In this document: positions 1 to 64,000 of the stretch, piece by piece | How the letters are laid out: every line of letters starts with the position of its first letter | Numbering within the stretch: the stretch's first letter is position 1 | From: Naasia sp. SYSU D00057 | GTDB taxonomy: Bacteria > Actinomycetota > Actinomycetes > Actinomycetales > Microbacteriaceae | Direction of reading: 5' to 3' | Assembly: GCF_017916505.1 (NCBI RefSeq) | Contig: NZ_JAFMSZ010000002.1 | Span: 558,001-622,000 of the forward strand | Length of the DNA stretch: 64,000 bases | Made by a program: the position numbers and the translations under genes | Notes under the pieces: model-generated | Told to the model about the DNA's origin: nothing | The model's input: only the letters and a program-made list of their open reading frames with translations | The model's database searches: none

Positions 1-1067
1 CGGGCCCGCTCCAGCGCCTCGGCGGGTCCGCCGAGGGCGTCGGTCAGCCCGTCCGAGCAGACCATGAGCGCGTCGCCGGGCTCCAGTCGCGTCGACAGCT
101 CCTCGAAGGCCAGCCCCGGCAGCAGGCCGAACGGCGGGTCGGGCGAGAGCAGGGGATCGATCGCACCGGAGGCCCGGACGATCATGGAGAGGCCGTGGCC
201 GGCGTCGGCGAACAGCACCCCTCCGTCGGCCGCGATGCGCGCGTGGAACACGGTCACGAACGACGCCGACTCCGCGAGGTCCTCCTCGAGGGCGGCAGCA
301 GCGCGCGTGAGCGCCGCTCCCGGCTCGTTGTAGGTCGAGGCACCGCGCAGCATCGACCGCACGCCGGCTGCGAGAATCGCCGCGCCCAGTCCCTTCCCCA
401 TGACGTCCGCGACGGTGACGGCGACGTCCTCGCCGGCGTGATGCCAGTCGAAGAAGTCGCCGCCGATGCCCCGGCTCGGCTCGCAGTGCGCGGCGAACTC
501 GAAGCCCGGCAGGTCCGGCGCGCGGCGGGGCAGCAGGCTCCTCTGCACCTCGGCGGCTCGATCGAGCTCGCTGTCCCGCGCCAGCTCGGCCTGCACGAGC
601 GCCGACAGATCCTGCAGCAGCGCGGACTCGGAGGGCGTGAGCACCCGGGGGTTCGTGTCCATGATGCAGAAGGTGCCGATGGGCTCGCCCGAGGGCGCCT
701 TCAGCGGATGGCCGGCGTAGAAGCGGAGGTGAGGGTCGCCCGCGACGAAGGGATTCGACTCGAACTCGGGGTCCGCGGACGCATCCGGGACGATCAGCCG
801 CGCGTTCCTCTCGACGGCCTGGCCGCAGAACGACCCGGAGCGCGGCGCCTCCCTCTCGAGCGGCCCCTGGAAGGACTTGCGCCACTGCCGGTCACGATCG
901 ATGAGCGTCAGGCTGACCATCGGAACCTGGAACAGCTGTTGAGTGACCCGGGTGAGCAGATCGAATCGCTCGTCGGGGGGCGTGTCGAGGATATTGAGCT
1001 CGTGCAGCGCCTCCAGGCGGCGCTCCTCCGCATCGTCTAGGCGAACCTCGCTGTCCTGAAGCGTCAC
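1..1067 (-). CDS. GAF domain / SpoIIE-type (PP2C) phosphatase, 3' end outside window
   Basis: The frame reads leftward off the window edge, so the C-terminus is missing. The N-terminal half (about residues 5-160) is a GAF domain opening with LEALHELNILDTPPDERFDL and including SLTLIDRDRQWRKSF and GSFCGQAVE. From about residue 185 a SpoIIE/PP2C domain follows, with GGDFFDW, VADVMGKGLGAA, ADAGH and MVCSDGLTDAL. Such proteins dephosphorylate anti-sigma-factor antagonists, or act as signalling phosphatases, under control of the GAF sensor; that role is known for the family, not shown here. The start is GTG at 1067, chosen because GAGAGG lies about 7 nt upstream. The GAF part resembles the one fused to the kinase at 31248-32615. 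Confidence 0.85.
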   Translation of the reverse strand, partial: MTLQDSEVRLDDAEERRLEALHELNILDTPPDERFDLLTRVTQQLFQVPMVSLTLIDRDRQWRKSFQGPLEREAPRSGSFCGQAVERNARLIVPDASADPEFESNPFVAGDPHLRFYAGHPLKAPSGEPIGTFCIMDTNPRVLTPSESALLQDLSALVQAELARDSELDRAAEVQRSLLPRRAPDLPGFEFAAHCEPSRGIGGDFFDWHHAGEDVAVTVADVMGKGLGAAILAAGVRSMLRGASTYNEPGAALTRAAAALEEDLAESASFVTVFHARIAADGGVLFADAGHGLSMIVRASGAIDPLLSPDPPFGLLPGLAFEELSTRLEPGDALMVCSDGLTDALGGPAEALERA

Positions 1068-1210
1068 GTGGCCCTCTCGATACGTTGCGGCAGTCTGACC
1101 CAACGCTTCCAATCGACGGGCCGCCGTGTCAAACCGACGTGAGGAAGGCTCGACTGATTTCGTGTCCTCTGCTAGGCAGGGGAGTGTGCGCGCGTTGCTA
1201 ACGTGAGGCC

Positions 1211-1885
1211 GTGGCAGACGACGCGCAGGTGCTGGTGATCCAACACGAGTCGAGTGTGGGGCCCGGCAACCTCGCCTCCTGGCTCAACGAGCGGGATATC
1301 CCCTGGCAGCTCGTCGAGGCGCGCGACGCGCGGTATCCGGACCGCGACGACTGGCGGGCGATCGTGGTGCTCGGCAGCGAGGAGTCGGCCTACGACGAGT
1401 CGCTCGACTGGCTGCGCGCGGAGAAGGAGTACCTGCGCCCCCTCGTGGAGGCCGGCGTGCCGATGCTCGGGCTGTGCTTCGGCGCCCAGCTGCTCGCCCT
1501 GCTGACCGGCGGCGAGGTGCACCGGGCGCAACAGGCGATCCGCGGCTGGACCGAGGTCGACGCCGACGAGGACGTGCTCGGGGGCCGGTGGCTCGCCTGG
1601 CACGGTGACGAGATCGTCCCGCCGCCCGCCGCGACCGTGCTCGCTCGCAGCGCGACCTGCGTCGAGGCGTTCACCGTGGGGCCGCATCTCGGCCTGCAGT
1701 TCCACCCCGAGGTGACCGAGGAGATCGTGGAGGACTGGACCGCCGACGACTTCGGGACAGCCGAGCTGCAGCCGGAGGCGGACCGCGTGCGAGCCGGGAA
1801 CGCGGAGAACCTCGGCACAGCCACCGAGGGCGCGTCCCGCATCTACGAGCGCTTCTTCGCGCCGGTTCTCACACCAGCGGCCTGA
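1211..1885 (+). CDS. Class I glutamine amidotransferase-like protein
   Basis: A 224-residue single-domain GATase1 protein. The nucleophile elbow is LGLCFGAQL with Cys89, and the His-Glu pair is in LQFHPEVTEE (His165, Glu167), so the triad is complete. Stand-alone proteins of this kind are often annotated as GMP-synthase-like or gamma-glutamyl hydrolase-like; no synthetase partner is adjacent, so the acceptor substrate is unknown. The start is GTG at 1211, with GTGAGG just upstream. It is divergent from the GAF/phosphatase gene across a 143-bp gap. Confidence 0.8.
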   Translation: MADDAQVLVIQHESSVGPGNLASWLNERDIPWQLVEARDARYPDRDDWRAIVVLGSEESAYDESLDWLRAEKEYLRPLVEAGVPMLGLCFGAQLLALLTGGEVHRAQQAIRGWTEVDADEDVLGGRWLAWHGDEIVPPPAATVLARSATCVEAFTVGPHLGLQFHPEVTEEIVEDWTADDFGTAELQPEADRVRAGNAENLGTATEGASRIYERFFAPVLTPAA

Positions 1886-1939
1886 ACGGCGGCGGTCTGA
1901 CGGTTCCGATCGGACGCCCGTCCCTCCTTCGGCGGCGCC

Positions 1940-2350
1940 CATCCGGAAGGTGCGGGTCTCCTCGTGCGGCTCTCCTTTTCGGCGGGAACCGTTGCGTTCA
2001 CAGGAGGATCGGCGTCCTTTAGCAGGCGCGGAGGAGCTCCAGCAGGAAGAACTGGCCCTGTTCTGCCTGCTGAACCGACTCCGTTCCTGCTGGTGGCCTC
2101 TCGCGCTCAGATCCTGACGGGAGACGTCGGCGGCCTCCAGCAGGTCCGAGGAGCTCGAGCAGGAACGCTCGCTCTCCTTCAGCAGGCGCGGAGGAGCTCC
2201 AGCAGGAAGAACGGGCCCTGTTCTGCCTGTTGAGGCTCCTCCGTTCCTGCTGAGAGTCGCCCTGGCATCGGCGCCTGCCGAGGCTCTCCCGTTCCTGCTG
2301 AGAGTCGCCGTCGCATCGGCGCGTGCCGAGGCGCCTCCGTTCCTGCTGAG
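1940..2350. repeat. Intergenic repeat array built on CCGTTCCTGCTG / CAGCAGGAA words
   Basis: The 546-bp gap between two rightward genes is largely repetitive. A 72-bp unit at 2021-2092 recurs at 2181-2252, exactly 160 bp away, with six mismatches; a degenerate third copy lies near 2138-2169. CCGTTCCTGCTG occurs at 2081, 2241, 2289 and 2337; the last three are 48 bp apart and form a short tandem array. The inverse word CAGCAGGAA is interspersed, so the region is also rich in inverted repeats. A leftward frame stays open across it, but its residues are low-complexity and overlap real genes, so I read the region as non-coding. Confidence 0.8.
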
Positions 2351-2431
2351 TGGCGTCGGCCGGGGAGGAGACTGCCGCGCCGAAGGATCCGGGAAGCGGT
2401 CCCCGCCTCCTCGCACCCTAGGCTGACGGGC

Positions 2432-3037
2432 GTGACCGACGCAGCCGACCTCCCCCTGTCCGCCCCGGCCGGCGGCGTCGTGCACCGCCCGCGGTTCTTC
2501 GTGAAGCAGCGGGTGACGATGCTGGTCAATCGCTACGAGATCCGTGAGGCCCGCCCGGACGGCGGCGAGGGCGCCGTGCTCGCCATCGCCGAGCAGAAGC
2601 GGCTCGCGCTCAAGGAGCGCGTGACCTTCTTCGCCGACGAGGCGCGGAGCACTCCGATCTTCTCGCTCCGTGCGCGCCAGGCCCTCGACGTGGCGGCTGC
2701 GTACGACGTCTTCGACGCGGAGGGACACCGCATCGGCTGGTTCCGGAAGGACTTCGGGGCAAGCCTGCTGCGCTCGAGCTTCCATCTGGGCGCGCCGGGT
2801 CTCGAGGCCTACGGTCAAGAGCGGAGCCTCCCGGTCGCGATCGTCCGTCGCTTCCTCGACATCGCGCTGCCACTGCACTTCGACTTCACCGACACGACGA
2901 CCGGCGCGCCCGTCCTCTCGAGCGAGCGCCAGATGACGCTCCGCGACCGCTACACCGTGGATGTGCCGGACCCGCGGGTCGACTTCCGGCTCGCCGCGGC
3001 GATGGCGGTGGGCCTCTACGCGCTCATGCAGCGCTAG
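2432..3037 (+). CDS. LURP-one-related / scramblase-like protein
   Basis: A 201-residue protein with no signal peptide or membrane segment. The pattern of beta-strands, with FFVKQRVTMLVNRYEI near the start, then VYDVFDAEGHRIGWFRKDFG-type and LRDRYTVDVPD segments, fits the LURP-one-related (tubby C-terminal-like) fold. Bacterial members have no agreed function. The start is GTG at 2432. Its stop is 15 bp from the convergent LysE-type gene. Family assignment is by pattern recognition only. Confidence 0.65.
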   Translation: MTDAADLPLSAPAGGVVHRPRFFVKQRVTMLVNRYEIREARPDGGEGAVLAIAEQKRLALKERVTFFADEARSTPIFSLRARQALDVAAAYDVFDAEGHRIGWFRKDFGASLLRSSFHLGAPGLEAYGQERSLPVAIVRRFLDIALPLHFDFTDTTTGAPVLSSERQMTLRDRYTVDVPDPRVDFRLAAAMAVGLYALMQR

Positions 3038-3052
3038 GCCGCCGGCCGCACC

Positions 3053-3652
3053 TCAGACGGTGTGCAGCGCGAGTCGGGCCGCGAGCAGCCCGTAGCAGCC
3101 GGCGAACACGCGCCGGGTCCACGCCGCCCGGCGCTCGCCGCCGAGCAGGCGCTGCCGGACGACCGCCGCGAGCACTCCGTACCCGCTGTAGACGAGCCCC
3201 ACCAGCACGAGGAACGTGATGCTCAGCACCACGACGTCGCTGCGATCGGGGGCCAGGTAGCGCGGCAGGAACGCGAAGAAGAACAGCGGCAGCTTCGGGT
3301 TGAGGAGGCTGAGGAGCGCCCCGTAGCCGAGGAGGGCGGTGACGGAGCGGGGCGGTGTGTCCGGTGCCACCTCGTACTGCCGCCTCGCCCGCCAGGTGCG
3401 CACGCCGAGGAACACCAGGTAGGCGACGCCTGCCCACTTCAGCACCTCGAAGGCGATCGGGTGTCCGGCCACGACGGCGTCGAGGCCGGCGGCCGCGGCG
3501 GCCAGGTAGGGCGCGGCGCCGAGGACGCATCCGACCGCGCCGACGACCGCCGCCCGGGCACCCTGGGTGATGCCCACGGACAGGACGTAGAGGACGCCGG
3601 GGCCCGGCAGGAGAGCGAGCACGACCGACGTCAGCAGGAATTCGATGCTCAC
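3053..3652 (-). CDS. LysE/RhtB family amino-acid exporter
   Basis: A 199-residue integral membrane protein with about six hydrophobic segments, the usual size for the family. It begins with a first helix ending in the family motif LLPGPGVLYVLSVG, and carries GYGALLSLLNPKLPLFFFAF, matching the conserved Asn-Pro-Lys loop of LysE/RhtB exporters. Members export amino acids or similar metabolites by proton antiport; the substrate cannot be told from sequence. It lies alone between two convergently and divergently oriented genes and starts at ATG 3652. Confidence 0.85.
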   Translation of the reverse strand: MSIEFLLTSVVLALLPGPGVLYVLSVGITQGARAAVVGAVGCVLGAAPYLAAAAAGLDAVVAGHPIAFEVLKWAGVAYLVFLGVRTWRARRQYEVAPDTPPRSVTALLGYGALLSLLNPKLPLFFFAFLPRYLAPDRSDVVVLSITFLVLVGLVYSGYGVLAAVVRQRLLGGERRAAWTRRVFAGCYGLLAARLALHTV

Positions 3653-3784
3653 CGTTCCCCCTCGTGCACCGGCCGGATCACCCTAGGCAGGCGCGCGCTG
3701 TACGCCGGAATCGCGAGGGAGGGGTAGCGCCGCCCGCATCGTCCTGCTAGACGGGAACCCCGTCCCGGACGAACGGAGCAGCTC

Positions 3785-4372
3785 ATGCCCGCCGCGAAGC
3801 GTCGCGAACTGCGCTGGCGCCGCATCGACGTACCGGGGCGGGAGGTCGCGCGGATCGAGACGACCGCGGCGGGGACGCTCCTGGCGGGTCGGCTCGAGTT
3901 CGACGAGGAGGGCATCCGCACCCGGCTCGCCTACCGGGTGACGGTGGATGAGGCGTGGCGCACCCGCTCCGCCGACGTCGAGGGGCGGGTGGGCGACCGG
4001 CCGGTGCGCCTCGCGCTCGCCGCGGACGGCGAGGGCAGGTGGCGCCGAGACGGTGCGCCCGTTCCGGAGCTGGACGGCGCCGTCGACATCGACCTCTCCA
4101 CGACCCCGTCGACGAACACGCTGCCCATCCGTCGGCTCGCGCTCGCGGTCGGCGAGTCGGCGACGGTGCTGGCCGCCTGGTTCCGGGTCCCCGAGCTCGG
4201 GCTCGAGCCCCTCGAGCAGACGTACACGCGGGAGGCGGACGAGCTCTACCGCTTCGACGCCCTCGTCGACGGGCAGCACTTCCGCGCACACCTGACGACG
4301 GACGCCGAGGGCTGGGTCCGCTCCTACGAGGGCCTGTGGGAGCTCGATCCGCCGGATGGAGACGCCGCGTGA
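3785..4372 (+). CDS. Putative glycolipid-binding domain protein (PA1994-like)
   Basis: A 195-residue soluble protein that appears to be one beta-rich domain. Recognisable family segments are LRWRRIDVPGREVARI, the LAYRVTVDEAWRTRSADV strand pair, DIDLSTTPSTNTLPIRRL and YTREADELYRF. This matches the putative glycolipid-binding family whose prototype is P. aeruginosa PA1994; biochemical function is poorly defined. CGGAGC precedes the ATG. The stop overlaps the GTG start of the downstream polymerase gene (GTGA), so the two are probably co-translated. Confidence 0.7.
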   Translation: MPAAKRRELRWRRIDVPGREVARIETTAAGTLLAGRLEFDEEGIRTRLAYRVTVDEAWRTRSADVEGRVGDRPVRLALAADGEGRWRRDGAPVPELDGAVDIDLSTTPSTNTLPIRRLALAVGESATVLAAWFRVPELGLEPLEQTYTREADELYRFDALVDGQHFRAHLTTDAEGWVRSYEGLWELDPPDGDAA

Positions 4373-5445
4373 CCGACCCCGCCCGCTACTGGGTGCTCCA
4401 CGTCGACCTCGACCAGTTCATCGCGGCGGTCGAGGTGCTGCGGCATCCCGAGCTCGCGGGGAAGCCGGTCATCGTCGGCGGGCGCGGCGACCCGACGGAG
4501 CGCGCGGTCGTGTCGACGGCGTCCTACGAGGCCCGCGCCTTCGGAGTGGGCTCCGGCATGCCGCTGCGCCTCGCCGCGCGCAAGGTGCCGGACGCCGTGA
4601 TCCTGCCCGTCGACCGCGACGCCTACACGGAGTCGTCCGGCGAGGTGATGGCGATCCTGCGAGCGCAGCCGAGCGCGACCGTCCAGGTGCTCGGGTGGGA
4701 CGAGGCCTTCGTCGGGGTCCGGACGGAGGATCCCGAGCACTACGCGCGGCGACTGCAGCAGGACGTCCTCGACGGCACGCGGCTGCACTGCAGCGTCGGC
4801 ATCGGGGACACCCTCGTCCGGGCCAAAGTGGCGACCGGTTTCGGCAAGCCCCGGGGCGTCTTCCGCCTCACGACCGAGAACTGGCTCGAGGTGATGGGCG
4901 ACCGGCCGACCGTCGACCTGTGGGGCGTCGGCTCGAAGATCTCGCGGCGCCTGGCGACGCTCGGCATCGAGACGGTGAGGCAGCTCGCCTCGGTCGACCC
5001 GCAGACCCTCGTGCCCGAGTTCGGACCCCGCATGGGGCCGTGGTACGCGCAGCTCGGCCGTGGGGAGGGGACGGCGGTCGTCGACGACACCCCGTGGGTG
5101 GCGCGCGGGCACAGCCGCGAGACGACCTTCCAGCAGAATCTGACCGCGCCCGAGCAGGTGGAGGAGGCGGTGCGGGAGCTCGTCCGCCAGGTGATGGGCG
5201 ACGTCGCGGCGGAGCGCAGGCCGGTGGTCGGCCTCACCCTCAAGGTCCGCTACGCGCCGTTCCTCACCAAGACGTTCGCCCGGAAGATCCCGGTGACCGC
5301 GGATCCCGAGGTCGTGCTCGCCCGCGCCCTCGAGCTCGCCGCCAAGCTCGAGGCACGCCCGATCCGGCTGCTCGGCCTGCGGGCCGAGATGACGATGCCG
5401 GACGACGCACGGGAGGGGCACACGCCCACCCGCAGCGGGTGGTGA
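4369..5445 (+). CDS. dinB: Y-family DNA polymerase (DNA polymerase IV, DinB-like)
   Basis: A 358-residue translesion polymerase. The palm begins with VLHVDLDQF (Asp13) and the second catalytic pair is Asp111-Glu112 in VLGWDEAF, where the more usual Ser-Ile before Asp-Glu is Gly-Trp. STASYEARAFGVGSGMPL is the finger motif and DLWGVGSKISRRLATLGI is the helix-hairpin-helix thumb. The little-finger domain follows from about residue 240, and the protein ends without a clear beta-clamp-binding extension. Actinobacteria carry several DinB paralogues and this is one of the divergent ones. The start is GTG at 4369, overlapping the preceding stop. Confidence 0.9.
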   Translation: MTDPARYWVLHVDLDQFIAAVEVLRHPELAGKPVIVGGRGDPTERAVVSTASYEARAFGVGSGMPLRLAARKVPDAVILPVDRDAYTESSGEVMAILRAQPSATVQVLGWDEAFVGVRTEDPEHYARRLQQDVLDGTRLHCSVGIGDTLVRAKVATGFGKPRGVFRLTTENWLEVMGDRPTVDLWGVGSKISRRLATLGIETVRQLASVDPQTLVPEFGPRMGPWYAQLGRGEGTAVVDDTPWVARGHSRETTFQQNLTAPEQVEEAVRELVRQVMGDVAAERRPVVGLTLKVRYAPFLTKTFARKIPVTADPEVVLARALELAAKLEARPIRLLGLRAEMTMPDDAREGHTPTRSGW

Positions 5446-5464
5446 CGCGCCCGCCCTTCGGAGT

Positions 5465-6652
5465 TCAGGCCGCCGCAGCCGGCGTCAGGTTGAAGTACGA
5501 GCGCGCGTCGGCGGGACGGATGTCGGCGACGGCGTCGTCGAACAGCCGCATGGGGTGCGGGGAGTAGGGATGCTCGGCGATGGCGTCGAAGTCCAGCTCG
5601 ATGCCGAGCCCGATCCCGTCGGGGATCATCACATCCCCGTCCTCGGTGAGGACCAGCGCCTCGTTCGAGATGGCGCTGCGCCACGGCACGTCGACCGCCA
5701 TGATCTCGAGGTAGCGGAAGTTCGGCAGAGTGGCGCCGAGCTGCAGCGTGGCCGCCGTGCTGAGCGGTCCGCTCGGGTTGTGCGGGGCGAACGGCACGTA
5801 GTGCGCGGCCGCGAGCGTCGAGATGAAGCTCAGCTCCATCAGTCCCCCGGCGTGCGTCACGTCGGGCTGCACGAAGTCCACCGCGCTGCGGGCCAGCGCC
5901 GGCACGAAGGCGTGCCGGCCGAACCACCGCTCCCCCGCCGCGATCGCGATCGGCGACTTCGAGCGAATCTCCACGAGGGCGTCGATCCCGTCCGGCGGGC
6001 ACGGCTCCTCGAAGAAGACGGGCAGGTACTGCTCGAGCTCGCGGGCGACCCGGATGGCGGTCGGCACGTCGAAGCGCCCGTGGCCCTCGATGAACAGCTC
6101 CACGTCGTCGCCGACCGCCTCGCGCACGGCGGCCACCGGCTCGAGCATCCGGCGCAGGTCGGCGGGCTTCACCTCGAGGTCGGCCGCCTCGAAGGGGTCC
6201 CACTTGAGACCCCGGAAACCCTGCGCGACCGTCTCGACCGCCGCCTGCGCGAAGTCCTCCGGCGTGCGGGCCCCGGAGAACCAACCGTTGGCGTACGCGC
6301 GCACCCGGTCGCGGACCTGCCCGCCGAGCATGCGGTGCACGGGGACCCCGAGCGCGCGGCTCGACACATCCCACATCGCCATCTCGAGGGCGCTCAGCGC
6401 CGTCATGGTCACGGGTCCGCCCCGCCAGTAGCCGTCGCGGTTCAGCTCGTAGATCGTCTCCGAGATGCGAAGCGGATCCTTGCCGCGCACCCGGTCGGCC
6501 ACGACGGCGACCGCCCCACGGACGGCGTGCTCCTGGCCCTCGAGGGTCGCCTCGGCCACCCCGGTCAGCCCCTCGTCGGTCTTCAGCAAGAGGAAGATGA
6601 GATTGGTGCGGTAGAAGTCGACGACGACCGTCTCGACGCTGGTGATCTTCAT
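5465..6652 (-). CDS. Enolase-superfamily sugar-acid dehydratase (mandelate racemase / galactonate dehydratase type)
   Basis: A 395-residue protein with the N-terminal capping domain (MKITSVETVVVDF...) and a TIM barrel. Metal ligands are the glutamates in FIEGHGRFD, FFEEPCPPD and AAGERWFGR; the barrel base region holds GLKWDPF, and PHNPSGPL supplies the late His. This places it among acid-sugar dehydratases. Galactonate or a related aldonate is the likely substrate because its neighbours are a sugar ABC importer and a DgoR-like regulator, but this is inference. The chosen start is ATG at 6652, because a longer frame would overlap the permease gene. It is the last gene of the leftward operon. 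Confidence 0.85.
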   Translation of the reverse strand: MKITSVETVVVDFYRTNLIFLLLKTDEGLTGVAEATLEGQEHAVRGAVAVVADRVRGKDPLRISETIYELNRDGYWRGGPVTMTALSALEMAMWDVSSRALGVPVHRMLGGQVRDRVRAYANGWFSGARTPEDFAQAAVETVAQGFRGLKWDPFEAADLEVKPADLRRMLEPVAAVREAVGDDVELFIEGHGRFDVPTAIRVARELEQYLPVFFEEPCPPDGIDALVEIRSKSPIAIAAGERWFGRHAFVPALARSAVDFVQPDVTHAGGLMELSFISTLAAAHYVPFAPHNPSGPLSTAATLQLGATLPNFRYLEIMAVDVPWRSAISNEALVLTEDGDVMIPDGIGLGIELDFDAIAEHPYSPHPMRLFDDAVADIRPADARSYFNLTPAAAA

Positions 6653-6660
6653 TGAGGCGG

Positions 6661-7494
6661 TTATCCCTTCACCGCGCCGGCCGTCATGCCGCCGACGACG
6701 TATTTCTGAGCGAACAGGTAGAACGCGACCGCCGGCAGGGTGAACAGCACCGCGACCGACATGATGCTCTGGATCGACGTGTCCTGCTCGCCGATGAAGC
6801 CGGCGACGCCGACCGAGGCGGGCTGCAGAGATTTGTCGAAGATGAACGTGACCGCGAACACGTACTCGTTCCAGGCATGGAAGAACGCGATGACCGCCGC
6901 CGCCGCGATCGAGGGTCCGATGAGCGGCAGGATGACGCGCAGGAGCACGGTCGGCGGACGCCCGCCGTCGACCCGGGTCGCCTCGTCCAGCTCGCGTGGC
7001 ACCCCGTCGATGGCGCCCTTCAGGATGAGGGCCACGACCGGGAGCACGAAGGCCGTGTTGGCGAGGACCAGCCCGTGCAGCGAGTTCAGGAGGTCGACCC
7101 TGCGGAAGATCGCGAACAGCGGCACCACGAGGAGCGCCTCCGGGAGCATCTGGGTGAACAGCAGCGCGAGCCCCAGCGCGGCCTTGCCGGCGAAGCGGAA
7201 GCGGGAGAGGGCGTAGGCGAGCGGCACCCCGAGGGCGATCGACAGCACGGTCGTGCCGGACGCGATGATGAGGCTGTTGAGGAGCCACCTCACGACCTCG
7301 CCGTCCTGCAGCGCGTCGCCGAAGACCCCCAGGCGCGAGAGGTCGGGGAGGAGGGTCAGGCCGCCGCCGAAGAGCGCCTCATCCGAGGTCAGCGCGGTGA
7401 CGAGCATCCAGTAGACGGGGAACACCGCGAGGCCGAGGACGACGAGGACCGCGATCATCCGCGCGGTGACACCGAGGCGATGGGTTCTGGTCAT
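6661..7494 (-). CDS. Carbohydrate ABC transporter permease (MalG family)
   Basis: 277 residues with six hydrophobic segments. The EAA loop reads ELDEATRVDGGRPPTVLLRV, the ATPase-docking helix of MalG-type permeases. It follows the partner permease with an ATGA overlap (stop and start share 7491-7494) and lies 8 bp ahead of the dehydratase gene. It should form the heterodimeric membrane channel with the 7491-8411 product. No ATPase is encoded nearby, so a shared MsiK-type ATPase is presumably used. Confidence 0.9.
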   Translation of the reverse strand: MTRTHRLGVTARMIAVLVVLGLAVFPVYWMLVTALTSDEALFGGGLTLLPDLSRLGVFGDALQDGEVVRWLLNSLIIASGTTVLSIALGVPLAYALSRFRFAGKAALGLALLFTQMLPEALLVVPLFAIFRRVDLLNSLHGLVLANTAFVLPVVALILKGAIDGVPRELDEATRVDGGRPPTVLLRVILPLIGPSIAAAAVIAFFHAWNEYVFAVTFIFDKSLQPASVGVAGFIGEQDTSIQSIMSVAVLFTLPAVAFYLFAQKYVVGGMTAGAVKG

Positions 7495-8411
7495 GACTGC
7501 CTCTCCGCCGCGCGGGCGACGAACCTACTGCCGACGATGACGATGAGCGAGATCACGATGCCCACCATCCCGATGGCGGCGGCGACGCCGAGCTGCTTCG
7601 CGTCGAACGCCTCCGCGTAGAGGTCGATGACGAGCGTCCGAGTGGTGCCGAGCGGGCCGCCGCGGGTCATCAGCCAGATCAGCTCGAACCGCCGCAGCGA
7701 CCAGATGGTCATGAGGACGGCCACGAGCCCGATCGTGGGCTTGAGGACCTGGAAGGTGACCTCTCGGAACACCGTCCACCGGCCGGCCCCGTCCACCTGG
7801 GCGGCTTCGACCAGCTCCTGCGGCACGGACTGCAGGGCGGACAGGAGCACGACCGCGACGAACGGCACCAGCTGCCAGATCGTGGTGGCGAGCACGGCGA
7901 TCAGCGCGAGGCTCGGATTGTCGAGCACGCCGCTCGCACCCGGGTCGATGCCGACCGCCTGAAGCGCCTTGGTGAGGATCCCGTACTGGGCGTTGAACAT
8001 CCAGGTGGCGATGAGCGCGACCGCGATGCCCGGTGCCGCCCACGGCACGGTGACCAGGGCCCGCGCCACGCCGCGGCCCGGGAAGCGTCCGTTGAGGAGC
8101 AGCGCGACGAGCAGGCCCAATCCGACGGAGCCGGCCACGCACGCGACGACGTAGACGAGGGTCGTGACCAGGGTCTGCCGGAACGACGGGTCGGTGAAGA
8201 TGTCGAGATAGTTCTCCGCCCCGACCCACACGCTCCTCGTGGGATTGAGGAGGGTGGTCCTGGTGAAGCTCAGCCACACCTCCTGGAGGAGGGGAAGGCC
8301 CTGGAACACCAGGATGTACAGCGCGGCGGGGGCGAGGAAGAGGTAGGGCGTCCACCTGCTCTCGAGCGTCCGCCGCCTGCCCGGCCGGGCAGGTGAGGTA
8401 GTTGCAGACAT
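7491..8411 (-). CDS. Carbohydrate ABC transporter permease (MalF family)
   Basis: 306 residues with a cytoplasmic basic N-terminus (about 25 residues including GRRRTLESRWTP) and six membrane segments. The EAA loop is ELVEAAQVDGAGRWTVFREV. This is the upstream permease of the sugar-acid importer. It is separated from the binding-protein gene by a 53-bp gap that holds a strong hairpin (8426-8453), which would favour more binding protein than permease. Confidence 0.9.
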   Translation of the reverse strand: MSATTSPARPGRRRTLESRWTPYLFLAPAALYILVFQGLPLLQEVWLSFTRTTLLNPTRSVWVGAENYLDIFTDPSFRQTLVTTLVYVVACVAGSVGLGLLVALLLNGRFPGRGVARALVTVPWAAPGIAVALIATWMFNAQYGILTKALQAVGIDPGASGVLDNPSLALIAVLATTIWQLVPFVAVVLLSALQSVPQELVEAAQVDGAGRWTVFREVTFQVLKPTIGLVAVLMTIWSLRRFELIWLMTRGGPLGTTRTLVIDLYAEAFDAKQLGVAAAIGMVGIVISLIVIVGSRFVARAAERQS

Positions 8412-8425
8412 AGCTTCTCCCTGGA

Positions 8426-8453
8426 AGGGGTCCGGGCTCTCACCCGGACCCCT
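8426..8453 (-). terminator. Intercistronic hairpin between binding-protein and permease genes
   Basis: AGGGGTCCGGG and CCCGGACCCCT form an 11-bp perfect stem with a 6-nt loop. It lies just after the binding-protein stop (8465) and before the permease start (8411). There is no T-run, so it may be a partial terminator or an mRNA-stabilising 3' end. Confidence 0.7.
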
Positions 8454-8464
8454 CTCGTCGAGGG

Positions 8465-9733
8465 TTACTGGCCGACCAGCTCTTCGGCCTGCTCCTGCGC
8501 GTTGTCCATGGCGGTCTGCATGTCCTGCTGGCCCTGCAGGGCGGCGAGGACCTCGCTGACGACGATGGTGCGGATCTCGGGCGTCTGCGCTCCGAAGCCG
8601 ACGACGATCTGGGGCACGCCGCTCTCGGTCAGCTCGTCCAGTACCGGCAGGAACGGGTACTGCTCGAGACTCTCGGCGCTGCGCTCCGTCGGGGTGGCGA
8701 CGCTGCTCGCGCCGAGCACCTCCTGCAGGGACACCTGCTGCTCGGGCTCCAGCATCCAGTTGATGAAGTCGAGGGCGGCGTCCTTGTGCTCGCTGTTCGC
8801 GTTGATCACGATGGGCGCGAGCAGCGCGCCCTGCTTCTGCTCCGGGAACGGGATGCGCGCGACGCTGAAGTTGAGGTCGGGGTTGGCCGCGACGGTCGCC
8901 GTCACGTACCCGCCGTTGTTGAGCTCCATCCCGACCTTGCCGGTGGCGAACATCTTGCGGAAGGTCGCGGCGTCGGTCCCCTTCGGGATGACGTTCGCGT
9001 CGTAGAGCTCCTGGTACGCCTCGAGCCCCTCTACGACCTCGGGCGAGTTGAGGGTGAGCTTCTCGCCGTCGGACCAGTTGCCGCCGAAGCCGAGCACGTA
9101 GTTGAAGATGTCCTGCCAGACGCCCGGCTCCTCCGCCTGCAGGTGACGGAAGGCGAGGCCGTAGGTGTCGCCGGACGTGGTGCTCTTCGCCACGTCGACG
9201 AACTCCTCGAAGGTGGTCGGCGGCTCGGGGATGAGGTCGGCGTTGTAGAACATGCCGTAGTTGGACGCCTCGAAGATGACGCCGTAGCGCTCGCCGTCGA
9301 CGGACATGTACTCGTCGGGGCCCGGGATGAGATCGAGCTCCTCGGCGTCGATCTTGTCGCCGAGGGGCTCGAGCAGGCCCGACGCCGCCGCGGCCGAGAA
9401 CTCGGGCATGTCGAAGCGGACGAGGTCAGGTCCCTCGCCCCCGCCCATCTGGGTGAGGACGGTCTGACCGAAGGTCGGGTACGGCACCGACGCCGGCTCC
9501 ACGGTGACGACGTCCTGGCTGCTGTTGTACTCCTCGATCAGCGCCTCGAGTCCGGGTCCGCGTCCCGGGTCGCCGAGGGTCGAGGCCGCGAAGGTGATGG
9601 TGGCGGGCTCCGGCTCTCCCCCTCCGTCGCCGCCGGACGTGTCGGATGAGCAGCCGCCCAGGCCGATGGCCGTGACGGCGGTGAGGGCGAGAGCCGAGAG
9701 AGCGGTTCTGCGCCGGGACGAACGTACAGGCAT
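8465..9733 (-). CDS. Extracellular solute-binding lipoprotein of sugar ABC importer
   Basis: 422 residues. The N-terminus is a lipoprotein signal (MPVRSSRRRTALSALALTAV then IGLGGC), with lipidation expected on the Cys of GLGGC, followed by an acidic Gly-rich spacer. The rest fits a family-1 extracellular solute-binding protein (IEEYNSSQD, DFINWMLEPEQQ). It delivers ligand to the two permeases downstream. The start is ATG at 9733; an in-frame extension to 9871 would run through the operator palindrome and is rejected. First gene of the operon, facing the FadR-type regulator. Confidence 0.9.
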   Translation of the reverse strand: MPVRSSRRRTALSALALTAVTAIGLGGCSSDTSGGDGGGEPEPATITFAASTLGDPGRGPGLEALIEEYNSSQDVVTVEPASVPYPTFGQTVLTQMGGGEGPDLVRFDMPEFSAAAASGLLEPLGDKIDAEELDLIPGPDEYMSVDGERYGVIFEASNYGMFYNADLIPEPPTTFEEFVDVAKSTTSGDTYGLAFRHLQAEEPGVWQDIFNYVLGFGGNWSDGEKLTLNSPEVVEGLEAYQELYDANVIPKGTDAATFRKMFATGKVGMELNNGGYVTATVAANPDLNFSVARIPFPEQKQGALLAPIVINANSEHKDAALDFINWMLEPEQQVSLQEVLGASSVATPTERSAESLEQYPFLPVLDELTESGVPQIVVGFGAQTPEIRTIVVSEVLAALQGQQDMQTAMDNAQEQAEELVGQ

Positions 9734-9783
9734 GGCGTACTCCTTCGTATGCGTGCTGCGCACGGGCCGGACCCGTTTCGCCT

Positions 9784-9800
9784 TATTATTACTAATAATA
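9784..9800. promoter_or_regulatory. Palindromic operator, probably for the adjacent FadR-type regulator
   Basis: TATTATTACTAATAATA is a perfect odd palindrome centred at 9792, and is strikingly AT-rich in this GC-rich DNA. It lies in the 123-bp gap between the divergent importer operon (start 9733) and regulator gene (start 9857), where one site could control both. The core ATTAGTAAT on the minus strand has the GT/AC spacing seen in FadR-subfamily operators. Confidence 0.75.
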
Positions 9801-9856
9801 CGAGAGAACACAACGGGGCGCGGGTCCAGCCCGGACGCCCGGTAGGGTCCACTGGC

Positions 9857-10561
9857 ATGGCCGACCTTCACGCGGAGCTCGTCGAGCAGCTCGGCCTCCG
9901 CATCGTCCGCGGCGACTGGCCGCCCGGCACGCGCATCGACGTCGACGCGCTGGAGCCGGTGCTCGGGGCGAGCAAGACGGCCATCCGGGAGGCTCTGCGA
10001 GTCATCCGCGAGAAGGGTCTCATCGACTCCTGGCCGAAGCGCGGCACCTTCGTCCGGGACCGGGAGGCCTGGAAGCTGCTCGACGGCGACGTCATCCTGT
10101 GGCGGCGCGAGGCCCGCCGGGACGACGACCGCCTGCTGTCCGAGCTGTCGCAGCTGCGCGACGTGATCGAGCCGGCTTCAGCGCGCCTCGCCGCCCAGTA
10201 CCGCACGGACGACGACCTCGCCGCTCTCGAGCGCTCCTTCTCGGAGTTCGCGGCGGCGGGTCAGGACGTCGGGCGGCTCGCCGCCGCGGATCGGGAGTTC
10301 CACCGCCACCTCCTGCGGGCGACCCACAACGAGCTGATGATCCGCCTCGACGTCGTGGTGGTCCATGCCCTCGACGCACGCAACCGCATCCAGCACCACC
10401 CGGGCGCGCCGTGGATGGACCCGGTGCCCGATCACCGCCGCGTGCTCGAGGCGGTCATCGCGGGGAACCCCGACGAAGCGGAGGCGGCGATGAGGTTCGC
10501 CCTCCGGGAGTCCGACCAGGACCTGCGCAGCGGAGAGCCGCCCTTCGAAGGGCTGGACTAG
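9857..10561 (+). CDS. FadR/GntR-family regulator (DgoR-like)
   Basis: 234 residues. The winged helix-turn-helix is N-terminal (about 1-70: LGLRIVRGDWPPGTRIDVDA, then ASKTAIREALRVIREKGLID and SWPKRGTFV) and an all-helical FCD ligand domain follows, with metal-binding-type His residues in REFHRHLLRATHN and DHRRVLEAV. The segment after the wing, WKLLDGDVILWR, resembles galactonate regulators of the DgoR type. It is divergent from the importer/dehydratase operon and probably represses it until the sugar acid binds. The start at 9857 was chosen over an upstream in-frame start at 9749, which lies beyond the operator. Confidence 0.85.
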   Translation: MADLHAELVEQLGLRIVRGDWPPGTRIDVDALEPVLGASKTAIREALRVIREKGLIDSWPKRGTFVRDREAWKLLDGDVILWRREARRDDDRLLSELSQLRDVIEPASARLAAQYRTDDDLAALERSFSEFAAAGQDVGRLAAADREFHRHLLRATHNELMIRLDVVVVHALDARNRIQHHPGAPWMDPVPDHRRVLEAVIAGNPDEAEAAMRFALRESDQDLRSGEPPFEGLD

Positions 10562-10586
10562 CCGCCCTGCCGCCGGCCGCGCCGCC

Positions 10587-12917
10587 TCAGCGCACGATCC
10601 GCACCCCCGTCTCGAGTACGCGGCTGCCCTCCGGCACCACCCGCGTCTTTCCGGTGAGGCGGAAGCTCTCCGTCGCTGCAGCGTCCCGGCTCGACAGCCC
10701 GGCGGTCAGCACGATCTCGCCCGGCTCGACGATGCGCTCGAGGCTGCGCGACGTGAACGAGAAGCGGTCCGCCGCCAGGTCGAACTCGACCAGCGCGGAC
10801 TCGCCCGCATCGAGCTCGATGCGCGCGAAGCCGACGAGCTGCCGGACGGCCCGCGTGACGGACGCCACCGGGTCGTCGGCGTAGAGCTGCACCACGGTCG
10901 CGCCGGCACGGCTCCCCGTGTTGCCGACGCGGACGGTCGCGGTGAGCCCGCCGTCCACCGGGACCTCCTGCGCACCGAGCTCGAGCTCCGCCACCTCGAA
11001 GGTCGTGAAGGAGAGCCCGTGCCCGAACGGGTACAGGGGCGCGATGGAGACGTTGCTGATCCGGTCGCCGTCGTGTCCGAGCGGCGGCGCCAGGTAGGTG
11101 TAGGGCAGGGCGCCGTCCGCGGCGGGGATCTGCACGGGCAGATGGCCGCTCGGGTTGACGCGGCCCGACAGGACGCCGGCGAGCGCGCCCGCGCCCTCCG
11201 ACCCGGGCATGAAGGCCTGGAGCACCGCCGCCGCCCGGTCCGCGTAGCGGCCGAGTGCGTACGGCCGGCCGGACACGACGAGCACGATCACCGGAGTGCC
11301 GGTGTCGAGGAGGGCGTCGAGGAGGTCGCCCTGGCTGCCGGGCAGCTCCAGGTCGGGGGCGTCGCAGCCCTCCCCGGACGTGCCGCGGCCGAACATGCCC
11401 GCCCGGTCGCCGACGACCGCGACCACGACGTCCGCCCCGCGCGCCTGCTCGACGGCCGCCGGGATGCCGGACCGGTCGACGTCCCGCAGCGGGCAGCCGG
11501 CGGATGCGGTCACCTGCGCCGCCGGGAACTCGGCGGCGAGCGCCGACGGCAGCGAGTCGACCGGGATGCCGAAGCCGTGCTGCGGATGCCGGGGCAGCAC
11601 GTGGATCGGATAGGAGTAGCACCCGAGGAACGCCCCCGGGTCCTCGGCGCACGGGCCGATCACGGCGATGGAGGCCGGCGGAGCGGAGATCGGGAGGATC
11701 CGGGCGCGGTTGTCGAGCAGGATGACCGACTCCTCCGCCAGCCTCCGCGCGATGGCACGGTTCTCGGCGCTGTCGAGATCCACGTCGGTGGTCTGCACCG
11801 GACTCCAGCCCGCGTCGAGCAGCCCGAGCTCGGCCTTCTGCCGCAGCACTCGGCGCACCGCGGTGTCCACCACGTCGAGGCTCAGGCGGCCGTCCTCGAG
11901 GAGCGGGGCGAGCCGCCCGTACGCGCCGGTGTCCGGCAGCTCGACGTCGAGCCCCGCCTCGAGGGCGAGGGCCCCCGCCTCGCCGACCTCCGCCGCGAGC
12001 CGGTGCTTCGACTTGAGGAACGGCACGGCCCAGTAGTCGGAGACCACCGTCCCCTCGAAGCCCCACCCGTCGCGGAGCAGCTCGGTGAGGAGGTGCCGGT
12101 CCGCCGCCGCGGGCACACCGTCGATCTCCGAATACGAGTTCATGACCGAACGGGCACCGCCGAGCCGCACCGCCATCTCGAACGGCGGGAGGATCACGTC
12201 GGCGAGCTCGCGCGGGCCCACCGAGACCGGGGCGTGATTGCGTCCGCCGCGGGACGCCGAATAGCCGGCGAAGTGCTTGAGGGTCGCGATGACACCGGCG
12301 GACTGGAGTCCGCGGACGTACGCGGCGCCGATCATCCCGACGGCGTACGGGTCCTCGCCGATCGTCTCCTCCACTCGCCCCCAGCGGTAGTCGCGGGTCA
12401 CGTCGAGCACAGGCGACAGCCCCTGATGCACGCCGACCGCGCTCATGTCGGCGCCGATCGCCGCGGCCATCCGCTCGACCAGGTCGGGGTCGAAGGTGGC
12501 ACCCCAGGCGAGCGCCGTCGGGTAGACGGTCGCGCCGAGCGTCGTGAAGCCGGTGAGGCACTCCTCGTGCGCAATCGCGGGCACGCGCAGCCGCGTGTGC
12601 TCCCGCAGCGCCTCCTGGGCGGCGGCGAGCTTCCGGGTCCCCTCGGCGGCGGACACCGGAACGGTGCCGAGCACGCGGGTGAGGTGCCCGATTCCGTGCG
12701 CGGTCGCCTGCTCGAAGCTCGGCCGGCCCTGCGAGAACACGTCCTGCATCGGGGCGATGACCTCGTCGCTGCCGCGCCGGTCGTCCCAGTAACTGCCGAG
12801 CTGCGCGAGCTTCTCGTCGAGCGTCATCTCGGCGAGGAGCGCCTCCACGCGCTCATCGATCCCGCGGGCCGGGTCCGTCCAGTCGCGCTCGGGCAGAACC
12901 GTGGCGTCCGTCGTCAT
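10587..12917 (-). CDS. GH3 family beta-glycosidase (beta-glucosidase / beta-xylosidase type)
   Basis: 776 residues without a signal peptide, so intracellular. Domains: GH3 N-terminal barrel (about 25-345), GH3 C-terminal domain (about 395-620) and a fibronectin-III-like C-terminal domain. The nucleophile is Asp294 in VVSDYWAV; substrate residues are in TLKHFAGYS (Lys214-His215) and the barrel motif RWGRVEETIGEDPY. It would trim imported oligosaccharides from the non-reducing end. The setting with GH51 and a secreted esterase suggests xylo- or arabino-oligosaccharides, but GH3 specificity cannot be read from sequence. It lies downstream of the esterase gene, across a terminator-like hairpin. 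Confidence 0.88.
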   Translation of the reverse strand: MTTDATVLPERDWTDPARGIDERVEALLAEMTLDEKLAQLGSYWDDRRGSDEVIAPMQDVFSQGRPSFEQATAHGIGHLTRVLGTVPVSAAEGTRKLAAAQEALREHTRLRVPAIAHEECLTGFTTLGATVYPTALAWGATFDPDLVERMAAAIGADMSAVGVHQGLSPVLDVTRDYRWGRVEETIGEDPYAVGMIGAAYVRGLQSAGVIATLKHFAGYSASRGGRNHAPVSVGPRELADVILPPFEMAVRLGGARSVMNSYSEIDGVPAAADRHLLTELLRDGWGFEGTVVSDYWAVPFLKSKHRLAAEVGEAGALALEAGLDVELPDTGAYGRLAPLLEDGRLSLDVVDTAVRRVLRQKAELGLLDAGWSPVQTTDVDLDSAENRAIARRLAEESVILLDNRARILPISAPPASIAVIGPCAEDPGAFLGCYSYPIHVLPRHPQHGFGIPVDSLPSALAAEFPAAQVTASAGCPLRDVDRSGIPAAVEQARGADVVVAVVGDRAGMFGRGTSGEGCDAPDLELPGSQGDLLDALLDTGTPVIVLVVSGRPYALGRYADRAAAVLQAFMPGSEGAGALAGVLSGRVNPSGHLPVQIPAADGALPYTYLAPPLGHDGDRISNVSIAPLYPFGHGLSFTTFEVAELELGAQEVPVDGGLTATVRVGNTGSRAGATVVQLYADDPVASVTRAVRQLVGFARIELDAGESALVEFDLAADRFSFTSRSLERIVEPGEIVLTAGLSSRDAAATESFRLTGKTRVVPEGSRVLETGVRIVR

Positions 12918-12982
12918 GCTGTTGTCCGATCTGTCGTTTCCGTCGTCTGTCTCTGCGAGCGCCCGTCGCGCGCCCCGTCACC

Positions 12983-13019
12983 GCTGTGCCCCGACGGCCG
13001 GGAGCCGTCGGGGCACAGC
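12983..13019 (-). terminator. Strong hairpin after the esterase gene
   Basis: GCTGTGCCCCGACGGC pairs perfectly with GCCGTCGGGGCACAGC across a 5-nt loop. It lies 8 bp past the esterase stop on the minus strand, ahead of the GH3 gene. No T-run follows, as is common in high-GC actinobacteria. Confidence 0.8.
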
Positions 13020-13026
13020 GCCGAGC

Positions 13027-15222
13027 TCACTCCCCGTCGAAGAGGCGGGGTGCGAAGTCGATCAGGTTCTTCTGCCAGACGTCCCAGCCGTGGGGCCCGA
13101 CGGTGACGCCGTCGAACTCGTAGTCCACCCCGAGCCCGTCGAGCGTGTCCATCAGCGCGAGCACGTTCGGGTAGGTGAAGTCGGTGATGTCACCGGTGTA
13201 GAGACGCAGGAGCCTCGTCTCGGCGTTCACCGCCTCCGCGTCGACACCGCCCGGGACCCCGAAGAGGAAGCCCGCGAACGCGCCCACGTCTGCGAACTCA
13301 CCGGGATTCCGGAGGACGAAGTCGACGGTCCGCATGCCTCCCAGGGAGAGGCCGGCGATCGCGCGATCGGCGGGATCCTCGCTGACGCTGTACGCGCCCT
13401 CCACCGCGGGCAGCACGTTCCCGAGCAGCTCCGCCGGGTAGTCGCTCACGTTGCCGTTCGGCATCACGACGACCATCGGCTCGATCGCGCCGTCCACGGT
13501 GAGGTTGTCGAGGATCTGCTTCGCGCGACCCACTTCGACCCAGTCGGTCCAGCTCTGCCCGCCGCCGTGGTTGAGCACGAACAGCGGGTAGGGCTCGGCT
13601 CTGGCGGCGTCGTAGCCCGGCGGCGTCCACACGTAGGCGCTGCGCTGCTGGTTCGCCACCGAGCTCTGGTAAGTGAGGACGTCGAGGGTGCCCCCTGTCC
13701 CCTCGGGGACGTCGGCGAGCAGCCGCGACTCCTCCCCCGGGACGAAGAAGGTGCTCCACGTCGGCTCCGTCGTGACCTTCGTGGGGTTGCCGGTGTCCTT
13801 CACGGAGACGCCGTCGACGATGAGGCGGTAGTAGTACGACCAGGGGTCGAGCGGACCGACCGTCGCGCGCCACCGGTCGCCGACCTTCGTAGCCTCGACG
13901 CGCAGCCAGCTGCCGCCGGGACCCCAGTTCGCCCACACCGAGACGAAGTCGGCGTCCGCGAACTCGGTCGTCGTCTCGAAGGTGACGATCCCGTCCTCGG
14001 TGACCCACGGGGTCGGCGTCGTGCCGGGAGCCGGCGTCTCGAAGCGCTCGTCGAGCGGCAGGTGACCCTCGCTGAAGTCCGGGGTCCCGGTGTCCTTGCC
14101 CTGGAAGAGCCGGGGCGCGAAGTCGATCAGGTTCTCCTGCCACGCGTTCCAGTTGTGGCCCGCGTCCGGATTGACCCCGTCGAACTGGTAGCGCAGGCCG
14201 ACCGAGTCGAACCCGCGCAGCGAATCGAACACGTCGTTGTACGCGATATCGGTCTGGTTGCCGACGTAGAGGCGGAACAGCGACGTGCGCTTGTTGATCT
14301 CCTTCACCGGAAGGGTCGAGAGGTCGCCGAAGCGCCCGGCTCCGAAGGTGCCGACGTACGCGAACTCACCGGGGTGGTTCCGCAGCACCTCGAACGCCTG
14401 GCCGCCGCCCATCGAGAGCCCGGCGAGCGCCCGGTCCTTCTTCGCCGGGGACACGCGATACGCGTCTCCCACCGCCGGCATGAGGCTGCCGAACAGCTCG
14501 GCCGAGAAGTCGGGGACGTTGCCGTCGCCCATGACGACGATCATGTCGGCGAGCCGACCCGAGAGCCACAGGTTGTCGAGGATCTGCTCGGCGCGGCCGA
14601 CCTCGGTCCAGTCGCGGTAGCCCTGGCCGCCGCCGTGCTGCAGATACAGGACCGGATAGGGCTTGCCGCGGTCCGTGTAGCCCGGAGGCGTCCAGACGAG
14701 GGCCGACCGCTCCCCGCCCGTTCCCTCGCTGACGTAGGTGAGCGTCTCGACGGAGCCGGCCTCCTCCGGAGCATCCGCGAGCAGCGCCGCTGACTCGCCC
14801 GGGATGAAGAACGTGCTCCACTCCGGCTCCGACGCGACCGAGGTCGGGTTCGTCGGGTCCTTGAACGGCTTCGAGTCGTCCCCCGTGACCTGGTAGTACA
14901 GGCCCGGGTCGAGCGGGCCGATGATGCCGGTCCAGTTCGCGCCGCTGCGCGACAGGCCCAGCTGCGCCCAGTTCGCCGACGGCGCGAAGTTGCCCTCGAC
15001 CACCAGCTGCGACACCGGGCCCACGGCCTGCTGAACCGCAGCGTCGGGAACCGTGAACCGGACGTAGCCGTCGTCGAGCTGCGTGAGCCACTGCTCGTCG
15101 GCGACCGCCGGTTGGGCCGCGACCAGGGTGGTCGCCGCGACGGCCGCCCCGGCGAGGAGGTACGCCAATCGGCGCACCGGCGTGGAGCGCCGCCCGCGGC
15201 GCTCATTCTGTGGAATCCCCAT
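13027..15222 (-). CDS. Secreted esterase with two tandem catalytic modules (CE1 / feruloyl-esterase-like)
   Basis: 731 residues. A Sec signal peptide covers about 1-41 (cleavage near AVADEQ). The mature protein is a duplication: each half has an E-set/CBM48-like beta-sandwich, then an alpha/beta-hydrolase of the esterase-D type. The nucleophiles are Ser270 (GLSMGG) and Ser626 (GLSLGG), and the catalytic histidines His356 (AGHNW) and His711 (PHGW), so the repeats are offset by about 356 residues and both triads look intact. A probable substrate is acyl groups on hemicellulose (acetyl or feruloyl), inferred from the family and the locus. A LacI-type operator lies 126 bp upstream of the start. 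Confidence 0.85.
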   Translation of the reverse strand: MGIPQNERRGRRSTPVRRLAYLLAGAAVAATTLVAAQPAVADEQWLTQLDDGYVRFTVPDAAVQQAVGPVSQLVVEGNFAPSANWAQLGLSRSGANWTGIIGPLDPGLYYQVTGDDSKPFKDPTNPTSVASEPEWSTFFIPGESAALLADAPEEAGSVETLTYVSEGTGGERSALVWTPPGYTDRGKPYPVLYLQHGGGQGYRDWTEVGRAEQILDNLWLSGRLADMIVVMGDGNVPDFSAELFGSLMPAVGDAYRVSPAKKDRALAGLSMGGGQAFEVLRNHPGEFAYVGTFGAGRFGDLSTLPVKEINKRTSLFRLYVGNQTDIAYNDVFDSLRGFDSVGLRYQFDGVNPDAGHNWNAWQENLIDFAPRLFQGKDTGTPDFSEGHLPLDERFETPAPGTTPTPWVTEDGIVTFETTTEFADADFVSVWANWGPGGSWLRVEATKVGDRWRATVGPLDPWSYYYRLIVDGVSVKDTGNPTKVTTEPTWSTFFVPGEESRLLADVPEGTGGTLDVLTYQSSVANQQRSAYVWTPPGYDAARAEPYPLFVLNHGGGQSWTDWVEVGRAKQILDNLTVDGAIEPMVVVMPNGNVSDYPAELLGNVLPAVEGAYSVSEDPADRAIAGLSLGGMRTVDFVLRNPGEFADVGAFAGFLFGVPGGVDAEAVNAETRLLRLYTGDITDFTYPNVLALMDTLDGLGVDYEFDGVTVGPHGWDVWQKNLIDFAPRLFDGE

Positions 15223-15347
15223 CGATCCTTCTTCCCCTGAGAACGCCCCGGTCCCCCGGCCGCGTTCGTCCGACTCCGCAGAAGGAGGGCGCGATGGAGC
15301 GCCCCCGCACGGAGAGCTGGAGAGGCGACGCCGACGTGGACCCTGCC

Positions 15348-15365
15348 ATTTACAACGTCGTAAAT
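15348..15365. promoter_or_regulatory. LacI-type operator between esterase and lacI-family gene
   Basis: ATTTACAACGTCGTAAAT is palindromic except for the central bases, and sits in the 304-bp gap between the divergent esterase (start 15222) and regulator (start 15527). A closely related site occurs at 21791-21809, upstream of the ABC importer, so both promoters are probably controlled by the same LacI-family protein. The rest of the gap holds the regulator promoter, with TATATT at 15491-15496 as a likely -10 box. Confidence 0.75.
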
Positions 15366-15526
15366 CTCAGCCAGGATCATGGTTGGGCAGAACCACCAGA
15401 GGTGTCAAGGACGATTCCGCGGCCCCGCTTCCGTCACCGACAGGGCGGGGAGCGGCCTCCGCCGCGCCCCCGTATGGGGACGTCCTGTCGTATATTGACC
15501 GAGCGCCACGACGGACGGAGGCTTCC

Positions 15527-16597
15527 ATGCGGCCCACGATGCATGACGTGGCGCGGATGGCGGGAGTCTCGGTCAAGACCGTCTCGAACGTCATCAACGA
15601 CCACCCCCACGTCCGGCCCCAGGTCCGCGACCGGGTCTCGAGCGCCATCCGCGAGCTCGACTACCGCCCGAACCTATCCGCGCGGGGGCTTCGCTCCGGC
15701 AAGACCGGCGTCATCGGGCTCGCCGTGCCGGCGCTGCGCGAGAACTACTTCGCCGAGCTGGCCGACGCCGTGATCCGCGCGGCCGAGAAGCGCTCCATCA
15801 GCGTGCTCATCGAGCAGACGAACGGCGACCGCGACAAGGAGCTGGAGGTCATCGGCGGATCCCGTCTGCGCCTCACCGACGGGCTCCTGTTCAGTCCCGT
15901 CGCGCTCGGCCAGGCCGACGTCGGCGCCCTCGAGGTGCCGTTCCCGCTCGTGCTGCTCGGCGAGCGCATCTTCGGCGGGCCCACCGATCACGTCACCATG
16001 CACAACGTCTCTTCGGCGCGCGCCGCCGTCGAGCATCTCCTCGGGCTCGGCCGCACCCGGATCGCGCTCGTGGGAGTTGAGCGGGACTCGCTCGACGGCG
16101 CGAGCTCGGCGACCCTCCGCCGGGAGGGCTACCGCCAGGCGCTCGAGGGAGCAGGCATTCCGGAGGCGCCGGAGCTCATCCCCCTCACCGGACACTGGGG
16201 CCGGGAGACGGGAGCTGAGGCGGTCCGCCACCTGCTCTCCGAGGGCGTCGCGTTCGATGCGATCTTCGCGCTGAACGACACCCTGGGTCTCGGCGCCCTC
16301 CGCGCGCTCGGCGAGGCCGGCGTCCGCGTCCCGGAGGACGTGGTCGTCATCGGATTCGACGACCTCGACGAGTCGCGGTACTCGGTGCCGTCGCTCTCGA
16401 GCATCGACCCCGGGCGCGACGCGATCGCGCGGATGGCCGTCGAGCTGCTCGTCGAGCGGATCGCCGAGAAGGGCGAGCGGCGCCCGCCGCGGCTGCTCAA
16501 GCCGGACTTCCGCCTGGTCGCGCGCGAGTCGACCGGCGAGGGCGCCGGCGGGAGCGCGCCCCCATCGAGGGCCGGCGCGCAGCGGATCAGCGCCTGA
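15527..16597 (+). CDS. LacI-family transcriptional regulator of the polysaccharide locus
   Basis: 356 residues: an N-terminal helix-turn-helix with hinge (TMHDVARMAGVSVKTVSNVI, then RPNLSARGLRSGKTGVIGL) and a periplasmic-binding-like sugar sensor (LPVTGHWGRETG-type motifs, FALNDTLGLGALRAL, VVVIGFDDLDESRY). It should repress the esterase and the importer until an oligosaccharide or pentose binds. GGACGGAGG precedes the ATG at 15527. The gene runs towards the GH51 gene; the two end at a shared bidirectional terminator. Confidence 0.9.
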   Translation: MRPTMHDVARMAGVSVKTVSNVINDHPHVRPQVRDRVSSAIRELDYRPNLSARGLRSGKTGVIGLAVPALRENYFAELADAVIRAAEKRSISVLIEQTNGDRDKELEVIGGSRLRLTDGLLFSPVALGQADVGALEVPFPLVLLGERIFGGPTDHVTMHNVSSARAAVEHLLGLGRTRIALVGVERDSLDGASSATLRREGYRQALEGAGIPEAPELIPLTGHWGRETGAEAVRHLLSEGVAFDAIFALNDTLGLGALRALGEAGVRVPEDVVVIGFDDLDESRYSVPSLSSIDPGRDAIARMAVELLVERIAEKGERRPPRLLKPDFRLVARESTGEGAGGSAPPSRAGAQRISA

Positions 16598-16621
16598 CCC
16601 CACCGCCGGGCCGCTCCCGGC

Positions 16622-16652
16622 GCCGGCTCCGGAACGCGATCCCGGAGCCGGC
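16622..16652. terminator. Bidirectional terminator between convergent lacI-family and GH51 genes
   Basis: GCCGGCTCCGG (16622-16632) and CCGGAGCCGGC (16642-16652) form an 11-bp stem with a 9-nt loop, midway between the two convergent stops (16597 and 16662). Confidence 0.8.
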
Positions 16653-16661
16653 CCTCCTCGT

Positions 16662-18203
16662 TCAGCCCAGGGCGACCGCGGTCCACGAGACCGGCGGCAG
16701 AGTCACGGTGAGGACCCCATCCTCGATCGCCGCGCTCGCATTCGCCTTCAGCTGCACCCGATCGGGCTCGTCCCGGGTGTTGCGGGCGTACACGTCCTCG
16801 TCGGCGATCATCCGGGCATCGAGCAGCTCGACCCGGCCGAGAGCCGCGAGGTCGACCGTCACCGTCACCTCCTCGGTGAGCGACCGGTTGACGAGGAAGA
16901 CGGCCGCGCGCCCGGCGTCCGCGTCGGCCGTGGCCACCGCGTCGACGAGCGGCACCCGCCCGTGCTCGGCCGTCTCGTAGTCCTCGCTCTCCACCCGCAC
17001 GTCCAGCGCGACGCCGTTCGCGAGCTTCGACGTCAGCGCGAACGGGAAGTAGGTGCTCTGCCGCCACGCCGGTCCGCCGGGCTCGGTCGTGATGGGGGCG
17101 ATGACGTTGACCAGCATGGACATCGCCGCGGACGACACCCGGTCCGCGTGACGCAGCAGCGAGATGAGCAGGCCGCCGACGACCACCGCGTCCGCCACCG
17201 AGTAGACGTCCTCGGCGAGCCGCGGCGCCTCAGGCCAGTCGTCGCCCTCGATCTCGTCGGTCCGGTAGAAGCGGTCGGCCTGCCGGGGGAACCGGCGGAG
17301 GTTGTCGCCCAGGTACCAGACGTTCCACTCGTCGAACGAGATGTTGAGGGTCTTGTCGCTGCGCTTCAGCGCCTTGACGTGGTCGGCTGTCGCGATGACG
17401 GCGTCGAGGTAGCGGTCCATCTTGACCGGGGCGGCGAGGAACGAGCCGAGGTCGCCGTTCTTCTCCTCGTAGTAGCCGTGGCAGGAGATGTAGTCCACGT
17501 CCTCGTAGGTGTGCTCGAGCACCACGCGCTCCCACTCGGGGAAGGTCGGCATGGTCGGGTGCGACGAGCCGGATGCGACCAGCTCGACCCGCGGGTCGAG
17601 CTGGCGGAGCGCCTTCGCGGTGCGCGACGCCTTCTTGCCGTAGTCATCGGCCGGGGCGTGGCCGAGCTGCCACGGGCCGTCCATCTCGTTCCCGAGGTAC
17701 CACATGGTGATCCCGAACGGCTCGGTCCTGCCGTTCGCGATGCGCTCCTCGGCGAGCGTGGAGCGCCTCGGCGCGTTCGCGTACTCCACCACCTCGAGTG
17801 CCTCCCGCGTGTCGGCGGTGCCGAGGTTGATGGCGTACATCAGCTCGCCGCCCACCTTCTCGACCCAGGAGGAGAACTCGTGCAGGCCGACCTCGTTGGT
17901 CTCGGTCGCGCGCCAGGCGAGGCTCAGCCGCCGGGGGCGCTCGTCCTTCGGGCCGATGCTGTCGCGCCAATGGAAGCCGGAGACGAAGTTGCCGCCGGGA
18001 TAGCGGATGGCCGAGACGCCCAGTTCGCGGACGAGCTCGATGACGTCCTGCCGGAACCCCTCGTCGTCCGCCGTCGGGTGGTCCGGCTCGTAGATGCCGG
18101 TGTACACCGCCCTCCCCATGTGCTCGATGAACGAGCCGAAGAGCCGCCGGTTGATGGGACCGACGACGTATCGGGGATCGACGACGACGCGGGCGTTGGG
18201 CAT
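16662..18203 (-). CDS. GH51 alpha-L-arabinofuranosidase
   Basis: 513 residues, the usual size for intracellular GH51 enzymes, with no signal peptide. The acid/base is Glu173 in YLGNEMDGPW and the nucleophile Glu292 in SFDEWNVWY. Other family segments are GSFIEHMGRAVYTGIY, IRYPGGNFVSGFHWRD, ISCHGYY and the C-terminal beta-sandwich ending TVTLPPVSWTAVALG. It removes alpha-L-arabinofuranosyl units from imported arabino(xylo)-oligosaccharides. It follows the ABC permease gene, separated by a gap with a large hairpin. Confidence 0.95.
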   Translation of the reverse strand: MPNARVVVDPRYVVGPINRRLFGSFIEHMGRAVYTGIYEPDHPTADDEGFRQDVIELVRELGVSAIRYPGGNFVSGFHWRDSIGPKDERPRRLSLAWRATETNEVGLHEFSSWVEKVGGELMYAINLGTADTREALEVVEYANAPRRSTLAEERIANGRTEPFGITMWYLGNEMDGPWQLGHAPADDYGKKASRTAKALRQLDPRVELVASGSSHPTMPTFPEWERVVLEHTYEDVDYISCHGYYEEKNGDLGSFLAAPVKMDRYLDAVIATADHVKALKRSDKTLNISFDEWNVWYLGDNLRRFPRQADRFYRTDEIEGDDWPEAPRLAEDVYSVADAVVVGGLLISLLRHADRVSSAAMSMLVNVIAPITTEPGGPAWRQSTYFPFALTSKLANGVALDVRVESEDYETAEHGRVPLVDAVATADADAGRAAVFLVNRSLTEEVTVTVDLAALGRVELLDARMIADEDVYARNTRDEPDRVQLKANASAAIEDGVLTVTLPPVSWTAVALG

Positions 18204-18290
18204 GGTGCTCCTTCTTCTTGTGGGCGCGCCGATGGGCGGCCGCGGACTTCGCGAGATGCGCGGGTGGGGTGCCGGGCGGGGGCGGCGGAT

Positions 18291-18323
18291 CCGCGGACCC
18301 GGCGAGAGGCGCCGGGCCCGCGG
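18291..18323 (-). terminator. GC hairpin between permease and GH51 genes
   Basis: CCGCGGACCCGGCG and CGCCGGGCCCGCGG make a 14-bp stem with one G-T-type mismatch and a 5-nt loop. It sits 14 bp after the permease stop (18337) and could end most transport-gene messages while letting some continue into the GH51 gene. Confidence 0.65.
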
Positions 18324-18336
18324 AGCTCGCCCCGGG

Positions 18337-19266
18337 CTACTTGAGGCTGCCGAGCGAGAGCCCGCCCTGCCAGTACTTCTGCAGCATCAGGAAGGCGATG
18401 ATCAGCGGAACCACGGAGAGCAGGGATCCGCTCGTGACCAGGTTCCAGACGAGGCCGCCGGCGGTCGCTGAGTTCGACTGCACCTGCCAGTACTGCAGAC
18501 CCACCGTGACGGGCAGCAGCGTCTGGTCGGAGATCATCGCGAGCGGCAGGAAGTAGTTGTTCCATCCGCCCACGACCGACAGCAGCAGCACGGTGACGAT
18601 CGCCGGCCGCATGAGCGGGAGGGCGATGGTCGTGAAGGTCCGGATCTCGCCCGATCCGTCGACGCGGGCCGCGTCGAGCAGCTCGTCCGGGATCGCGTCC
18701 TGGATGTACACGCGCATCAGGTAGACGCCGAACGGGCTGAGCAGCGACGGGAGGATCACCGCCCAGATCGTGTTCGTGAGGCCCAGGTTGTTGAACAGCA
18801 CGTAGGTCGGGATGACGAGCGCCGTCATCGGGACCATCACCGAGGCGAGCAGGATCATGAACGACACGGTCCGGCCGCGGAACCGGTACTTCGCGAACGC
18901 GTACCCGGCCAGGACGGCGAGGACCGTGGCGCCGACGCCGCCCGCGAGGGCGTAGAGGAACGAGTTCCCGAGCCAGCGCATGTAGATGCCGTTGTTGTAC
19001 GTGGCGAGCTGGGCGATGTTCTCGAACAGGGCGAAGTCCGAGTCGAACCACAGCGGGCCGCCGGTGCCCGTGAACAGGCCGCTCGTGCTCTTGGTACCCG
19101 CCACGATGAGCCACCACAGGGGCAGCAGGAAGTAGAGGGCCGCGATCGCGAGGAGGAGGTGAGCGCCGACCGCCGGCCGGCGCTTCGGCTGCACGCGCTC
19201 CCGCTCGCGGCGGGGGCCGGAGGCGGTGACAGCGTCGTCGACGAGAGGCAGAGGCGAGGTGGTCAT
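18337..19266 (-). CDS. Carbohydrate ABC transporter permease (MalG family)
   Basis: 309 residues. A basic cytoplasmic tail of about 35 residues precedes six membrane segments. The EAA loop is ELLDAARVDGSGEIRTFTTI. Start ATG at 19266 shares one base with the stop of the upstream permease (TGATG), so the pair is translationally coupled. It is the inner-membrane half of the importer paired with the lipoprotein at 20265-21632. Confidence 0.9.
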   Translation of the reverse strand: MTTSPLPLVDDAVTASGPRRERERVQPKRRPAVGAHLLLAIAALYFLLPLWWLIVAGTKSTSGLFTGTGGPLWFDSDFALFENIAQLATYNNGIYMRWLGNSFLYALAGGVGATVLAVLAGYAFAKYRFRGRTVSFMILLASVMVPMTALVIPTYVLFNNLGLTNTIWAVILPSLLSPFGVYLMRVYIQDAIPDELLDAARVDGSGEIRTFTTIALPLMRPAIVTVLLLSVVGGWNNYFLPLAMISDQTLLPVTVGLQYWQVQSNSATAGGLVWNLVTSGSLLSVVPLIIAFLMLQKYWQGGLSLGSLK

Positions 19267-20204
19267 CAGCGGAGTCCGCTCTTCTTGCGGGTGGCGATCA
19301 GGAAGATGATCGAAGCGAGGAAGACCAGCAGGCCGAGCGCGAACGAGATCGCCGACGCGTAGTTGAACTGCTGGTACGAGAACGCGAGGTTGTAGGCGTA
19401 CAGGTTCGGCGTGTACGCCGCGTCGATCGCGTTGCCGGCGAGCGGCGCGAGCACCTGCGGCTCGGTGAAGAACTGCAGCGTCCCGATCAGCGCGAACACG
19501 ATGGTGAGCACGAGCGAGGACGCGACGATCGGCACCTTGATCTGCAGGGCGGTCTGCAGCTTGGTCGCGCCGTCGATCCGCGCCGCCTCGTAGATGGACG
19601 GATCGATCGACTGCAGCGATGCGTAGATGATGATCATGTAGTAGCCGGTCCACTGCCACGTGACGATGTTCGTCAGCGATGCGAAGATCGTGTCCCGGCT
19701 GAGCAGGTCGGGCGCCGGCAGGTTGAAGAACTCGAAGAAGCCGACGAGCGGGCCGAACGAGGGGCTGTAGAGGAAGCCCCACATGAGCGCGCCGATCACG
19801 CCGGGGATGGCGTAGGGCGCGAAGATCAGCAGCCGCGAGAAGCGGGACAGCCGGGTCCGCACGTCGTCGAGGACGAGGGCGAAGATGAGCGCGAGCCCGA
19901 TCTGAAGGGGCACGAAGACGATCGCGAACGCGCCGACGCGAAGCATGCCGGTCAGGAACCGCTCGTCGCTGAACGCCTTGATGTAGTTCGTCAGGCCGGC
20001 GAACTGCTCACCGAAGGCGAGCGTGTTGGTGTGCAGGCTCATCCAGAACGCGTAGACGAGCGGCAGGACGAGGAAGACCAGGAACACGACGGCGAACGGC
20101 GCCAGGAAGAGCCAGCCGAAGCGGGCGCTCTTGCGTTCGAGGCTGGCGCCGCGCCTCCTGGAAACGGGGGGACGGGCGGGCGCGGAGAGCTGAGTAGTGG
20201 ACAT
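19266..20204 (-). CDS. Carbohydrate ABC transporter permease (MalF family)
   Basis: 312 residues, six predicted membrane segments after a basic N-terminus (RRRGASLERKSARFGW). The EAA loop is SIYEAARIDGATKLQTALQI. It is preceded by the binding-protein gene across a 60-bp gap holding a strong hairpin, the same arrangement as in the sugar-acid operon at 7491-9733. Confidence 0.9.
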   Translation of the reverse strand: MSTTQLSAPARPPVSRRRGASLERKSARFGWLFLAPFAVVFLVFLVLPLVYAFWMSLHTNTLAFGEQFAGLTNYIKAFSDERFLTGMLRVGAFAIVFVPLQIGLALIFALVLDDVRTRLSRFSRLLIFAPYAIPGVIGALMWGFLYSPSFGPLVGFFEFFNLPAPDLLSRDTIFASLTNIVTWQWTGYYMIIIYASLQSIDPSIYEAARIDGATKLQTALQIKVPIVASSLVLTIVFALIGTLQFFTEPQVLAPLAGNAIDAAYTPNLYAYNLAFSYQQFNYASAISFALGLLVFLASIIFLIATRKKSGLR

Positions 20205-20227
20205 TCGTCACTTCCTTGGGACGCGGG

Positions 20228-20260
20228 GGTGCGGGCGGGAGCACTGCCCCCGCCCGCACC
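20228..20260 (-). terminator. Intercistronic hairpin between binding-protein and permease genes
   Basis: GGTGCGGGCGGG and CCCGCCCGCACC pair perfectly over 12 bp with a 9-nt loop, 4 bp beyond the binding-protein stop. Its placement matches the hairpin at 8426-8453 in the other importer operon. Confidence 0.75.
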
Positions 20261-20264
20261 GTGC

Positions 20265-21632
20265 TCACTTGACGGCGAAGCCCTGCTCGGCCGCGTAGGT
20301 CTCCAGGGACTCCTGGAGCTCGTCGGCAGCACCGGACGCGTCGACGTTGCCCTCGATCGCCTCCGACAGCACGCGCTGCATCTCGTCGTAGAAGTACTGC
20401 GTGAACGGTCCGAACGTCACGCCCTCGTAGGCGAGCGCAGCAGGTCCGAAGACCTCCTTGTTGATCTGCTGCCCGCCGTAGAAGTCGTACTCCAGGTTCT
20501 GGAAGTACTCGGACTCGATCATCTCGGAGTCGGCGAGGAAGAGCCCGCCGACCTCGACGCCGAGCTTCTTGTTCTCCTCCGGCTCGTAGAGCTCGGCCGC
20601 CACGGTGGTGGCGAGCTCCGGGTCCGTCGCCTGCGTCGTCACCGCGAGGGTGCTGCCGCCCCAGTTGACCTGCTTGGGGCTGGCCGCGTCCCACTGCGGG
20701 ATCGGCGCCGCACGCCAGACCGCGTTCGGGTCGCCGTCCTCGAAGGACGGGATGTGGATGTTGTACCAGACCGGGTAGATGGCGGTCGCGTAGCGGCCGG
20801 TGCCGAGGGCGGTGTTGAACTCGGGCGTCCAGGCCTGGTCGGTGCCGACGAGACCCTTGTTCGCGAGGTCGACCCAGTAGGAGAACACCTTCTTGCTGGC
20901 CTCGTCGTTGACGGCGATGCCGAGCTCCTCCGGCTTCCCGCTGTCGAAGTCGAACGGAACGGCGCCCGCCTGGTCGAGGAAGGCGTAGTGCTGCCCCTGG
21001 CCGTTCGGCGCGAAGTTGCCGATCAGGGTCTCGCCGCCGGTCGCGTCGCTCAGCTGCTGAGCCGCCGCCGCGTACTCGTCCCACGTGGTGGGCACCGCGA
21101 TGCCGTGCTGCTCGAAGAGGTCCGCGCGGTACCACATGCCGACCGGGCCCAGGTCGACCGGAACGGCGAAGACGCCGTCGCCGCTCGAGACGTCGCGCCA
21201 GGCACCCTCGGTGAAGCGGTCCTTGTGCTCCTCGATGCCGTGCTCGGTCATGTCGACGAGGCCGCGCTGCATGATGAAGCTGTTCAGCCAGTCGTACTCG
21301 ATCTGCACCATGTCCGGCGCCCCGGACTTCGACTGGATGGCGGTTGCGAGCTTGGTGTAGGCGTCGCCGCCCTGACCCGCGTTCGTCCAGCAGATCTGCA
21401 CGTCGTCGTGGCTCGCGTTGAAGTTGTCGACGGTCTGCGAGGTGTCCTCGTTCCAGCCCCAGTAGGTGACGACCGGGACATCCTGCACCTGGATCTCGTT
21501 CGAGCAGTTCTCCTTGCTCGCGCCGGCGCCACCGCCGCCGCCGCCTCCTCCACCGCCGGTGCAGCCCACGAGCGTCGCGGCCATCGCCGCCGTCATCCCT
21601 GCGGCAAGCAGAGTTCTTCTCTTCGTCGTCAT
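20265..21632 (-). CDS. Extracellular solute-binding lipoprotein of oligosaccharide ABC importer
   Basis: 455 residues. Lipoprotein signal MTTKRRTLLAAGMTAAMAAT then LVGC, with ten glycines soon after the lipidated Cys as a flexible tether. The rest is a family-1 solute-binding protein (VTYWGWNEDTSQTVDNFNAS, MVQIEYDWLNSF, MWYRADLFEQHG). The ligand is probably a plant oligosaccharide, given the GH51, GH3 and esterase neighbours. The start is ATG at 21632; an upstream in-frame extension to 21854 would cross the LacI operator. Confidence 0.9.
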   Translation of the reverse strand: MTTKRRTLLAAGMTAAMAATLVGCTGGGGGGGGGGAGASKENCSNEIQVQDVPVVTYWGWNEDTSQTVDNFNASHDDVQICWTNAGQGGDAYTKLATAIQSKSGAPDMVQIEYDWLNSFIMQRGLVDMTEHGIEEHKDRFTEGAWRDVSSGDGVFAVPVDLGPVGMWYRADLFEQHGIAVPTTWDEYAAAAQQLSDATGGETLIGNFAPNGQGQHYAFLDQAGAVPFDFDSGKPEELGIAVNDEASKKVFSYWVDLANKGLVGTDQAWTPEFNTALGTGRYATAIYPVWYNIHIPSFEDGDPNAVWRAAPIPQWDAASPKQVNWGGSTLAVTTQATDPELATTVAAELYEPEENKKLGVEVGGLFLADSEMIESEYFQNLEYDFYGGQQINKEVFGPAALAYEGVTFGPFTQYFYDEMQRVLSEAIEGNVDASGAADELQESLETYAAEQGFAVK

Positions 21633-21790
21633 GGAAGTGATCGATCCTTTCGCGGTGCAAGAGACACCGTTGTCGGCGGCCTGCTGCGGCCGCGATTGCT
21701 GCGAGGGATGTTGCTGCCGCGGTGATCCGCGCGACGTGGCCCCGCACCGCGAGCCCCGGATCCGGTCTTGTGAACCTTGCCGGGGCATCG

Positions 21791-21809
21791 CATTTACAAC
21801 GTTGGAATG
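21791..21809. promoter_or_regulatory. Second LacI-type operator, upstream of importer and GH-like gene
   Basis: CATTTACAACGTTGGAATG shares ATTTACAACGT with the operator at 15348-15365, with a degenerate right half. It lies in the 323-bp gap between divergent genes starting at 21632 and 21956, where it can act on both. Apart from this site and the two leaders I see no gene in the gap. Confidence 0.7.
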
Positions 21810-21955
21810 CGAGACTGCACACAGGATAGGAGGGAACTCTCCTTCCCACAACATCCCCGCCGTCCCGGCGCGCCCCCGGTCTCATCCACCTGCGCGGCCG
21901 GGCGAGAAGGGCCGCCGACGGCCCTCCTTCCGTGCAGGGAGCGAGAGGGGAATCG

Positions 21956-24067
21956 ATGGCGATGGAGCGGGGCGTCTACGCCCAGGGATGGTTCGCGCGG
22001 GGCTACAACTACCACCCGAGCCTGCCGCCGCGCCGGCTCAAGATGGCCGAGGATTTCGCCGAGTACCGGGCGACTCTCATGACCTGGCCCTCGCTCGGCG
22101 GCGGGCCCATCTCGCTCGCCTACCTCGAGGACGAGGCGTACGCGCCGATTCCCGCCCGTCTGCGCCAGTACGGATTCGTCAAGGACTCGGAGTTCCTCGA
22201 CGAGGTGCGCCGCCGTGGGGTGAAGGCGTTCAGCGTCATCTTCTCCACACAGGGGTGGGAGTTCCCGGTCGAGCTCGACGACGACGAGTCCGAGATCCTC
22301 GCGATGAACGAGCTCCGCGGCGTGGGGAAGCGGGGCTGGCTCGGCCTGCGCGAGTTTACGCAGAACCGCTATCCGAAGCTCTGGGCGCCGTTCGAGAAGT
22401 ACTTCCCCGACGGGCTGACGAACTCACGGGGTGAGCGAGTGACGGACCTGTTCGAGGAGTGCTGCTCCCGGGACATCCACGGCAACCCGCACCATGCACG
22501 CTGGCTCGAGGTGCCCGCCCGCGAGCACGTCTGCCACTACATGGACATCAACAACCCGGTCTGGCGCGAGTACCTGAAGGCGATCGCGCGGATCCACATC
22601 GATGCCGGCGTCGACGGCATCCAGTTCGACGAGCCGGACAGCCCCCTCGGCGCGCTCGGCTACGGCGGATCGTTCAGCTACGACAACCGGGTGGGGTTCA
22701 CCCGCTACCTGCAAGGACTTCCGCGCGAGCGCATCCCGGCGAGCGCCGGCGACCTGGAGGGCTTCGACTACGGGCAGTGGCTGCTCGCCCGGGGCATGGA
22801 GCGGGTGCGCCTCAAGGCGGACGGCGACGAGGGCGTTCTCGCCCGGCTGTATGTCCGCTTCCTGCAGGGGCGCCAGGCCGCGAACTTCGCGGAACTCTCG
22901 TCCTATGTCCGCGAGTACGCGGCGAGCATCGGCCGCACCGTCCTCGTCTCGTCGAACCTCTACGACGGCGCCCCCTGGCACGATCCGCTGGCCGGGATGG
23001 TCGACGTGCTCGTCCCGGAGCAGCGGCACACGCTCTACGAGCAGCCGGGGTGGATGCGCTACATCGCCGCGTTCGGCGGGGACAAGCCGGTGTGCGTTTC
23101 CACGAACCCGTACGGCGGCGTCATGCCGGAGCTGCTGCCGAAGCTGAACCGAGGCCGGGCGCTCGACCGCTACCGCGTGATGATGTACGAGGCGACGGCG
23201 ATGGGCGTGAACATGTCGGTGCCGTACGGCGCGTGGATGGGCACCGGCATCGAGGACGCGCTCTGGGCGCCGCACGATGAGACGGTCGAGATCCAGGAGT
23301 TCCTCGCGGAGCACGACGGGCTGTGCTCCCGCGAGACCCACAACGACGTGGCCGTCGTCTACAGCACGGACAGCAACTTCCTCGAGACGACCTACCAGAT
23401 GCTCGAGACCGGGGACGAGGACGTGTACCCCGCAGTCGGCGAGACGTCCCCGCGGGCGATCCCGTTCTTCCGGGCCGTGAGCGCGCTGAGCCTCGCCCGG
23501 CATCCGCTCGACGTGGTGATGTTCCACGACGGCGTGCACCGGGAGGACGACGCGGACGCCGGCGCGCTCGCCCGGTACTCGCGCCTGGTGCTGCCCGGCT
23601 GCTCGTCGCTCACCGCACGGCAGGTGGAGGCGGTACTCGGCTACCTCGACGGCGGCGGCTCCGTCACCGTCCTCGGCGAGCCGGGCGGCCAGGACGGCGT
23701 GGACGCGTCACCGATTCTGCGGCATGCCGGGACGCTCGTGGCCGAGTCCGCCGAGGCGCGCGACCTGGTGCCGGACGATCCGCAGCTCGTCACCGAGGGC
23801 CTTCTGCGCGGGGCGGTGAACCTGCAGCGCAGCAGCACGGCGCTCGGCGCCCTGCACATCGTCAACTACGACTACGACGAGGCGGCGGAGCGCACCGTCC
23901 CGGCACTGCGGGTGGGGGTCGCCCTCCGCGTCCCGTTCGTGGTCCACCGTGTTCGCGTGCATCGCCCCGGTGCGGACCCTGAGGAGGTGCCCGCACGAAC
24001 GGAGGGCGATCGGGTCCACTTCGTGATCCCGGAGATCGGTCCGTACGTGATCGTCGAGCTCAATTGA
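21956..24067 (+). CDS. Unclassified glycoside-hydrolase-like protein (TIM barrel plus beta-galactosidase-trimerisation-like domain)
   Basis: 703 residues, no signal peptide, hence intracellular. The first ~420 residues look like a catalytic barrel: GWFARGYNYHPSLPP, YMDINNPVWREYLK, the strand-end motif VDGIQFDEPDSP (candidate acid residues), VSSNLYDG and DVLVPEQRHTLYEQPGWM. About 470-600 resembles the flavodoxin-like trimerisation domain of GH42 enzymes (RLVLPGCSSLTARQVEAVL). A small beta domain ends the chain. It is reminiscent of hypothetical hydrolase families of the GHL6 sort, but I cannot assign a CAZy family. AGAGGGG precedes ATG 21956. It is divergent from the importer and shares its LacI operator, so probably acts on the imported sugar. 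Confidence 0.6.
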   Translation: MAMERGVYAQGWFARGYNYHPSLPPRRLKMAEDFAEYRATLMTWPSLGGGPISLAYLEDEAYAPIPARLRQYGFVKDSEFLDEVRRRGVKAFSVIFSTQGWEFPVELDDDESEILAMNELRGVGKRGWLGLREFTQNRYPKLWAPFEKYFPDGLTNSRGERVTDLFEECCSRDIHGNPHHARWLEVPAREHVCHYMDINNPVWREYLKAIARIHIDAGVDGIQFDEPDSPLGALGYGGSFSYDNRVGFTRYLQGLPRERIPASAGDLEGFDYGQWLLARGMERVRLKADGDEGVLARLYVRFLQGRQAANFAELSSYVREYAASIGRTVLVSSNLYDGAPWHDPLAGMVDVLVPEQRHTLYEQPGWMRYIAAFGGDKPVCVSTNPYGGVMPELLPKLNRGRALDRYRVMMYEATAMGVNMSVPYGAWMGTGIEDALWAPHDETVEIQEFLAEHDGLCSRETHNDVAVVYSTDSNFLETTYQMLETGDEDVYPAVGETSPRAIPFFRAVSALSLARHPLDVVMFHDGVHREDDADAGALARYSRLVLPGCSSLTARQVEAVLGYLDGGGSVTVLGEPGGQDGVDASPILRHAGTLVAESAEARDLVPDDPQLVTEGLLRGAVNLQRSSTALGALHIVNYDYDEAAERTVPALRVGVALRVPFVVHRVRVHRPGADPEEVPARTEGDRVHFVIPEIGPYVIVELN

Positions 24068-24081
24068 GGGCGGCCCCACCT

Positions 24082-24157
24082 CGGTGATCGAGGAGCGAGC
24101 CGCAGCCCCCCTCCGGTGATTGAGGAGCGAGCCGTCGGCTCGCGTCTTGAAATCACG
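24082..24157. repeat. Dispersed palindromic repeat (GGTGATTGAGGAGCGAGC type)
   Basis: CGGTGATCGAGGAGCGAGCCG at 24082-24102 recurs at 24114-24134 with one mismatch. The second copy continues into CGGCTCG and then AAATCAC, giving an imperfect hairpin. The pattern matches the elements at 28360-28460. The 185-bp gap around it holds no gene. Confidence 0.75.
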
Positions 24158-24252
24158 CGACCCGACCTCGGAACCCGACCACCCCCTCATCCGGGAGCCG
24201 GCGTCCGCCCCCCACCCAGTCCACGCGGACCGGGCGGTATTAGGCTCCGGGC

Positions 24253-25278
24253 ATGGCCACCAGCCGCAACCCGCTCGAGGACCTGCGCGACGCGGTCGGC
24301 CACCTGGCCGACCAGCTGAAGCGCCCCGGCTTCGAACGGGTGGACGACCGGCTGAGCGACCTCTTCGGCGGCCGCGCGGCTCCGGCGCGCCCGCTCGCCG
24401 AGGTGCAGGCGGAGCTCGACGCCCTCGTCGGGCTGGAGACGGTGAAGGAGCAGGTCCGCGCGCTGGTCGCGTTCCTGCAGGTGCAGGCCCGCCGGAAGGC
24501 GCACGGCCTGCCCGAGGTGGCGACCTCGCAGCACCTCGTGTTCCTCGGCAACCCGGGCACCGGCAAGACGACGGTGGCCCGCCTCCTCGCCGAGATGTAC
24601 CGGGCGGTCGGCCTGCTGCAGAAGGGTCACCTCGTCGAGGTCGACCGGTCGGGCCTCGTCGGCCAGTACGTCGGCGCGACCGCACTGAAGACGGACCGGG
24701 TGATCCGGCGGGCGCTCGACGGCGTCCTGTTCATCGACGAGGCCTACGCGCTCGCGCCCGAGGACGGCCGGATGGACTTCGGGCCGGAGGCGATCGAGGT
24801 CCTGCTGAAGCGCATGGAGGACCACCGCCATCGCCTCGTCGTGATCGTCGCCGGCTATCCGCGGCTCATGGAGGCGTTCCTGCTCTCGAACCCCGGCCTG
24901 CGGTCCCGGTTCGCGCGCGAGCTCACCTTCCCCGACTACTCGGTCGAGGAGCTGCAGGCGATCTTCGCGAGCACGGTCGCCCAGCACGAGTACACGCTCG
25001 AGCCGGGCGCGGAGGAGACGCTGCGCCGCATCCTCACGGGCCTGCACGCGGGCGAGGACTCCGGGAACGCCCGCTTCGCGCGCACCCTGTTCGAGCAGGC
25101 GCTCAACCGCCAGGCGCTCCGGCTCTCCCGCAACGGCGAGAGGAGCCTCGACGAGCTCGAGCGGGACGAGGTGATGACCCTCACCGCTGAGGACCTCGCC
25201 GAGGCGGCCCGCGCGCTCGGCGAAGGGCCCGCACCTGAGGACCCGGACATCCCGCGCTGGCGGCGCTGGCTGGGCTGA
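24253..25278 (+). CDS. CbxX/CfqX-type AAA+ ATPase (EccA/SpoVK-like)
   Basis: 341 residues. An N-terminal helical part (about 1-60) leads into one AAA+ module: Walker A GNPGTGKT, pore-type segment YVGATALKT, Walker B GVLFIDEAYAL, sensor region VVIVAGYPRLMEAFL and arginine finger near NPGLRSRFAREL. The C-terminal lid follows. Relatives include rubisco-activase-like CbbX and the EccA ATPase of type VII secretion. No rubisco or ESX gene lies nearby, so the client is unknown. Translation starts at ATG 24253. Confidence 0.85.
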   Translation: MATSRNPLEDLRDAVGHLADQLKRPGFERVDDRLSDLFGGRAAPARPLAEVQAELDALVGLETVKEQVRALVAFLQVQARRKAHGLPEVATSQHLVFLGNPGTGKTTVARLLAEMYRAVGLLQKGHLVEVDRSGLVGQYVGATALKTDRVIRRALDGVLFIDEAYALAPEDGRMDFGPEAIEVLLKRMEDHRHRLVVIVAGYPRLMEAFLLSNPGLRSRFARELTFPDYSVEELQAIFASTVAQHEYTLEPGAEETLRRILTGLHAGEDSGNARFARTLFEQALNRQALRLSRNGERSLDELERDEVMTLTAEDLAEAARALGEGPAPEDPDIPRWRRWLG

Positions 25279-25309
25279 CGCCGCGGTTGCCGGTGCGGCG
25301 CGGAGAAAG

Positions 25310-25348
25310 GCCGAAGCCCCCCGGACACGACGGTCCGGAGGGCTTCGA
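25310..25348. terminator. Terminator hairpin between AAA ATPase gene and tRNA-Ser
   Basis: CGAAGCCCCCCGGA and TCCGGAGGGCTTCG form a long stem with an 8-nt loop and one bulge, between the AAA gene stop (25278) and the 3' end of the opposite-strand tRNA gene. It can serve both. Confidence 0.75.
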
Positions 25349-25349
25349 G

Positions 25350-25439
25350 TGGCGGTAGCGGTGGGATTTGAACCCACGGTGGAGTTGCCCCCACACATGT
25401 TTTCGAGACATGCTCCTTAGGCCGCTCGGACACGCTACC
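25350..25439 (-). tRNA. tRNA-Ser (anticodon CGA), CCA encoded
   Basis: 90 nt including an encoded CCA. The acceptor stem is GGTAGCG/CGCTACC with discriminator G. The anticodon arm CATGT-CTCGAAA-ACATG gives anticodon CGA (reads UCG). The long variable arm (GGGGGCAACTCC region) is typical of class II tRNA-Ser, and the T-arm reads GTGGGTTCAAATCCCAC. Confidence 0.95.
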
Positions 25440-25504
25440 GCCGTCGAGTGTACGCGACGCGGGGACGCCCTCGCGAACCGGCGGCGCCGGAAGCGACCCC
25501 GCAG

Positions 25505-25609
25505 CTGCGCGGATCAGGAGATCCGCGCCGCGAGACGGCGTTTCGTCCTGAACCGCGGGCGAAACTGGCCGGATCTCCTGAACCGCGTGAAAACTCCTGA
25601 TCCGCGCAG
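25505..25609. repeat. Intergenic inverted-word cluster (CTCCTGATCCGCGCAG)
   Basis: CTGCGCGGATCAGGAG (25505-25520) is the exact inverse complement of 25594-25609. Between them the related word CCTGAACCGCG occurs twice (25547-25557, 25577-25587). The 266-bp gap between tRNA-Ser and radA holds no gene. Confidence 0.8.
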
Positions 25610-25705
25610 GTCGCCGGGCTCCTTCCCTGGAGCGGACCGGACGGGATCTCCGCCTCGTCGCGTCCCTGCCGGGCGGCGTCGGAGGGCGCGCTTAGGGTGA
25701 AGCCC

Positions 25706-27040
25706 ATGCCCAAGGCCTCCTCCGCGTCCAGCGCCCTCGCCTACCGCTGCACGGAGTGCGGCTGGCGCGCCGCCAAGTGGGTCGGGCGCTGCTCCGAGTG
25801 CCAGCAGTGGGGAACCGTCGTCGAGTCCGCCGAGCGCGGCGGCGTCGTCCGCGCCGTGCAGGCCCTGCCGGTGCCGGCCGAGCGGCGGGCGCGGCCCATC
25901 GCCGAGATAACGACCGAGGACGCCCGGCACCGCGCCTCCGGCATCGCGGAGTTCGACCGCGTTCTCGGCGGCGGCATCGTGCCCGGCGCCGCGATCCTCC
26001 TCTCCGGCGAGCCGGGCGTCGGCAAATCGACGCTGCTGCTCGAGGTCGCCTCCCGCTACGCCTCGACCGGCGCCACCGTCCTCTACGTCACGGCCGAGGA
26101 GTCCGTCGGGCAGGTCCGGGTGCGCGCCGAGCGCACCGGCGCGCTGCGGCCCCGCCTCTACCTCGCCGCCGAGACGGACCTCGGCTCGATCCTCGGGCAG
26201 ATCGACGCGGTCGAGCCGCACCTCGTCATCGTCGACTCGGTGCAGACCGTCTCGAGCGCCGACTCGGACGGCATCGCGGGCGGGCCCGCGCAGGTGCGCG
26301 AGGTGGCGTCGACCCTCATCCGCGTCGCCAAGGAGCGCAACATCCCCGTGCTCCTCGTCGGGCATGTGACGAAGGACGGGTCCATCGCCGGCCCTCGCCT
26401 GCTCGAGCACCTCGTCGACGTCGTCTGCACGTTCGAGGGCGACCGGCAGACGGCGCTGCGCTTCGTGCGGGCGCTCAAGAACCGGTTCGGGCCCACAGAC
26501 GAGGTCGGCTGCTTCGAGATGAACGGGGTCGGTCTCGCCGAGGTGCCCGATCCGAGCGGCCTCTTCCTCAGCCGCAACCCGACGCCCGTCAGCGGCACCT
26601 GCACGACCGTCGCGGTGGAGGGGCGGCGCGCGCTGCCCGTCGAGGTGCAGGCGCTCGTCGTCGCCACCTCCGCGCCGCAGCCGCGGCGGGTCACCAATGG
26701 GGTGGACTCCAGCCGGGTCGCGATGCTGCTCGCCGTCCTCGAGCGCCGCGGCGGCATCAAGTTGAGCGCCATGGACGTCTACGTCTCCACGGTGGGCGGG
26801 GTGCGCCTCACCGAGCCGGCGGCCGACCTCGCCATCGCCATCGCGGTCGCGAGCGCGGCCGCCGACGTCGCGGTCGCCCACGACGTGGTGGCGGTGGGCG
26901 AGATCAGCCTCGCGGGCGAGATCCGCCCCGTGTCCTCCGCGAAGCAGCGGCAGTCCGAGGCGGAGCGCCTCGGCTTCAGCACGATGCTCGACGACTCGAT
27001 GAAGACCGCGCAGGCGGCCGTCCGCCACGCCCTGCGCTGA
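25706..27040 (+). CDS. radA: DNA repair protein RadA
   Basis: 444 residues. N-terminal C4 zinc finger (Cys15, Cys18, Cys29, Cys32), RecA-like core with Walker A GEPGVGKS, the RadA signature ALKNRFG, and a C-terminal Lon-protease-like domain (VGGVRLTEPAADLAIAIAVA). RadA promotes branch migration and processing of recombination intermediates. The ATG at 25706 is preferred over an in-frame GTG at 25697, because AGGGTGA then serves as ribosome-binding site. Confidence 0.95.
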   Translation: MPKASSASSALAYRCTECGWRAAKWVGRCSECQQWGTVVESAERGGVVRAVQALPVPAERRARPIAEITTEDARHRASGIAEFDRVLGGGIVPGAAILLSGEPGVGKSTLLLEVASRYASTGATVLYVTAEESVGQVRVRAERTGALRPRLYLAAETDLGSILGQIDAVEPHLVIVDSVQTVSSADSDGIAGGPAQVREVASTLIRVAKERNIPVLLVGHVTKDGSIAGPRLLEHLVDVVCTFEGDRQTALRFVRALKNRFGPTDEVGCFEMNGVGLAEVPDPSGLFLSRNPTPVSGTCTTVAVEGRRALPVEVQALVVATSAPQPRRVTNGVDSSRVAMLLAVLERRGGIKLSAMDVYVSTVGGVRLTEPAADLAIAIAVASAAADVAVAHDVVAVGEISLAGEIRPVSSAKQRQSEAERLGFSTMLDDSMKTAQAAVRHALR

Positions 27041-27050
27041 GGAGCCGCGC

Positions 27051-27707
27051 CTAGTTCAGGATGAACTGGGCGCTGTCGGCCGACTCGAAGCCGCCGACGC
27101 TCACCGTCAGGTGGTACGAGGCGCCGCCGCCGGTCACCTGCGGGCGATTGCCGTCGCAGGTGTCGGGCGTCGAGCGCTCCCGGTCCCACTGCAGCGGGGA
27201 CACGGGGGTGGGCTCGGCACCGGACGCCGCGGTCTCGAGCGTGTACTCCACGTCCTGACCCTCCGCCTGGCAGTCGGTGGACGTCCAGACGGTGTCGCTG
27301 CCGCTCGTGATCGTGAACACCTGCGCATTCGTGCCGACGTTGAGCGAGCACGGCGCGGCGCCCGTGTTGCTGATCGTCCAGGACAGCTGCGGCGACTCGC
27401 CCTCGGCATAGGTCGTCTTGTCCGTCACGGCGATGACCTGGACCTGACCCGCCGTGCACGGGGCGACCGCGCCGGAGGCGGCCGGATCCTCGGTCGCCTC
27501 GTCGGGCGCCGGTGTGGCGGCCGGGGCGCTCTCCTCGGCGGCGGGAGAGGGGCTGGGGGAAGGATCGGCCGGGGCCGCGTTGGCCCCCGGCCGCACGATG
27601 ACGAGTACCACCGCCGCGATCACGGCGATGAGCCCGAGCAGCACGAGGATGCGGCGGCGCCAGTAGACGCTGCTCGGCTGCGGGCCTACCGGGGAGCGGA
27701 AGGACAT
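27051..27707 (-). CDS. Membrane-anchored secreted protein of unknown function
   Basis: 218 residues. A short cytoplasmic N-terminus with RRRR precedes one membrane segment (ILVLLGLIAVIAAVVLVIV), then a Pro/Ala/Glu-rich linker and an extracellular beta-sandwich-like domain of about 120 residues with Cys residues in APCTAG, APCSLN, STDCQAE and PDTCDG that could form two disulphides. No enzyme motif is seen. It ends 10 bp from the radA stop, convergent to it. The start is ATG at 27707. Confidence 0.7.
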   Translation of the reverse strand: MSFRSPVGPQPSSVYWRRRILVLLGLIAVIAAVVLVIVRPGANAAPADPSPSPSPAAEESAPAATPAPDEATEDPAASGAVAPCTAGQVQVIAVTDKTTYAEGESPQLSWTISNTGAAPCSLNVGTNAQVFTITSGSDTVWTSTDCQAEGQDVEYTLETAASGAEPTPVSPLQWDRERSTPDTCDGNRPQVTGGGASYHLTVSVGGFESADSAQFILN

Positions 27708-27803
27708 GGGCTCAGGGTAGGGACGCGACCCCCGCGCGCCGCGCATTGGCGCGGAGAGTCCCTCAGCTGTCAGGAGATGCGCAGGTCGGCCGAGCCCGCC
27801 GGG

Positions 27804-28310
27804 TCAGAGGTGCTTGACCATCCGGGTGTTGCCCAGCGTGTTCGGTTTCACCCGCGCGAGGTCGAGGGCCTCCGCGACACCCTCGTCGGGCGAGCGGACC
27901 AGCTCGGCATACACCTCGGGGTCGACGAGGCTCTCGCTGATCGCCGAGAAGCCGTGCCGGCCGAAGAACTCGGTCTCGAACGTGAGGCAGAACAGCCGGC
28001 TGAGCCCCAGCGCGAGCGCCTCCTCCTCGAGCCGCTCGAGGATGGCATGACCGATCCCCCGGCCGAGGTGCTCGGGCGCCACGGCCAGGGTGCGCACCTC
28101 GCCGAGGTCCTCCCACAGCACGTGCAGGGCGCCGCAGCCGAGCAGCGTGCCGTTGTCGTCGACCGCGACCACGAACTCGTGCACCGACTCGTAGAAGGCG
28201 ACCCGGTTCCGGCCGAGCAGGATGCCCTGCTGCACGAGCGGATCGACGAGCGCCTCGATCGCGCGGACGTCACTCGTCCGCGCCGGGCGCACGGTGAAGG
28301 CGGCGGTCAC
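27804..28310 (-). CDS. Amino-acid N-acetyltransferase (ArgA-type NAGS, GNAT fold)
   Basis: 168 residues forming a single GNAT domain: FTVRPARTSDVRAIEALV, CGALHVLWEDLGEVRTLAV, acetyl-CoA loop VAPEHLGRGIGHAIL, and LFCLTFETEFFGRHGF. This is the stand-alone N-acetylglutamate synthase form known from actinobacteria (Rv2747 type), the first step of arginine biosynthesis. It is alone here, away from other arg genes. The start is GTG at 28310; a longer frame upstream runs into the repeat region and is not supported. Confidence 0.85.
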   Translation of the reverse strand: MTAAFTVRPARTSDVRAIEALVDPLVQQGILLGRNRVAFYESVHEFVVAVDDNGTLLGCGALHVLWEDLGEVRTLAVAPEHLGRGIGHAILERLEEEALALGLSRLFCLTFETEFFGRHGFSAISESLVDPEVYAELVRSPDEGVAEALDLARVKPNTLGNTRMVKHL

Positions 28311-28359
28311 GCTGCCATTCTGTCGGGGCCTGGTCGGCCTGCGCGAATCGAACACCTCC

Positions 28360-28460
28360 GGTGGTCGAGGTGCGAGCGCAGCGAGCCTTGAAGCCACCAC
28401 CACGCGATCCGCCGACTGGGGGTTTCGAGACGCCGGCTGCGCCGGCTCCTCAACCACCGG
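28360..28460. repeat. Inverted pair of dispersed palindromic repeats (GGTGGTYGAGG family)
   Basis: GGTGGTCGAGGTGCGAGCG...CCTTGAAGCCACC (28360-28397) and, inverted, GGTTTCGAGACGCCGG...CTCCTCAACCACC (28421-28459) are two copies of one element. Each is itself an imperfect palindrome. The same family occurs at 24082-24157. Confidence 0.8.
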
Positions 28461-28479
28461 ACTTCTCCCGGGAACGACG

Positions 28480-28511
28480 AAGCGGGACCGGCCCGAAGGC
28501 CGATCCCGCTT
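28480..28511 (-). terminator. Intrinsic terminator of clpC
   Basis: AAGCGGGACCGGCC and GGCCGATCCCGCTT form a 14-bp stem (one mismatch) with loop CGAA, starting 12 bp after the clpC stop on the minus strand. Confidence 0.85.
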
Positions 28512-28523
28512 GCGGTCGTGCTG

Positions 28524-31037
<2,514 letters not shown>

Positions 31038-31119
31038 GGTCACTCTCCCCCGACGCCGCTCAGGGGGACGGCATCGATACAGAGAGGGTAACGACGGTCG
31101 ACCGGCCGATACTCCGCTG

Positions 31120-31130
31120 TTCGCTGGGGG
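31120..31130. promoter_or_regulatory. Possible ClgR-like site upstream of clpC
   Basis: CGCTGGGGGCG resembles the actinobacterial ClgR operator pattern (CGC-Y-N-A-N-R-GCG) with one deviation (G for the central A). It lies 83 bp upstream of clpC, a known ClgR target in corynebacteria. Weak evidence. Confidence 0.3.
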
Positions 31131-31247
31131 CGTGACCCTCTGGCGTTCCTCGGAAAAAGCAGGGAGGCGGCGGGTTTCCGGGAACATCGCCCGGCACGGG
31201 GCAGTTGACTCCGATGACCCGCCCGCACGCCCGTCCTGGAGCCCCCG

Positions 31248-32615
31248 CTGCCCGAGCAACCCGCCGACTCCTTCACCCTCGCAAATGGCCGATATGTCCT
31301 CGGTCCCGCCATCGGATCCGGCGGCCACGCCACCGTCTACACCGCGAACGATACGCTCCTCGGCAGGGAGGTGGCGATCAAGGTCTTCACCGCGCTGGCG
31401 GACGACGCCGACCGGCTGCGGCTGCAGGCGGCCGAGGCGAAGCTCGTGGCCGGCCTCAACCACCACGCGCTGACCACCCTCTTCGACGCCGGCGTCGACG
31501 TGTCCGCGCCGAATCGGCCGCAGATCTACCTCGTGATGGAGAACATCCCGGGCGACGACCTCAAGGAGCGCCTCCGCCGTGGCCCGCTCACGCCCCTGCA
31601 GGTCACCTACCTGGCGATCGACCTGGTCGAGGCGCTGCACTACGTGCACGAGAACGGCTTCCTGCACCGCGACATCAAGCCCGCCAACGTGCTGCTCGCG
31701 GACCGGGACGCGGGAATCCGCCTGCGCGGGAAGCTGACCGACTTCGGCATCGCGACGATCATCGGCGAGCGCACGTTGGGGCAGACGACCACGGGCACTG
31801 CGGCGTACCTCAGCCCGGAGCAGGTGGCGGGCGCATCCCCGTCCCGCGCCTCCGACGTGTACGCCCTCGGGCTGGTCCTGCTCGAGGCGCTGACCGGCGT
31901 GGTCGAGTTCCCCGGGACTCCGCACGAGACGCTCGTGGAGCGCATGCGCCGGGACCCCGCCGTCCCCGAGACCCTTCCCCCGCTCCTCGCCGAGACCCTG
32001 CGCGGCATGACGGCGCGGGACCCGAAGAAGCGCATGACCCTGCCCGCGGCGGCGAACCGTCTGCAGCGCTCCTACGTCGACGAACTGGTGGCGGCCGGCG
32101 TGGTCGGCTCCGATGCTTCGGGCGAGGCGGGCCGGGCGGCCGCGGCGCGCCGGTTCAACGTGCTCGAGGAGCCGGCTCCCGACGCCTTCGACTCGGTCAC
32201 CCGCCTGGCGAAGCGCCTGCTCGACGCGCCCGTCGCCGCCGTCTCGATCGTCGACGCGGACCACGTCTGGCACAAGTCCGGAAACGGCCGGGATGTCGCC
32301 AGGATCGACCGGAACGAGACGCTCTGCACGGTGGCGGTCGACGCCCGCGGGACGGTCGCGTATCCGGACCTGCTCGCCGAGGAGCATCTGCGCGCCCATC
32401 CGGTGGTGGCCGGCGGATCTGGCATCCGTGCGTACGCGGCGGCGCCGCTCGTGACCGAGGACGGCTACCGGATCGGCGCCCTCTGCGTCTACGACTGGCG
32501 CCCCCGCGCGTTCAGCTCCCAGCAGCTCGGCGACCTCACCGATCTGGCCGCGCTCGCGATGCGCGAGATCGAGCTGCGGCTCTCCGGCCGGCGGGCCTAC
32601 TACGGCGCTCGCTGA
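31248..32615 (+). CDS. Ser/Thr protein kinase with C-terminal GAF domain; apparent CTG start
   Basis: Kinase domain at about 9-265: Gly-rich loop GPAIGSGGHATVY, VAIK lysine, catalytic loop LHRDIKPANVLL, DFGIAT and GTAAYLSPEQ. From about 300 a GAF domain (RRFNVLEEPAPDAFDSVTRL ... GIRAYAAAPLVTEDGYRIGA) takes the place of the transmembrane/PASTA tail of PknB types, so it is a cytosolic sensor kinase. No ATG, GTG or TTG lies between the upstream in-frame stop (31215-31217) and the GTG at 31371, which is already inside the VAIK motif. CTG at 31248 has GGAG 6 nt upstream and gives a complete kinase, so I place the start there. Confidence 0.8.
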   Translation: MPEQPADSFTLANGRYVLGPAIGSGGHATVYTANDTLLGREVAIKVFTALADDADRLRLQAAEAKLVAGLNHHALTTLFDAGVDVSAPNRPQIYLVMENIPGDDLKERLRRGPLTPLQVTYLAIDLVEALHYVHENGFLHRDIKPANVLLADRDAGIRLRGKLTDFGIATIIGERTLGQTTTGTAAYLSPEQVAGASPSRASDVYALGLVLLEALTGVVEFPGTPHETLVERMRRDPAVPETLPPLLAETLRGMTARDPKKRMTLPAAANRLQRSYVDELVAAGVVGSDASGEAGRAAAARRFNVLEEPAPDAFDSVTRLAKRLLDAPVAAVSIVDADHVWHKSGNGRDVARIDRNETLCTVAVDARGTVAYPDLLAEEHLRAHPVVAGGSGIRAYAAAPLVTEDGYRIGALCVYDWRPRAFSSQQLGDLTDLAALAMREIELRLSGRRAYYGAR

Positions 32616-32663
32616 GGCTCGGCGACCTGCTCGTGCACGCTCGGCAAGCGAGGGGCTGAACCG

Positions 32664-32707
32664 CCCGCTCTTGCGGCAACTCGCGCCCGACCTGCCGCAG
32701 AAGCGGG
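32664..32707. repeat. Intergenic inverted repeat between convergent genes
   Basis: CCCGCTCTTGCGGCA (32664-32678) pairs with TGCCGCAGAAGCGGG (32693-32707), two mismatches, 14-nt loop. It lies between the kinase stop and the small membrane protein stop and may act as a terminator for both. Confidence 0.65.
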
Positions 32708-32724
32708 CAGGTCGGCGGGGTCCG

Positions 32725-32898
32725 TCAGTGCGAGGAGGGCCGGGCGGCGAGGCGGGCGCGCTCCTGCGCCTCCACCTTCGCCTGGGCGTTCCGCTCGTGC
32801 CGGTCGATGCGGATGATCGACCACATGATGAACCAGAACGCGAGGCCGACGAGGATCGTGGGGCTGACCGCCCACACGACGCTCCAGAAGTAGTCCAT
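32725..32898 (-). CDS. Small single-pass membrane protein (57 aa)
   Basis: 57 residues: MDYFWSVVWAVSPTILVGLA then FWFIMWSIIRIDRHERNAQ and a charged tail ending ARLAARPSSH. One membrane segment at about 5-30, then a basic/acidic amphipathic cytoplasmic tail. It is supported by an intact frame, a start facing a sensible upstream gap, and strongly biased hydrophobic composition. Function unknown. Confidence 0.7.
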   Translation of the reverse strand: MDYFWSVVWAVSPTILVGLAFWFIMWSIIRIDRHERNAQAKVEAQERARLAARPSSH

Positions 32899-32928
32899 GA
32901 CCCCTTCAGGATACGCCGGAACGGCGAA

Positions 32929-32955
32929 GGCGCCGCCGGGGATCCCGGCGGCGCC
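32929..32955 (-). terminator. Terminator of the chvE-mmsAB operon
   Basis: GGCGCCGCCGGG and CCCGGCGGCGCC form a perfect 12-bp stem with loop GAT, 15 bp after the stop of the binding-protein gene at 32971, between it and the small membrane-protein gene. Confidence 0.85.
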
Positions 32956-32970
32956 TCCTCTCGACTCGTT

Positions 32971-34077
32971 CTACTGCTGGGTCAGCGGGAAGAGCGTGTC
33001 GTTGTCCTTGTACACCTCGGCGGCGTTCTCCGCGGTGACGACGACCGGGTCGAGGTAGAAGGTCGGAACCTCCTTGGCCCCGTTGTCCTCCTCGGCGTTG
33101 GTCTCCGCCTCCTCGCCGGCGGCGAGGGACTTGATCATCTCGACCGTCTGGGCCACCAGCTTGCGGGTGTCCTTGTAGATGGTCATGTACTGCTCGCCCG
33201 ACATGATGAGCGGGATCGACGCGGCCTCGGAGTCCTGGCCGGTGACGACGATCGGGCCCTTGCTCGCGTCCTTCACCGACTGGATGGCGGCGCGGGCGAG
33301 GGTGTCGTTCGGGGCGAGGACGCCGTCGATGGCGACGTCACCCTGGTAGAAGCCCTGCAGCACCGTGTCCATGCGGGACTGGGCGTTGGCCGGGTCCCAC
33401 TTGTCGGTCTGGACCTGCTCGAAGGTGTCCTGGCCGGACACGACGACGAGCGTGCCGTCGTCGATCTTCGGCTGGAGGACGTCCATCGCGCCGTTGAAGA
33501 AGACCGCCGCGTTCGGGTCGGTCGCCGCACCGGCGATGAGCTCGATGTTGTAGGTCGTCTTGTCCGGGAACTTCGCGGCGAGGCCGTCGAGCAGCGCCTG
33601 GCCCTGCTCCTGGCCCACCTTGAAGTTGTTGAAGGCGACGTAGTAGTCGACGTTCTCCGTGTCCGAGATGAGGCGGTCGTAGGAGATGATCGTGACGCCC
33701 TGCTCCTTGGCGTCGGCGACCTGCGACCCGAGCTGCTTCGCGTCGTTGGCGCCGATGACGATGACCTTCGCGCCGTCCTGGATCATCGTGCTGATCTGGG
33801 CCTGCTGGTCCGGGACCGGCGAGGTGGAGCCGGCGTACTGGACGTTGGGCTCGTAGCCCGCCTCGGTGAGGGCGTCGGTGAAGATCTCGCCCGCGATCGT
33901 CCAGTTCTCACTGGTCTTGTCCGGAAGGGCGACGCCGATGACCGACCCCTCCTCGAACCCGCTGGCCGCGTCGCCGCCGCCGGCGTCGCCGCCGCGGTCG
34001 GAGGCGCCGGAGCAGCCCGACAGGGCGAGGACGGCAGCCGAGGCGACCGCCGCGGCTGTGATCATGACTTTGCGCAT
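32971..34077 (-). CDS. chvE: Multiple-monosaccharide-binding lipoprotein (ChvE type)
   Basis: 368 residues. Lipoprotein signal MRKVMITAAAVASAAVLALS then GCSG, then an Asp/Gly spacer. The rest is a periplasmic-binding type-1 sugar receptor: VIGVALPDKTSENWTIAGEI, YDRLISDTENVDYYVAFNNF and VVTGQDSEAASIPLIMSGEQ. Close to ChvE/GguAB and xylose receptors, so the ligand is probably an aldose such as xylose, arabinose, galactose or glucose. Third gene of the leftward operon, 67 bp after the permease gene. Confidence 0.9.
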   Translation of the reverse strand: MRKVMITAAAVASAAVLALSGCSGASDRGGDAGGGDAASGFEEGSVIGVALPDKTSENWTIAGEIFTDALTEAGYEPNVQYAGSTSPVPDQQAQISTMIQDGAKVIVIGANDAKQLGSQVADAKEQGVTIISYDRLISDTENVDYYVAFNNFKVGQEQGQALLDGLAAKFPDKTTYNIELIAGAATDPNAAVFFNGAMDVLQPKIDDGTLVVVSGQDTFEQVQTDKWDPANAQSRMDTVLQGFYQGDVAIDGVLAPNDTLARAAIQSVKDASKGPIVVTGQDSEAASIPLIMSGEQYMTIYKDTRKLVAQTVEMIKSLAAGEEAETNAEEDNGAKEVPTFYLDPVVVTAENAAEVYKDNDTLFPLTQQ

Positions 34078-34144
34078 CGTTGCATCTCTTTCGTTCTCTT
34101 GGTGGTGCAGGTAGGGGCGGTGCCCCGGGGTTTCCGTGCCGGAC

Positions 34145-35536
34145 CTAGGGGTTCGGAACGGTGCTCTTGGGCCGCGACGACGCCTCGGCGGAGTTCTCGG
34201 CCGGCGGGACGTCGGGGCGGTCGAGGGCGGCGAAGTCGCCGCCCGGGCGACGGAACCGGGCGAGGAGCGAGCGCCCGCCGGTCCGCTTGGACAGGACGTC
34301 GAGGGCGACGGCGACGAGCAGCACGAGGCCCTTGATGATCTGGACCTGATCGCTCGAGACGCTCATCAGCTGCAGGCCGTTGTTGAGGACCGCGATGACG
34401 AGACCGCCGATGATCGACCCGATGACCGTGCCGATGCCGCCCGAGACGGCGGCGCCGCCGATGAAGACGGCCGCGATCGCGTCGAGCTCCCAACCGGTGC
34501 CGTCGCCGGGACCGGTGGCGAGGGAGCGCGAGACGAAGACGATGCCGGCGAGCGAGGCGAGGACCGACATGTTCATCATCACGAAGAAGTTCGTGCGCTT
34601 GATGTTCACGCCCGAGAGCTCCGCCGCGTGCCAGTTGCCGCCCACCGCGTAGATGTGGCGCCCGGTCACCGTGTTGTTGGTGATGAAGGAGTAGGCGAGC
34701 ACCAGGAGCACGAGGATGATGCCCGGGATCGGGAAGCTCGTGCCGGGGCGGCCCGTGGCGAACAGGTAGGTCGCGAGCGCGATGACCAGCACGAGCAGCA
34801 CGACCTTGACGGCGCTGACCCAGCCGGGCGCCATGACGGCGCCCATCTCGCGCTGGCGCCGGCGCATCCGCAGCTCGTTCCAGATGACGGCGGCCGCGGC
34901 GATGAGGCCGAGGATGACCGTGCCGTTGCTGAACGGGAAGTACGGCGGGAAGTCGGGGATGTAGCCGCCGCCGATGTAGCCGAGGTAGTCCGGCACCGTC
35001 TGCGGGGTGGACCGGCCGACGAACTGGTTCGCGCCTCGGAAGATGAGCATGCCCGCGAGGGTCACGATGAAGGCGGGCACACCGACGTACGCCACCCAGA
35101 AGCCGTGCCAGGCCCCGACCAGCGCTCCGATGGCGACCGCGATGCCGATGGCGAGCAGGCTCATGAGGATGCCCTTGGTCACCGCCCCGCCGTCGTCCGA
35201 GACCTGCCAGGCGGAGTCCACCGATTTCAGCAGCATCACGGTGACGATGTTGGAGAAGGCGGCGACCGAGCCGACCGAGAGGTCGATGTGGCCGGCGACG
35301 ATCACCATGACCATGCCGATGGCGAGGATCAGGACGTACGCGTTGGCGCGCACGATGTTGATCACGTTGCCGGGGTCGAGGGTCTTGCCGCCGGTGAGGA
35401 TCTGGAAGATCACGATGATCAGCACCAGGGCGCCGAGGATGCCGAACTGGCGCAGCCCGGAGGTGCTGCCCCCGAACATCTTGCTCAGGTCGCGGAGTCC
35501 GCCGGATCGCTGGGCGGGCGCGTTCGTGTTCGTCAT
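34145..35536 (-). CDS. mmsB: Monosaccharide ABC transporter permease (MmsB/XylH type)
   Basis: 463 residues with about ten to twelve membrane segments, longer than RbsC-type permeases as is usual for MmsB/XylH. Family segments: [54 protein letters not shown] and [19 protein letters not shown] charged cytoplasmic tail of about 45 residues follows. The start is ATG at 35536, overlapping the ATPase stop by 4 nt. Confidence 0.92.
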
Positions 35537-37104
35537 GAGACGACTTCCTTCCTCCGGTTCGAGGTCATGCTCTTCATGAGGGTCTCGGGGTCGGCCACGG
35601 AGGCGGGGAGCTCGTCCGTGATCCGGCCCTCGAAGATGGTGTAGATGCGGTCGGCGACGCCGAGGAGCTCGGGCAGCTCGGAGGAGATGAGGATGACCCC
35701 CGCACCGCTCTCCGCCAGGCGGCGGATGATCTGGTAGATCTCGGTCTTGGCGCCGACGTCGATGCCGCGGGTCGGCTCGTCGAGGATGAGCAGCCGGGGA
35801 TCGGTGAACATCCACTTGGCGAGGACGACCTTCTGCTGGTTGCCGCCGGACAGCTTGCTGACGCCCTCATCGACGGTCGGCGTCTTGATCCGCAGCGACT
35901 TCCGGTACTCGTCGGCGACCGCGTGCTCCTTGTAGGCGTTGATGCTGCCGGTGCGCTTCGTCGAGATCTTCGACAGCTTCGCGGAGACGATGCTCGTCTT
36001 GATGTCGTCGAGGAGGTTGAGGCCGAGGGCCTTCCGGTCCTCGCTCACGTAGGCGATGCCGTGCTGGATCGCGTCCTCGACGTTGTTGATCGTGATCTCC
36101 TGGCCGTCGAGGAAGACCTTGCCGGCGATCTTGGTGCCGTAGGACTGACCGAAGATGCTCATCGCGAGCTCGGTGCGCCCGGCGCCCATGAGTCCGGCGA
36201 ACCCGACCACCTCGCCGCGGCGGACCGTGAAGCTCGAGCTCTTCGCGACGAGGCGCTCCGGGTCGAGCGGGTGGCGCACCGTCCAGTCCCGGACCTCGAA
36301 GAACACCTCGCCGATCGAGGACCCGTCGTGCGCGGGGAACCGGTTCTCGAGGGTGCGGCCGACCATCCCGCGGATGATGCGGTCCTCGTCGACGCCGCCG
36401 GCGGCGACGTCGAGGGTCTCGATGGTGTGGCCGTCGCGGATGATCGTGATCGAATCGGCGATCGCCTCGATCTCGTTGAGCTTGTGGCTGATCATGATCG
36501 ACGTGATTCCGCGGCTCCGGAGTCCGCGCAGCAGGTCGAGCAGGTGGCGCGAGTCGCTCTCGTTGAGGGCCGCGGTGGGCTCGTCGAGGATCAGCAGCTT
36601 GACGTTCTTGTTGAGCGCCTTCGCGATCTCCACGAGCTGCTGCTTGCCGACGCCGATGCTCTTGATCTTCGTGTCCGGGTCGTCCGTGAGGCCGACGCGG
36701 GCAAGGAGCTCGACGGCCGTCTGGTGGGCGGCCCGCCAGTCGATGGCGCCCCGACCGCCGCGCCGTCGCGGCTCGTTGCCGAGGAAGATGTTCTCCATGA
36801 TCGAGAGCTCGGGGATCAGCGCGAGCTCCTGGTGGATGATCACGATGCCCGCGGCTTCGCTCTGCTTGATACCGCTGAACTCGACGGTCTCGCCGTTGTA
36901 GACGATGTCGCCCTCGTAGGTGCCGTGCGGGTAGACGCCTGACAGCACCTTCATGAGCGTGGACTTGCCGGCGCCGTTCTCGCCGCAGATGGCGTGGATC
37001 TCGCCGGCGCGCACCGTGAGATTGACGTTGTCGAGGGCGATCACGCCGGGGAACCGCTTCGTGATGCCGCGCATCTCGAGGATGGCAGGAGCGCTCGGGG
37101 GCAT
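35533..37104 (-). CDS. mmsA: Monosaccharide ABC transporter ATP-binding protein (MmsA/XylG type)
   Basis: 523 residues with two ABC modules. The first has Walker A GENGAGKS and Walker [14 protein letters not shown]; its signature is ATYPICAL-looking but at the expected place ([15 protein letters not shown]). The second lacks a normal Walker A, as in the family, but has [14 protein letters not shown] and [15 protein letters not shown]. It powers sugar import with MmsB and ChvE. First gene of the operon; its promoter overlaps a palindrome described separately. Confidence 0.94.
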
Positions 37105-37155
37105 GTGACCTCCTTGTCGGGGTGGTGCTCAGCGGGACGTGCCGCGCGTTGAGCG

Positions 37156-37193
37156 ACGATAGCGACGCGCAGGCAATCGTTCAAGTCTTGAAC
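37156..37193 (-). promoter_or_regulatory. mmsA promoter overlapped by a palindromic operator
   Basis: On the minus strand TTGAAC (37184-37179) and TATCGT (37161-37156) are -35 and -10 boxes 17 bp apart. The -35 box is part of GTTCAAGTCTTGAAC (37179-37193), a perfect odd palindrome. A further TCAAGTCAATATAA stretch near 37251-37264 faces the divergent regulator gene. The palindrome is the best candidate for the ROK repressor site. Confidence 0.65.
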
Positions 37194-37348
37194 TCAACAC
37201 GACCCGATAGGGGACGATACGCCTTCTCGGGCCCCGGCTGCCATCAACAAATCAAGTCAATATAACGATCCGGTCACGCCTGCCCCTGCCCCCTCCTCGG
37301 CCCCGCTTTCCGCCGGGATCGGGCGGGGGTCGGCGGTAGTGTGCTCGC

Positions 37349-38542
37349 GTGACGAGTCGACGGCCGACCCCGGGGTCTCAGACGTCACTGCGTGAAGCCA
37401 ACCGGGCCCGCATCGTCGACTCGCTGAAGGTCTACGGTCGGCTGACCCAGGTCGAGCTGGCCGGCGTGACCGGCCTCTCCCCCGCCACGGTGTCGAACAT
37501 CGTCAAGGAGCTGTCCGGCTACGGCATCGTGCACACCTCCGCGTCCTCCCGGAGCGGCCGCCGGGCGGTGGAGGTCACCCTCGCCCGCCAGCTCGGGCTC
37601 GTCGCCGGGCTGCACTTCTCCTCGCGCCACCTGCGCGTGGCGGTCGCCGACGTCGCCCACACCGTCGTCGCCGAGAACTCGGTGCCCGTCGCGCTCGAGC
37701 ACCGGTACGACCGGGAGCTCGACCGGGCGGCGCTGCTGCTCAGCGACATGCTCGAGACGCTCGGCGCCGGCCTGCCCGACCTGCTCGCCGTCGGGCTCGC
37801 CCTGCCCGTGCCGGTCGACCGCACGACAGGGCGGGTGTCGGCGCCCGGCATCCTGCGCGGCTGGGAGGGCGTGCACATCGGCGAGGAGCTCGAGGCGCGC
37901 CTGCAGCGCCCGGTGGTGGTCGACAGCGACGCCGACGTCGGCGCGCTGGCCGAGTACCGGTACGGCGCGGGAACCGACGCGCGCGGCCTCGCCTACGTGC
38001 GCGTCGGCCACACGATCAGCGGGGCGCTCATCATCGGCGGCGAGGTGTTCCGCGGCACGACCGGCAAGGCGGGCCAGATCGGGCACGTGACGATCGACGA
38101 GAACGGCCCCATCTGCCGCTGCGGCTCCCGCGGCTGCCTCGAGACGCTCGCCGGCGGCCCCGCGCTGCTCGACCTCTTCCGCGGCGATCCCGGCATGCAG
38201 CGCCTCCGCGACCTGCTCGCCCGCGCCGAGTCCGGGGATGCGAGCGCGCGCCGCGTCATCGCCGACGCGGGCCGCCACATCGGCATCGCGGCCGCCAACC
38301 TCTGCAACCTGTTCGATCCCGACGTGCTCGTCGTCGGCGGCGAGCTCGCGACGGCGGGCGAGACCCTGCTCGCGCCGCTGCGGCACTCGCTCGAGCGATC
38401 GGTGCTCGCGGGGCTCACCGACAGCCCCCGGATCGTGCGGGGCGAGCTCGGCGAGCGCGCGGAGCTGGTCGGCGCGGTCGCCCTCGCCATCGAGAGCATC
38501 GGCGTGGTCGGCGACTCGGCGGTCGCCTCGGTCGGAGCGTGA
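37349..38542 (+). CDS. ROK-family transcriptional repressor (XylR/NagC-like)
   Basis: 397 residues. An N-terminal winged helix (REANRARIVDSLKVYGRLTQ, then GVTGLSPATVSNIVKELSGY) is joined to a sugar-kinase-like ROK domain with the zinc motif CRCGSRGCLET and GTTGKAGQIGHVTIDENG. As a sugar-responsive repressor it probably controls both flanking importers. Start GTG at 37349. Its stop overlaps the start of the next gene (38539), so it leads the rightward operon. Confidence 0.9.
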   Translation: MTSRRPTPGSQTSLREANRARIVDSLKVYGRLTQVELAGVTGLSPATVSNIVKELSGYGIVHTSASSRSGRRAVEVTLARQLGLVAGLHFSSRHLRVAVADVAHTVVAENSVPVALEHRYDRELDRAALLLSDMLETLGAGLPDLLAVGLALPVPVDRTTGRVSAPGILRGWEGVHIGEELEARLQRPVVVDSDADVGALAEYRYGAGTDARGLAYVRVGHTISGALIIGGEVFRGTTGKAGQIGHVTIDENGPICRCGSRGCLETLAGGPALLDLFRGDPGMQRLRDLLARAESGDASARRVIADAGRHIGIAAANLCNLFDPDVLVVGGELATAGETLLAPLRHSLERSVLAGLTDSPRIVRGELGERAELVGAVALAIESIGVVGDSAVASVGA

Positions 38543-39591
38543 GCGTGACCCGGCCGCTCCGCCTGCTGGCGCTCCTCGCCTCGCTCGTGCTCGCGGCGGC
38601 CCTCGGCGGCTGCGCCGGCGCCGGGTCGGGACAGACGACGATCGCGCTGCTGCTCCCCGAGGCCAAGACGGCGCGCTACGAGTCCGTCGACCGTCCTGCG
38701 TTCGAGGAGCGGCTCGGCGAGCTCGGGTCGTACCGCGTGCTCTACTCGAACGCCGACCAGGACCCGTCCAAGCAGCAGGCGCAGGCGGAGGCGGCCCTCG
38801 CGTCCGGCGTGCGGGTGCTCGTGCTCGACCCCGTCGACGCGCAGGCGGCCGTCAGCATCGTCACGGCCGCGAACGCGCAGGGCGTTCCCGTGATCGCCTA
38901 CGACCGGCTTCCCTCGGGAGGCGAGCTCGCCTACTACGTCTCCTTCGACAACGAGCGGATCGGCGAGCTGCAGGGCGAGGCCTTCGCGGAGGCGGTCGGC
39001 TCCACGCCGGGCGACAGCGGCGTGCTCATGGTGAACGGGTCGCCGACCGATCCGAACGCCCGGGAGTTCGAGCGCGGGGCGGAGCGCGCCATCGAGGACG
39101 CGGGGCTGCGGGTGCTCGCCGCGTACGACACCCCGGACTGGAGCCCGGACCAGGCCCAGAACTGGGTGGCCGGGCAGATCACGCGGTTCGGCTCGCGGAT
39201 CGTCGGCGTCTACGCGGCCAACGACGGGACGGCGGGCGGCGCGATCGCCGCTTTCAAGGCCGCGAACGTCTCCCCCATGCCGGTCGTGTCGGGCCAGGAC
39301 GCGGAGCTCGCCGGCATCCAGCGGATCGTGACCGGCGACCAGTACCTCACGATCTACAAGGCGATGCGCCAGCAGGCTCGCCTCGCGGCCGAGGCGGCCG
39401 TCGCGCTCGTCAAGGGCGAGCCGGTGCAGGCGGAGACGACCGTGCACGGCACACCGGCCACGATCCTGCCGGCCGTCGTGGTGACGCGCGACAGCATCCT
39501 CTCGACGGTCGTCGCGGACGGCGTGTACTCGGTCGACGACATCTGCACGCAGAGCTACGCGGCGGCGTGCGCGGAAGCGGGGCTCCGGTGA
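38539..39591 (+). CDS. Sugar-binding lipoprotein (xylose-type, second importer)
   Basis: 350 residues. Lipoprotein signal TRPLRLLALLASLVLAAALG then GCAG, with the lipidated Cys near residue 31. The receptor domain (TIALLLPEAKTARYESVDRP, YDRLPSGGELAYYVSFDNER, VVSGQDAELAGIQRIVTGDQ, YLTIYKAM) is a paralogue of the ChvE-like protein at 32971-34077. The start is GTG at 38539 within the ROK gene stop. It belongs to a three-gene importer translated through successive 4-nt overlaps. Confidence 0.9.
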   Translation: MSVTRPLRLLALLASLVLAAALGGCAGAGSGQTTIALLLPEAKTARYESVDRPAFEERLGELGSYRVLYSNADQDPSKQQAQAEAALASGVRVLVLDPVDAQAAVSIVTAANAQGVPVIAYDRLPSGGELAYYVSFDNERIGELQGEAFAEAVGSTPGDSGVLMVNGSPTDPNAREFERGAERAIEDAGLRVLAAYDTPDWSPDQAQNWVAGQITRFGSRIVGVYAANDGTAGGAIAAFKAANVSPMPVVSGQDAELAGIQRIVTGDQYLTIYKAMRQQARLAAEAAVALVKGEPVQAETTVHGTPATILPAVVVTRDSILSTVVADGVYSVDDICTQSYAAACAEAGLR

Positions 39592-40415
39592 GCCGGGCGG
39601 AGGAGAATCGACGGGTGCCCGGTCCCGCCCTCTCCGTCGCGCGTCCCGACGAGCATCCGGACCGCATCCTCTCGCTGCGCGGCATCACCAAGAGGTTCGG
39701 GGCGGTGCGCGCCCTCACCGGCGTCGACCTCGACGTGCACGTGGGCGAGGTGGTGGCGATCGTCGGCGACAACGGCGCCGGCAAGTCGACCCTCGTGAAG
39801 ATCCTCGCGGGCGTCCACCCGGCCGACGGCGGCTCGATCCGCTTCTTCGGACAGCTGACGCCGATCGACTCGCCGACCGACTCCCTCGACCTCGGCATCG
39901 CGACCGTGTTCCAGGACCTCGCGCTGTGCGACAGCCTCGACGTGGTCTCGAACCTGTGGCTCGGGCGCGAGCTCACCCGCGCGGGCGCGCTCGACGAGGT
40001 CGAGATGGAGAAGCGGTCGTGGGGGCTGCTGCGCGAGCTTCATGCCCGCATCACCGATGTGCGCGTGCCGGTCGCCTCGCTCTCCGGCGGGCAGCGGCAG
40101 ACGGTCGCGATCGCGCGCTCGCTCATCGGCGATCCGCACGTGGTGATCCTCGACGAGCCGACGGCCGCCCTCGGGGTGTCGCAGACCGCCGAGGTGCTCA
40201 ACCTCATCGAGCGGCTCCGCGACCGCGGGCTCGGCGTCATCCTCGTGAGCCACAACATCGCCGACGTCCTCGCGGTCGCCGACCGAGTCGTCGTGCTCCG
40301 CCTCGGCCGCAACAACGGTGAGTTCCGGGCGTCGGAGACCTCGAGCGACGCGCTCATCGCCGCCATCACCGGCGCGATGGACCACTCCCGTCGGGGCGGG
40401 GACGACCCGGAATGA
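39588..40415 (+). CDS. Sugar ABC transporter ATP-binding protein, single ABC module
   Basis: 275 residues with one nucleotide-binding module: Walker A GDNGAGKS, signature LSGGQRQTVAIARSL and Walker [14 protein letters not shown]. Importers of this class often use a double-module protein such as MmsA; here only one module is present, as in the FrcA/GguA-like single forms, so a homodimer is expected. The GTG start at 39588 overlaps the preceding stop; an earlier open frame is a shadow. Confidence 0.9.
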   Translation: MSRAEENRRVPGPALSVARPDEHPDRILSLRGITKRFGAVRALTGVDLDVHVGEVVAIVGDNGAGKSTLVKILAGVHPADGGSIRFFGQLTPIDSPTDSLDLGIATVFQDLALCDSLDVVSNLWLGRELTRAGALDEVEMEKRSWGLLRELHARITDVRVPVASLSGGQRQTVAIARSLIGDPHVVILDEPTAALGVSQTAEVLNLIERLRDRGLGVILVSHNIADVLAVADRVVVLRLGRNNGEFRASETSSDALIAAITGAMDHSRRGGDDPE

Positions 40416-41650
40416 GGCAGGGACCACGCCGCGTCGCGGAGCATCCCGACACCGCCGCGCGCACGCTGCCGGAGCTCGTGTCCTCCGGGGTCGTCCGCGC
40501 CCGCACCGGCGACCTCGGCGTCGCCCCCGTGCTGATCGGGCTCGCGATCCTCTGGACGGTCTTCACCGCGCTGAACCCGGTGTTCCTCAGCCCCACGAAT
40601 CTCGTGAACCTGACGATGCAGTCGGCGGCGACCGGCGTCATCGCCATCGGCATCGTGCTGCTGCTGCTGATCGGGGAGATCGACCTCTCCGTCGGGTCGG
40701 TGAGCGGCCTCGCGGGCGCCATCCTCGCCGTCGGCAGCGTCCAGCTCGGGCTCCCGCTGCCGATCGTGCTGCTCGCGGCGCTCGCCTGCGGCCCGCTCAT
40801 CGGACTCGTCTACGGCCTGCTCTACACGCGCTTCGGGGTGCCCGGCTTCGTGCTCACCCTGGCCGGACTGCTCGCCGCGCTCGGCGCGCAGCTGCAGGTG
40901 CTCGGCACCGCCGGGTCGATCACGATCCCGTTCGACTCGGCGATCGTGCAGTTCGGCCAGCAGCTGTTCGTGCCCGCCTGGCTGATGTACACGATCGACG
41001 CCGCGGTCGTGGCGCTCGTCGCCTGGCGCCTGGTCGCGGAGGCCCGGCGGCGGGCCGAGGCGGGGCTCGCGGCGCGCAGCACCGCGGCCATCGCGCTCCG
41101 GGTCGGCGCGCTCGCTCTGCTCCTCTTCGCCTGCAGCTGGTACCTGCACCAGGACGGCGGGCGGGGCGTCGGCGCCATGGTGCTGCTGTTCGTGATCCTC
41201 GTCGCCGGGACGCACCTGCTGCTCACCCGGACCCGGTTCGGGCGCGCCGTCTACGCGGTCGGCGGCAGCGTCGAGGGCGCCCGCCGCGCGGGCATCCGGG
41301 TCGCCCGCGTGCAGATCTCGCTGTTCGTGCTCTGCTCGACGTTCGCGGCGATCGGGGGCATCCTCGCCGCCGCGCGGCTCGCCGGGGCGAACCAGTCGAG
41401 CGGCGGCGGCGACATGTTCCTCAACGCCATCGCCGCGGCCGTCATCGGCGGCACGAGCCTCTTCGGCGGGCGTGGATCGGCGTTCTCCGCCCTGCTCGGC
41501 GTGCTCGTGCTCACCTCGATCTCGCTGGGGCTGACCCTGCTCTCGCTCGACAGCTCGGTGCGCTACATCGTCACGGGCGCGGTGCTCGTGCTCGCGGTCA
41601 TCGTCGACTCGGTGTCGCGCCGCTCCCGGGCCGCCGCCGGCCGCGCCTGA
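40412..41650 (+). CDS. Sugar ABC transporter permease (XylH/MmsB-like)
   Basis: 412 residues with about ten membrane segments. Diagnostic segments match the permease at 34145-35536: [58 protein letters not shown] and AAAVIGGTSLFGGRGSAFSA. It overlaps the ATPase gene by 4 nt and ends the operon. Confidence 0.92.
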   Translation: MRQGPRRVAEHPDTAARTLPELVSSGVVRARTGDLGVAPVLIGLAILWTVFTALNPVFLSPTNLVNLTMQSAATGVIAIGIVLLLLIGEIDLSVGSVSGLAGAILAVGSVQLGLPLPIVLLAALACGPLIGLVYGLLYTRFGVPGFVLTLAGLLAALGAQLQVLGTAGSITIPFDSAIVQFGQQLFVPAWLMYTIDAAVVALVAWRLVAEARRRAEAGLAARSTAAIALRVGALALLLFACSWYLHQDGGRGVGAMVLLFVILVAGTHLLLTRTRFGRAVYAVGGSVEGARRAGIRVARVQISLFVLCSTFAAIGGILAAARLAGANQSSGGGDMFLNAIAAAVIGGTSLFGGRGSAFSALLGVLVLTSISLGLTLLSLDSSVRYIVTGAVLVLAVIVDSVSRRSRAAAGRA

Positions 41651-41669
41651 GCGGCGATAGCGGCCGGCT

Positions 41670-41759
41670 GCGTAACAGATCCAGGAGATCTCGCCCCTGC
41701 CGCGCCGATCCATGCTGATCCGAGGCGGTGATCGCGGATCTCTCCTCGATTCGTTACGC
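41670..41759. repeat. Intergenic imperfect inverted repeat (GCGTAAC ... GTTACGC)
   Basis: 41670-41694 (GCGTAACAGATCCAGGAG...) pairs imperfectly with 41734-41759 (...CTCCTCGATTCGTTACGC). It lies between the convergent permease and small membrane-protein genes and includes further GATC-containing words in the loop. Could serve as a terminator. Confidence 0.65.
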
Positions 41760-41777
41760 GGGCGCTCCCGGAGCGGG

Positions 41778-41918
41778 CTAGGAGAGGCTGCCGATGATGC
41801 CGCTGATCACCAGGTAGACGCCGACCCCGCCGACGAACAGCCAGACCGCGATCCGGCCCATCGAGGGCGGCTTCGGCTTCTTCGGGTCGCGGAACGCGTC
41901 GTCGGGCAGGTAGCTCAT
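41778..41918 (-). CDS. Small single-pass membrane protein (46 aa) downstream of lysS
   Basis: 46 residues: MSYLPDDAFRDPKKPKPPSM then GRIAVWLFVGGVGVYLVISG and IIGSLS. A charged N-terminus with a PKKPKPP stretch is followed by one membrane segment. It starts 8 bp after the lysS stop, so is probably co-transcribed. Function unknown. Confidence 0.7.
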   Translation of the reverse strand: MSYLPDDAFRDPKKPKPPSMGRIAVWLFVGGVGVYLVISGIIGSLS

Positions 41919-41925
41919 CGCCGTC

Positions 41926-43425
41926 TCACTTCACGAGGGGGAACAGGATGGTCTCGCGGATGCCGAGGCCGGTGACCGCCATGAGGAGCCGGTCGATGCC
42001 CATGCCCATGCCGCCCGTCGGGGGCATGCCGTGCTCGAGCGCACGCAGGAAGTCCTCGTCCACCCGCATGGCCTCCGGGTCGCCGCCCGCGGCGAGGCGG
42101 GCCTGCTCGACGAACCGCTCGCGCTGGATGACGGGGTCGATGAGCTCCGAGTAGCCCGTCGCGAGCTCGAAGCCGCGCACGTAGAGGTCCCACTTCTCGA
42201 CGACGCCCGTGCGGGAGCGGTGATCGCGCACGAGCGGGGAGGTGTCCACCGGGAAGTCCCGCACGAAGGTGGGGGCGGTGAGCCCCGGCTTCACGTGGTG
42301 CTCCCACAGCTCCTCCACCCACTTGCCGCGCAGCGGGTGGTCGATCTCGATCTCGACGTCGGCGGCGAGCCGCTCGAGGCGCTCGAGGGGCGTCTCCGGG
42401 GTGATCTCCTCGCCGACCGCCTCGCTCAGCGACTCGTACATGCCGATCCGGGCCCACTCGCCGCCGAGGTCGTACTCGGTGCCGTCCGCCCAGGTGACGA
42501 CCGTCGAGCCGGCGACGGCGCGGGCGGCCTCCTGGACGAGCTCCTGGGTGAGGTCGGCGATGCCGTTGTAGTCGGAGTACGCCTGGTAGGCCTCGAGCAT
42601 CGCGAACTCGGGCGAGTGCGTCGAGTCGGCGCCCTCGTTGCGGAAGTTGCGGTTGATCTCGAAGATCCGCTCGAGCCCGCCGACCGCGGCGCGCTTCAGG
42701 TAGAGCTCGGGGGCGATCCGCAGGTACAGCTCCGTGTCGAACGCATTGCTGTGGGTTGTGAACGGCCGTGCGGAGGCTCCGCCGTGCTGCACCTGCAGCA
42801 TCGGGGTCTCGAGCTCGAGGAAGCCGTGGCGGGTGAAGGTGGAGCGCAGGGAGGCGACGACGGTCGCGCGGGCGCGGACCGTCTCGCGGGCGCGGTCGCG
42901 CACGATCAGGTCGAGGTAGCGCGAACGGACGCGCGTCTCCTCGCTCAGCTCGGCGTGCAGGTTGGGCAGCGGGCGCAGGGCCTTGGCCGCCATCGCCCAG
43001 TCGCGGACGAGGACGGACAGCTCGCCGCGGCGGGAGGCGATGACCTCGCCGGTGGCCTGGACGAGGTCGCCTAGGTCGACGAGCTCCTTCCAGCGGTCGA
43101 GCGACTCCTGCCCCACCTCGGCGAGGCTCAGCATCACCTGGATGCGATCGCCGTCGCCCGCCTGCAGCGCGGCGAAGACGAGCTTGCCGGTGATCCGCTG
43201 GTGCACGACGCGGCCGGCGAGGCTCACGGTCTCGCCCGTCTTCTCGTCGGGGGCGAGGTTCCCGTGCCGGGCGCGGACGGCGCCGATCGTGTCGGTCACC
43301 GGCACGCCCACCGGGTAGGCCTCACCGCCCTCGGCGAGCACGCGGTTCCGCTTCTCGAGGCGCACCGCCATCTGCTCGCTGACCTCGGCCTCGGTGGGCT
43401 CGGACGGCAGGGGCTCCTCGGTCAC
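41926..43425 (-). CDS. lysS: Lysyl-tRNA synthetase, class II
   Basis: 499 residues. N-terminal OB-fold anticodon-binding domain (about 55-175: [20 protein letters not shown]) and class II core: motif 2 [20 protein letters not shown] and motif 3 [15 protein letters not shown]. Charges tRNA-Lys with lysine. The start is GTG at 43425, with AGAGGA upstream; the frame is open to 43560 but the extension runs into the inverted repeat at 43520-43577. Confidence 0.95.
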
Positions 43426-43519
43426 GTGGTCCTCTTCTTCTCGGGGAACGGGCCCGACAACGCTACCGCGCCTCGACCTGAGGCTCCGGCGGGGCCGAGG
43501 CCCACCTGATTCGCCGAGC

Positions 43520-43577
43520 GCGCCCTGGAGCACCGAGTGCACCCCGTGCACAGGGTGCACTCGGTGTTCTGGGGCGC
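43520..43577. repeat. Nested perfect palindrome between panC and lysS
   Basis: CACCGAGTGCACCC (43531-43544) and GGGTGCACTCGGTG (43553-43566) are perfectly complementary with an 8-nt loop that itself contains GTGCAC; outer arms GCGCCC and GGGCGC extend it. It lies upstream of lysS, where it may end panC messages or regulate lysS. Confidence 0.75.
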
Positions 43578-43603
43578 ATTCGGCGGGACCAGCCCCGCAG
43601 CGA

Positions 43604-44479
43604 TCAGCCGAGGACGACGGTGTCGTTGTCGATGAGGCGGGTGCCGCCGACGGTCGCGGCCACGAGCACGCGAGCGGGGCCGCGGTAGCCGTCGTCGACG
43701 GGCTGGAACGTGCCCGGATCGACGATCGCGAAGTAGTCGAGCGCGACGAGGGGCTCGCCCATGAGCGACGCCTGCGCGGCCGCGATCGTCGCGTCGACCC
43801 CGCGGTCGGCGGCCGAGGCGGCGGCCTCGAGCGCGCCGTGGAGGGCGCGGGCGGCGATGCGCGCCTCGGGCCCCAGCCGCCGGTTCCGGCTGGAGAGGGC
43901 GAGGCCGTCGGTGTCGCGCACCGTGTCGACCACCTCCACCGTCACCGGGAAGTCGAGGTCGCGCACCATCTGCTGCACGAGGAACACCTGCTGTGCGTCC
44001 TTGCGCCCGAACAGCACCGCATCCGGCCCGACGATGTGCAGGAGCTTCGCGACCACGGTGAGCACGCCCTCGAAGTGGCCGCGGCGGCTCGCGCCCTCCA
44101 GCTGGGAGGCGACGGGCCCGCCGGTGATGCGGACGACGGTCGGCCCGTTCGGGTACATGACCTGCTCGGTGGGGGCGAATACCAGGTCCGCGCCCGCCTC
44201 GGCGAGCAGGGCGACGTCCGACTCGAGCGTCCGCGGATAGGCGGCGAGGTCCTCGGCCTGCCCGAACTGAAGCGGGTTCACGAAGATCGACACCACGACG
44301 ACGTCGGCGACCTCCCGTGCCCGCTGCACGAGCGCGAGGTGGCCGGCGTGCAGCGCGCCCATGGTCGGAACCAGGGCGACGCGGGCGTCGGCGACGCCTC
44401 GTGCGGCGGCGTCCGCGCGTGCGGTGCGCACGGCGTCGCGGATGGCGTCGATGTCCGACGCCACGACCGGGCCGGTCAC
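43604..44479 (-). CDS. panC: Pantothenate synthetase
   Basis: 291 residues, typical length. ATP motif [15 protein letters not shown], the substrate-binding [14 protein letters not shown] region, [20 protein letters not shown] and the LSSRNRRLG signature. Joins pantoate and beta-alanine. The GTG start at 44479 overlaps the stop of the DUF2520 gene (GTGA). Confidence 0.95.
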
Positions 44480-45225
44480 TCGTCCTCCTGCAGCTCGTCG
44501 AAGCCGTCGGGGGGAAGATCGGCCAGGTCGATGCTATCCGGGGTCGCACGCGACAGCGCGTCCTCGACGGTGGAGCGGGCGAGCGGGCCCAGCACGCGGC
44601 CGGGCGCCTCGACGCCCACCCCGGCGAGGATCCGCGTCGCCTGGTCGATGACGGCGCTCGAGAAGGTGGACACCGTCTCGATCGCCTCGGCGTACGCGGC
44701 GCGGTCCTGCTCCGCGATGAGCACCGGCTCCCCGCCCATCTCGACCACGAGCGCCTGGCCGATCGGCTGCACGGGGGTCGGCGCGGTCACCGCGAACCAG
44801 GTCTCGGCGAGACGCGTGAGGTCGAGGCTCGTCCCCGTGAACGACATCGCGGGGTGGATGGCGAGCGGGATGGCGCCCGCCCGCGTCGCGGGGGCGAGCA
44901 CGTCGGTGCCGTACCGCGCGGCCGTGTGCACGACGAGCTGGCCCGCCTGCCACCCGCCGGTGGCGGCAAGCCCCTCGACGAGCTTGGGCAGCTCGTCGGC
45001 GGGGACGGCGAGGAGCACGAGCTCGCTGCGCTCGATCACCTGCGGCACGGGCAGGATCGGCACGGCCGGCAGCATCGCCTCCGCACGCTCCCGGCTGGCG
45101 GTGGAGATCGCGGATATGCCGGTCAGGGCATGTCCCGCTCCGGCGAGCGCGGCCCCGAGCACCGGCCCCACCCGGCCGGCACCGATGATGCCCACACCGA
45201 GGCGCCCGGACCGTCGCGTGCTCAC
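44476..45225 (-). CDS. Rossmann-like / DUF2520 oxidoreductase-type protein
   Basis: 249 residues. N-terminal NAD(P)-type Rossmann fold LGVGIIGAGRVGPVLGAALA, then a DUF2520 helical domain with IHPAMSFTGTS. Proteins of this type are commonly next to panC and have been proposed to act in pantothenate or related metabolism, but the reaction is not established. The GTG start at 45225 overlaps the preceding PH-protein stop by 4 nt. Confidence 0.85.
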   Translation of the reverse strand: MSTRRSGRLGVGIIGAGRVGPVLGAALAGAGHALTGISAISTASRERAEAMLPAVPILPVPQVIERSELVLLAVPADELPKLVEGLAATGGWQAGQLVVHTAARYGTDVLAPATRAGAIPLAIHPAMSFTGTSLDLTRLAETWFAVTAPTPVQPIGQALVVEMGGEPVLIAEQDRAAYAEAIETVSTFSSAVIDQATRILAGVGVEAPGRVLGPLARSTVEDALSRATPDSIDLADLPPDGFDELQEDE

Positions 45226-46787
45226 GGGGCGCTCCCGGACGCGTTCCAGCGGTGGGTCGTGTCGGCAGCGCCGGAGGTGACCGCGGCCACGGCGAGGTCG
45301 GCGAAGAGGGTGACCGCGACGTCCGCGTCCGCCACCTCGAGCCGCGGGGCGATCGGCCCCGCGACGGTGTGCGCGTGCACCCCGGCGAGGCGCAGGCGGC
45401 GCCGCAGCGGTCCCTGCACGAGGGCGACGCTCTGCAGGCGCGCCTGCGGCACGAGGACGACCGTGCGCCACACGATCCCCGAGCGCAGCACGAGGGCCGA
45501 GCTGGTGAGGGTGAACCCGGTGCGCCGCCAGGAGAACGGGCGCAGCCAGCGCGCCCGGGGCGGCGCGTTCACGAACCCGTCGTCGCCGCCACGGCCGGTG
45601 AGGCTCGTGTCGAGCAGCCCCTCTTCGCCGTGGAGGTCGGGCAGCAGGAGCGCGAGCACGCGCGCGACGTCGTCCTGGGTGCCGACCGGCATCAGCCGGG
45701 TGGCGGCCACGTTGCCCGAGCTCGCGCTCGGCACGCCGGAGCTCGCGAGGTTCGTCGTGATGTGCCACCACCCGGCCGGGCGCCAGAGCAGCGGCTGCCG
45801 GATGGCGACGGAGTGGATGCGACCCGGCGGGATGGTCTGGCTGCTCGTCGAGAGCAGGCCGTAGCCGACGCGCACGCCGTTCGGAGTGCCGGCGATGCTG
45901 TAGCGCAGCGTGCGGGTGAAGCGGTTCACGATGACGCCGCCCATGCCGATGAGGGCGGGGAAGACGCCGAGGATCGCGTACCAGTTGCCGGAGATCGCCA
46001 CCCAGGGGATCCCCACCGCGAGGACCAGCACGAAGATGACCGTCGTCTCGCTGAGCAGGAGCGAGCCGATGATCCGGCCCGGCGGGATGTGCACCACCGA
46101 CTCGGCTGGGGCCTCCGACGGGTCCAGCTCGGGCGCGAGCAGCTCGTCGACCCGCTGCTCGAGCAGGCCGCTGCGCACGCGGGCGACCGCGGGAGCGCCG
46201 CCCCGCTTGGCGCCGGACGCGAGAGTGAGCACATCGCGGCGCAGCACGTCGGCCTGGGCCGACCCGAGGTAGGCGAGCCGCACGTTCGCGTCCTGCCCCG
46301 CGACCGAGATCTCGAGCCGGGCCGCGCCCACCAGCCGGGCCAGGAACGGCCGCTGCAGGTTGATGCCCTGGATCCGGTCGAGCCGGGCCTGCCGCTGCGT
46401 GCGGAAGAGGATGCCGGAGCGCACCTCGACGACCTCGTCGGTCACCCGGAACTGGTGGAAGCGCCAGGACAGGTAGAAGCCGACGATGCCGATGAGGACG
46501 AACGCGATGGCCCCGCCCAGGACGGGCAGGAGCAGGTTCCGGTCGATCAGCAGGTCGACCGGGTCCTCCTCCTGGAACCCGACCGCCAGCTCGACGAGTC
46601 GGTCGCGGAAATTGGCGACGAGCACGCCGAGGATCGCGAGGAATGCGACGCCGCCGCGGAGGAACGGGGTGGCCGGGTGCAGCCGGTGCCACTCGCCGTC
46701 GGCGAGGGCGTCGGCCGGGTCGGGCACGCCGTCCGGCGCAGCGACCGGGAGGGCGTCGTCGGGAGCGGCGGGGAGCGGCTCGGTCAC
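45222..46787 (-). CDS. Large membrane protein with repeated bacterial PH domains (YdbT-like)
   Basis: 521 residues with several paired membrane segments (GGVAFLAILGVLVANF, LLPVLGGAIAFVLIGIVGFY, VIFVLVLAVGIPWVAISGNW) and three PH-like (DUF304) beta domains, for instance FHQFRVTDEVVEVRSGIL with RIQGINLQRPFLARL, and WRTVVLVPQARLQSVAL. Bacillus YdbS/YdbT homologues confer resistance to some bacteriocins; the role here is unknown. It overlaps the next PH gene by 4 nt. Confidence 0.85.
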   Translation of the reverse strand: MTEPLPAAPDDALPVAAPDGVPDPADALADGEWHRLHPATPFLRGGVAFLAILGVLVANFRDRLVELAVGFQEEDPVDLLIDRNLLLPVLGGAIAFVLIGIVGFYLSWRFHQFRVTDEVVEVRSGILFRTQRQARLDRIQGINLQRPFLARLVGAARLEISVAGQDANVRLAYLGSAQADVLRRDVLTLASGAKRGGAPAVARVRSGLLEQRVDELLAPELDPSEAPAESVVHIPPGRIIGSLLLSETTVIFVLVLAVGIPWVAISGNWYAILGVFPALIGMGGVIVNRFTRTLRYSIAGTPNGVRVGYGLLSTSSQTIPPGRIHSVAIRQPLLWRPAGWWHITTNLASSGVPSASSGNVAATRLMPVGTQDDVARVLALLLPDLHGEEGLLDTSLTGRGGDDGFVNAPPRARWLRPFSWRRTGFTLTSSALVLRSGIVWRTVVLVPQARLQSVALVQGPLRRRLRLAGVHAHTVAGPIAPRLEVADADVAVTLFADLAVAAVTSGAADTTHRWNASGSAP

Positions 46788-47266
46788 AGCCCCACCCGGC
46801 GGGTCTCGGCGAGCCCGACCAGCCGGTCGCGCAGTGCCTCCGCCTCCTGCTCCGGCAGGCCGGGGATGGTGACGTTGGTGGCGGCGGCGGCCGTGACGAA
46901 CTTGAGCTCGGAGAGGCCGAGGGCGCGCGAGACCGGTCCCCTGTTGATGTCGATGAGCTGCATGCGCCCGTAGGGGATCGCGACGAAGCGCTGGTAGAGC
47001 AGGCCGCGGCGGAACAGCAGGTCGTCGTCCCGCAGCTGGTAGCCGTAGGAGCGGACCCGGCCGGGGGCGATGGCGGCCGAGATCAGGCCGATGACCGCGG
47101 CCACGGCGAACGCGGCGGACAGGAAGCCGATGCCGAGCACGAACGCGGCGATGGCGACGATCGCGGCGATCACCGCCATGCTCGCGCTGCCCGCGAGCTC
47201 GACCCCGACCTGCTTCGGCGAGACGCGCCTCCAGTCGCCGGGAACCGGTTCGAGCCGCTCTGCCAT
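46784..47266 (-). CDS. PH domain-containing membrane protein (YdbS-like)
   Basis: 160 residues. Two adjacent membrane segments (SMAVIAAIVAIAAFVLGIGF and AAFAVAAVIGLISAAIA) precede one PH-like domain, YGYQLRDDDLLFRRGLLYQR and VAIPYGRMQLIDINRGPVSR. It forms the usual pair with the larger PH protein downstream. ATG start 47266, 4 bp after the DUF3180 stop. Confidence 0.85.
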   Translation of the reverse strand: MAERLEPVPGDWRRVSPKQVGVELAGSASMAVIAAIVAIAAFVLGIGFLSAAFAVAAVIGLISAAIAPGRVRSYGYQLRDDDLLFRRGLLYQRFVAIPYGRMQLIDINRGPVSRALGLSELKFVTAAAATNVTIPGLPEQEAEALRDRLVGLAETRRVGL

Positions 47267-47270
47267 GGGC

Positions 47271-47750
47271 CTATTCTCCCTGCAGATCGAGCGCCGCCGT
47301 GCGCTCCGCGTCGTCCTCGGGCGGGATGCGGCACCAGTGCTCGACGAGCAGGCCGCAGACGACGAGGACGATGGCCGCCACGAGGGTGACGAGGGTGGCG
47401 ACGAGCGAGGCCGGCGGGGGCAGCACCGGGCGGCTCAGCAGGTAGAGGGCGATGCCAAGGGCGGCCCCGCCGAGCAGAGCGCCCACGAGCGTCGACGCCT
47501 TCGCGAGCAGCAGGACGCGCAGCGCGCGGAACGGGTCGATGCGGCGCTTGGACGTGCCGCGCACGGCCTGACGGATGGGCCAGCCCGCGAGCACGACGAT
47601 GAGCCCGATCGCGAGGAGCGTGACCGGAAGCGAATACGGCGGCACGATGGCCGCCCGCCCGCCGGCGGCGAGCCCGACCTGGAGCAGCCAGCCGACGACG
47701 GCGCCCGCGATCGCCAGCCCTGCGGGCAGCGCGATGCCGGTGCGCCTCAC
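47271..47750 (-). CDS. DUF3180 membrane protein
   Basis: 159 residues with four membrane segments (about 4-25, 35-55, 80-105, 115-138) and a short acidic tail ending AALDLQGE. The conserved RRIDPFRALRVLLLAKASTL loop is the recognisable DUF3180 block. This family habitually follows folK in actinobacteria. Start GTG at 47750 overlaps the folBK stop (GTGA). Function unknown. Confidence 0.85.
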   Translation of the reverse strand: MRRTGIALPAGLAIAGAVVGWLLQVGLAAGGRAAIVPPYSLPVTLLAIGLIVVLAGWPIRQAVRGTSKRRIDPFRALRVLLLAKASTLVGALLGGAALGIALYLLSRPVLPPPASLVATLVTLVAAIVLVVCGLLVEHWCRIPPEDDAERTAALDLQGE

Positions 47751-48583
47751 GCGGATCCCTCCCGGGCGGCGAGCAGCGCGTCCACGCGGCCGGCTCCGGG
47801 CAGCACCGCGTCGGGGTCGGCCTGGAGCCACGGCCGCAGCACGAAGTCGCGCTCGGCGGCGCGGGGGTGCGGCAGCTGCAGGTCCGGGGTGTCGATGCGC
47901 CGGTCCCCGTACGCGATGAGGTCGAGGTCGAGCGTCCGGTCACCCCAGCGCTCCGCCCGCACCCGTCCGTGGGCGCGCTCGATGGCGAGCAGGGCCTCGA
48001 GCAGCGGCTCGGGCCCGAGGTCGCTCCGTCCGAGGACGACCTGGTTGAGGTAGCCGGGCTTGTCCGGGTCCTCGCCCTCGAGTGTCAGCGCGACCGTCTC
48101 GAGGACGGGCGACTCGGCGGTCACGGTCAGGCCCGGCAGCGCGCGAAGGGCGCGGACGGCGGACGCGAGGGTCGCGGCGCGGTCGCCGAGGTTGCTGCCG
48201 AGCGCGAGGACCACCGGCTCGGGGGCCGTCCGCTCGATCGTCACGCTCACGTCCCCGAACGCTACCGTGATGGGCGCCTGCGGCTTGTGAACCGTGACCC
48301 GCACTTCGCGAACCCGGTCGTGCCGCAGCACCGCGTCGGCGATGCGCGCAGCGAGGGTCTCGATGAGATCCACCGGCTCTCCACCGACGACCGCGGCGAT
48401 CTCCTCCGCGAGCTCTCCGTAGTGCACGGTGTCGGCCACGTCGTCCGACGCGGCCGCGGAGCGGAGGTCGACGGCGAGGTCGAGATCGATCAGGAAGTCC
48501 TGCCCCTGCTCGCGCTCGAACGGGAGAACGCCGTGGCGTCCGAACACCCGCAGCCCGCGCAGGCTGATGCGGTCGCCGGTCAC
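47747..48583 (-). CDS. folK: Bifunctional dihydroneopterin aldolase / HPPK (FolB-FolK fusion)
   Basis: 278 residues. FolB is at about 1-118 (RGLRVFGRHGVLPFEREQGQ, then VHYGELAEEI, LIETLAARIADAVL) and FolK at about 120-278 (VLALGSNLGDRAATLASAV, WGDRTLDLDLIAYGDRRI, LPHPRAAERDFVLRPW). It carries out two consecutive steps of folate synthesis. The fusion is common in actinobacteria. It overlaps folP by 4 nt. Confidence 0.95.
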   Translation of the reverse strand: MTGDRISLRGLRVFGRHGVLPFEREQGQDFLIDLDLAVDLRSAAASDDVADTVHYGELAEEIAAVVGGEPVDLIETLAARIADAVLRHDRVREVRVTVHKPQAPITVAFGDVSVTIERTAPEPVVLALGSNLGDRAATLASAVRALRALPGLTVTAESPVLETVALTLEGEDPDKPGYLNQVVLGRSDLGPEPLLEALLAIERAHGRVRAERWGDRTLDLDLIAYGDRRIDTPDLQLPHPRAAERDFVLRPWLQADPDAVLPGAGRVDALLAAREGSA

Positions 48584-49392
48584 GCGGACGCCTCCCGCCA
48601 GGCTTCGACGACCTCGAGCGCGGTCACGGTGGCCGCGACGTCGTGCACGCGGAGCGCGGCGACGCCGTCGAGGGCGAGCAGCGCACTCACGACCGCCGTG
48701 GGCAGGTCGCGGGCCTCGGCGTCCGAGCCGGCCAGCGACGGAAGCGCGCCGAGGAAGCGCTTGCGGGAGACGCCGACGTAGAGCGGCAGCCCGAGCTCGC
48801 GGAGCACCCGCAGGTTCGCGAGGACTCGCCAGTTGTGGCCGCCGTCCTTCGCGAAGCCGACGCCGGGGTCGAGGAGCAGCCGCTCCCGCCGAACGCCCTC
48901 CGCGGTGAGGCTCGCGACCCGGTCGGCGAGCTCGTCCCGCACCTCCGCGACCACGTCGCCGTAGACGGCGCGGGACGCCATGTCGGCGCTGTGCCCGCGC
49001 CAGTGCATGAGCACGAACGGCACATCCGCCTCCGCGACGACGGAGGCCATGCCCGGGTCGGCGAGGCCGCCGGACACGTCGTTCACCATGCCCGCTCCGG
49101 CATGCACGGCGGCTTGCGCGGTAGCGGCGCTCATCGTGTCGATGCTGACGCGGATCCCGCGCTCCGCGAGGGCGGCCACAACGGGCACGACCCGACGCTG
49201 CTCCTCGTCGGGCGGCACCCGATCCGCACCGGGCCGCGTCGACTCGCCGCCGACGTCGATCCAGTCGGCGCCCTGCTCGACCAGGCGGAGCGCGTGCGCG
49301 ACGGCGGCGTCCGGCTCACGGAACAGCCCGCCGTCGCTGAACGAGTCGGGCGTGACGTTGATGATGCCGACGAGGAGGGGCCGGTCAGCCAT
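48580..49392 (-). CDS. folP: Dihydropteroate synthase
   Basis: 270 residues forming a TIM barrel with the two diagnostic motifs GIINVTPDSFSDGGL and DWIDVGGESTRPGA, plus VNDVSGG and LLLDPGVGFAKDG. Joins p-aminobenzoate to the pterin diphosphate made by FolK. The ATG at 49392 lies inside the end of folE (8-nt overlap). Confidence 0.96.
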   Translation of the reverse strand: MADRPLLVGIINVTPDSFSDGGLFREPDAAVAHALRLVEQGADWIDVGGESTRPGADRVPPDEEQRRVVPVVAALAERGIRVSIDTMSAATAQAAVHAGAGMVNDVSGGLADPGMASVVAEADVPFVLMHWRGHSADMASRAVYGDVVAEVRDELADRVASLTAEGVRRERLLLDPGVGFAKDGGHNWRVLANLRVLRELGLPLYVGVSRKRFLGALPSLAGSDAEARDLPTAVVSALLALDGVAALRVHDVAATVTALEVVEAWREASA

Positions 49393-49965
49393 CCGACCTC
49401 CCAGCCGAGACGAGGGCGAGTGCCTCCTGGCGGCGCACCGGGTCGGTGAACGCGCCGCGAGCCGCCACGGTGACGGCGGTCGCCCCGGCGGTGCGCGAGC
49501 CGCGCGCCCAGAGGCAGGAGTGGGCGGCGGAGAGGACGACGAGCACGCCGCGCGCGCCGAGGCCCTCCTCCACCGCGGTGGCGAGCTGCTCGGTCAGCCG
49601 CTCCTGCACCTGCAGCCGGGAGGCGACGGCGTCGACGGCGCGGGCGATGCGGCCGAGGCCGGCGACGCGATCCCCGGGCAGGTAGGCGACGCTCGCGCTG
49701 CCGGCGAAGGGCAACAGGTGGTGCTCGCAGACGGAGCGGAACGGGATGTCGCGGAGCGCGACCGTCTCCGTGGGCGCGACGTCGAGCACGACGGCGCCGT
49801 CGGCGAGGATCGCCGACGGGTCCACGCCGGTCCCCGCCAGCATCTCCGAGAACGACTCGGCGACGCGGGCGGGGGTCTCGGCGAGCTCGGGCCGCGACGG
49901 GTCCTCGCCCAGGGCGAGGAGGAGGCTCTCGACGGCGGCCCGCGCGCGGGCCTCGTCGAACGGCA

Positions 49966-49966
<1 letters not shown>
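49385..49966 (-). CDS. folE: GTP cyclohydrolase I
   Basis: 193 residues. Zinc and catalytic motifs are RSVCEHHLLPF and AHSCLW, with GLGRIARAVDAVASRLQVQE and LAGTGVDPSAIL. First step of folate synthesis. The start is GTG at 49966, giving VPFDEARARAAVES; it shares one base with the ftsH stop (TAGTG), so it is coupled to ftsH. A longer frame exists but would lie within ftsH. Confidence 0.94.
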
Positions 49967-51975
<2,009 letters not shown>

Positions 51976-52060
51976 GATGCGTAAAGGGTACAGGCCGGTT
52001 TCTGGGCTTCATCCGGTTGTTTTCCGTAGGCGAACCATGAAAGCCGGCCGCCTACCGCCC

Positions 52061-52624
52061 CTATTCGGAGGGCGTCGAGTAGACGTGCGGTGCGAGCACG
52101 CCGACGCCGCGCAGATTGCGGTAGCGCTCCGCGTAGTCGAGGCCGTAGCCGACGACGAAGTCGTTGGGGATGTCGAAGCCCACGTAGCGGGGGTCGACGC
52201 GCATCTTCATGGCCTCCGGCTTGCGCAGCAGCGCGCACACCTCGACGCGTGCTGCGCCGCGCGAGCGGAGGTTCTCGAGCAGCCAGGACAGGGTCAGCCC
52301 GGAGTCGATGATGTCCTCGACGATGAGCACCTGCCGGCCCTGCAGGTCGCTGTCGAGGTCCTTCAGGATCCGGACGACACCCGACGACTTGGTGCCGGCT
52401 CCGTAGGAGCTGACGGCCATCCAGTCCATCTCGACCGGCAGCTTCAGCTCGCGGGCGAGGTCGGCCATCACCATGACGGCGCCCTTCAGCACGCCCACGA
52501 GCAGCAGGTCCTGACCGGCGTAGTCCCGCTCGATCTCCCGGCACATCTCCGCGATGCGGTCGCCTATCTGCTCCTCGGTGAGGAGCAGCGAGACCAGGTC
52601 GTTCTCGACGTCGGCGGGGATCAT
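52061..52624 (-). CDS. hpt: Hypoxanthine phosphoribosyltransferase
   Basis: 187 residues. PRPP-binding motif [14 protein letters not shown], flexible loop [11 protein letters not shown] and [20 protein letters not shown]. Salvages hypoxanthine/guanine. It overlaps tilS by 4 nt and stands 86 bp upstream of ftsH; tilS-hpt-ftsH is a widespread order in Gram-positive bacteria. Confidence 0.96.
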
Positions 52625-53640
52625 CGGTCGGGCTTCCTCCTCGTTTCCGGGTCGGCGGCGGCGAAGTGGATCCGTCCCTCCCGACGCTCAACTGTAATCC
52701 CGGGCAGATCGACGATCCCCTGGCCGTGCCAGTCGGTGACGAGGCGCGCGACCGCGAGCGTTTGCGCGCGGGACGGCGTGACGGCGAACTCGCCCTCGAC
52801 GGCGAGGCGGATCACCCGCTGCCGCAGGGCGGCCGGGTTCGACGCGAGCGCGGCGACCGGCAGGGCGATGCCCGCCTCCGAGTGCTCCGCGATCTCCTCG
52901 ACCCACTCCTCCGCGAGCGCGTCGAGCGCGGCGGCGTCCTCCCGCAGCTGGTTCGCGGTGCGGGCGAGGGCATCCGCCACGCCGGGGCCGAGCTCCCGCT
53001 CGAGCACGGGCAGCACGCGGCGGCGCACCCGGACGCGCGCGTACCGCTCGTCCTCGTTGTGCGGGTCCTGCCACGGGTCGAGGCCGAGGTCGGCGCAGCT
53101 CGCGACTGTCGCGGCCCGCGGGAGCTCGAGGAGCGGCCGCAGCCACGGTGGGCTGTCGGGACGCATGCCGGCGAGGGAATCCGGTCCGCTGCCCCGGGCG
53201 AGGCCGAGGAGCACCGTCTCCGCCTGATCATCGCGGGTGTGCCCGAGCAGCACGCGGACGGCGCCCGTCCTTCCCACGGCGTCGCGGAGGGCGGCGTAGC
53301 GCGCGGCGCGGGCTGCGGCCTCGGGCCCTCCGTCCGCGCCGACGGTGACCCGCACGACCTCGACGGGGTCGAGTCCCAGCGCCGCCGCGGCGCTTCGGGC
53401 GCGCTCGGCCATCTCGGCGGAGCCCTCCTGGAGCCCGTGGTCGACGATGACCGCACCGGCGCGGAAACCCGCGCGCGGCGCCTCGAAGGCGGTGGCCGCG
53501 GCGAGGGCGAGCGAGTCGGCGCCCCCGCTGAGGGCGACGAGCACGAGGCGGTCCTCCCCGGCGCCGAGCGGCGCGAGCGCGATGCGCACCGCCCGCCGGA
53601 CGTCGGCGATCGCCGGGGTCAGACGGGGCCGGGAGGGCAT
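52621..53640 (-). CDS. tilS: tRNA(Ile)-lysidine synthase
   Basis: 339 residues. N-terminal PP-loop ATPase domain with [13 protein letters not shown] and [15 protein letters not shown], and the [12 protein letters not shown] segment. The C-terminal region is short, as in other actinobacteria. It modifies C34 of the AUA-reading tRNA-Ile. Divergent from ppa across 70 bp. Confidence 0.95.
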
Positions 53641-53710
53641 CCACTAACGTTATTGCGTTCCGCGGGAGACGCTTTCGCCCCGCCCACTGACCCTCAGGAG
53701 AACGCCGCCC

Positions 53711-54217
53711 ATGGCCGAGTACGACGTCGTCATCGAGATCCCCAAGGGGAGCCGCAACAAGTACGAGGTCGATCACGAGACGGGCCGGGTGTACCTCGAC
53801 CGCGTCCTGTTCACGAGCTTCGTCTACCCGGTCGACTACGGCTTCTTCGAGGGCACCCTCGGCGGCGACGGCGACCCCCTGGACGCCCTCGTGCTGCTCG
53901 AGTACCCCGTCTTCCCCGGTGTCGGCGTCAAGGTGCGTCCCGTCGGCGTGCTCCGGATGAGCGACGAGGCCGGCATGGACGAGAAGATCCTCGCGGTCCC
54001 CTACAAGGACCCGCGCTGGAGCCACATCCAGGACCTCGCCGACGTGCCGGAGCAGACCCGCAACGAGCTCGAGCACTTCTTCGCCCGCTACAAGGACCTC
54101 GAGCCCGGCAAGTGGGTCAAGGTCGAGGGCTGGGACGGCCGCGAGGCCGCCGAGCAGCTCGTCGTCGAGGCGGTCGAGCGCCTCAAGGAGACCGGCGGGC
54201 ACGTCCCCGGCAACTGA
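53711..54217 (+). CDS. ppa: Inorganic pyrophosphatase
   Basis: 168 residues, type I soluble enzyme. Active-site sequence [10 protein letters not shown], plus [13 protein letters not shown] and [28 protein letters not shown] carries the conserved Lys and Asp. Hydrolyses diphosphate. It has its own promoter region, divergent from tilS, and ends before an inverted repeat at 54246-54303. Confidence 0.97.
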
Positions 54218-54245
54218 TCCTCGGGGCGAGAGCCCCGCGCCTCTC

Positions 54246-54303
54246 CGCAACCGGAGGTGCTATCCGCAACGCTGTGCCGTTGCGAACAGTGCTTCCGGTT
54301 GCG
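54246..54303. repeat. Intergenic inverted repeat between ppa and NlpC/P60 genes
   Basis: A 25-bp arm at 54246-54270 beginning CGCAACCGGA pairs with 54279-54303 (ending TCCGGTTGCG) with five mismatches and an 8-nt loop. The word CCGCAAC / GTTGCG appears twice in each direction. It lies between convergent stops and may be a terminator. Confidence 0.7.
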
Positions 54304-54334
54304 TCGTTCCGGGTCCGATCCTGCGCGGGTCGCG

Positions 54335-55711
54335 TCAGGCGGTGGGGCGAGCGACCCAGCCGACGAGGCTGCCGTCGTCCCAGATGCTGCGCTCCCGGAC
54401 GTTCTTGCCCGCAGACGGGGCCTCGATCATCATGCCGCCGCCGGTGTAGATGGCGACGTGGTACATGTCGTATCCGGACGTCCAGAACAGCAGGTCGCCG
54501 GGCTGCTTCTGCGAGAAGGGCACCAGCTGGCCGCGCGCCTTCGCGGTGTTGTACTGGTTCGTCGCCGAATGCGTGCCGATGCTGACCCCGGCCGCGCGAT
54601 AGGCCATCAGGGTGAGGCCCGAGCAGTCCCAGCGGTCGGGGCCCGCCCCGTTCAGCTGGTAGGGCTCGCCGATCTGCGACCGGGCGTAGGAGATGGCGGT
54701 GGCGACGGCGCTCGGCGACGGGTTTCCGACGGGAGCCGGTGCGGGCGGAGCCGGAGCCGGAGCAGGTGCGGGCGCCGCGGGCGCGGGGGCAGCAGGAGCA
54801 GACGCCGCCGGAGCGGGTGCGGCCGGCGCGGGCGCTGTGCCGCCGCCGCTCGTGCCGCCGCCGGTGTTCGACCCGCCGTTCGTGCCGCCGGATCCGCCAC
54901 CCCTGGGCGCGCTCGGCGCCGGCGCGGACGCGGACACCTGGCTCTGCCGCTCCTCGGCGAGGCTGCGCCGGTAGGCGGCCTCCGCCTCGGCGGTCGTGTC
55001 CTTGAGGGTCGCGAGCTGGGCGAGCAGCTCGCCCTGCCGGGCCTCCTGCTCGGCGAGGGCCGCCTGAGCCCCACTTGCGGCGCTGTTCGCCGCGGTGAGC
55101 GCCTTCTCGGCGTCCGTCGCGACCCGCTGCAGCTCGGCCTTCGCGCTCTCGGCCTGCTCGCGCAGGGACGTGGCGAGGTTCCGGTCGGCGAGGGCGGCCG
55201 CGTAGATGGTCGCCGACTGCTCGGACAGCTTGCCCATGGCGCTCAGCTGGTAGAGCAGGCCGTCCGAGTCGCCGTCGAGCGAGAGGGTGAGCCCCAGGTC
55301 GGCGCCGACGGAGCGCGACAGGTGCGCCGCGAGCAGGCCTGCCCGCATCTTGGAGACCTTCGCGCGCTCCTCGGCATCGGCGGCGCTCCCGGCCAGCTCC
55401 TCGGCGCGCGTCGTGGCGACGGAGAGGGCGTCCTGGGCGATGCGGTACTGCTCGTCCGCGATGGCCTGCTGCCGGGACGCGTCGGCGGCGGCCGTCTCGA
55501 GCCCCGTGAGGAGCGCGTCGAGGGCGTCGATCTCGGCCTGCTTGGTGGCCTCGTTCCCCTTCGCGTCCTGGATCTCATCCCAGGTCGGGTAGTCGGGGCT
55601 CGCCTGCGCCGACACGGCACCGACGGATGCGGTGACCGCGCCGATCGCGACCGCCGACAGGGCGACCTCGGGCCGGAGACGCCGGCGCCGCAGGAAGCGG
55701 CGCTCAGCCAA
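54335..55711 (-). CDS. Secreted NlpC/P60 cell-wall endopeptidase with coiled coil
   Basis: 458 residues. A basic start (MAERRFLRRRRLRPE) and hydrophobic segment form a signal peptide ending near SAQASPDY. About 45-255 is a long coiled coil, then an Ala/Pro-rich linker and a C-terminal NlpC/P60 domain with Cys in DRWDCSGLTLMAY and His in MYHVAIYTGGG. It should cleave peptidoglycan peptides, as RipA-type enzymes do at division. The start is TTG at 55711, lying 8 nt inside the end of the M23 gene, so translation is coupled. Confidence 0.88.
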   Translation of the reverse strand: MAERRFLRRRRLRPEVALSAVAIGAVTASVGAVSAQASPDYPTWDEIQDAKGNEATKQAEIDALDALLTGLETAAADASRQQAIADEQYRIAQDALSVATTRAEELAGSAADAEERAKVSKMRAGLLAAHLSRSVGADLGLTLSLDGDSDGLLYQLSAMGKLSEQSATIYAAALADRNLATSLREQAESAKAELQRVATDAEKALTAANSAASGAQAALAEQEARQGELLAQLATLKDTTAEAEAAYRRSLAEERQSQVSASAPAPSAPRGGGSGGTNGGSNTGGGTSGGGTAPAPAAPAPAASAPAAPAPAAPAPAPAPAPPAPAPVGNPSPSAVATAISYARSQIGEPYQLNGAGPDRWDCSGLTLMAYRAAGVSIGTHSATNQYNTAKARGQLVPFSQKQPGDLLFWTSGYDMYHVAIYTGGGMMIEAPSAGKNVRERSIWDDGSLVGWVARPTA

Positions 55712-56954
55712 GTGCGGCGCCGCGGTCGCGCATGAACGGCTGGGCGTCGATCGCGCTGCCGTTGATCCGCACCTCGAAGTGCAGGTGGCAGCCGGTGGAG
55801 GCGCCCGTGGAGCCGACGGCGGCGATGACCTCGCCCGCGTCGACGCGCTGCCCGGAGCGGACGTAGGTGGCGCCGTCGCGGATGTGCGCGTAGCCGGTCG
55901 TCACCCCGTCGCCGTGGCTGATCTCGACCCAGTTGCCGTAGGTGCCGAGCGGGCCGGCGTACTTCACGGTCCCGCTGGTGGCGGCGTAGATGTTGGAGCC
56001 GCAGCTCGCGGCGATGTCCGTGCCGCGGTGGATGAGGTTGGCGCCGGCCGGCTGTCCGGGGCGGTAGCCGTAGGTTCCGCTGATCCAGCCGTAGGCGGGC
56101 TTCGCCCAGCCCTGTGAGCTCAGCTGGCCGCCGTCGCGGGGGCCCCCTGCGTTCGCGGCCGCCGCCGCGCGTGCGGCTGCCGCCGCGGCCTCCGCCGCCT
56201 TGCGCTTCGCCTCGACGCCCGCCTCGTACTCGGCGGTGGTCTTGGCGGTGACGTCCTGCAGGGCGGCGAGCTGCTGCTCGAGCACGATGTTGAGCTCCTG
56301 CTGGTCGGCGAGCTCCTGCTGGGCCGCCTCGCTCGCGGCGATCGCCTCCTGCAGCTTCTGCTCGGCCTCGACGCGGAGCTTCTCGCGCTCGTCTCGGGCG
56401 ACGGCCGCCTGGTCGGTGAGGGACTGCGCCGTGTTCTGAGCGGCGAGCGCGTTCGCGTAGACGCCGTCGTTGATCTGGGCGAGCTTGCTGGCCGAACCGA
56501 GGCGGGCGAGCAGCTCGTCGGCGCCACCGCCGTCCTCGAGGAACATGCCGGCGGTCAGCTCGGCGCTGCCGCCGGAGCGGTAGAGCTGGGCGGCGAGGAG
56601 GCCGGCGCGGGCGTTGGCGGCCTCGGCGTCGGCCTTGCTCTGCTCGGCCTGGGTCTGGAGGTTGTTGGCCCGGAAGTCGGCCGCGTCGAACGCGTTCTGC
56701 GCGACCTGGTACTCGGCGCCCCGCTCCTCGGCTATGGCCTGGGTCTGCTCGACCCGGGCCTGGGCGGCGGCGATGAGCCCCTGGATGCGGGCGATCTCGG
56801 CCTGCTTGGCCTGCTCGTTCTCGCGGGCGGCGAGCACGTCGCTCCAGGAGGGATACTCGACGGCCCAGGCGGGCGACGCGATCCCGAGCACGACGGCGGC
56901 GACGAGGACAGCGACAGCCGCCACGAAGCGGCGCAGGAAGGCAGGAATGCGCAC
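55704..56954 (-). CDS. Secreted M23-family (LytM/lysostaphin-like) peptidase with coiled coil
   Basis: 416 residues. Signal peptide RIPAFLRRFVAAVAVLVAAV ending near SPAWAVEY, then a coiled coil over about 35-275 that parallels the next gene, and a C-terminal M23 domain with HRGTDIAASC and GCHLHFEVRIN zinc-binding motifs, which look complete. The GTG at 56954 is chosen because GGGGGGTGATC lies upstream; the longer frame runs into tRNA genes. With the NlpC/P60 gene it forms a two-gene cell-wall remodelling operon. Confidence 0.88.
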   Translation of the reverse strand: MRIPAFLRRFVAAVAVLVAAVVLGIASPAWAVEYPSWSDVLAARENEQAKQAEIARIQGLIAAAQARVEQTQAIAEERGAEYQVAQNAFDAADFRANNLQTQAEQSKADAEAANARAGLLAAQLYRSGGSAELTAGMFLEDGGGADELLARLGSASKLAQINDGVYANALAAQNTAQSLTDQAAVARDEREKLRVEAEQKLQEAIAASEAAQQELADQQELNIVLEQQLAALQDVTAKTTAEYEAGVEAKRKAAEAAAAAARAAAAANAGGPRDGGQLSSQGWAKPAYGWISGTYGYRPGQPAGANLIHRGTDIAASCGSNIYAATSGTVKYAGPLGTYGNWVEISHGDGVTTGYAHIRDGATYVRSGQRVDAGEVIAAVGSTGASTGCHLHFEVRINGSAIDAQPFMRDRGAALG

Positions 56955-57065
56955 GCCGATCACCCCCCGCCTTCCATCAAACCTCGAACCAGCACTTGAA
57001 GGTAACCCCCGTTCGCGGGGTGCCGCCACTCGACCCCCGGCGTGCCGCCCGTCCCGCCGGCGCCC

Positions 57066-57135
57066 TCGCCGCGGGAGAAGCGATCTCGCCGCGGGCGTTG
57101 TTTCCCTGGCCGGGAGGCTGTTTCGCCCGCGGCGA
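57066..57135. repeat. Intergenic word cluster (TCGCCGCGGGCG) upstream of tRNA genes
   Basis: TCGCCGCGGGCG (57086-57097) is the exact inverse complement of CGCCCGCGGCGA (57124-57135), and a direct partial copy lies at 57066-57075. It is in the 261-bp gap between the M23 gene start and tRNA-Glu, which otherwise holds only promoter elements. Confidence 0.65.
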
Positions 57136-57156
57136 CGACAGTGAGGGCGGCTCGTG

Positions 57157-57206
57157 TTGGAGGAGTGTCCGGAGTGCCGTATGCTTGTCGACCGTTGAGT
57201 TCTCAA
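57157..57206 (+). promoter_or_regulatory. Promoter and leader motif of the tRNA cluster
   Basis: TTGGAG (57157-57162) and TATGCT (57180-57185) are 17 bp apart. Downstream, GTTGAGTTCTCAAC at about 57194-57207 is a palindrome of the kind seen in actinobacterial rRNA leaders, immediately before tRNA-Glu. Confidence 0.65.
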
Positions 57207-57215
57207 CTGGGATTC

Positions 57216-57288
57216 GGCCCCATCGTCTAGTGGCCTAGGACGGCGCCCTTTCACGGCGCTAACACGGGTTCGAATCCCGTTGGGGTCA
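57216..57288 (+). tRNA. tRNA-Glu (anticodon TTC)
   Basis: 73 nt. Acceptor GGCCCCA/TGGGGTC with one G-T pair, anticodon loop CTTTCAC, T-arm CGGGTTCGAATCCCG, discriminator A. CCA is not encoded. First of three tandem tRNA genes. Confidence 0.95.
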
Positions 57289-57318
57289 CGAGGCCCTAGA
57301 CTGGAACTCAACAAGCAA

Positions 57319-57392
57319 GGCCCTGTAGCGCAGTTGGTTAGCGTGCCGCCCTGTCACGGCGGAGGTCGCGGGTTCAAGTCCCGTCAGGGTCG
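57319..57392 (+). tRNA. tRNA-Asp (anticodon GTC)
   Basis: 74 nt. Acceptor GGCCCTG/CAGGGTC, anticodon arm GCCGC-CCTGTCA-CGGCGG region giving GTC, T-arm GCGGGTTCAAGTCCCGT, discriminator G. Confidence 0.95.
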
Positions 57393-57435
57393 CGAGTAGC
57401 GGCGAGAGCCGCTCCACCCGGATGCGATCCGGTAC

Positions 57436-57508
57436 GGCTCTGTAGCTCAGTTGGTAGAGCGCACGACTGAAAATCGTGAGGTCACGGGATCGACGCCCGT
57501 CGGAGCCA
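57436..57508 (+). tRNA. tRNA-Phe (anticodon GAA), integration target
   Basis: 73 nt. Acceptor GGCTCTG/CGGAGCC, anticodon stem-loop CGACTGAAAATCG giving GAA, T-arm ACGGGATCGACGCCCGT with A at the first T-loop position. Its last 39 bases plus one form the left attachment repeat of the element, so the gene is kept intact. Confidence 0.95.
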
Positions 57509-57509
57509 C
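57470..57509. other. attL: 40-bp direct repeat at the 3' end of tRNA-Phe
   Basis: The 40 bp starting AAAATCGTGAGGTCACGG and ending CGTCGGAGCCAC are identical to 62413-62452. The repeat runs from the anticodon loop to one base past the tRNA, the usual site for tyrosine integrases of actinomycete elements. Confidence 0.92.
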
Positions 57510-57511
57510 AA

Positions 57512-58498
57512 TCAAATTCCCAGGTGGGAGCCCGAATCTGCGGGTGACTCACCCCCTCCCAGTTGACTGTCCGACTGCGAGAAGAAGTTCGACAACAGCG
57601 GGCCACCTCGACGCGCCGCCTCTCGGCGAGTGTCGGCATACATCTGCGTCACAAGCAGCGTGGAGTGCCCCAACAGTGCCTGGACGTCGGGAGCAGGCAG
57701 TCCCGCACGGAAGAAGAAGACCGCGGCGGTGTGCCTGAGGTCGTGCCAGTGCAGCGGCGGCTCGCCGGGTGCAAAGGTCTTCACCTGATCGCGCCACTGG
57801 TGCCAATTCAGCGCGCGGCTGAGGTTCTTCGAGTTGATGAACCCGCCGCGCGGGCCGGCGAACAAGTAGTCGTGCTGCCCTTTGCCTTCTGCCGCCTCGC
57901 GGAGGATCGGCTCGAGCTGGGTGATCACAGGTACAACCCTGAGTCGCCGCCCCTTGGTCGGCCCGACGCGACCATTCGTGACGGTGCGTGCGACCAGCAG
58001 GGTGCGCCCCTCCCAATCCACGTCAGACAGTCGCAGGCCGGCAATCTCGCCTAAACGGCACCCGGTGTACGGCATTGCGAGCACGAATCGGCGATACGGC
58101 CCCGACGCGGGCAGAAGCGCGCGCAGGCGATCGAATTCCTCGAGGCTCAGCGCCCGCCCGGCCACGTCCGCGGCCTGCTCGCGGCGGCGCTCCACGCCAT
58201 GACACGGGTTCGACGCGATGTAGCCCCCTTTGACGGCCACCGCACAGAGGGACGAGAGCACGCTCAGAGCGTCCCCACGCGTCGATTCGCCCCCCGTCCA
58301 CGAGGCAAACGCCACTTCCACGTCGAGAGTCGTCAGCGACCCAACAGGCAGGTGCGCGAGCGACGGCGCCACACGCTTGCCCCAGGCGTACCGATAACCG
58401 CGCTGTGTCGAGTCCGCGAGCTTCCGGAGGACCACGCCGTTATAGCGCTCCCAAAGGACGCTGAGCGGCGTCGACGGATCGGGAACAGGGAGGGTCAT
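57512..58498 (-). CDS. Tyrosine recombinase / integrase of the tRNA-Phe element
   Basis: 328 residues. N-terminal SAM-like core-binding domain (about 10-100) and catalytic domain with Arg148 (TGCRLGEI), Lys182 (PTKGRRLRVV), His252-x2-Arg255 (HWHDLRHTA), His278 (LLGHST) and the nucleophile Tyr287 (TQMYAD). All active-site residues are present. It should recombine attP with the tRNA-Phe end. Its stop is 3 bp from the attL repeat. The start at 58498 is divergent from the HTH gene. Confidence 0.95.
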   Translation of the reverse strand: MTLPVPDPSTPLSVLWERYNGVVLRKLADSTQRGYRYAWGKRVAPSLAHLPVGSLTTLDVEVAFASWTGGESTRGDALSVLSSLCAVAVKGGYIASNPCHGVERRREQAADVAGRALSLEEFDRLRALLPASGPYRRFVLAMPYTGCRLGEIAGLRLSDVDWEGRTLLVARTVTNGRVGPTKGRRLRVVPVITQLEPILREAAEGKGQHDYLFAGPRGGFINSKNLSRALNWHQWRDQVKTFAPGEPPLHWHDLRHTAAVFFFRAGLPAPDVQALLGHSTLLVTQMYADTRREAARRGGPLLSNFFSQSDSQLGGGESPADSGSHLGI

Positions 58499-58592
58499 GT
58501 TCCGACCCTACACTGCTTGTTCCTTTTCGGATGTCTCTGTATGCGTTCGCTATCGCCGTACTACTGTCGCCGATCCTCACTACCCTGGCGAC

Positions 58593-59006
58593 ATGAGCGG
58601 CAACAACGACGAGGCGACGGACAGTGAGGGCGCGGCGGATCGTCTGCTCGCCGACGTGGGAATCCACGACATCGGGCAACGACTCATCGACCTGGGCGAG
58701 CAGCTGGTTGCAATCGGGCGGCACACCGACAGCGCGAAGCTCCGCGAACACATCTCCACCGCCGACGAAGTCGGGGTCGACGCCGTCTGGGACGAGGTTG
58801 ACCGAGAGATGACGACTGCTATCCGCCGGACGCTGAGTGGACTGGGCGCCTTCCGAAAGGAGTACGCCAACTGGGAGCGGCTGACCGTTGAGTACGCGCT
58901 CTCTCGCAGGAACTTCACCCAGCGCGACGTGGCACAGCTACTCGGTGTTGGATTGACCACGGTGAATCGGTGGGCTCAGCACCCGCTCACCCACGACCAG
59001 GACTGA
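58593..59006 (+). CDS. Small helix-turn-helix protein of the element
   Basis: 137 residues: an acidic N-terminal half of helices (DRLLADVGIHDIGQRLIDLG, DAVWDEVDREMTTAIRRTLS) and a C-terminal helix-turn-helix, FTQRDVAQLLGVGLTTVNRW. Probably a DNA-binding regulator of the integrase or cargo, or an excisionase-like factor; nothing distinguishes these. It is divergent from the integrase (95-bp gap) and convergent with the OLD-like gene. The start ATG at 58593 is preferred to an upstream in-frame start inside the integrase region. Confidence 0.7.
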   Translation: MSGNNDEATDSEGAADRLLADVGIHDIGQRLIDLGEQLVAIGRHTDSAKLREHISTADEVGVDAVWDEVDREMTTAIRRTLSGLGAFRKEYANWERLTVEYALSRRNFTQRDVAQLLGVGLTTVNRWAQHPLTHDQD

Positions 59007-59033
59007 CCCTCTCCCGAAATTTCCCCTACAGGA

Positions 59034-60944
59034 TCAAGAGAGCGTCGCGTTGAGCGCCACAAACAGTGCCTCGAAGTTGTCCAGAGTCGCCGCGCTGAAC
59101 TTGCCGGTCACCTTGTCGCGGTTCCGCAGCAGGTAGTCGGCCGGCTTGCCATGGTCTGTGAAGTCCGCACCCTTGAGCCGCCCAATCCGCGCGACGATCC
59201 TGTCCGTGCCGTTCAGCGCCGATACCTTCACCGAGTCCCCGAACGCTCCGTTGTAGAGCACCAGGTAGTCGCCGGGGGTGAACAGATCTTCAATATCTGA
59301 CCCGGAAACGCTCGTGAACTGGTCAGTCAGCAACACCCGCTTGTTCGCCAGGTAACCCCTCGCCGCGAGATCAGAAACCTTGGCCACACTCGACTTCGTG
59401 CTGCCGTCCACAAGCACCGTTACATCGAGCGCACGCCCGATGAGAGCTACGAAGGTTGGGATGTTGGAAGCGCCCCCCACAGGCAAGACCCGCCAGCGTT
59501 CGTCCAAGGACGGCCTACCCGCATCGCGAAGGACATCGCTAAGCACCTGGATGTACGTGTAGTCACTGGTGCCCTCGACTAGTAGGTTGTCTGGCCCGAC
59601 GAAGAGGTTCTGCGCGATGTCGTAACCGAGTGCCGCCTGTAGCGGAAACAGCGAGTCCGACCCGACGGTGAGAGCCTCCTCGGAGACCACGGAACCAAGC
59701 TTGGACCCCTTGTCCTCGACAATCCGGACGCGTTGCAACTGGGCCGAGTCAACCATGAAGGGCGAATGCGTCGAGTAGACGACCTGCGCTGTCTTCGCGA
59801 GTTCGTCCTCGATGTAGCGCAAGTAGTCCGCCTGCGCTCGACCATGCAACGTGAGGGCAGGCTCGTCTAGCAGCACCACCACTCCATGCTCGTAGCCCTC
59901 AAACTCGCTGAACGCGGCGAGGAAACTGAAAAACCACCTGAAACCGCTCGAGCGCTGCGAGAAGTTGTTAGTGAAGCCATGCCGCGCATCTCGCACGCGA
60001 ATGTCCAGGAACCGCACGACCGCGACTTGCCCATGCGGATGCGTCTTCGTCTCCTTATCCGCCTGGATCTGGATGCTCAGGTCCGCGTTCTGCTGCCAGT
60101 ACTGGAAGACCCGCTCGGTGAGTTCATTGCTCACGGCTTCCAGCTCGGCAGTTCGTTCCTCAAAGTCCTCGTCGGTCAGCGAACTGGCGTCGGTGTAGGC
60201 GAGCTTCAGGAGCGCGCGGGCGGTTTGGAGGTCCGACTGCCCGGGCTCCTCGTTGCCCGCAAGCTCGGTCACGTTGATCCGCCCCGGGAGGGTCTGGTAG
60301 TCGGCGAAGTAGAACATCTTCGGAAGACGCGAGACAAGCAAGGCTGCCACGGCGCCCTCGGTGTTTTTCCCACCAGTCCGCGCCGTCACCGCTGTGGAGA
60401 GCTCAGTTCGGTCCGTCTCAGTCCAGCCGGCTTCCTCGTCGGGAGCCGGCAGCGACTTCAACGCCCCCGCAACATTGCCTAGTAGCTTCTGAGTCTCGGT
60501 GAGCTGCTCCAGGAGCGCATTCGGCGTTCCGACCTCCTCGACGACATTGTTGAACGCCGCAGCAGCGTCGACGTCCACGGAGTACTTTGCAGGCAGGTTG
60601 TAGTACCGCTCGACGACAAGCGTCGTCCCGGTCAAGACGTTCGAGCCAAACGCGGTTTCTACGGCCGCCCTGTCGTCGTCCTCGATCATGAACTCGGCAC
60701 GTACGACCGGGTCCGCGTCGATCACGCCTCCTCGACGGTCAGTGACAAGTCGCCAACGTGGATAGTGCTGGCTCTCATTGAAATCCGCCTCATGGACCGG
60801 ATTCACCCGATAGAGCGCCTCGAGGATCGCGCTCTTGCCGCTCTCGTTCTTACCCACCAGAGCCGAAATCGCCGGGTCGAAATTGATCGAACCCGAGTCG
60901 AGAACATTCTTGAACTTTCGCACGCGGGCGACAAAGAGACGCAT
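59034..60944 (-). CDS. OLD-family-like ATPase with TOPRIM domain (candidate defence nuclease)
   Basis: 636 residues. SMC/ABC-type ATPase: Walker A GKNESGKS (31-38), signature-like SQRSSGF (329-335), Walker B VVVLLDEP with Asp360-Glu361, switch His393 (YSTHSPF). About 450-560 is a TOPRIM-like part: Glu457 in LLVEGTSDY, Asp513 in VLVDGSTKS and Glu552-Asp553 in SDIEDLF. The usual DxD is Asp-Gly-Ser here. No UvrD/GajB-like helicase follows, so it is a class-1-type stand-alone protein rather than Gabija. Family members cut DNA or block phage growth; activity here is inferred. Start ATG 60944; a frame to 61055 is open but unsupported. Confidence 0.8.
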   Translation of the reverse strand: MRLFVARVRKFKNVLDSGSINFDPAISALVGKNESGKSAILEALYRVNPVHEADFNESQHYPRWRLVTDRRGGVIDADPVVRAEFMIEDDDRAAVETAFGSNVLTGTTLVVERYYNLPAKYSVDVDAAAAFNNVVEEVGTPNALLEQLTETQKLLGNVAGALKSLPAPDEEAGWTETDRTELSTAVTARTGGKNTEGAVAALLVSRLPKMFYFADYQTLPGRINVTELAGNEEPGQSDLQTARALLKLAYTDASSLTDEDFEERTAELEAVSNELTERVFQYWQQNADLSIQIQADKETKTHPHGQVAVVRFLDIRVRDARHGFTNNFSQRSSGFRWFFSFLAAFSEFEGYEHGVVVLLDEPALTLHGRAQADYLRYIEDELAKTAQVVYSTHSPFMVDSAQLQRVRIVEDKGSKLGSVVSEEALTVGSDSLFPLQAALGYDIAQNLFVGPDNLLVEGTSDYTYIQVLSDVLRDAGRPSLDERWRVLPVGGASNIPTFVALIGRALDVTVLVDGSTKSSVAKVSDLAARGYLANKRVLLTDQFTSVSGSDIEDLFTPGDYLVLYNGAFGDSVKVSALNGTDRIVARIGRLKGADFTDHGKPADYLLRNRDKVTGKFSAATLDNFEALFVALNATLS

Positions 60945-61046
60945 CCGCCCATTCTGGCAGTACCGCGGGGCGCGACCATCAAGCAGCGGGCGGGACACAC
61001 GTGGCCGGGCGCCCCACCGAAGCCGCCAGCATCGCCCCTCCGCTCC

Positions 61047-61108
61047 GGGCGTCAACCCTGCTGCGCATCCGTCGGACTGCGGGGTTGACGCCCTCCGCTC
61101 ACGGAGCG
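61047..61108. other. Two adjacent hairpins in the element's longest non-coding gap
   Basis: GGGCGTCAACCC (61047-61058) pairs perfectly with GGGTTGACGCCC (61082-61093) over a 23-nt loop, followed at once by CCGCT-CACGG-AGCGG (61094-61108). They lie in the 212-bp gap between the OLD-like and six-Cys genes. They could be a terminator for the rep-side genes, a promoter operator for the OLD-like gene, or a rolling-circle origin structure for Rep. Confidence 0.5.
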
Positions 61109-61156
61109 GTGCCTCTGGCTATCGGTGGGATGCCCTCGTTAGCGGCGCAGCTGTCG

Positions 61157-61297
61157 TCATACGTCGAGCAGGCAGGCCCCGCACAGCTCACGGCCGGCGG
61201 GGCTGGCCTCCAGGTGTTCCCGGAAGGCGACGTTTCCGCACACGTCGCAGGTGCGGTAGCCCATCAACTCGCACGTCCCACAATCAGCAGCAGCCAT
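61157..61297 (-). CDS. Six-cysteine zinc-ribbon-like small protein of the element (46 aa)
   Basis: 46 residues: MAAADCGTCELMGYRTCDVC then GNVAFREHLEASPAGRELCG and ACLLDV. Three CxxC knuckles (C6/C9, C17/C20, C39/C42) suggest zinc binding. GAGGGGGTGATC lies upstream of the ATG at 61297, a good ribosome-binding site. It starts 23 bp beyond the rep stop on the same strand, so is probably co-transcribed with rep. Role unknown; regulator or Rep accessory is possible. Confidence 0.7.
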   Translation of the reverse strand: MAAADCGTCELMGYRTCDVCGNVAFREHLEASPAGRELCGACLLDV

Positions 61298-61320
61298 AAT
61301 CGATCACCCCCTCCCCTGAC

Positions 61321-62382
61321 TCAGGGCAGCACCGCAGAACGGGCCACATCGATCCGTCGCAACACGTCCGACCGGGCAGCATCAGCCCCGTCCTGACGCT
61401 CAGGCGCCGTCGCGGGCTCCGCCGCTCCCGCGGCTGCCGCCCGCGCCGCCACCCAAGCCGCACGGGACTCCCGCTGAGACCGCCGGGTCATCCCGGTGAA
61501 CGACCACCCCGACCGATGGCGAGTGCGCCGCGACGCGCTCACTACGTGCGAGCGGGATCCGTAGCGGTCGTGTACCCGGCTCGCACACTCATCCGGGTCG
61601 CAGTCGCGAGAGCAGCGGATCGCCCGCGCCGCCTGACCGAGGCGAGTCAAGTGCTCCCAGGCGAAATTGCTCCCTCGACCGGACATAGCCGCCAACGCGG
61701 TGTCCTTCATCACGTAGTTCAGCGCCTTCGACAGGTACCAAATCGTCTTCGCACCGTCGCCGTCCGCGCGGAACCGCTTTGCGTCCGCTTGGGGACCCCA
61801 GCCGACGCACGCACCGTCGACCGGCGATACCGCCTGCACCGTGCGAGCGACCTCGCGAAGCACCGCTGCCTCGGGCGCGCCCCCGCGGTCGATCCGGACG
61901 AGCGCGTGCAGGTGCAGGACGCCGCGGTCCTGCCACTCCCGGACCAGGAACAGCTCGACCGATGGCCACCAGTCGCGGAAGCGGCGGCGAGTGCGATCCC
62001 ACAGGACGCCCGCGTCCCGATTCCACGCCACCTGCCCGGCGTAGTCGTACGAATCCATGTCGAGCGGGACGCCGCGCAGCCCCGCATCACGGACGTCGTG
62101 CGTCGCCCCGCATCCGCACCGCTTCAGTCGTGCACCGGGTGACCGCGGCACCCGGTGCACGCGCCCGAAGGATGGCGCAGTGAGCGTAAGCAGGTAGAAG
62201 CGATACCGCGACACGTCCGCGTCGAAGACGCCCGAGCGCGCGATCGCTGCCCAGTCACCGCGATAGAGCTCCGCGCACGAGGGGCAGAGCGAGCGCACCC
62301 GCGACTGACACCGGACGAAGACACCCGACTTGAGTTTGTGCGGGCGAACACACCCGATAGGTACCGATTCGGCGGGCTCCAT
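61321..62382 (-). CDS. RepSA-like replication initiator (HUH rolling-circle type)
   Basis: 353 residues. N-terminal zinc-type region with RSLCPSCAELYRGDW (Cys33, Cys36), then LLTLTAPSFGRVH and SYDYAGQVAWNRDAGVLWDR, all typical of RepSA proteins of pSAM2-type actinomycete elements. The HUH pair is His157-Leu-His159 in GVLHLHALVRID, and candidate nicking tyrosines are in IWYLSKALNYVMKD (Tyr216, Tyr223). The basic C-terminus is low-complexity. The protein is shorter than RepSA (about 450 residues) but keeps the core. It starts 31 bp from attR. Confidence 0.85.
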   Translation of the reverse strand: MEPAESVPIGCVRPHKLKSGVFVRCQSRVRSLCPSCAELYRGDWAAIARSGVFDADVSRYRFYLLTLTAPSFGRVHRVPRSPGARLKRCGCGATHDVRDAGLRGVPLDMDSYDYAGQVAWNRDAGVLWDRTRRRFRDWWPSVELFLVREWQDRGVLHLHALVRIDRGGAPEAAVLREVARTVQAVSPVDGACVGWGPQADAKRFRADGDGAKTIWYLSKALNYVMKDTALAAMSGRGSNFAWEHLTRLGQAARAIRCSRDCDPDECASRVHDRYGSRSHVVSASRRTRHRSGWSFTGMTRRSQRESRAAWVAARAAAAGAAEPATAPERQDGADAARSDVLRRIDVARSAVLP

Positions 62383-62412
62383 AAGGAAGCCGCAGAGTCC
62401 GCAGCTCGCCTA

Positions 62413-62452
62413 AAAATCGTGAGGTCACGGGATCGACGCCCGTCGGAGCCAC
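62413..62452. other. attR: 40-bp copy of the tRNA-Phe 3' end
   Basis: Identical to 57470-57509. It lacks the 5' half of the tRNA, so it is not a gene. The base before and after differ from attL (A and C against G and A), which defines the repeat limits. Confidence 0.92.
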
Positions 62453-62459
62453 CACGAGA

Positions 62460-62487
62460 GAAGACCCCTGGGAGACCAGGGGTCTTC
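62460..62487 (+). terminator. Displaced terminator of the tRNA-Glu-Asp-Phe operon
   Basis: GAAGACCCCTGG and CCAGGGGTCTTC form a perfect 12-bp stem with loop GAGA, 7 bp after attR. Before insertion it would have stood 7 bp after the tRNA-Phe repeat, so it is most simply the native tRNA terminator, now 4.9 kb away. Confidence 0.8.
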
Positions 62488-62514
62488 GTCGTTCCGGGTG
62501 GCTTCCGCGGGCCG

Positions 62515-62556
62515 TGCGGACACTCGCGGGTGGTAGACCGTCGCGAGTTGTCCGCA
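62515..62556. repeat. Intergenic inverted repeat downstream of attR
   Basis: TGCGGACACTCGCG (62515-62528) pairs with CGCGAGTTGTCCGCA (62542-62556) with one bulged base. It precedes the convergent ferredoxin reductase stop (62570). CGCGAGTTG also occurs, on the other strand, in the loop region of the cluster at 32664-32707. Confidence 0.65.
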
Positions 62557-62569
62557 GCACCCGCGCGCT

Positions 62570-63805
62570 CTATCGGGCGGGTTCCCCGATCGGGACGTGC
62601 CCGTAGCGCGACACCTCGTCCCGGTGCTTCAGCACCTCGGAGCGCATACCGATGCCGCAGACACCCACCATCCGGTCACCGACGAAGTAGCCGTAGACGC
62701 AGTCGCCGCCGGCCTTCCCCGCGAGCAGCTCGACGCGGTCGGCCAGGGCGGGCAGCCCGTAGGCGAGCAGGGACATGTCGTACTGGTCGCTCCAGAACGA
62801 CGGCACCGGGGCGAACCGCTCCGCGATCGCCGCGTCGAGTCTCGGATCCTCGGCCAGCTGCAGAGCGAGGATGCGGCTCGCGCGCTTGGCGGTCTCGGTG
62901 GGGATGTTCCAGTGCTCGATGGATGCGGGCTCGTCGCCGTAGATCGCGTTCGGGAAGCGGGCCACGTCGCCGACCGCGAACACGTCCCGCCATGAGCTCC
63001 CATCGGCTCGCAGCACGCGCATCGCCGAGTCCGTGCGCAGGCCCTGCGCGGCGTTCACGTCGTTCCCGTCGAGCCACTCGGTGTTGTGCAGGGAGCCGAT
63101 CGCCTCGACGAGGACCTGGCAGGCGACCTCCGACCCGTCGGCGAGCCGCACGCCCTCCACCGCCTCCTGCCCCAGCGCCTCGGCGACGTGGGTTCCCATG
63201 CGGAAACGGACGCCTCGCTCCACGTGGCGCCGCATCACATCCTCGGCGAGCGCTGAGCCGAGCGGTCCCAGCATCGGCAGCTCGGCGGAACCCACGACCG
63301 TGACCTCGCAGCCCAGCTGACGGGCGGTCGCCGCCACCTCGCAGCCGACGAAGCCCGAGCCGGCGATCACGACCTGCACCCCGGGGTGCAGCGCATTCCT
63401 GAGGGCGGCGGCGTCATCCAGCGTGCGCAGCGCGAACGCGCCGGCCAGCGTCGCCGTGCGGGGGGACAGCCGCTTGGGGCGGAGGCCGGTCGCCACGACG
63501 AGGGCGCGGTAGCGGACCTCCTCGCCGTCCGTCGTCCGGATCGACCGCTGCTCCAGGTCCGCCGACCGGATGCGGGTGCCGAGTCGCCACTCGACGTCGG
63601 AGGTCGCCGCCCGCTGCGGGAAGGCGACCGCGGCGTGCGTGACCTCTCCGCCGAGGACGTCCTTCGACAGGGGCGGCCGGTTGTAGGGAGCATGCGGCTC
63701 GTCACCGAAGACGGTGATCGGGCCGGCGTACCCGCATCGCCGGAGTGCTTCGGCGCTGCGCAGGCCTCCGAGGGACGCCCCGACGATGACGACGGGTGGG
63801 CTCAC
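62570..63805 (-). CDS. FAD-dependent ferredoxin reductase
   Basis: 411 residues. FAD Rossmann motif VVIVGASLGGLRSAEALR, NAD Rossmann motif VVIAGSGFVGCEVAATARQL, the ATG motif VVATGLRPKRL and FAD-binding VFAVGDVARFPN. The LSKDVLGG and PYNRPPLSK segments match class I (rhodocoxin/putidaredoxin-reductase-like) ferredoxin reductases that feed cytochrome P450 systems. The ferredoxin gene lies 7 bp upstream. The start is GTG at 63805. Confidence 0.92.
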   Translation of the reverse strand: MSPPVVIVGASLGGLRSAEALRRCGYAGPITVFGDEPHAPYNRPPLSKDVLGGEVTHAAVAFPQRAATSDVEWRLGTRIRSADLEQRSIRTTDGEEVRYRALVVATGLRPKRLSPRTATLAGAFALRTLDDAAALRNALHPGVQVVIAGSGFVGCEVAATARQLGCEVTVVGSAELPMLGPLGSALAEDVMRRHVERGVRFRMGTHVAEALGQEAVEGVRLADGSEVACQVLVEAIGSLHNTEWLDGNDVNAAQGLRTDSAMRVLRADGSSWRDVFAVGDVARFPNAIYGDEPASIEHWNIPTETAKRASRILALQLAEDPRLDAAIAERFAPVPSFWSDQYDMSLLAYGLPALADRVELLAGKAGGDCVYGYFVGDRMVGVCGIGMRSEVLKHRDEVSRYGHVPIGEPAR

Positions 63806-63812
63806 TCGGCCG

Positions 63813-64000
63813 CTACCGCCCGAGTGCCAGCGAGATCGCCTGCATCGGGCACACGTCGACCGCCGCCTCGACGTTGTCGAGCTCGGCATCTTCCACGTCG
63901 GGGGTGTACTCCATCTCGTCTCTGGAGTTCAGCCGGAAGACGTTCGGCGCCTCGACGACGCACTGCCCGAAGTTCTGGCACTGCGTCCGATCCACTTCCA
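63813..64000 (-). CDS. 3-cysteine ferredoxin (probably [3Fe-4S]), 5' end at window edge
   Basis: At least 62 residues. Cysteines are in RTQCQNFGQCVVEAP and VDVCPMQAI, the C-x5-C...CP pattern of P450-associated [3Fe-4S] ferredoxins. The reading frame continues to base 64000 (...GAAGTGGACCGG on the coding strand); the GTG at 63995 is probably an internal Val of the usual Met-x-Val-Asp-Arg start, so the true start is likely at or just past the window edge. It is the electron carrier for the reductase downstream; a P450 or oxygenase gene may lie outside. Confidence 0.85.
   Translation of the reverse strand, partial: EVDRTQCQNFGQCVVEAPNVFRLNSRDEMEYTPDVEDAELDNVEAAVDVCPMQAISLALGR

Follow-up and report, generated by a model that had tools for sequence, protein, structure and literature searches.

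The window (the whole stretch of DNA analyzed, 64,000 nucleotides from Naasia sp. SYSU D00057) carries a compact element at the 3' end of a tRNA-Phe gene, with the following features:

57436..57509, + strand: tRNA-Phe (gaa), the integration site (ARAGORN)
57470..57509, + strand: att repeat, copy within the tRNA (the tRNA-Phe 3' end), exact 40-bp identity with 62413-62452
57512..58498, - strand: tyrosine integrase Int, 328 aa (P0002; Pfam Phage_integrase, 1.2e-21)
58593..59006, + strand: HTH protein, 137 aa (P0004; Pfam HTH matches, all under the cut-off)
59012..59038, - strand: 27-bp motif CTTGATCCTGTAGGGGAAATTTCGGGA, probable double-strand origin with predicted nick CTTG^AT (from conservation, position and co-variation with Rep)
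59034..60944, - strand: OLD-like ATPase-TOPRIM protein, 636 aa, the cargo (P0001; AAA_15, 5.8e-17)
59039..61004, no strand: cargo slot, the stretch not common with the closest relative, L052
61005..61157, - strand: noncoding block on the left side of the slot, common in part to L052, L053 and L060
61157..61297, - strand: six-Cys small protein, 46 aa (P0005; no Pfam family)
61321..62382, - strand: RepSA-like rolling-circle initiator (Rep), 353 aa (P0003; Pfam RepSA PF20199, 5.9e-34)
62413..62452, + strand: att repeat, far copy, exact 40-bp identity with 57470-57509

The original prediction placed a perfect direct repeat around exactly five genes, and this is what the locus holds: the two att copies are identical at 40/40 bp and lie 4,943 bp apart, enclosing five ORFs that encode, in order, Int, the HTH protein, the OLD-like ATPase, the six-Cys protein and Rep. 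Under a simple composition model, the expectation of a chance 40-bp repeat within 7 kb is ~6e-16. A complete integrase, as also claimed, is supported, and so is an intact initiator; both frames are open. Empty sites had been named as a check, and we counted att core copies, at no more than 8 mismatches over 11 kb read per genome, in eight other genomes of the same genus. Seven yielded the tRNA-Phe region, each with exactly one core copy and none with two; the eighth (G300, 68% complete) yielded no such region. The gene to the right of the element in the window was found downstream of tRNA-Phe in three of the seven: in L108 it lies ~0.16 kb past the tRNA, compared with 0.12 kb past the element in the window, which makes L108 a clean empty site, while the distance is 0.8 kb in L106 and 1.2 kb in L105. 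It was not found in the stretch read from the other four.

Int has relatives at 1e-30 in 27 of 299 genomes of the family. The HTH protein has homologues in the same position in five other elements and otherwise weak matches only, among which is an excisionase PHROG (0.00099); it may be a regulator or an excision factor. Rep scores 118 bits against PF20199 (cut-off 34), in keeping with an actinomycete integrative and conjugative element (AICE), whose initiator is of the RepSA, RepAM or Prim-pol type, and 81 bits against the NCBIfam RepSA equivalog, below the 700 required; its profile matched no solved structure. Residues H157, H159, Y223 and K226 are invariant across 16 sequences, giving the HxH and Tyr-x-x-Lys that are the initiator motifs of pC194-type rolling-circle replicons. 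The 27-bp motif with its CTTGAT is present in all 17 elements that we describe below. It occurs in only 13 of 398 Microbacteriaceae genomes, making the element rare, and always beside Rep inside a Rep-bearing element (backward control, 0); among 362 genomes from other families of the same order there was none. Its distance between elements tracks that of Rep (r 0.45, p 0.0005) but not that of Int (r 0.03, p 0.33). We read the motif as the probable replication origin because of its conservation, its position and its co-variation with Rep and not Int. The linkage of a CTTG^AT nick region to Rep, with cleavage predicted from sequence, is that of a pC194-type replicon: the pC194 nick region agrees with CTTGAT (PMC5037232), and pSAM2 has been assigned to the pC194 type (PMC3218068).

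Two features near the motif were considered separately. A hairpin just upstream has a stem of at least 5 in 8/17 elements, against 8% of random places; as an origin feature it was set aside, being missing from the window's element and a possible terminator, and the elements being related. The stop codon of the OLD-like gene falls within the motif, and frames of at least 150 codons end at the TGA of CTTGATC in 4/17 elements, but an equally long open frame is found at 15% of random places, and the idea of a cargo stop codon in the motif as a rule was dropped.

The suggested search for the same Int-Rep pair, with comparison of cargo, returned 17 elements in Microbacteriaceae (the window's and 16 relatives), inserted at tRNA-Phe or tRNA-Met, with a shared backbone and varying cargo. 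What the first reading did not have is this family: by sequence comparison, at least 17 elements, the window's among them, are built on one backbone and have a slot for cargo and a motif that is probably the origin. Common to all are Rep, the slot and the 27-bp motif, usually with one of two regulators and, except in L057, Int; the six-Cys protein follows Rep in 11/17. The count excludes L063 (Rep cut by a contig end), L064 (Rep fragment) and L069 (broken Rep and Int), as well as the more distant L066-L068, L070-L074 and L150-L155. For L052, a third att-like copy at 4438 scores best and would give 8,637 bp; the inner copy at 7931 was used, giving 5,144 bp. Ratios of dN/dS of 0.14-0.21 for Rep and Int in four pairs, which are only rough because dS exceeds 1, indicate purifying selection on both genes. 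Part of the family decays, since L057 is without Int and L064 and L069 are broken. A search of the open-access literature, with subscription papers mostly outside it, found no description of such a family.

Similarity between the window's element and L052 ends at 61005 and starts again at 59044. Slot content differs even between elements whose Rep halves are 91.5% identical, with the right edge of the difference at the motif. A clear match to a defense family is found in 7/17 elements and a weaker one in 3/17 (raw counts, not a measure of enrichment over other accessory genes); 6/17 hold cargo of no clear family and 1/17 has no cargo. Compared in this way, relatives have exchanged their slot genes, and what the slot contains is often a system of one or two genes with an antiviral look. 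That all cargo sits in the slot was an idea dropped on four elements with genes right of the motif, outside it: a RhuM-Fic gene in L057 and small genes in L061, L126 and L127. On the other side, positions 60995-61140 fold strongly (z -3.25; 1/200 shuffles equally good), and that the left block is a single-strand origin is only a guess.

The claim that the main cargo is of a defense type is upheld by AAA_15 (62.8 bits, cut-off 32.1), the ATPase expected of the OLD family, and by PADLOC matches to AriA (4.5e-18) and Old (3.9e-17), with OLD-like_TOPRIM at 21.6 bits, below its Pfam cut-off of 23.2. In the putative TOPRIM region, residues E457, D461 and D513 are invariant in five homologues. Like the OLD family, of which 6p74 is a solved example, the protein has an AAA ATPase with a candidate TOPRIM-like region behind it and no partner gene in the element; it differs in being distant, matching 6p74 at 1e-6 over residues 350-511. 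Two weak phage matches were also seen, and a single-sequence structure model (mean pLDDT 34) was unusable. This OLD-like ATPase-nuclease would probably protect its host against phages or competing elements.

The reading that we consider fairly probable makes the element an integrative rolling-circle plasmid that lacks transfer genes and has a cargo slot, one of a Microbacteriaceae family, its mobility, replication and defense being predicted from sequence. Int would insert the element at the tRNA-Phe 3' end, as a related Int does at tRNA-Met in other members, and presumably also excises it, perhaps with the HTH protein. The RepSA-like initiator would then replicate the excised circle from a nick at CTTG^AT within the motif, and the element may reach new hosts through DNA uptake or by way of a phage or another element. 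The slot, which separates the Rep module from the motif, has its genes swapped among relatives and here contains the putative OLD-like guardian of the host.

Transfer functions had been predicted to be missing, and a TraB (PF01580) search indeed matched nothing inside the window's element (G000) or 11 other mini-elements (0/12), while the same search does match inside L066, L067, L068 and L073. Seven related elements carry a TraB-type gene, in a tally of distant relatives that leaves out L151, L153, L155, L070-L072 and L074; L153, from another family and running into a contig end, has no TraB-like frame among the ORFs listed. The predicted small size was right relative to Streptomyces AICEs, which span 11.9-36.3 kb in one survey (PMC9513070), but does not set the element apart from its own relatives: TraB-bearing L150, L152, L154 and L067 measure 5.3-6.8 kb, and the idea that such relatives are all larger was dropped on L150, at 5.3 kb. 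The element could instead depend on a conjugative helper for its mobilization, the transfer origin being supplied by Rep or by the motif, a possibility that we rank below the favored reading and hold tentatively. Rolling-circle initiators act as relaxases in some IMEs (PMC5704250) and T4SS coupling proteins occur in 3/12 hosts, but Pfam recognizes no canonical Mob relaxase among the five element proteins, and in 9/12 hosts, the window's included, the search for a TraB-sized FtsK gene and for a T4SS coupling protein came back empty on both counts. A helper may, however, have come and gone.

It is somewhat more doubtful that the cargo serves addiction, keeping the element in the cell, or the exclusion of rival plasmids, rather than phage defense. 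For IMEs, an addiction role of R-M and toxin-antitoxin systems has been discussed (PMC5704250), and one relative, L126, has a type II R-M system among its genes; the OLD-like gene, however, stands alone in the window's element, and where it has full-length homologues on plasmids of other phyla, the neighboring genes differ.

A phage satellite, excising and replicating on infection, packaged by a helper phage and acting through its cargo against competing phages, would resemble the PICMIs in small size, integrase, own replication and defense-like cargo (PMC10803314), and would fit the few hosts with a visible conjugation helper. We nevertheless find it unlikely: beyond the integrase no phage-related gene was recognized in the element, Rep has no relative in 50,697 phage records or in a viral-contig scan based on two short peptide patterns, the element has no DNA match to phages, and the PICMI core proteins AlpA and primase have no Pfam match among the five genes. 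These results neither uphold nor refute the satellite-like label of the first reading.

A decayed pSAM2-type AICE, now immobile after loss of its transfer genes, is the least probable origin. In its favor, both Rep and Int belong to AICE types, some of the relatives with TraB sit at the same tRNA-Phe (L066, L150), AICE decay is described (PMC9513070) and Frankia elements without tra or rep are called remnants or mobilizable elements (PMC3218068). Against it, 17 elements, spread over two tRNA genes, follow one and the same plan without Tra, the frames of Rep and Int stay open under apparent purifying selection, and the slot cargo keeps changing.

On the favored reading, the element shares with pSAM2-type AICEs, as described in PMC3218068 and PMC9513070, a tyrosine integrase that uses the 3' end of a tRNA gene, att repeats, a RepSA-type initiator, a rolling-circle type origin (probable here) and cargo in which R-M or AIPR can occur; it differs in that the mini-elements are without TraB (12 tested), have a shorter Rep (~350-380 aa) and one cargo slot beside the motif. 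Four AICE-like elements are alike in missing a module, but have mixed defects, whereas the 17 elements here share one tra-less plan; by their description, the two are set apart. In DSO-qacC-SSO cassettes from rolling-circle plasmids of Staphylococcus, an exchanged cargo gene likewise lies beside the double-strand origin between conserved neighbors (PMC5037232), although qacC plasmids are free, while the elements here are integrated and widely varied in cargo; of the DSO-gene-SSO layout, they have the motif on the right and, on the left, only the well-folding conserved block. Vibrionaceae PICMIs, marked by the genes int, alpA and prim and by fis as their insertion site (PMC10803314), are also very small integrative elements with a replication gene and defense cargo; the element here has of these three only int, sits at tRNA-Phe instead of fis and yielded no phage link.

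More tentatively, and with considerable doubt, these elements could form a separate class of mobile elements, transfer-gene-free integrative rolling-circle plasmids that act as exchangeable carriers of antiviral genes, with swaps of cargo that end on one side at the replication nick site and with rolling-circle replication itself driving defense-gene exchange between co-resident elements. That a rolling-circle origin promotes gene exchange is a proposal made for qacC (PMC5037232), of which the elements offer a natural test.

Screens that start from TraB, as used for AICEs in PMC9513070, would miss these elements. Their slot allows candidate antiviral genes to be listed by position, the six cargoes without a clear family among them. 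The elements reopen the question of how a transfer-gene-free element spreads and, if mobile, would be very small carriers of defense genes in Microbacteriaceae.

The element in the window is bounded by two identical att copies and carries a replication initiator (Rep) that is present once in the genome. Its landmarks are:

57470-57509, att copy forming the 3′ end of tRNA-Phe
57512-58498, integrase (Int)
59012-59038, 27-bp motif with a predicted nick, CTTG^AT
59039-61004, slot, the cargo stretch between the Rep-side noncoding block and the motif
62413-62452, second att copy

The original observation of an identical repeat enclosing exactly five genes is borne out: Int, HTH (P0004), OLD-like (P0001), six-Cys and RepSA-like genes lie between the copies. 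The single-copy sites that it proposed to look for also exist, the tRNA-Phe region having been recovered from seven of eight other same-genus genomes with one core copy in each of the seven. The window's right-hand neighbour gene lies ~0.16 kb past the tRNA in one of these (L108), ~0.8 kb and ~1.2 kb past it in two more (L106 and L105), and was not found at the tRNA-Phe region of the remaining four. By eye, two reversed genes ahead of the window's tRNA cluster (54335-57314) resemble secreted cell-wall hydrolases (NlpC/P60-like and M23-like).

Related Int-Rep elements with differing cargo were found in other Microbacteriaceae. Rep matches at E 0.001 occur in 18/299 family genomes, our own included (seven at 1e-130 or better), and at 13 loci in a genome-contig scan; a motif search brought in four new elements (L125, L126, L127 and L129). 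We count 17 mini-elements (the window's, L052-L062, L065 and these four), hosted by Salinibacterium, Rhodoglobus, Pseudolysinimonas, Microbacterium, Microbacteriaceae MAGs and one genome recorded only as Micrococcales. Ten sit at tRNA-Phe and seven at tRNA-Met. An att pair is present in 16, L129 being a contig fragment, with copies spaced 3.09-5.38 kb apart in all of these except L126 (8.96 kb), and least similar in L053 (39/44) and L056 (40/44). Directly outside the far att copy of L125, fragments of a second, MADFR-type regulator (described below) and Int (L125:5366-6105) are what is left of an element that previously occupied this tRNA. A third att-like copy (43/44) 3.5 kb past L052 encloses three reversed genes, neither Rep nor Int among them (L052:4438-7931), possibly a tandem accretion. 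At another tRNA-Phe, a 53-bp att repeat surrounds just residues 11-55 of a Rep together with unrelated genes (L064:7870-12653), a relic or replaced element.

From the far att copy, the backbone runs Rep, six-Cys protein (found in 11/17), noncoding block, slot, motif, regulator and Int. The regulator is a reversed P0004-like protein in six elements (the window's, L052, L054, L055, L058 and L065) and a 130-aa protein starting MADFR in nine (L053, L056, L059-L062, L125, L127 and L129); L057 and L126 have neither, and no element has both. Int was not found in L057, where a RhuM-Fic gene (L057:10653-12143) lies right of the motif, at the place of regulator and Int in its close relative L059. The MADFR protein has a distant relative (31% over 78 aa, E 2e-5) on the free 2,365-bp Acidipropionibacterium plasmid NZ_CP014353.1, a 95-aa unannotated frame (L160:1876-2163) overlapping the end of a gene whose Rep_1 match is below cut-off. 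This kinship suggests that the MADFR protein acts in the control of plasmid replication. Four pairs gave rough dN/dS values of 0.14-0.21 for Rep and Int, their dS exceeding 1.

The motif, CTTGATCTTGTATAGAARATTTCGGGAR, was found in all 17 elements and is probably the replication origin. Allowing up to 7 mismatches, each of the first 13 elements has a single copy, and none was found in the relatives L066-L074. Its exact pattern occurs in 13/398 family genomes, once per genome and always inside a Rep-bearing element (backward control, 0/398); across the order it occurs in 2/396 genomes, both from Microbacteriaceae, and in 0/362 of other families. The best matches in relatives L150-L155 reach 15-19 of 27 bases, and those bearing CTTGAT, in L152 and L154, could be diverged versions. 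CTTGAT is in keeping with the nick region of pC194 (PMC5037232), and pSAM2 has been assigned to the pC194 family (PMC3218068). Among 15 elements, motif distance tracks Rep distance (r 0.45, p 0.0005) and shows no relation to Int distance (r 0.03, p 0.33), nor are the distances of Rep and Int related to each other (r -0.06, p 0.71). Motif and Rep form one unit, with the Int half exchanged.

The motif also marks a slot edge. In the listed pairs, namely those with an alignment spanning the motif, DNA similarity starts 0-17 bases upstream of it. Six pairs (e.g., L059-L062 and L053-L129) align over 1.6 kb starting at the motif. L057 and L059 share 91.5% identity across the left 1.5 kb but nothing in their slots. 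The window's left noncoding block, which folds well as DNA (z -3.25), is common to L052, L053 and L060; another is common to L057, L059, L061, L062 and L065. Ordinary recombination within conserved flanks would produce the same breakpoint picture. A bolder reading, in which cargo exchange might be driven at the replication origin in a separate class of carriers, fits breakpoints at the motif and strikes us as rather unlikely.

Cargo was scanned in selected ORFs (26 proteins besides the window's by Pfam, 20 of these by PADLOC). Clear defence-family matches occur in 7/17 elements and weaker ones in 3/17; several of the PADLOC names matched are candidate systems.

Defence-family matches in mini-element cargo
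Window: AriA, Old; clear
L055: GmrSD_N, NsnA 1.9e-53, with a HEPN protein; clear
L057: RhuM-Fic, PDC-S23 9.6e-131, right of motif; clear
L058: AIPR 6.2e-30, AbiU; clear
L059: TIR-TM 2.7e-49; clear
L060: HEC-01A 6.2e-91 with HEC-01B 4e-28; clear
L126: Bse634I-type endonuclease and C5 methylase; clear
L052: DndB; weaker
L125: DzbB 1.5e-7; weaker
L129: Mrr_cat 1.6e-10; weaker

Scanned cargo of six elements (L053, L054, L061, L062, L065 and L127) gave no clear match, and L056 has no recognised cargo. These raw counts give us an impression of defence enrichment. P0001 matches the OLD structure 6p74 at 1e-6, with E457, D461 and D513 invariant in five homologues. It aligns full-length with Streptomyces plasmid proteins (55%) and with proteins of Tomitella, an alphaproteobacterium and an archaeon, so the gene has spread well outside the element.

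Transfer functions had been noted as missing, and indeed PF01580, the profile for TraB-type FtsK/SpoIIIE proteins, has no match inside any of the 12 mini-elements covered by a genome search; no over-cut-off match in those genomes lies in a frame below 800 codons. The other five were assessed from listed ORFs. The same search matches inside relatives L066 (one in-frame stop), L067, L068 and L073, and Pfam adds TraB matches in L150, L152 and L154. These last three, from other families of the order, sit at tRNA-Phe, tRNA-Pro and tRNA-Arg and are no longer than 5.3-6.1 kb. Smallness, proposed as a distinction from AICEs (pSAM2-type integrative elements), did not hold: the seven TraB-bearing relatives span 5.3-12.6 kb and overlap in size, so TraB, not size, separates the groups. 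A T4SS coupling protein occurs in three of the 12 hosts searched (G069, G075 and G317) and was not found in the window's genome.

AICEs and mini-elements have the integration and replication half in common, whereas TraB is present in AICEs and absent from the 12 mini-elements searched with PF01580. Because TraB was searched for and not found, we do not consider the window's element an AICE; in its workings it resembles an AICE reduced to integration and replication. The mini-elements are likely to be integrative rolling-circle plasmids that have a cargo slot and no transfer genes.
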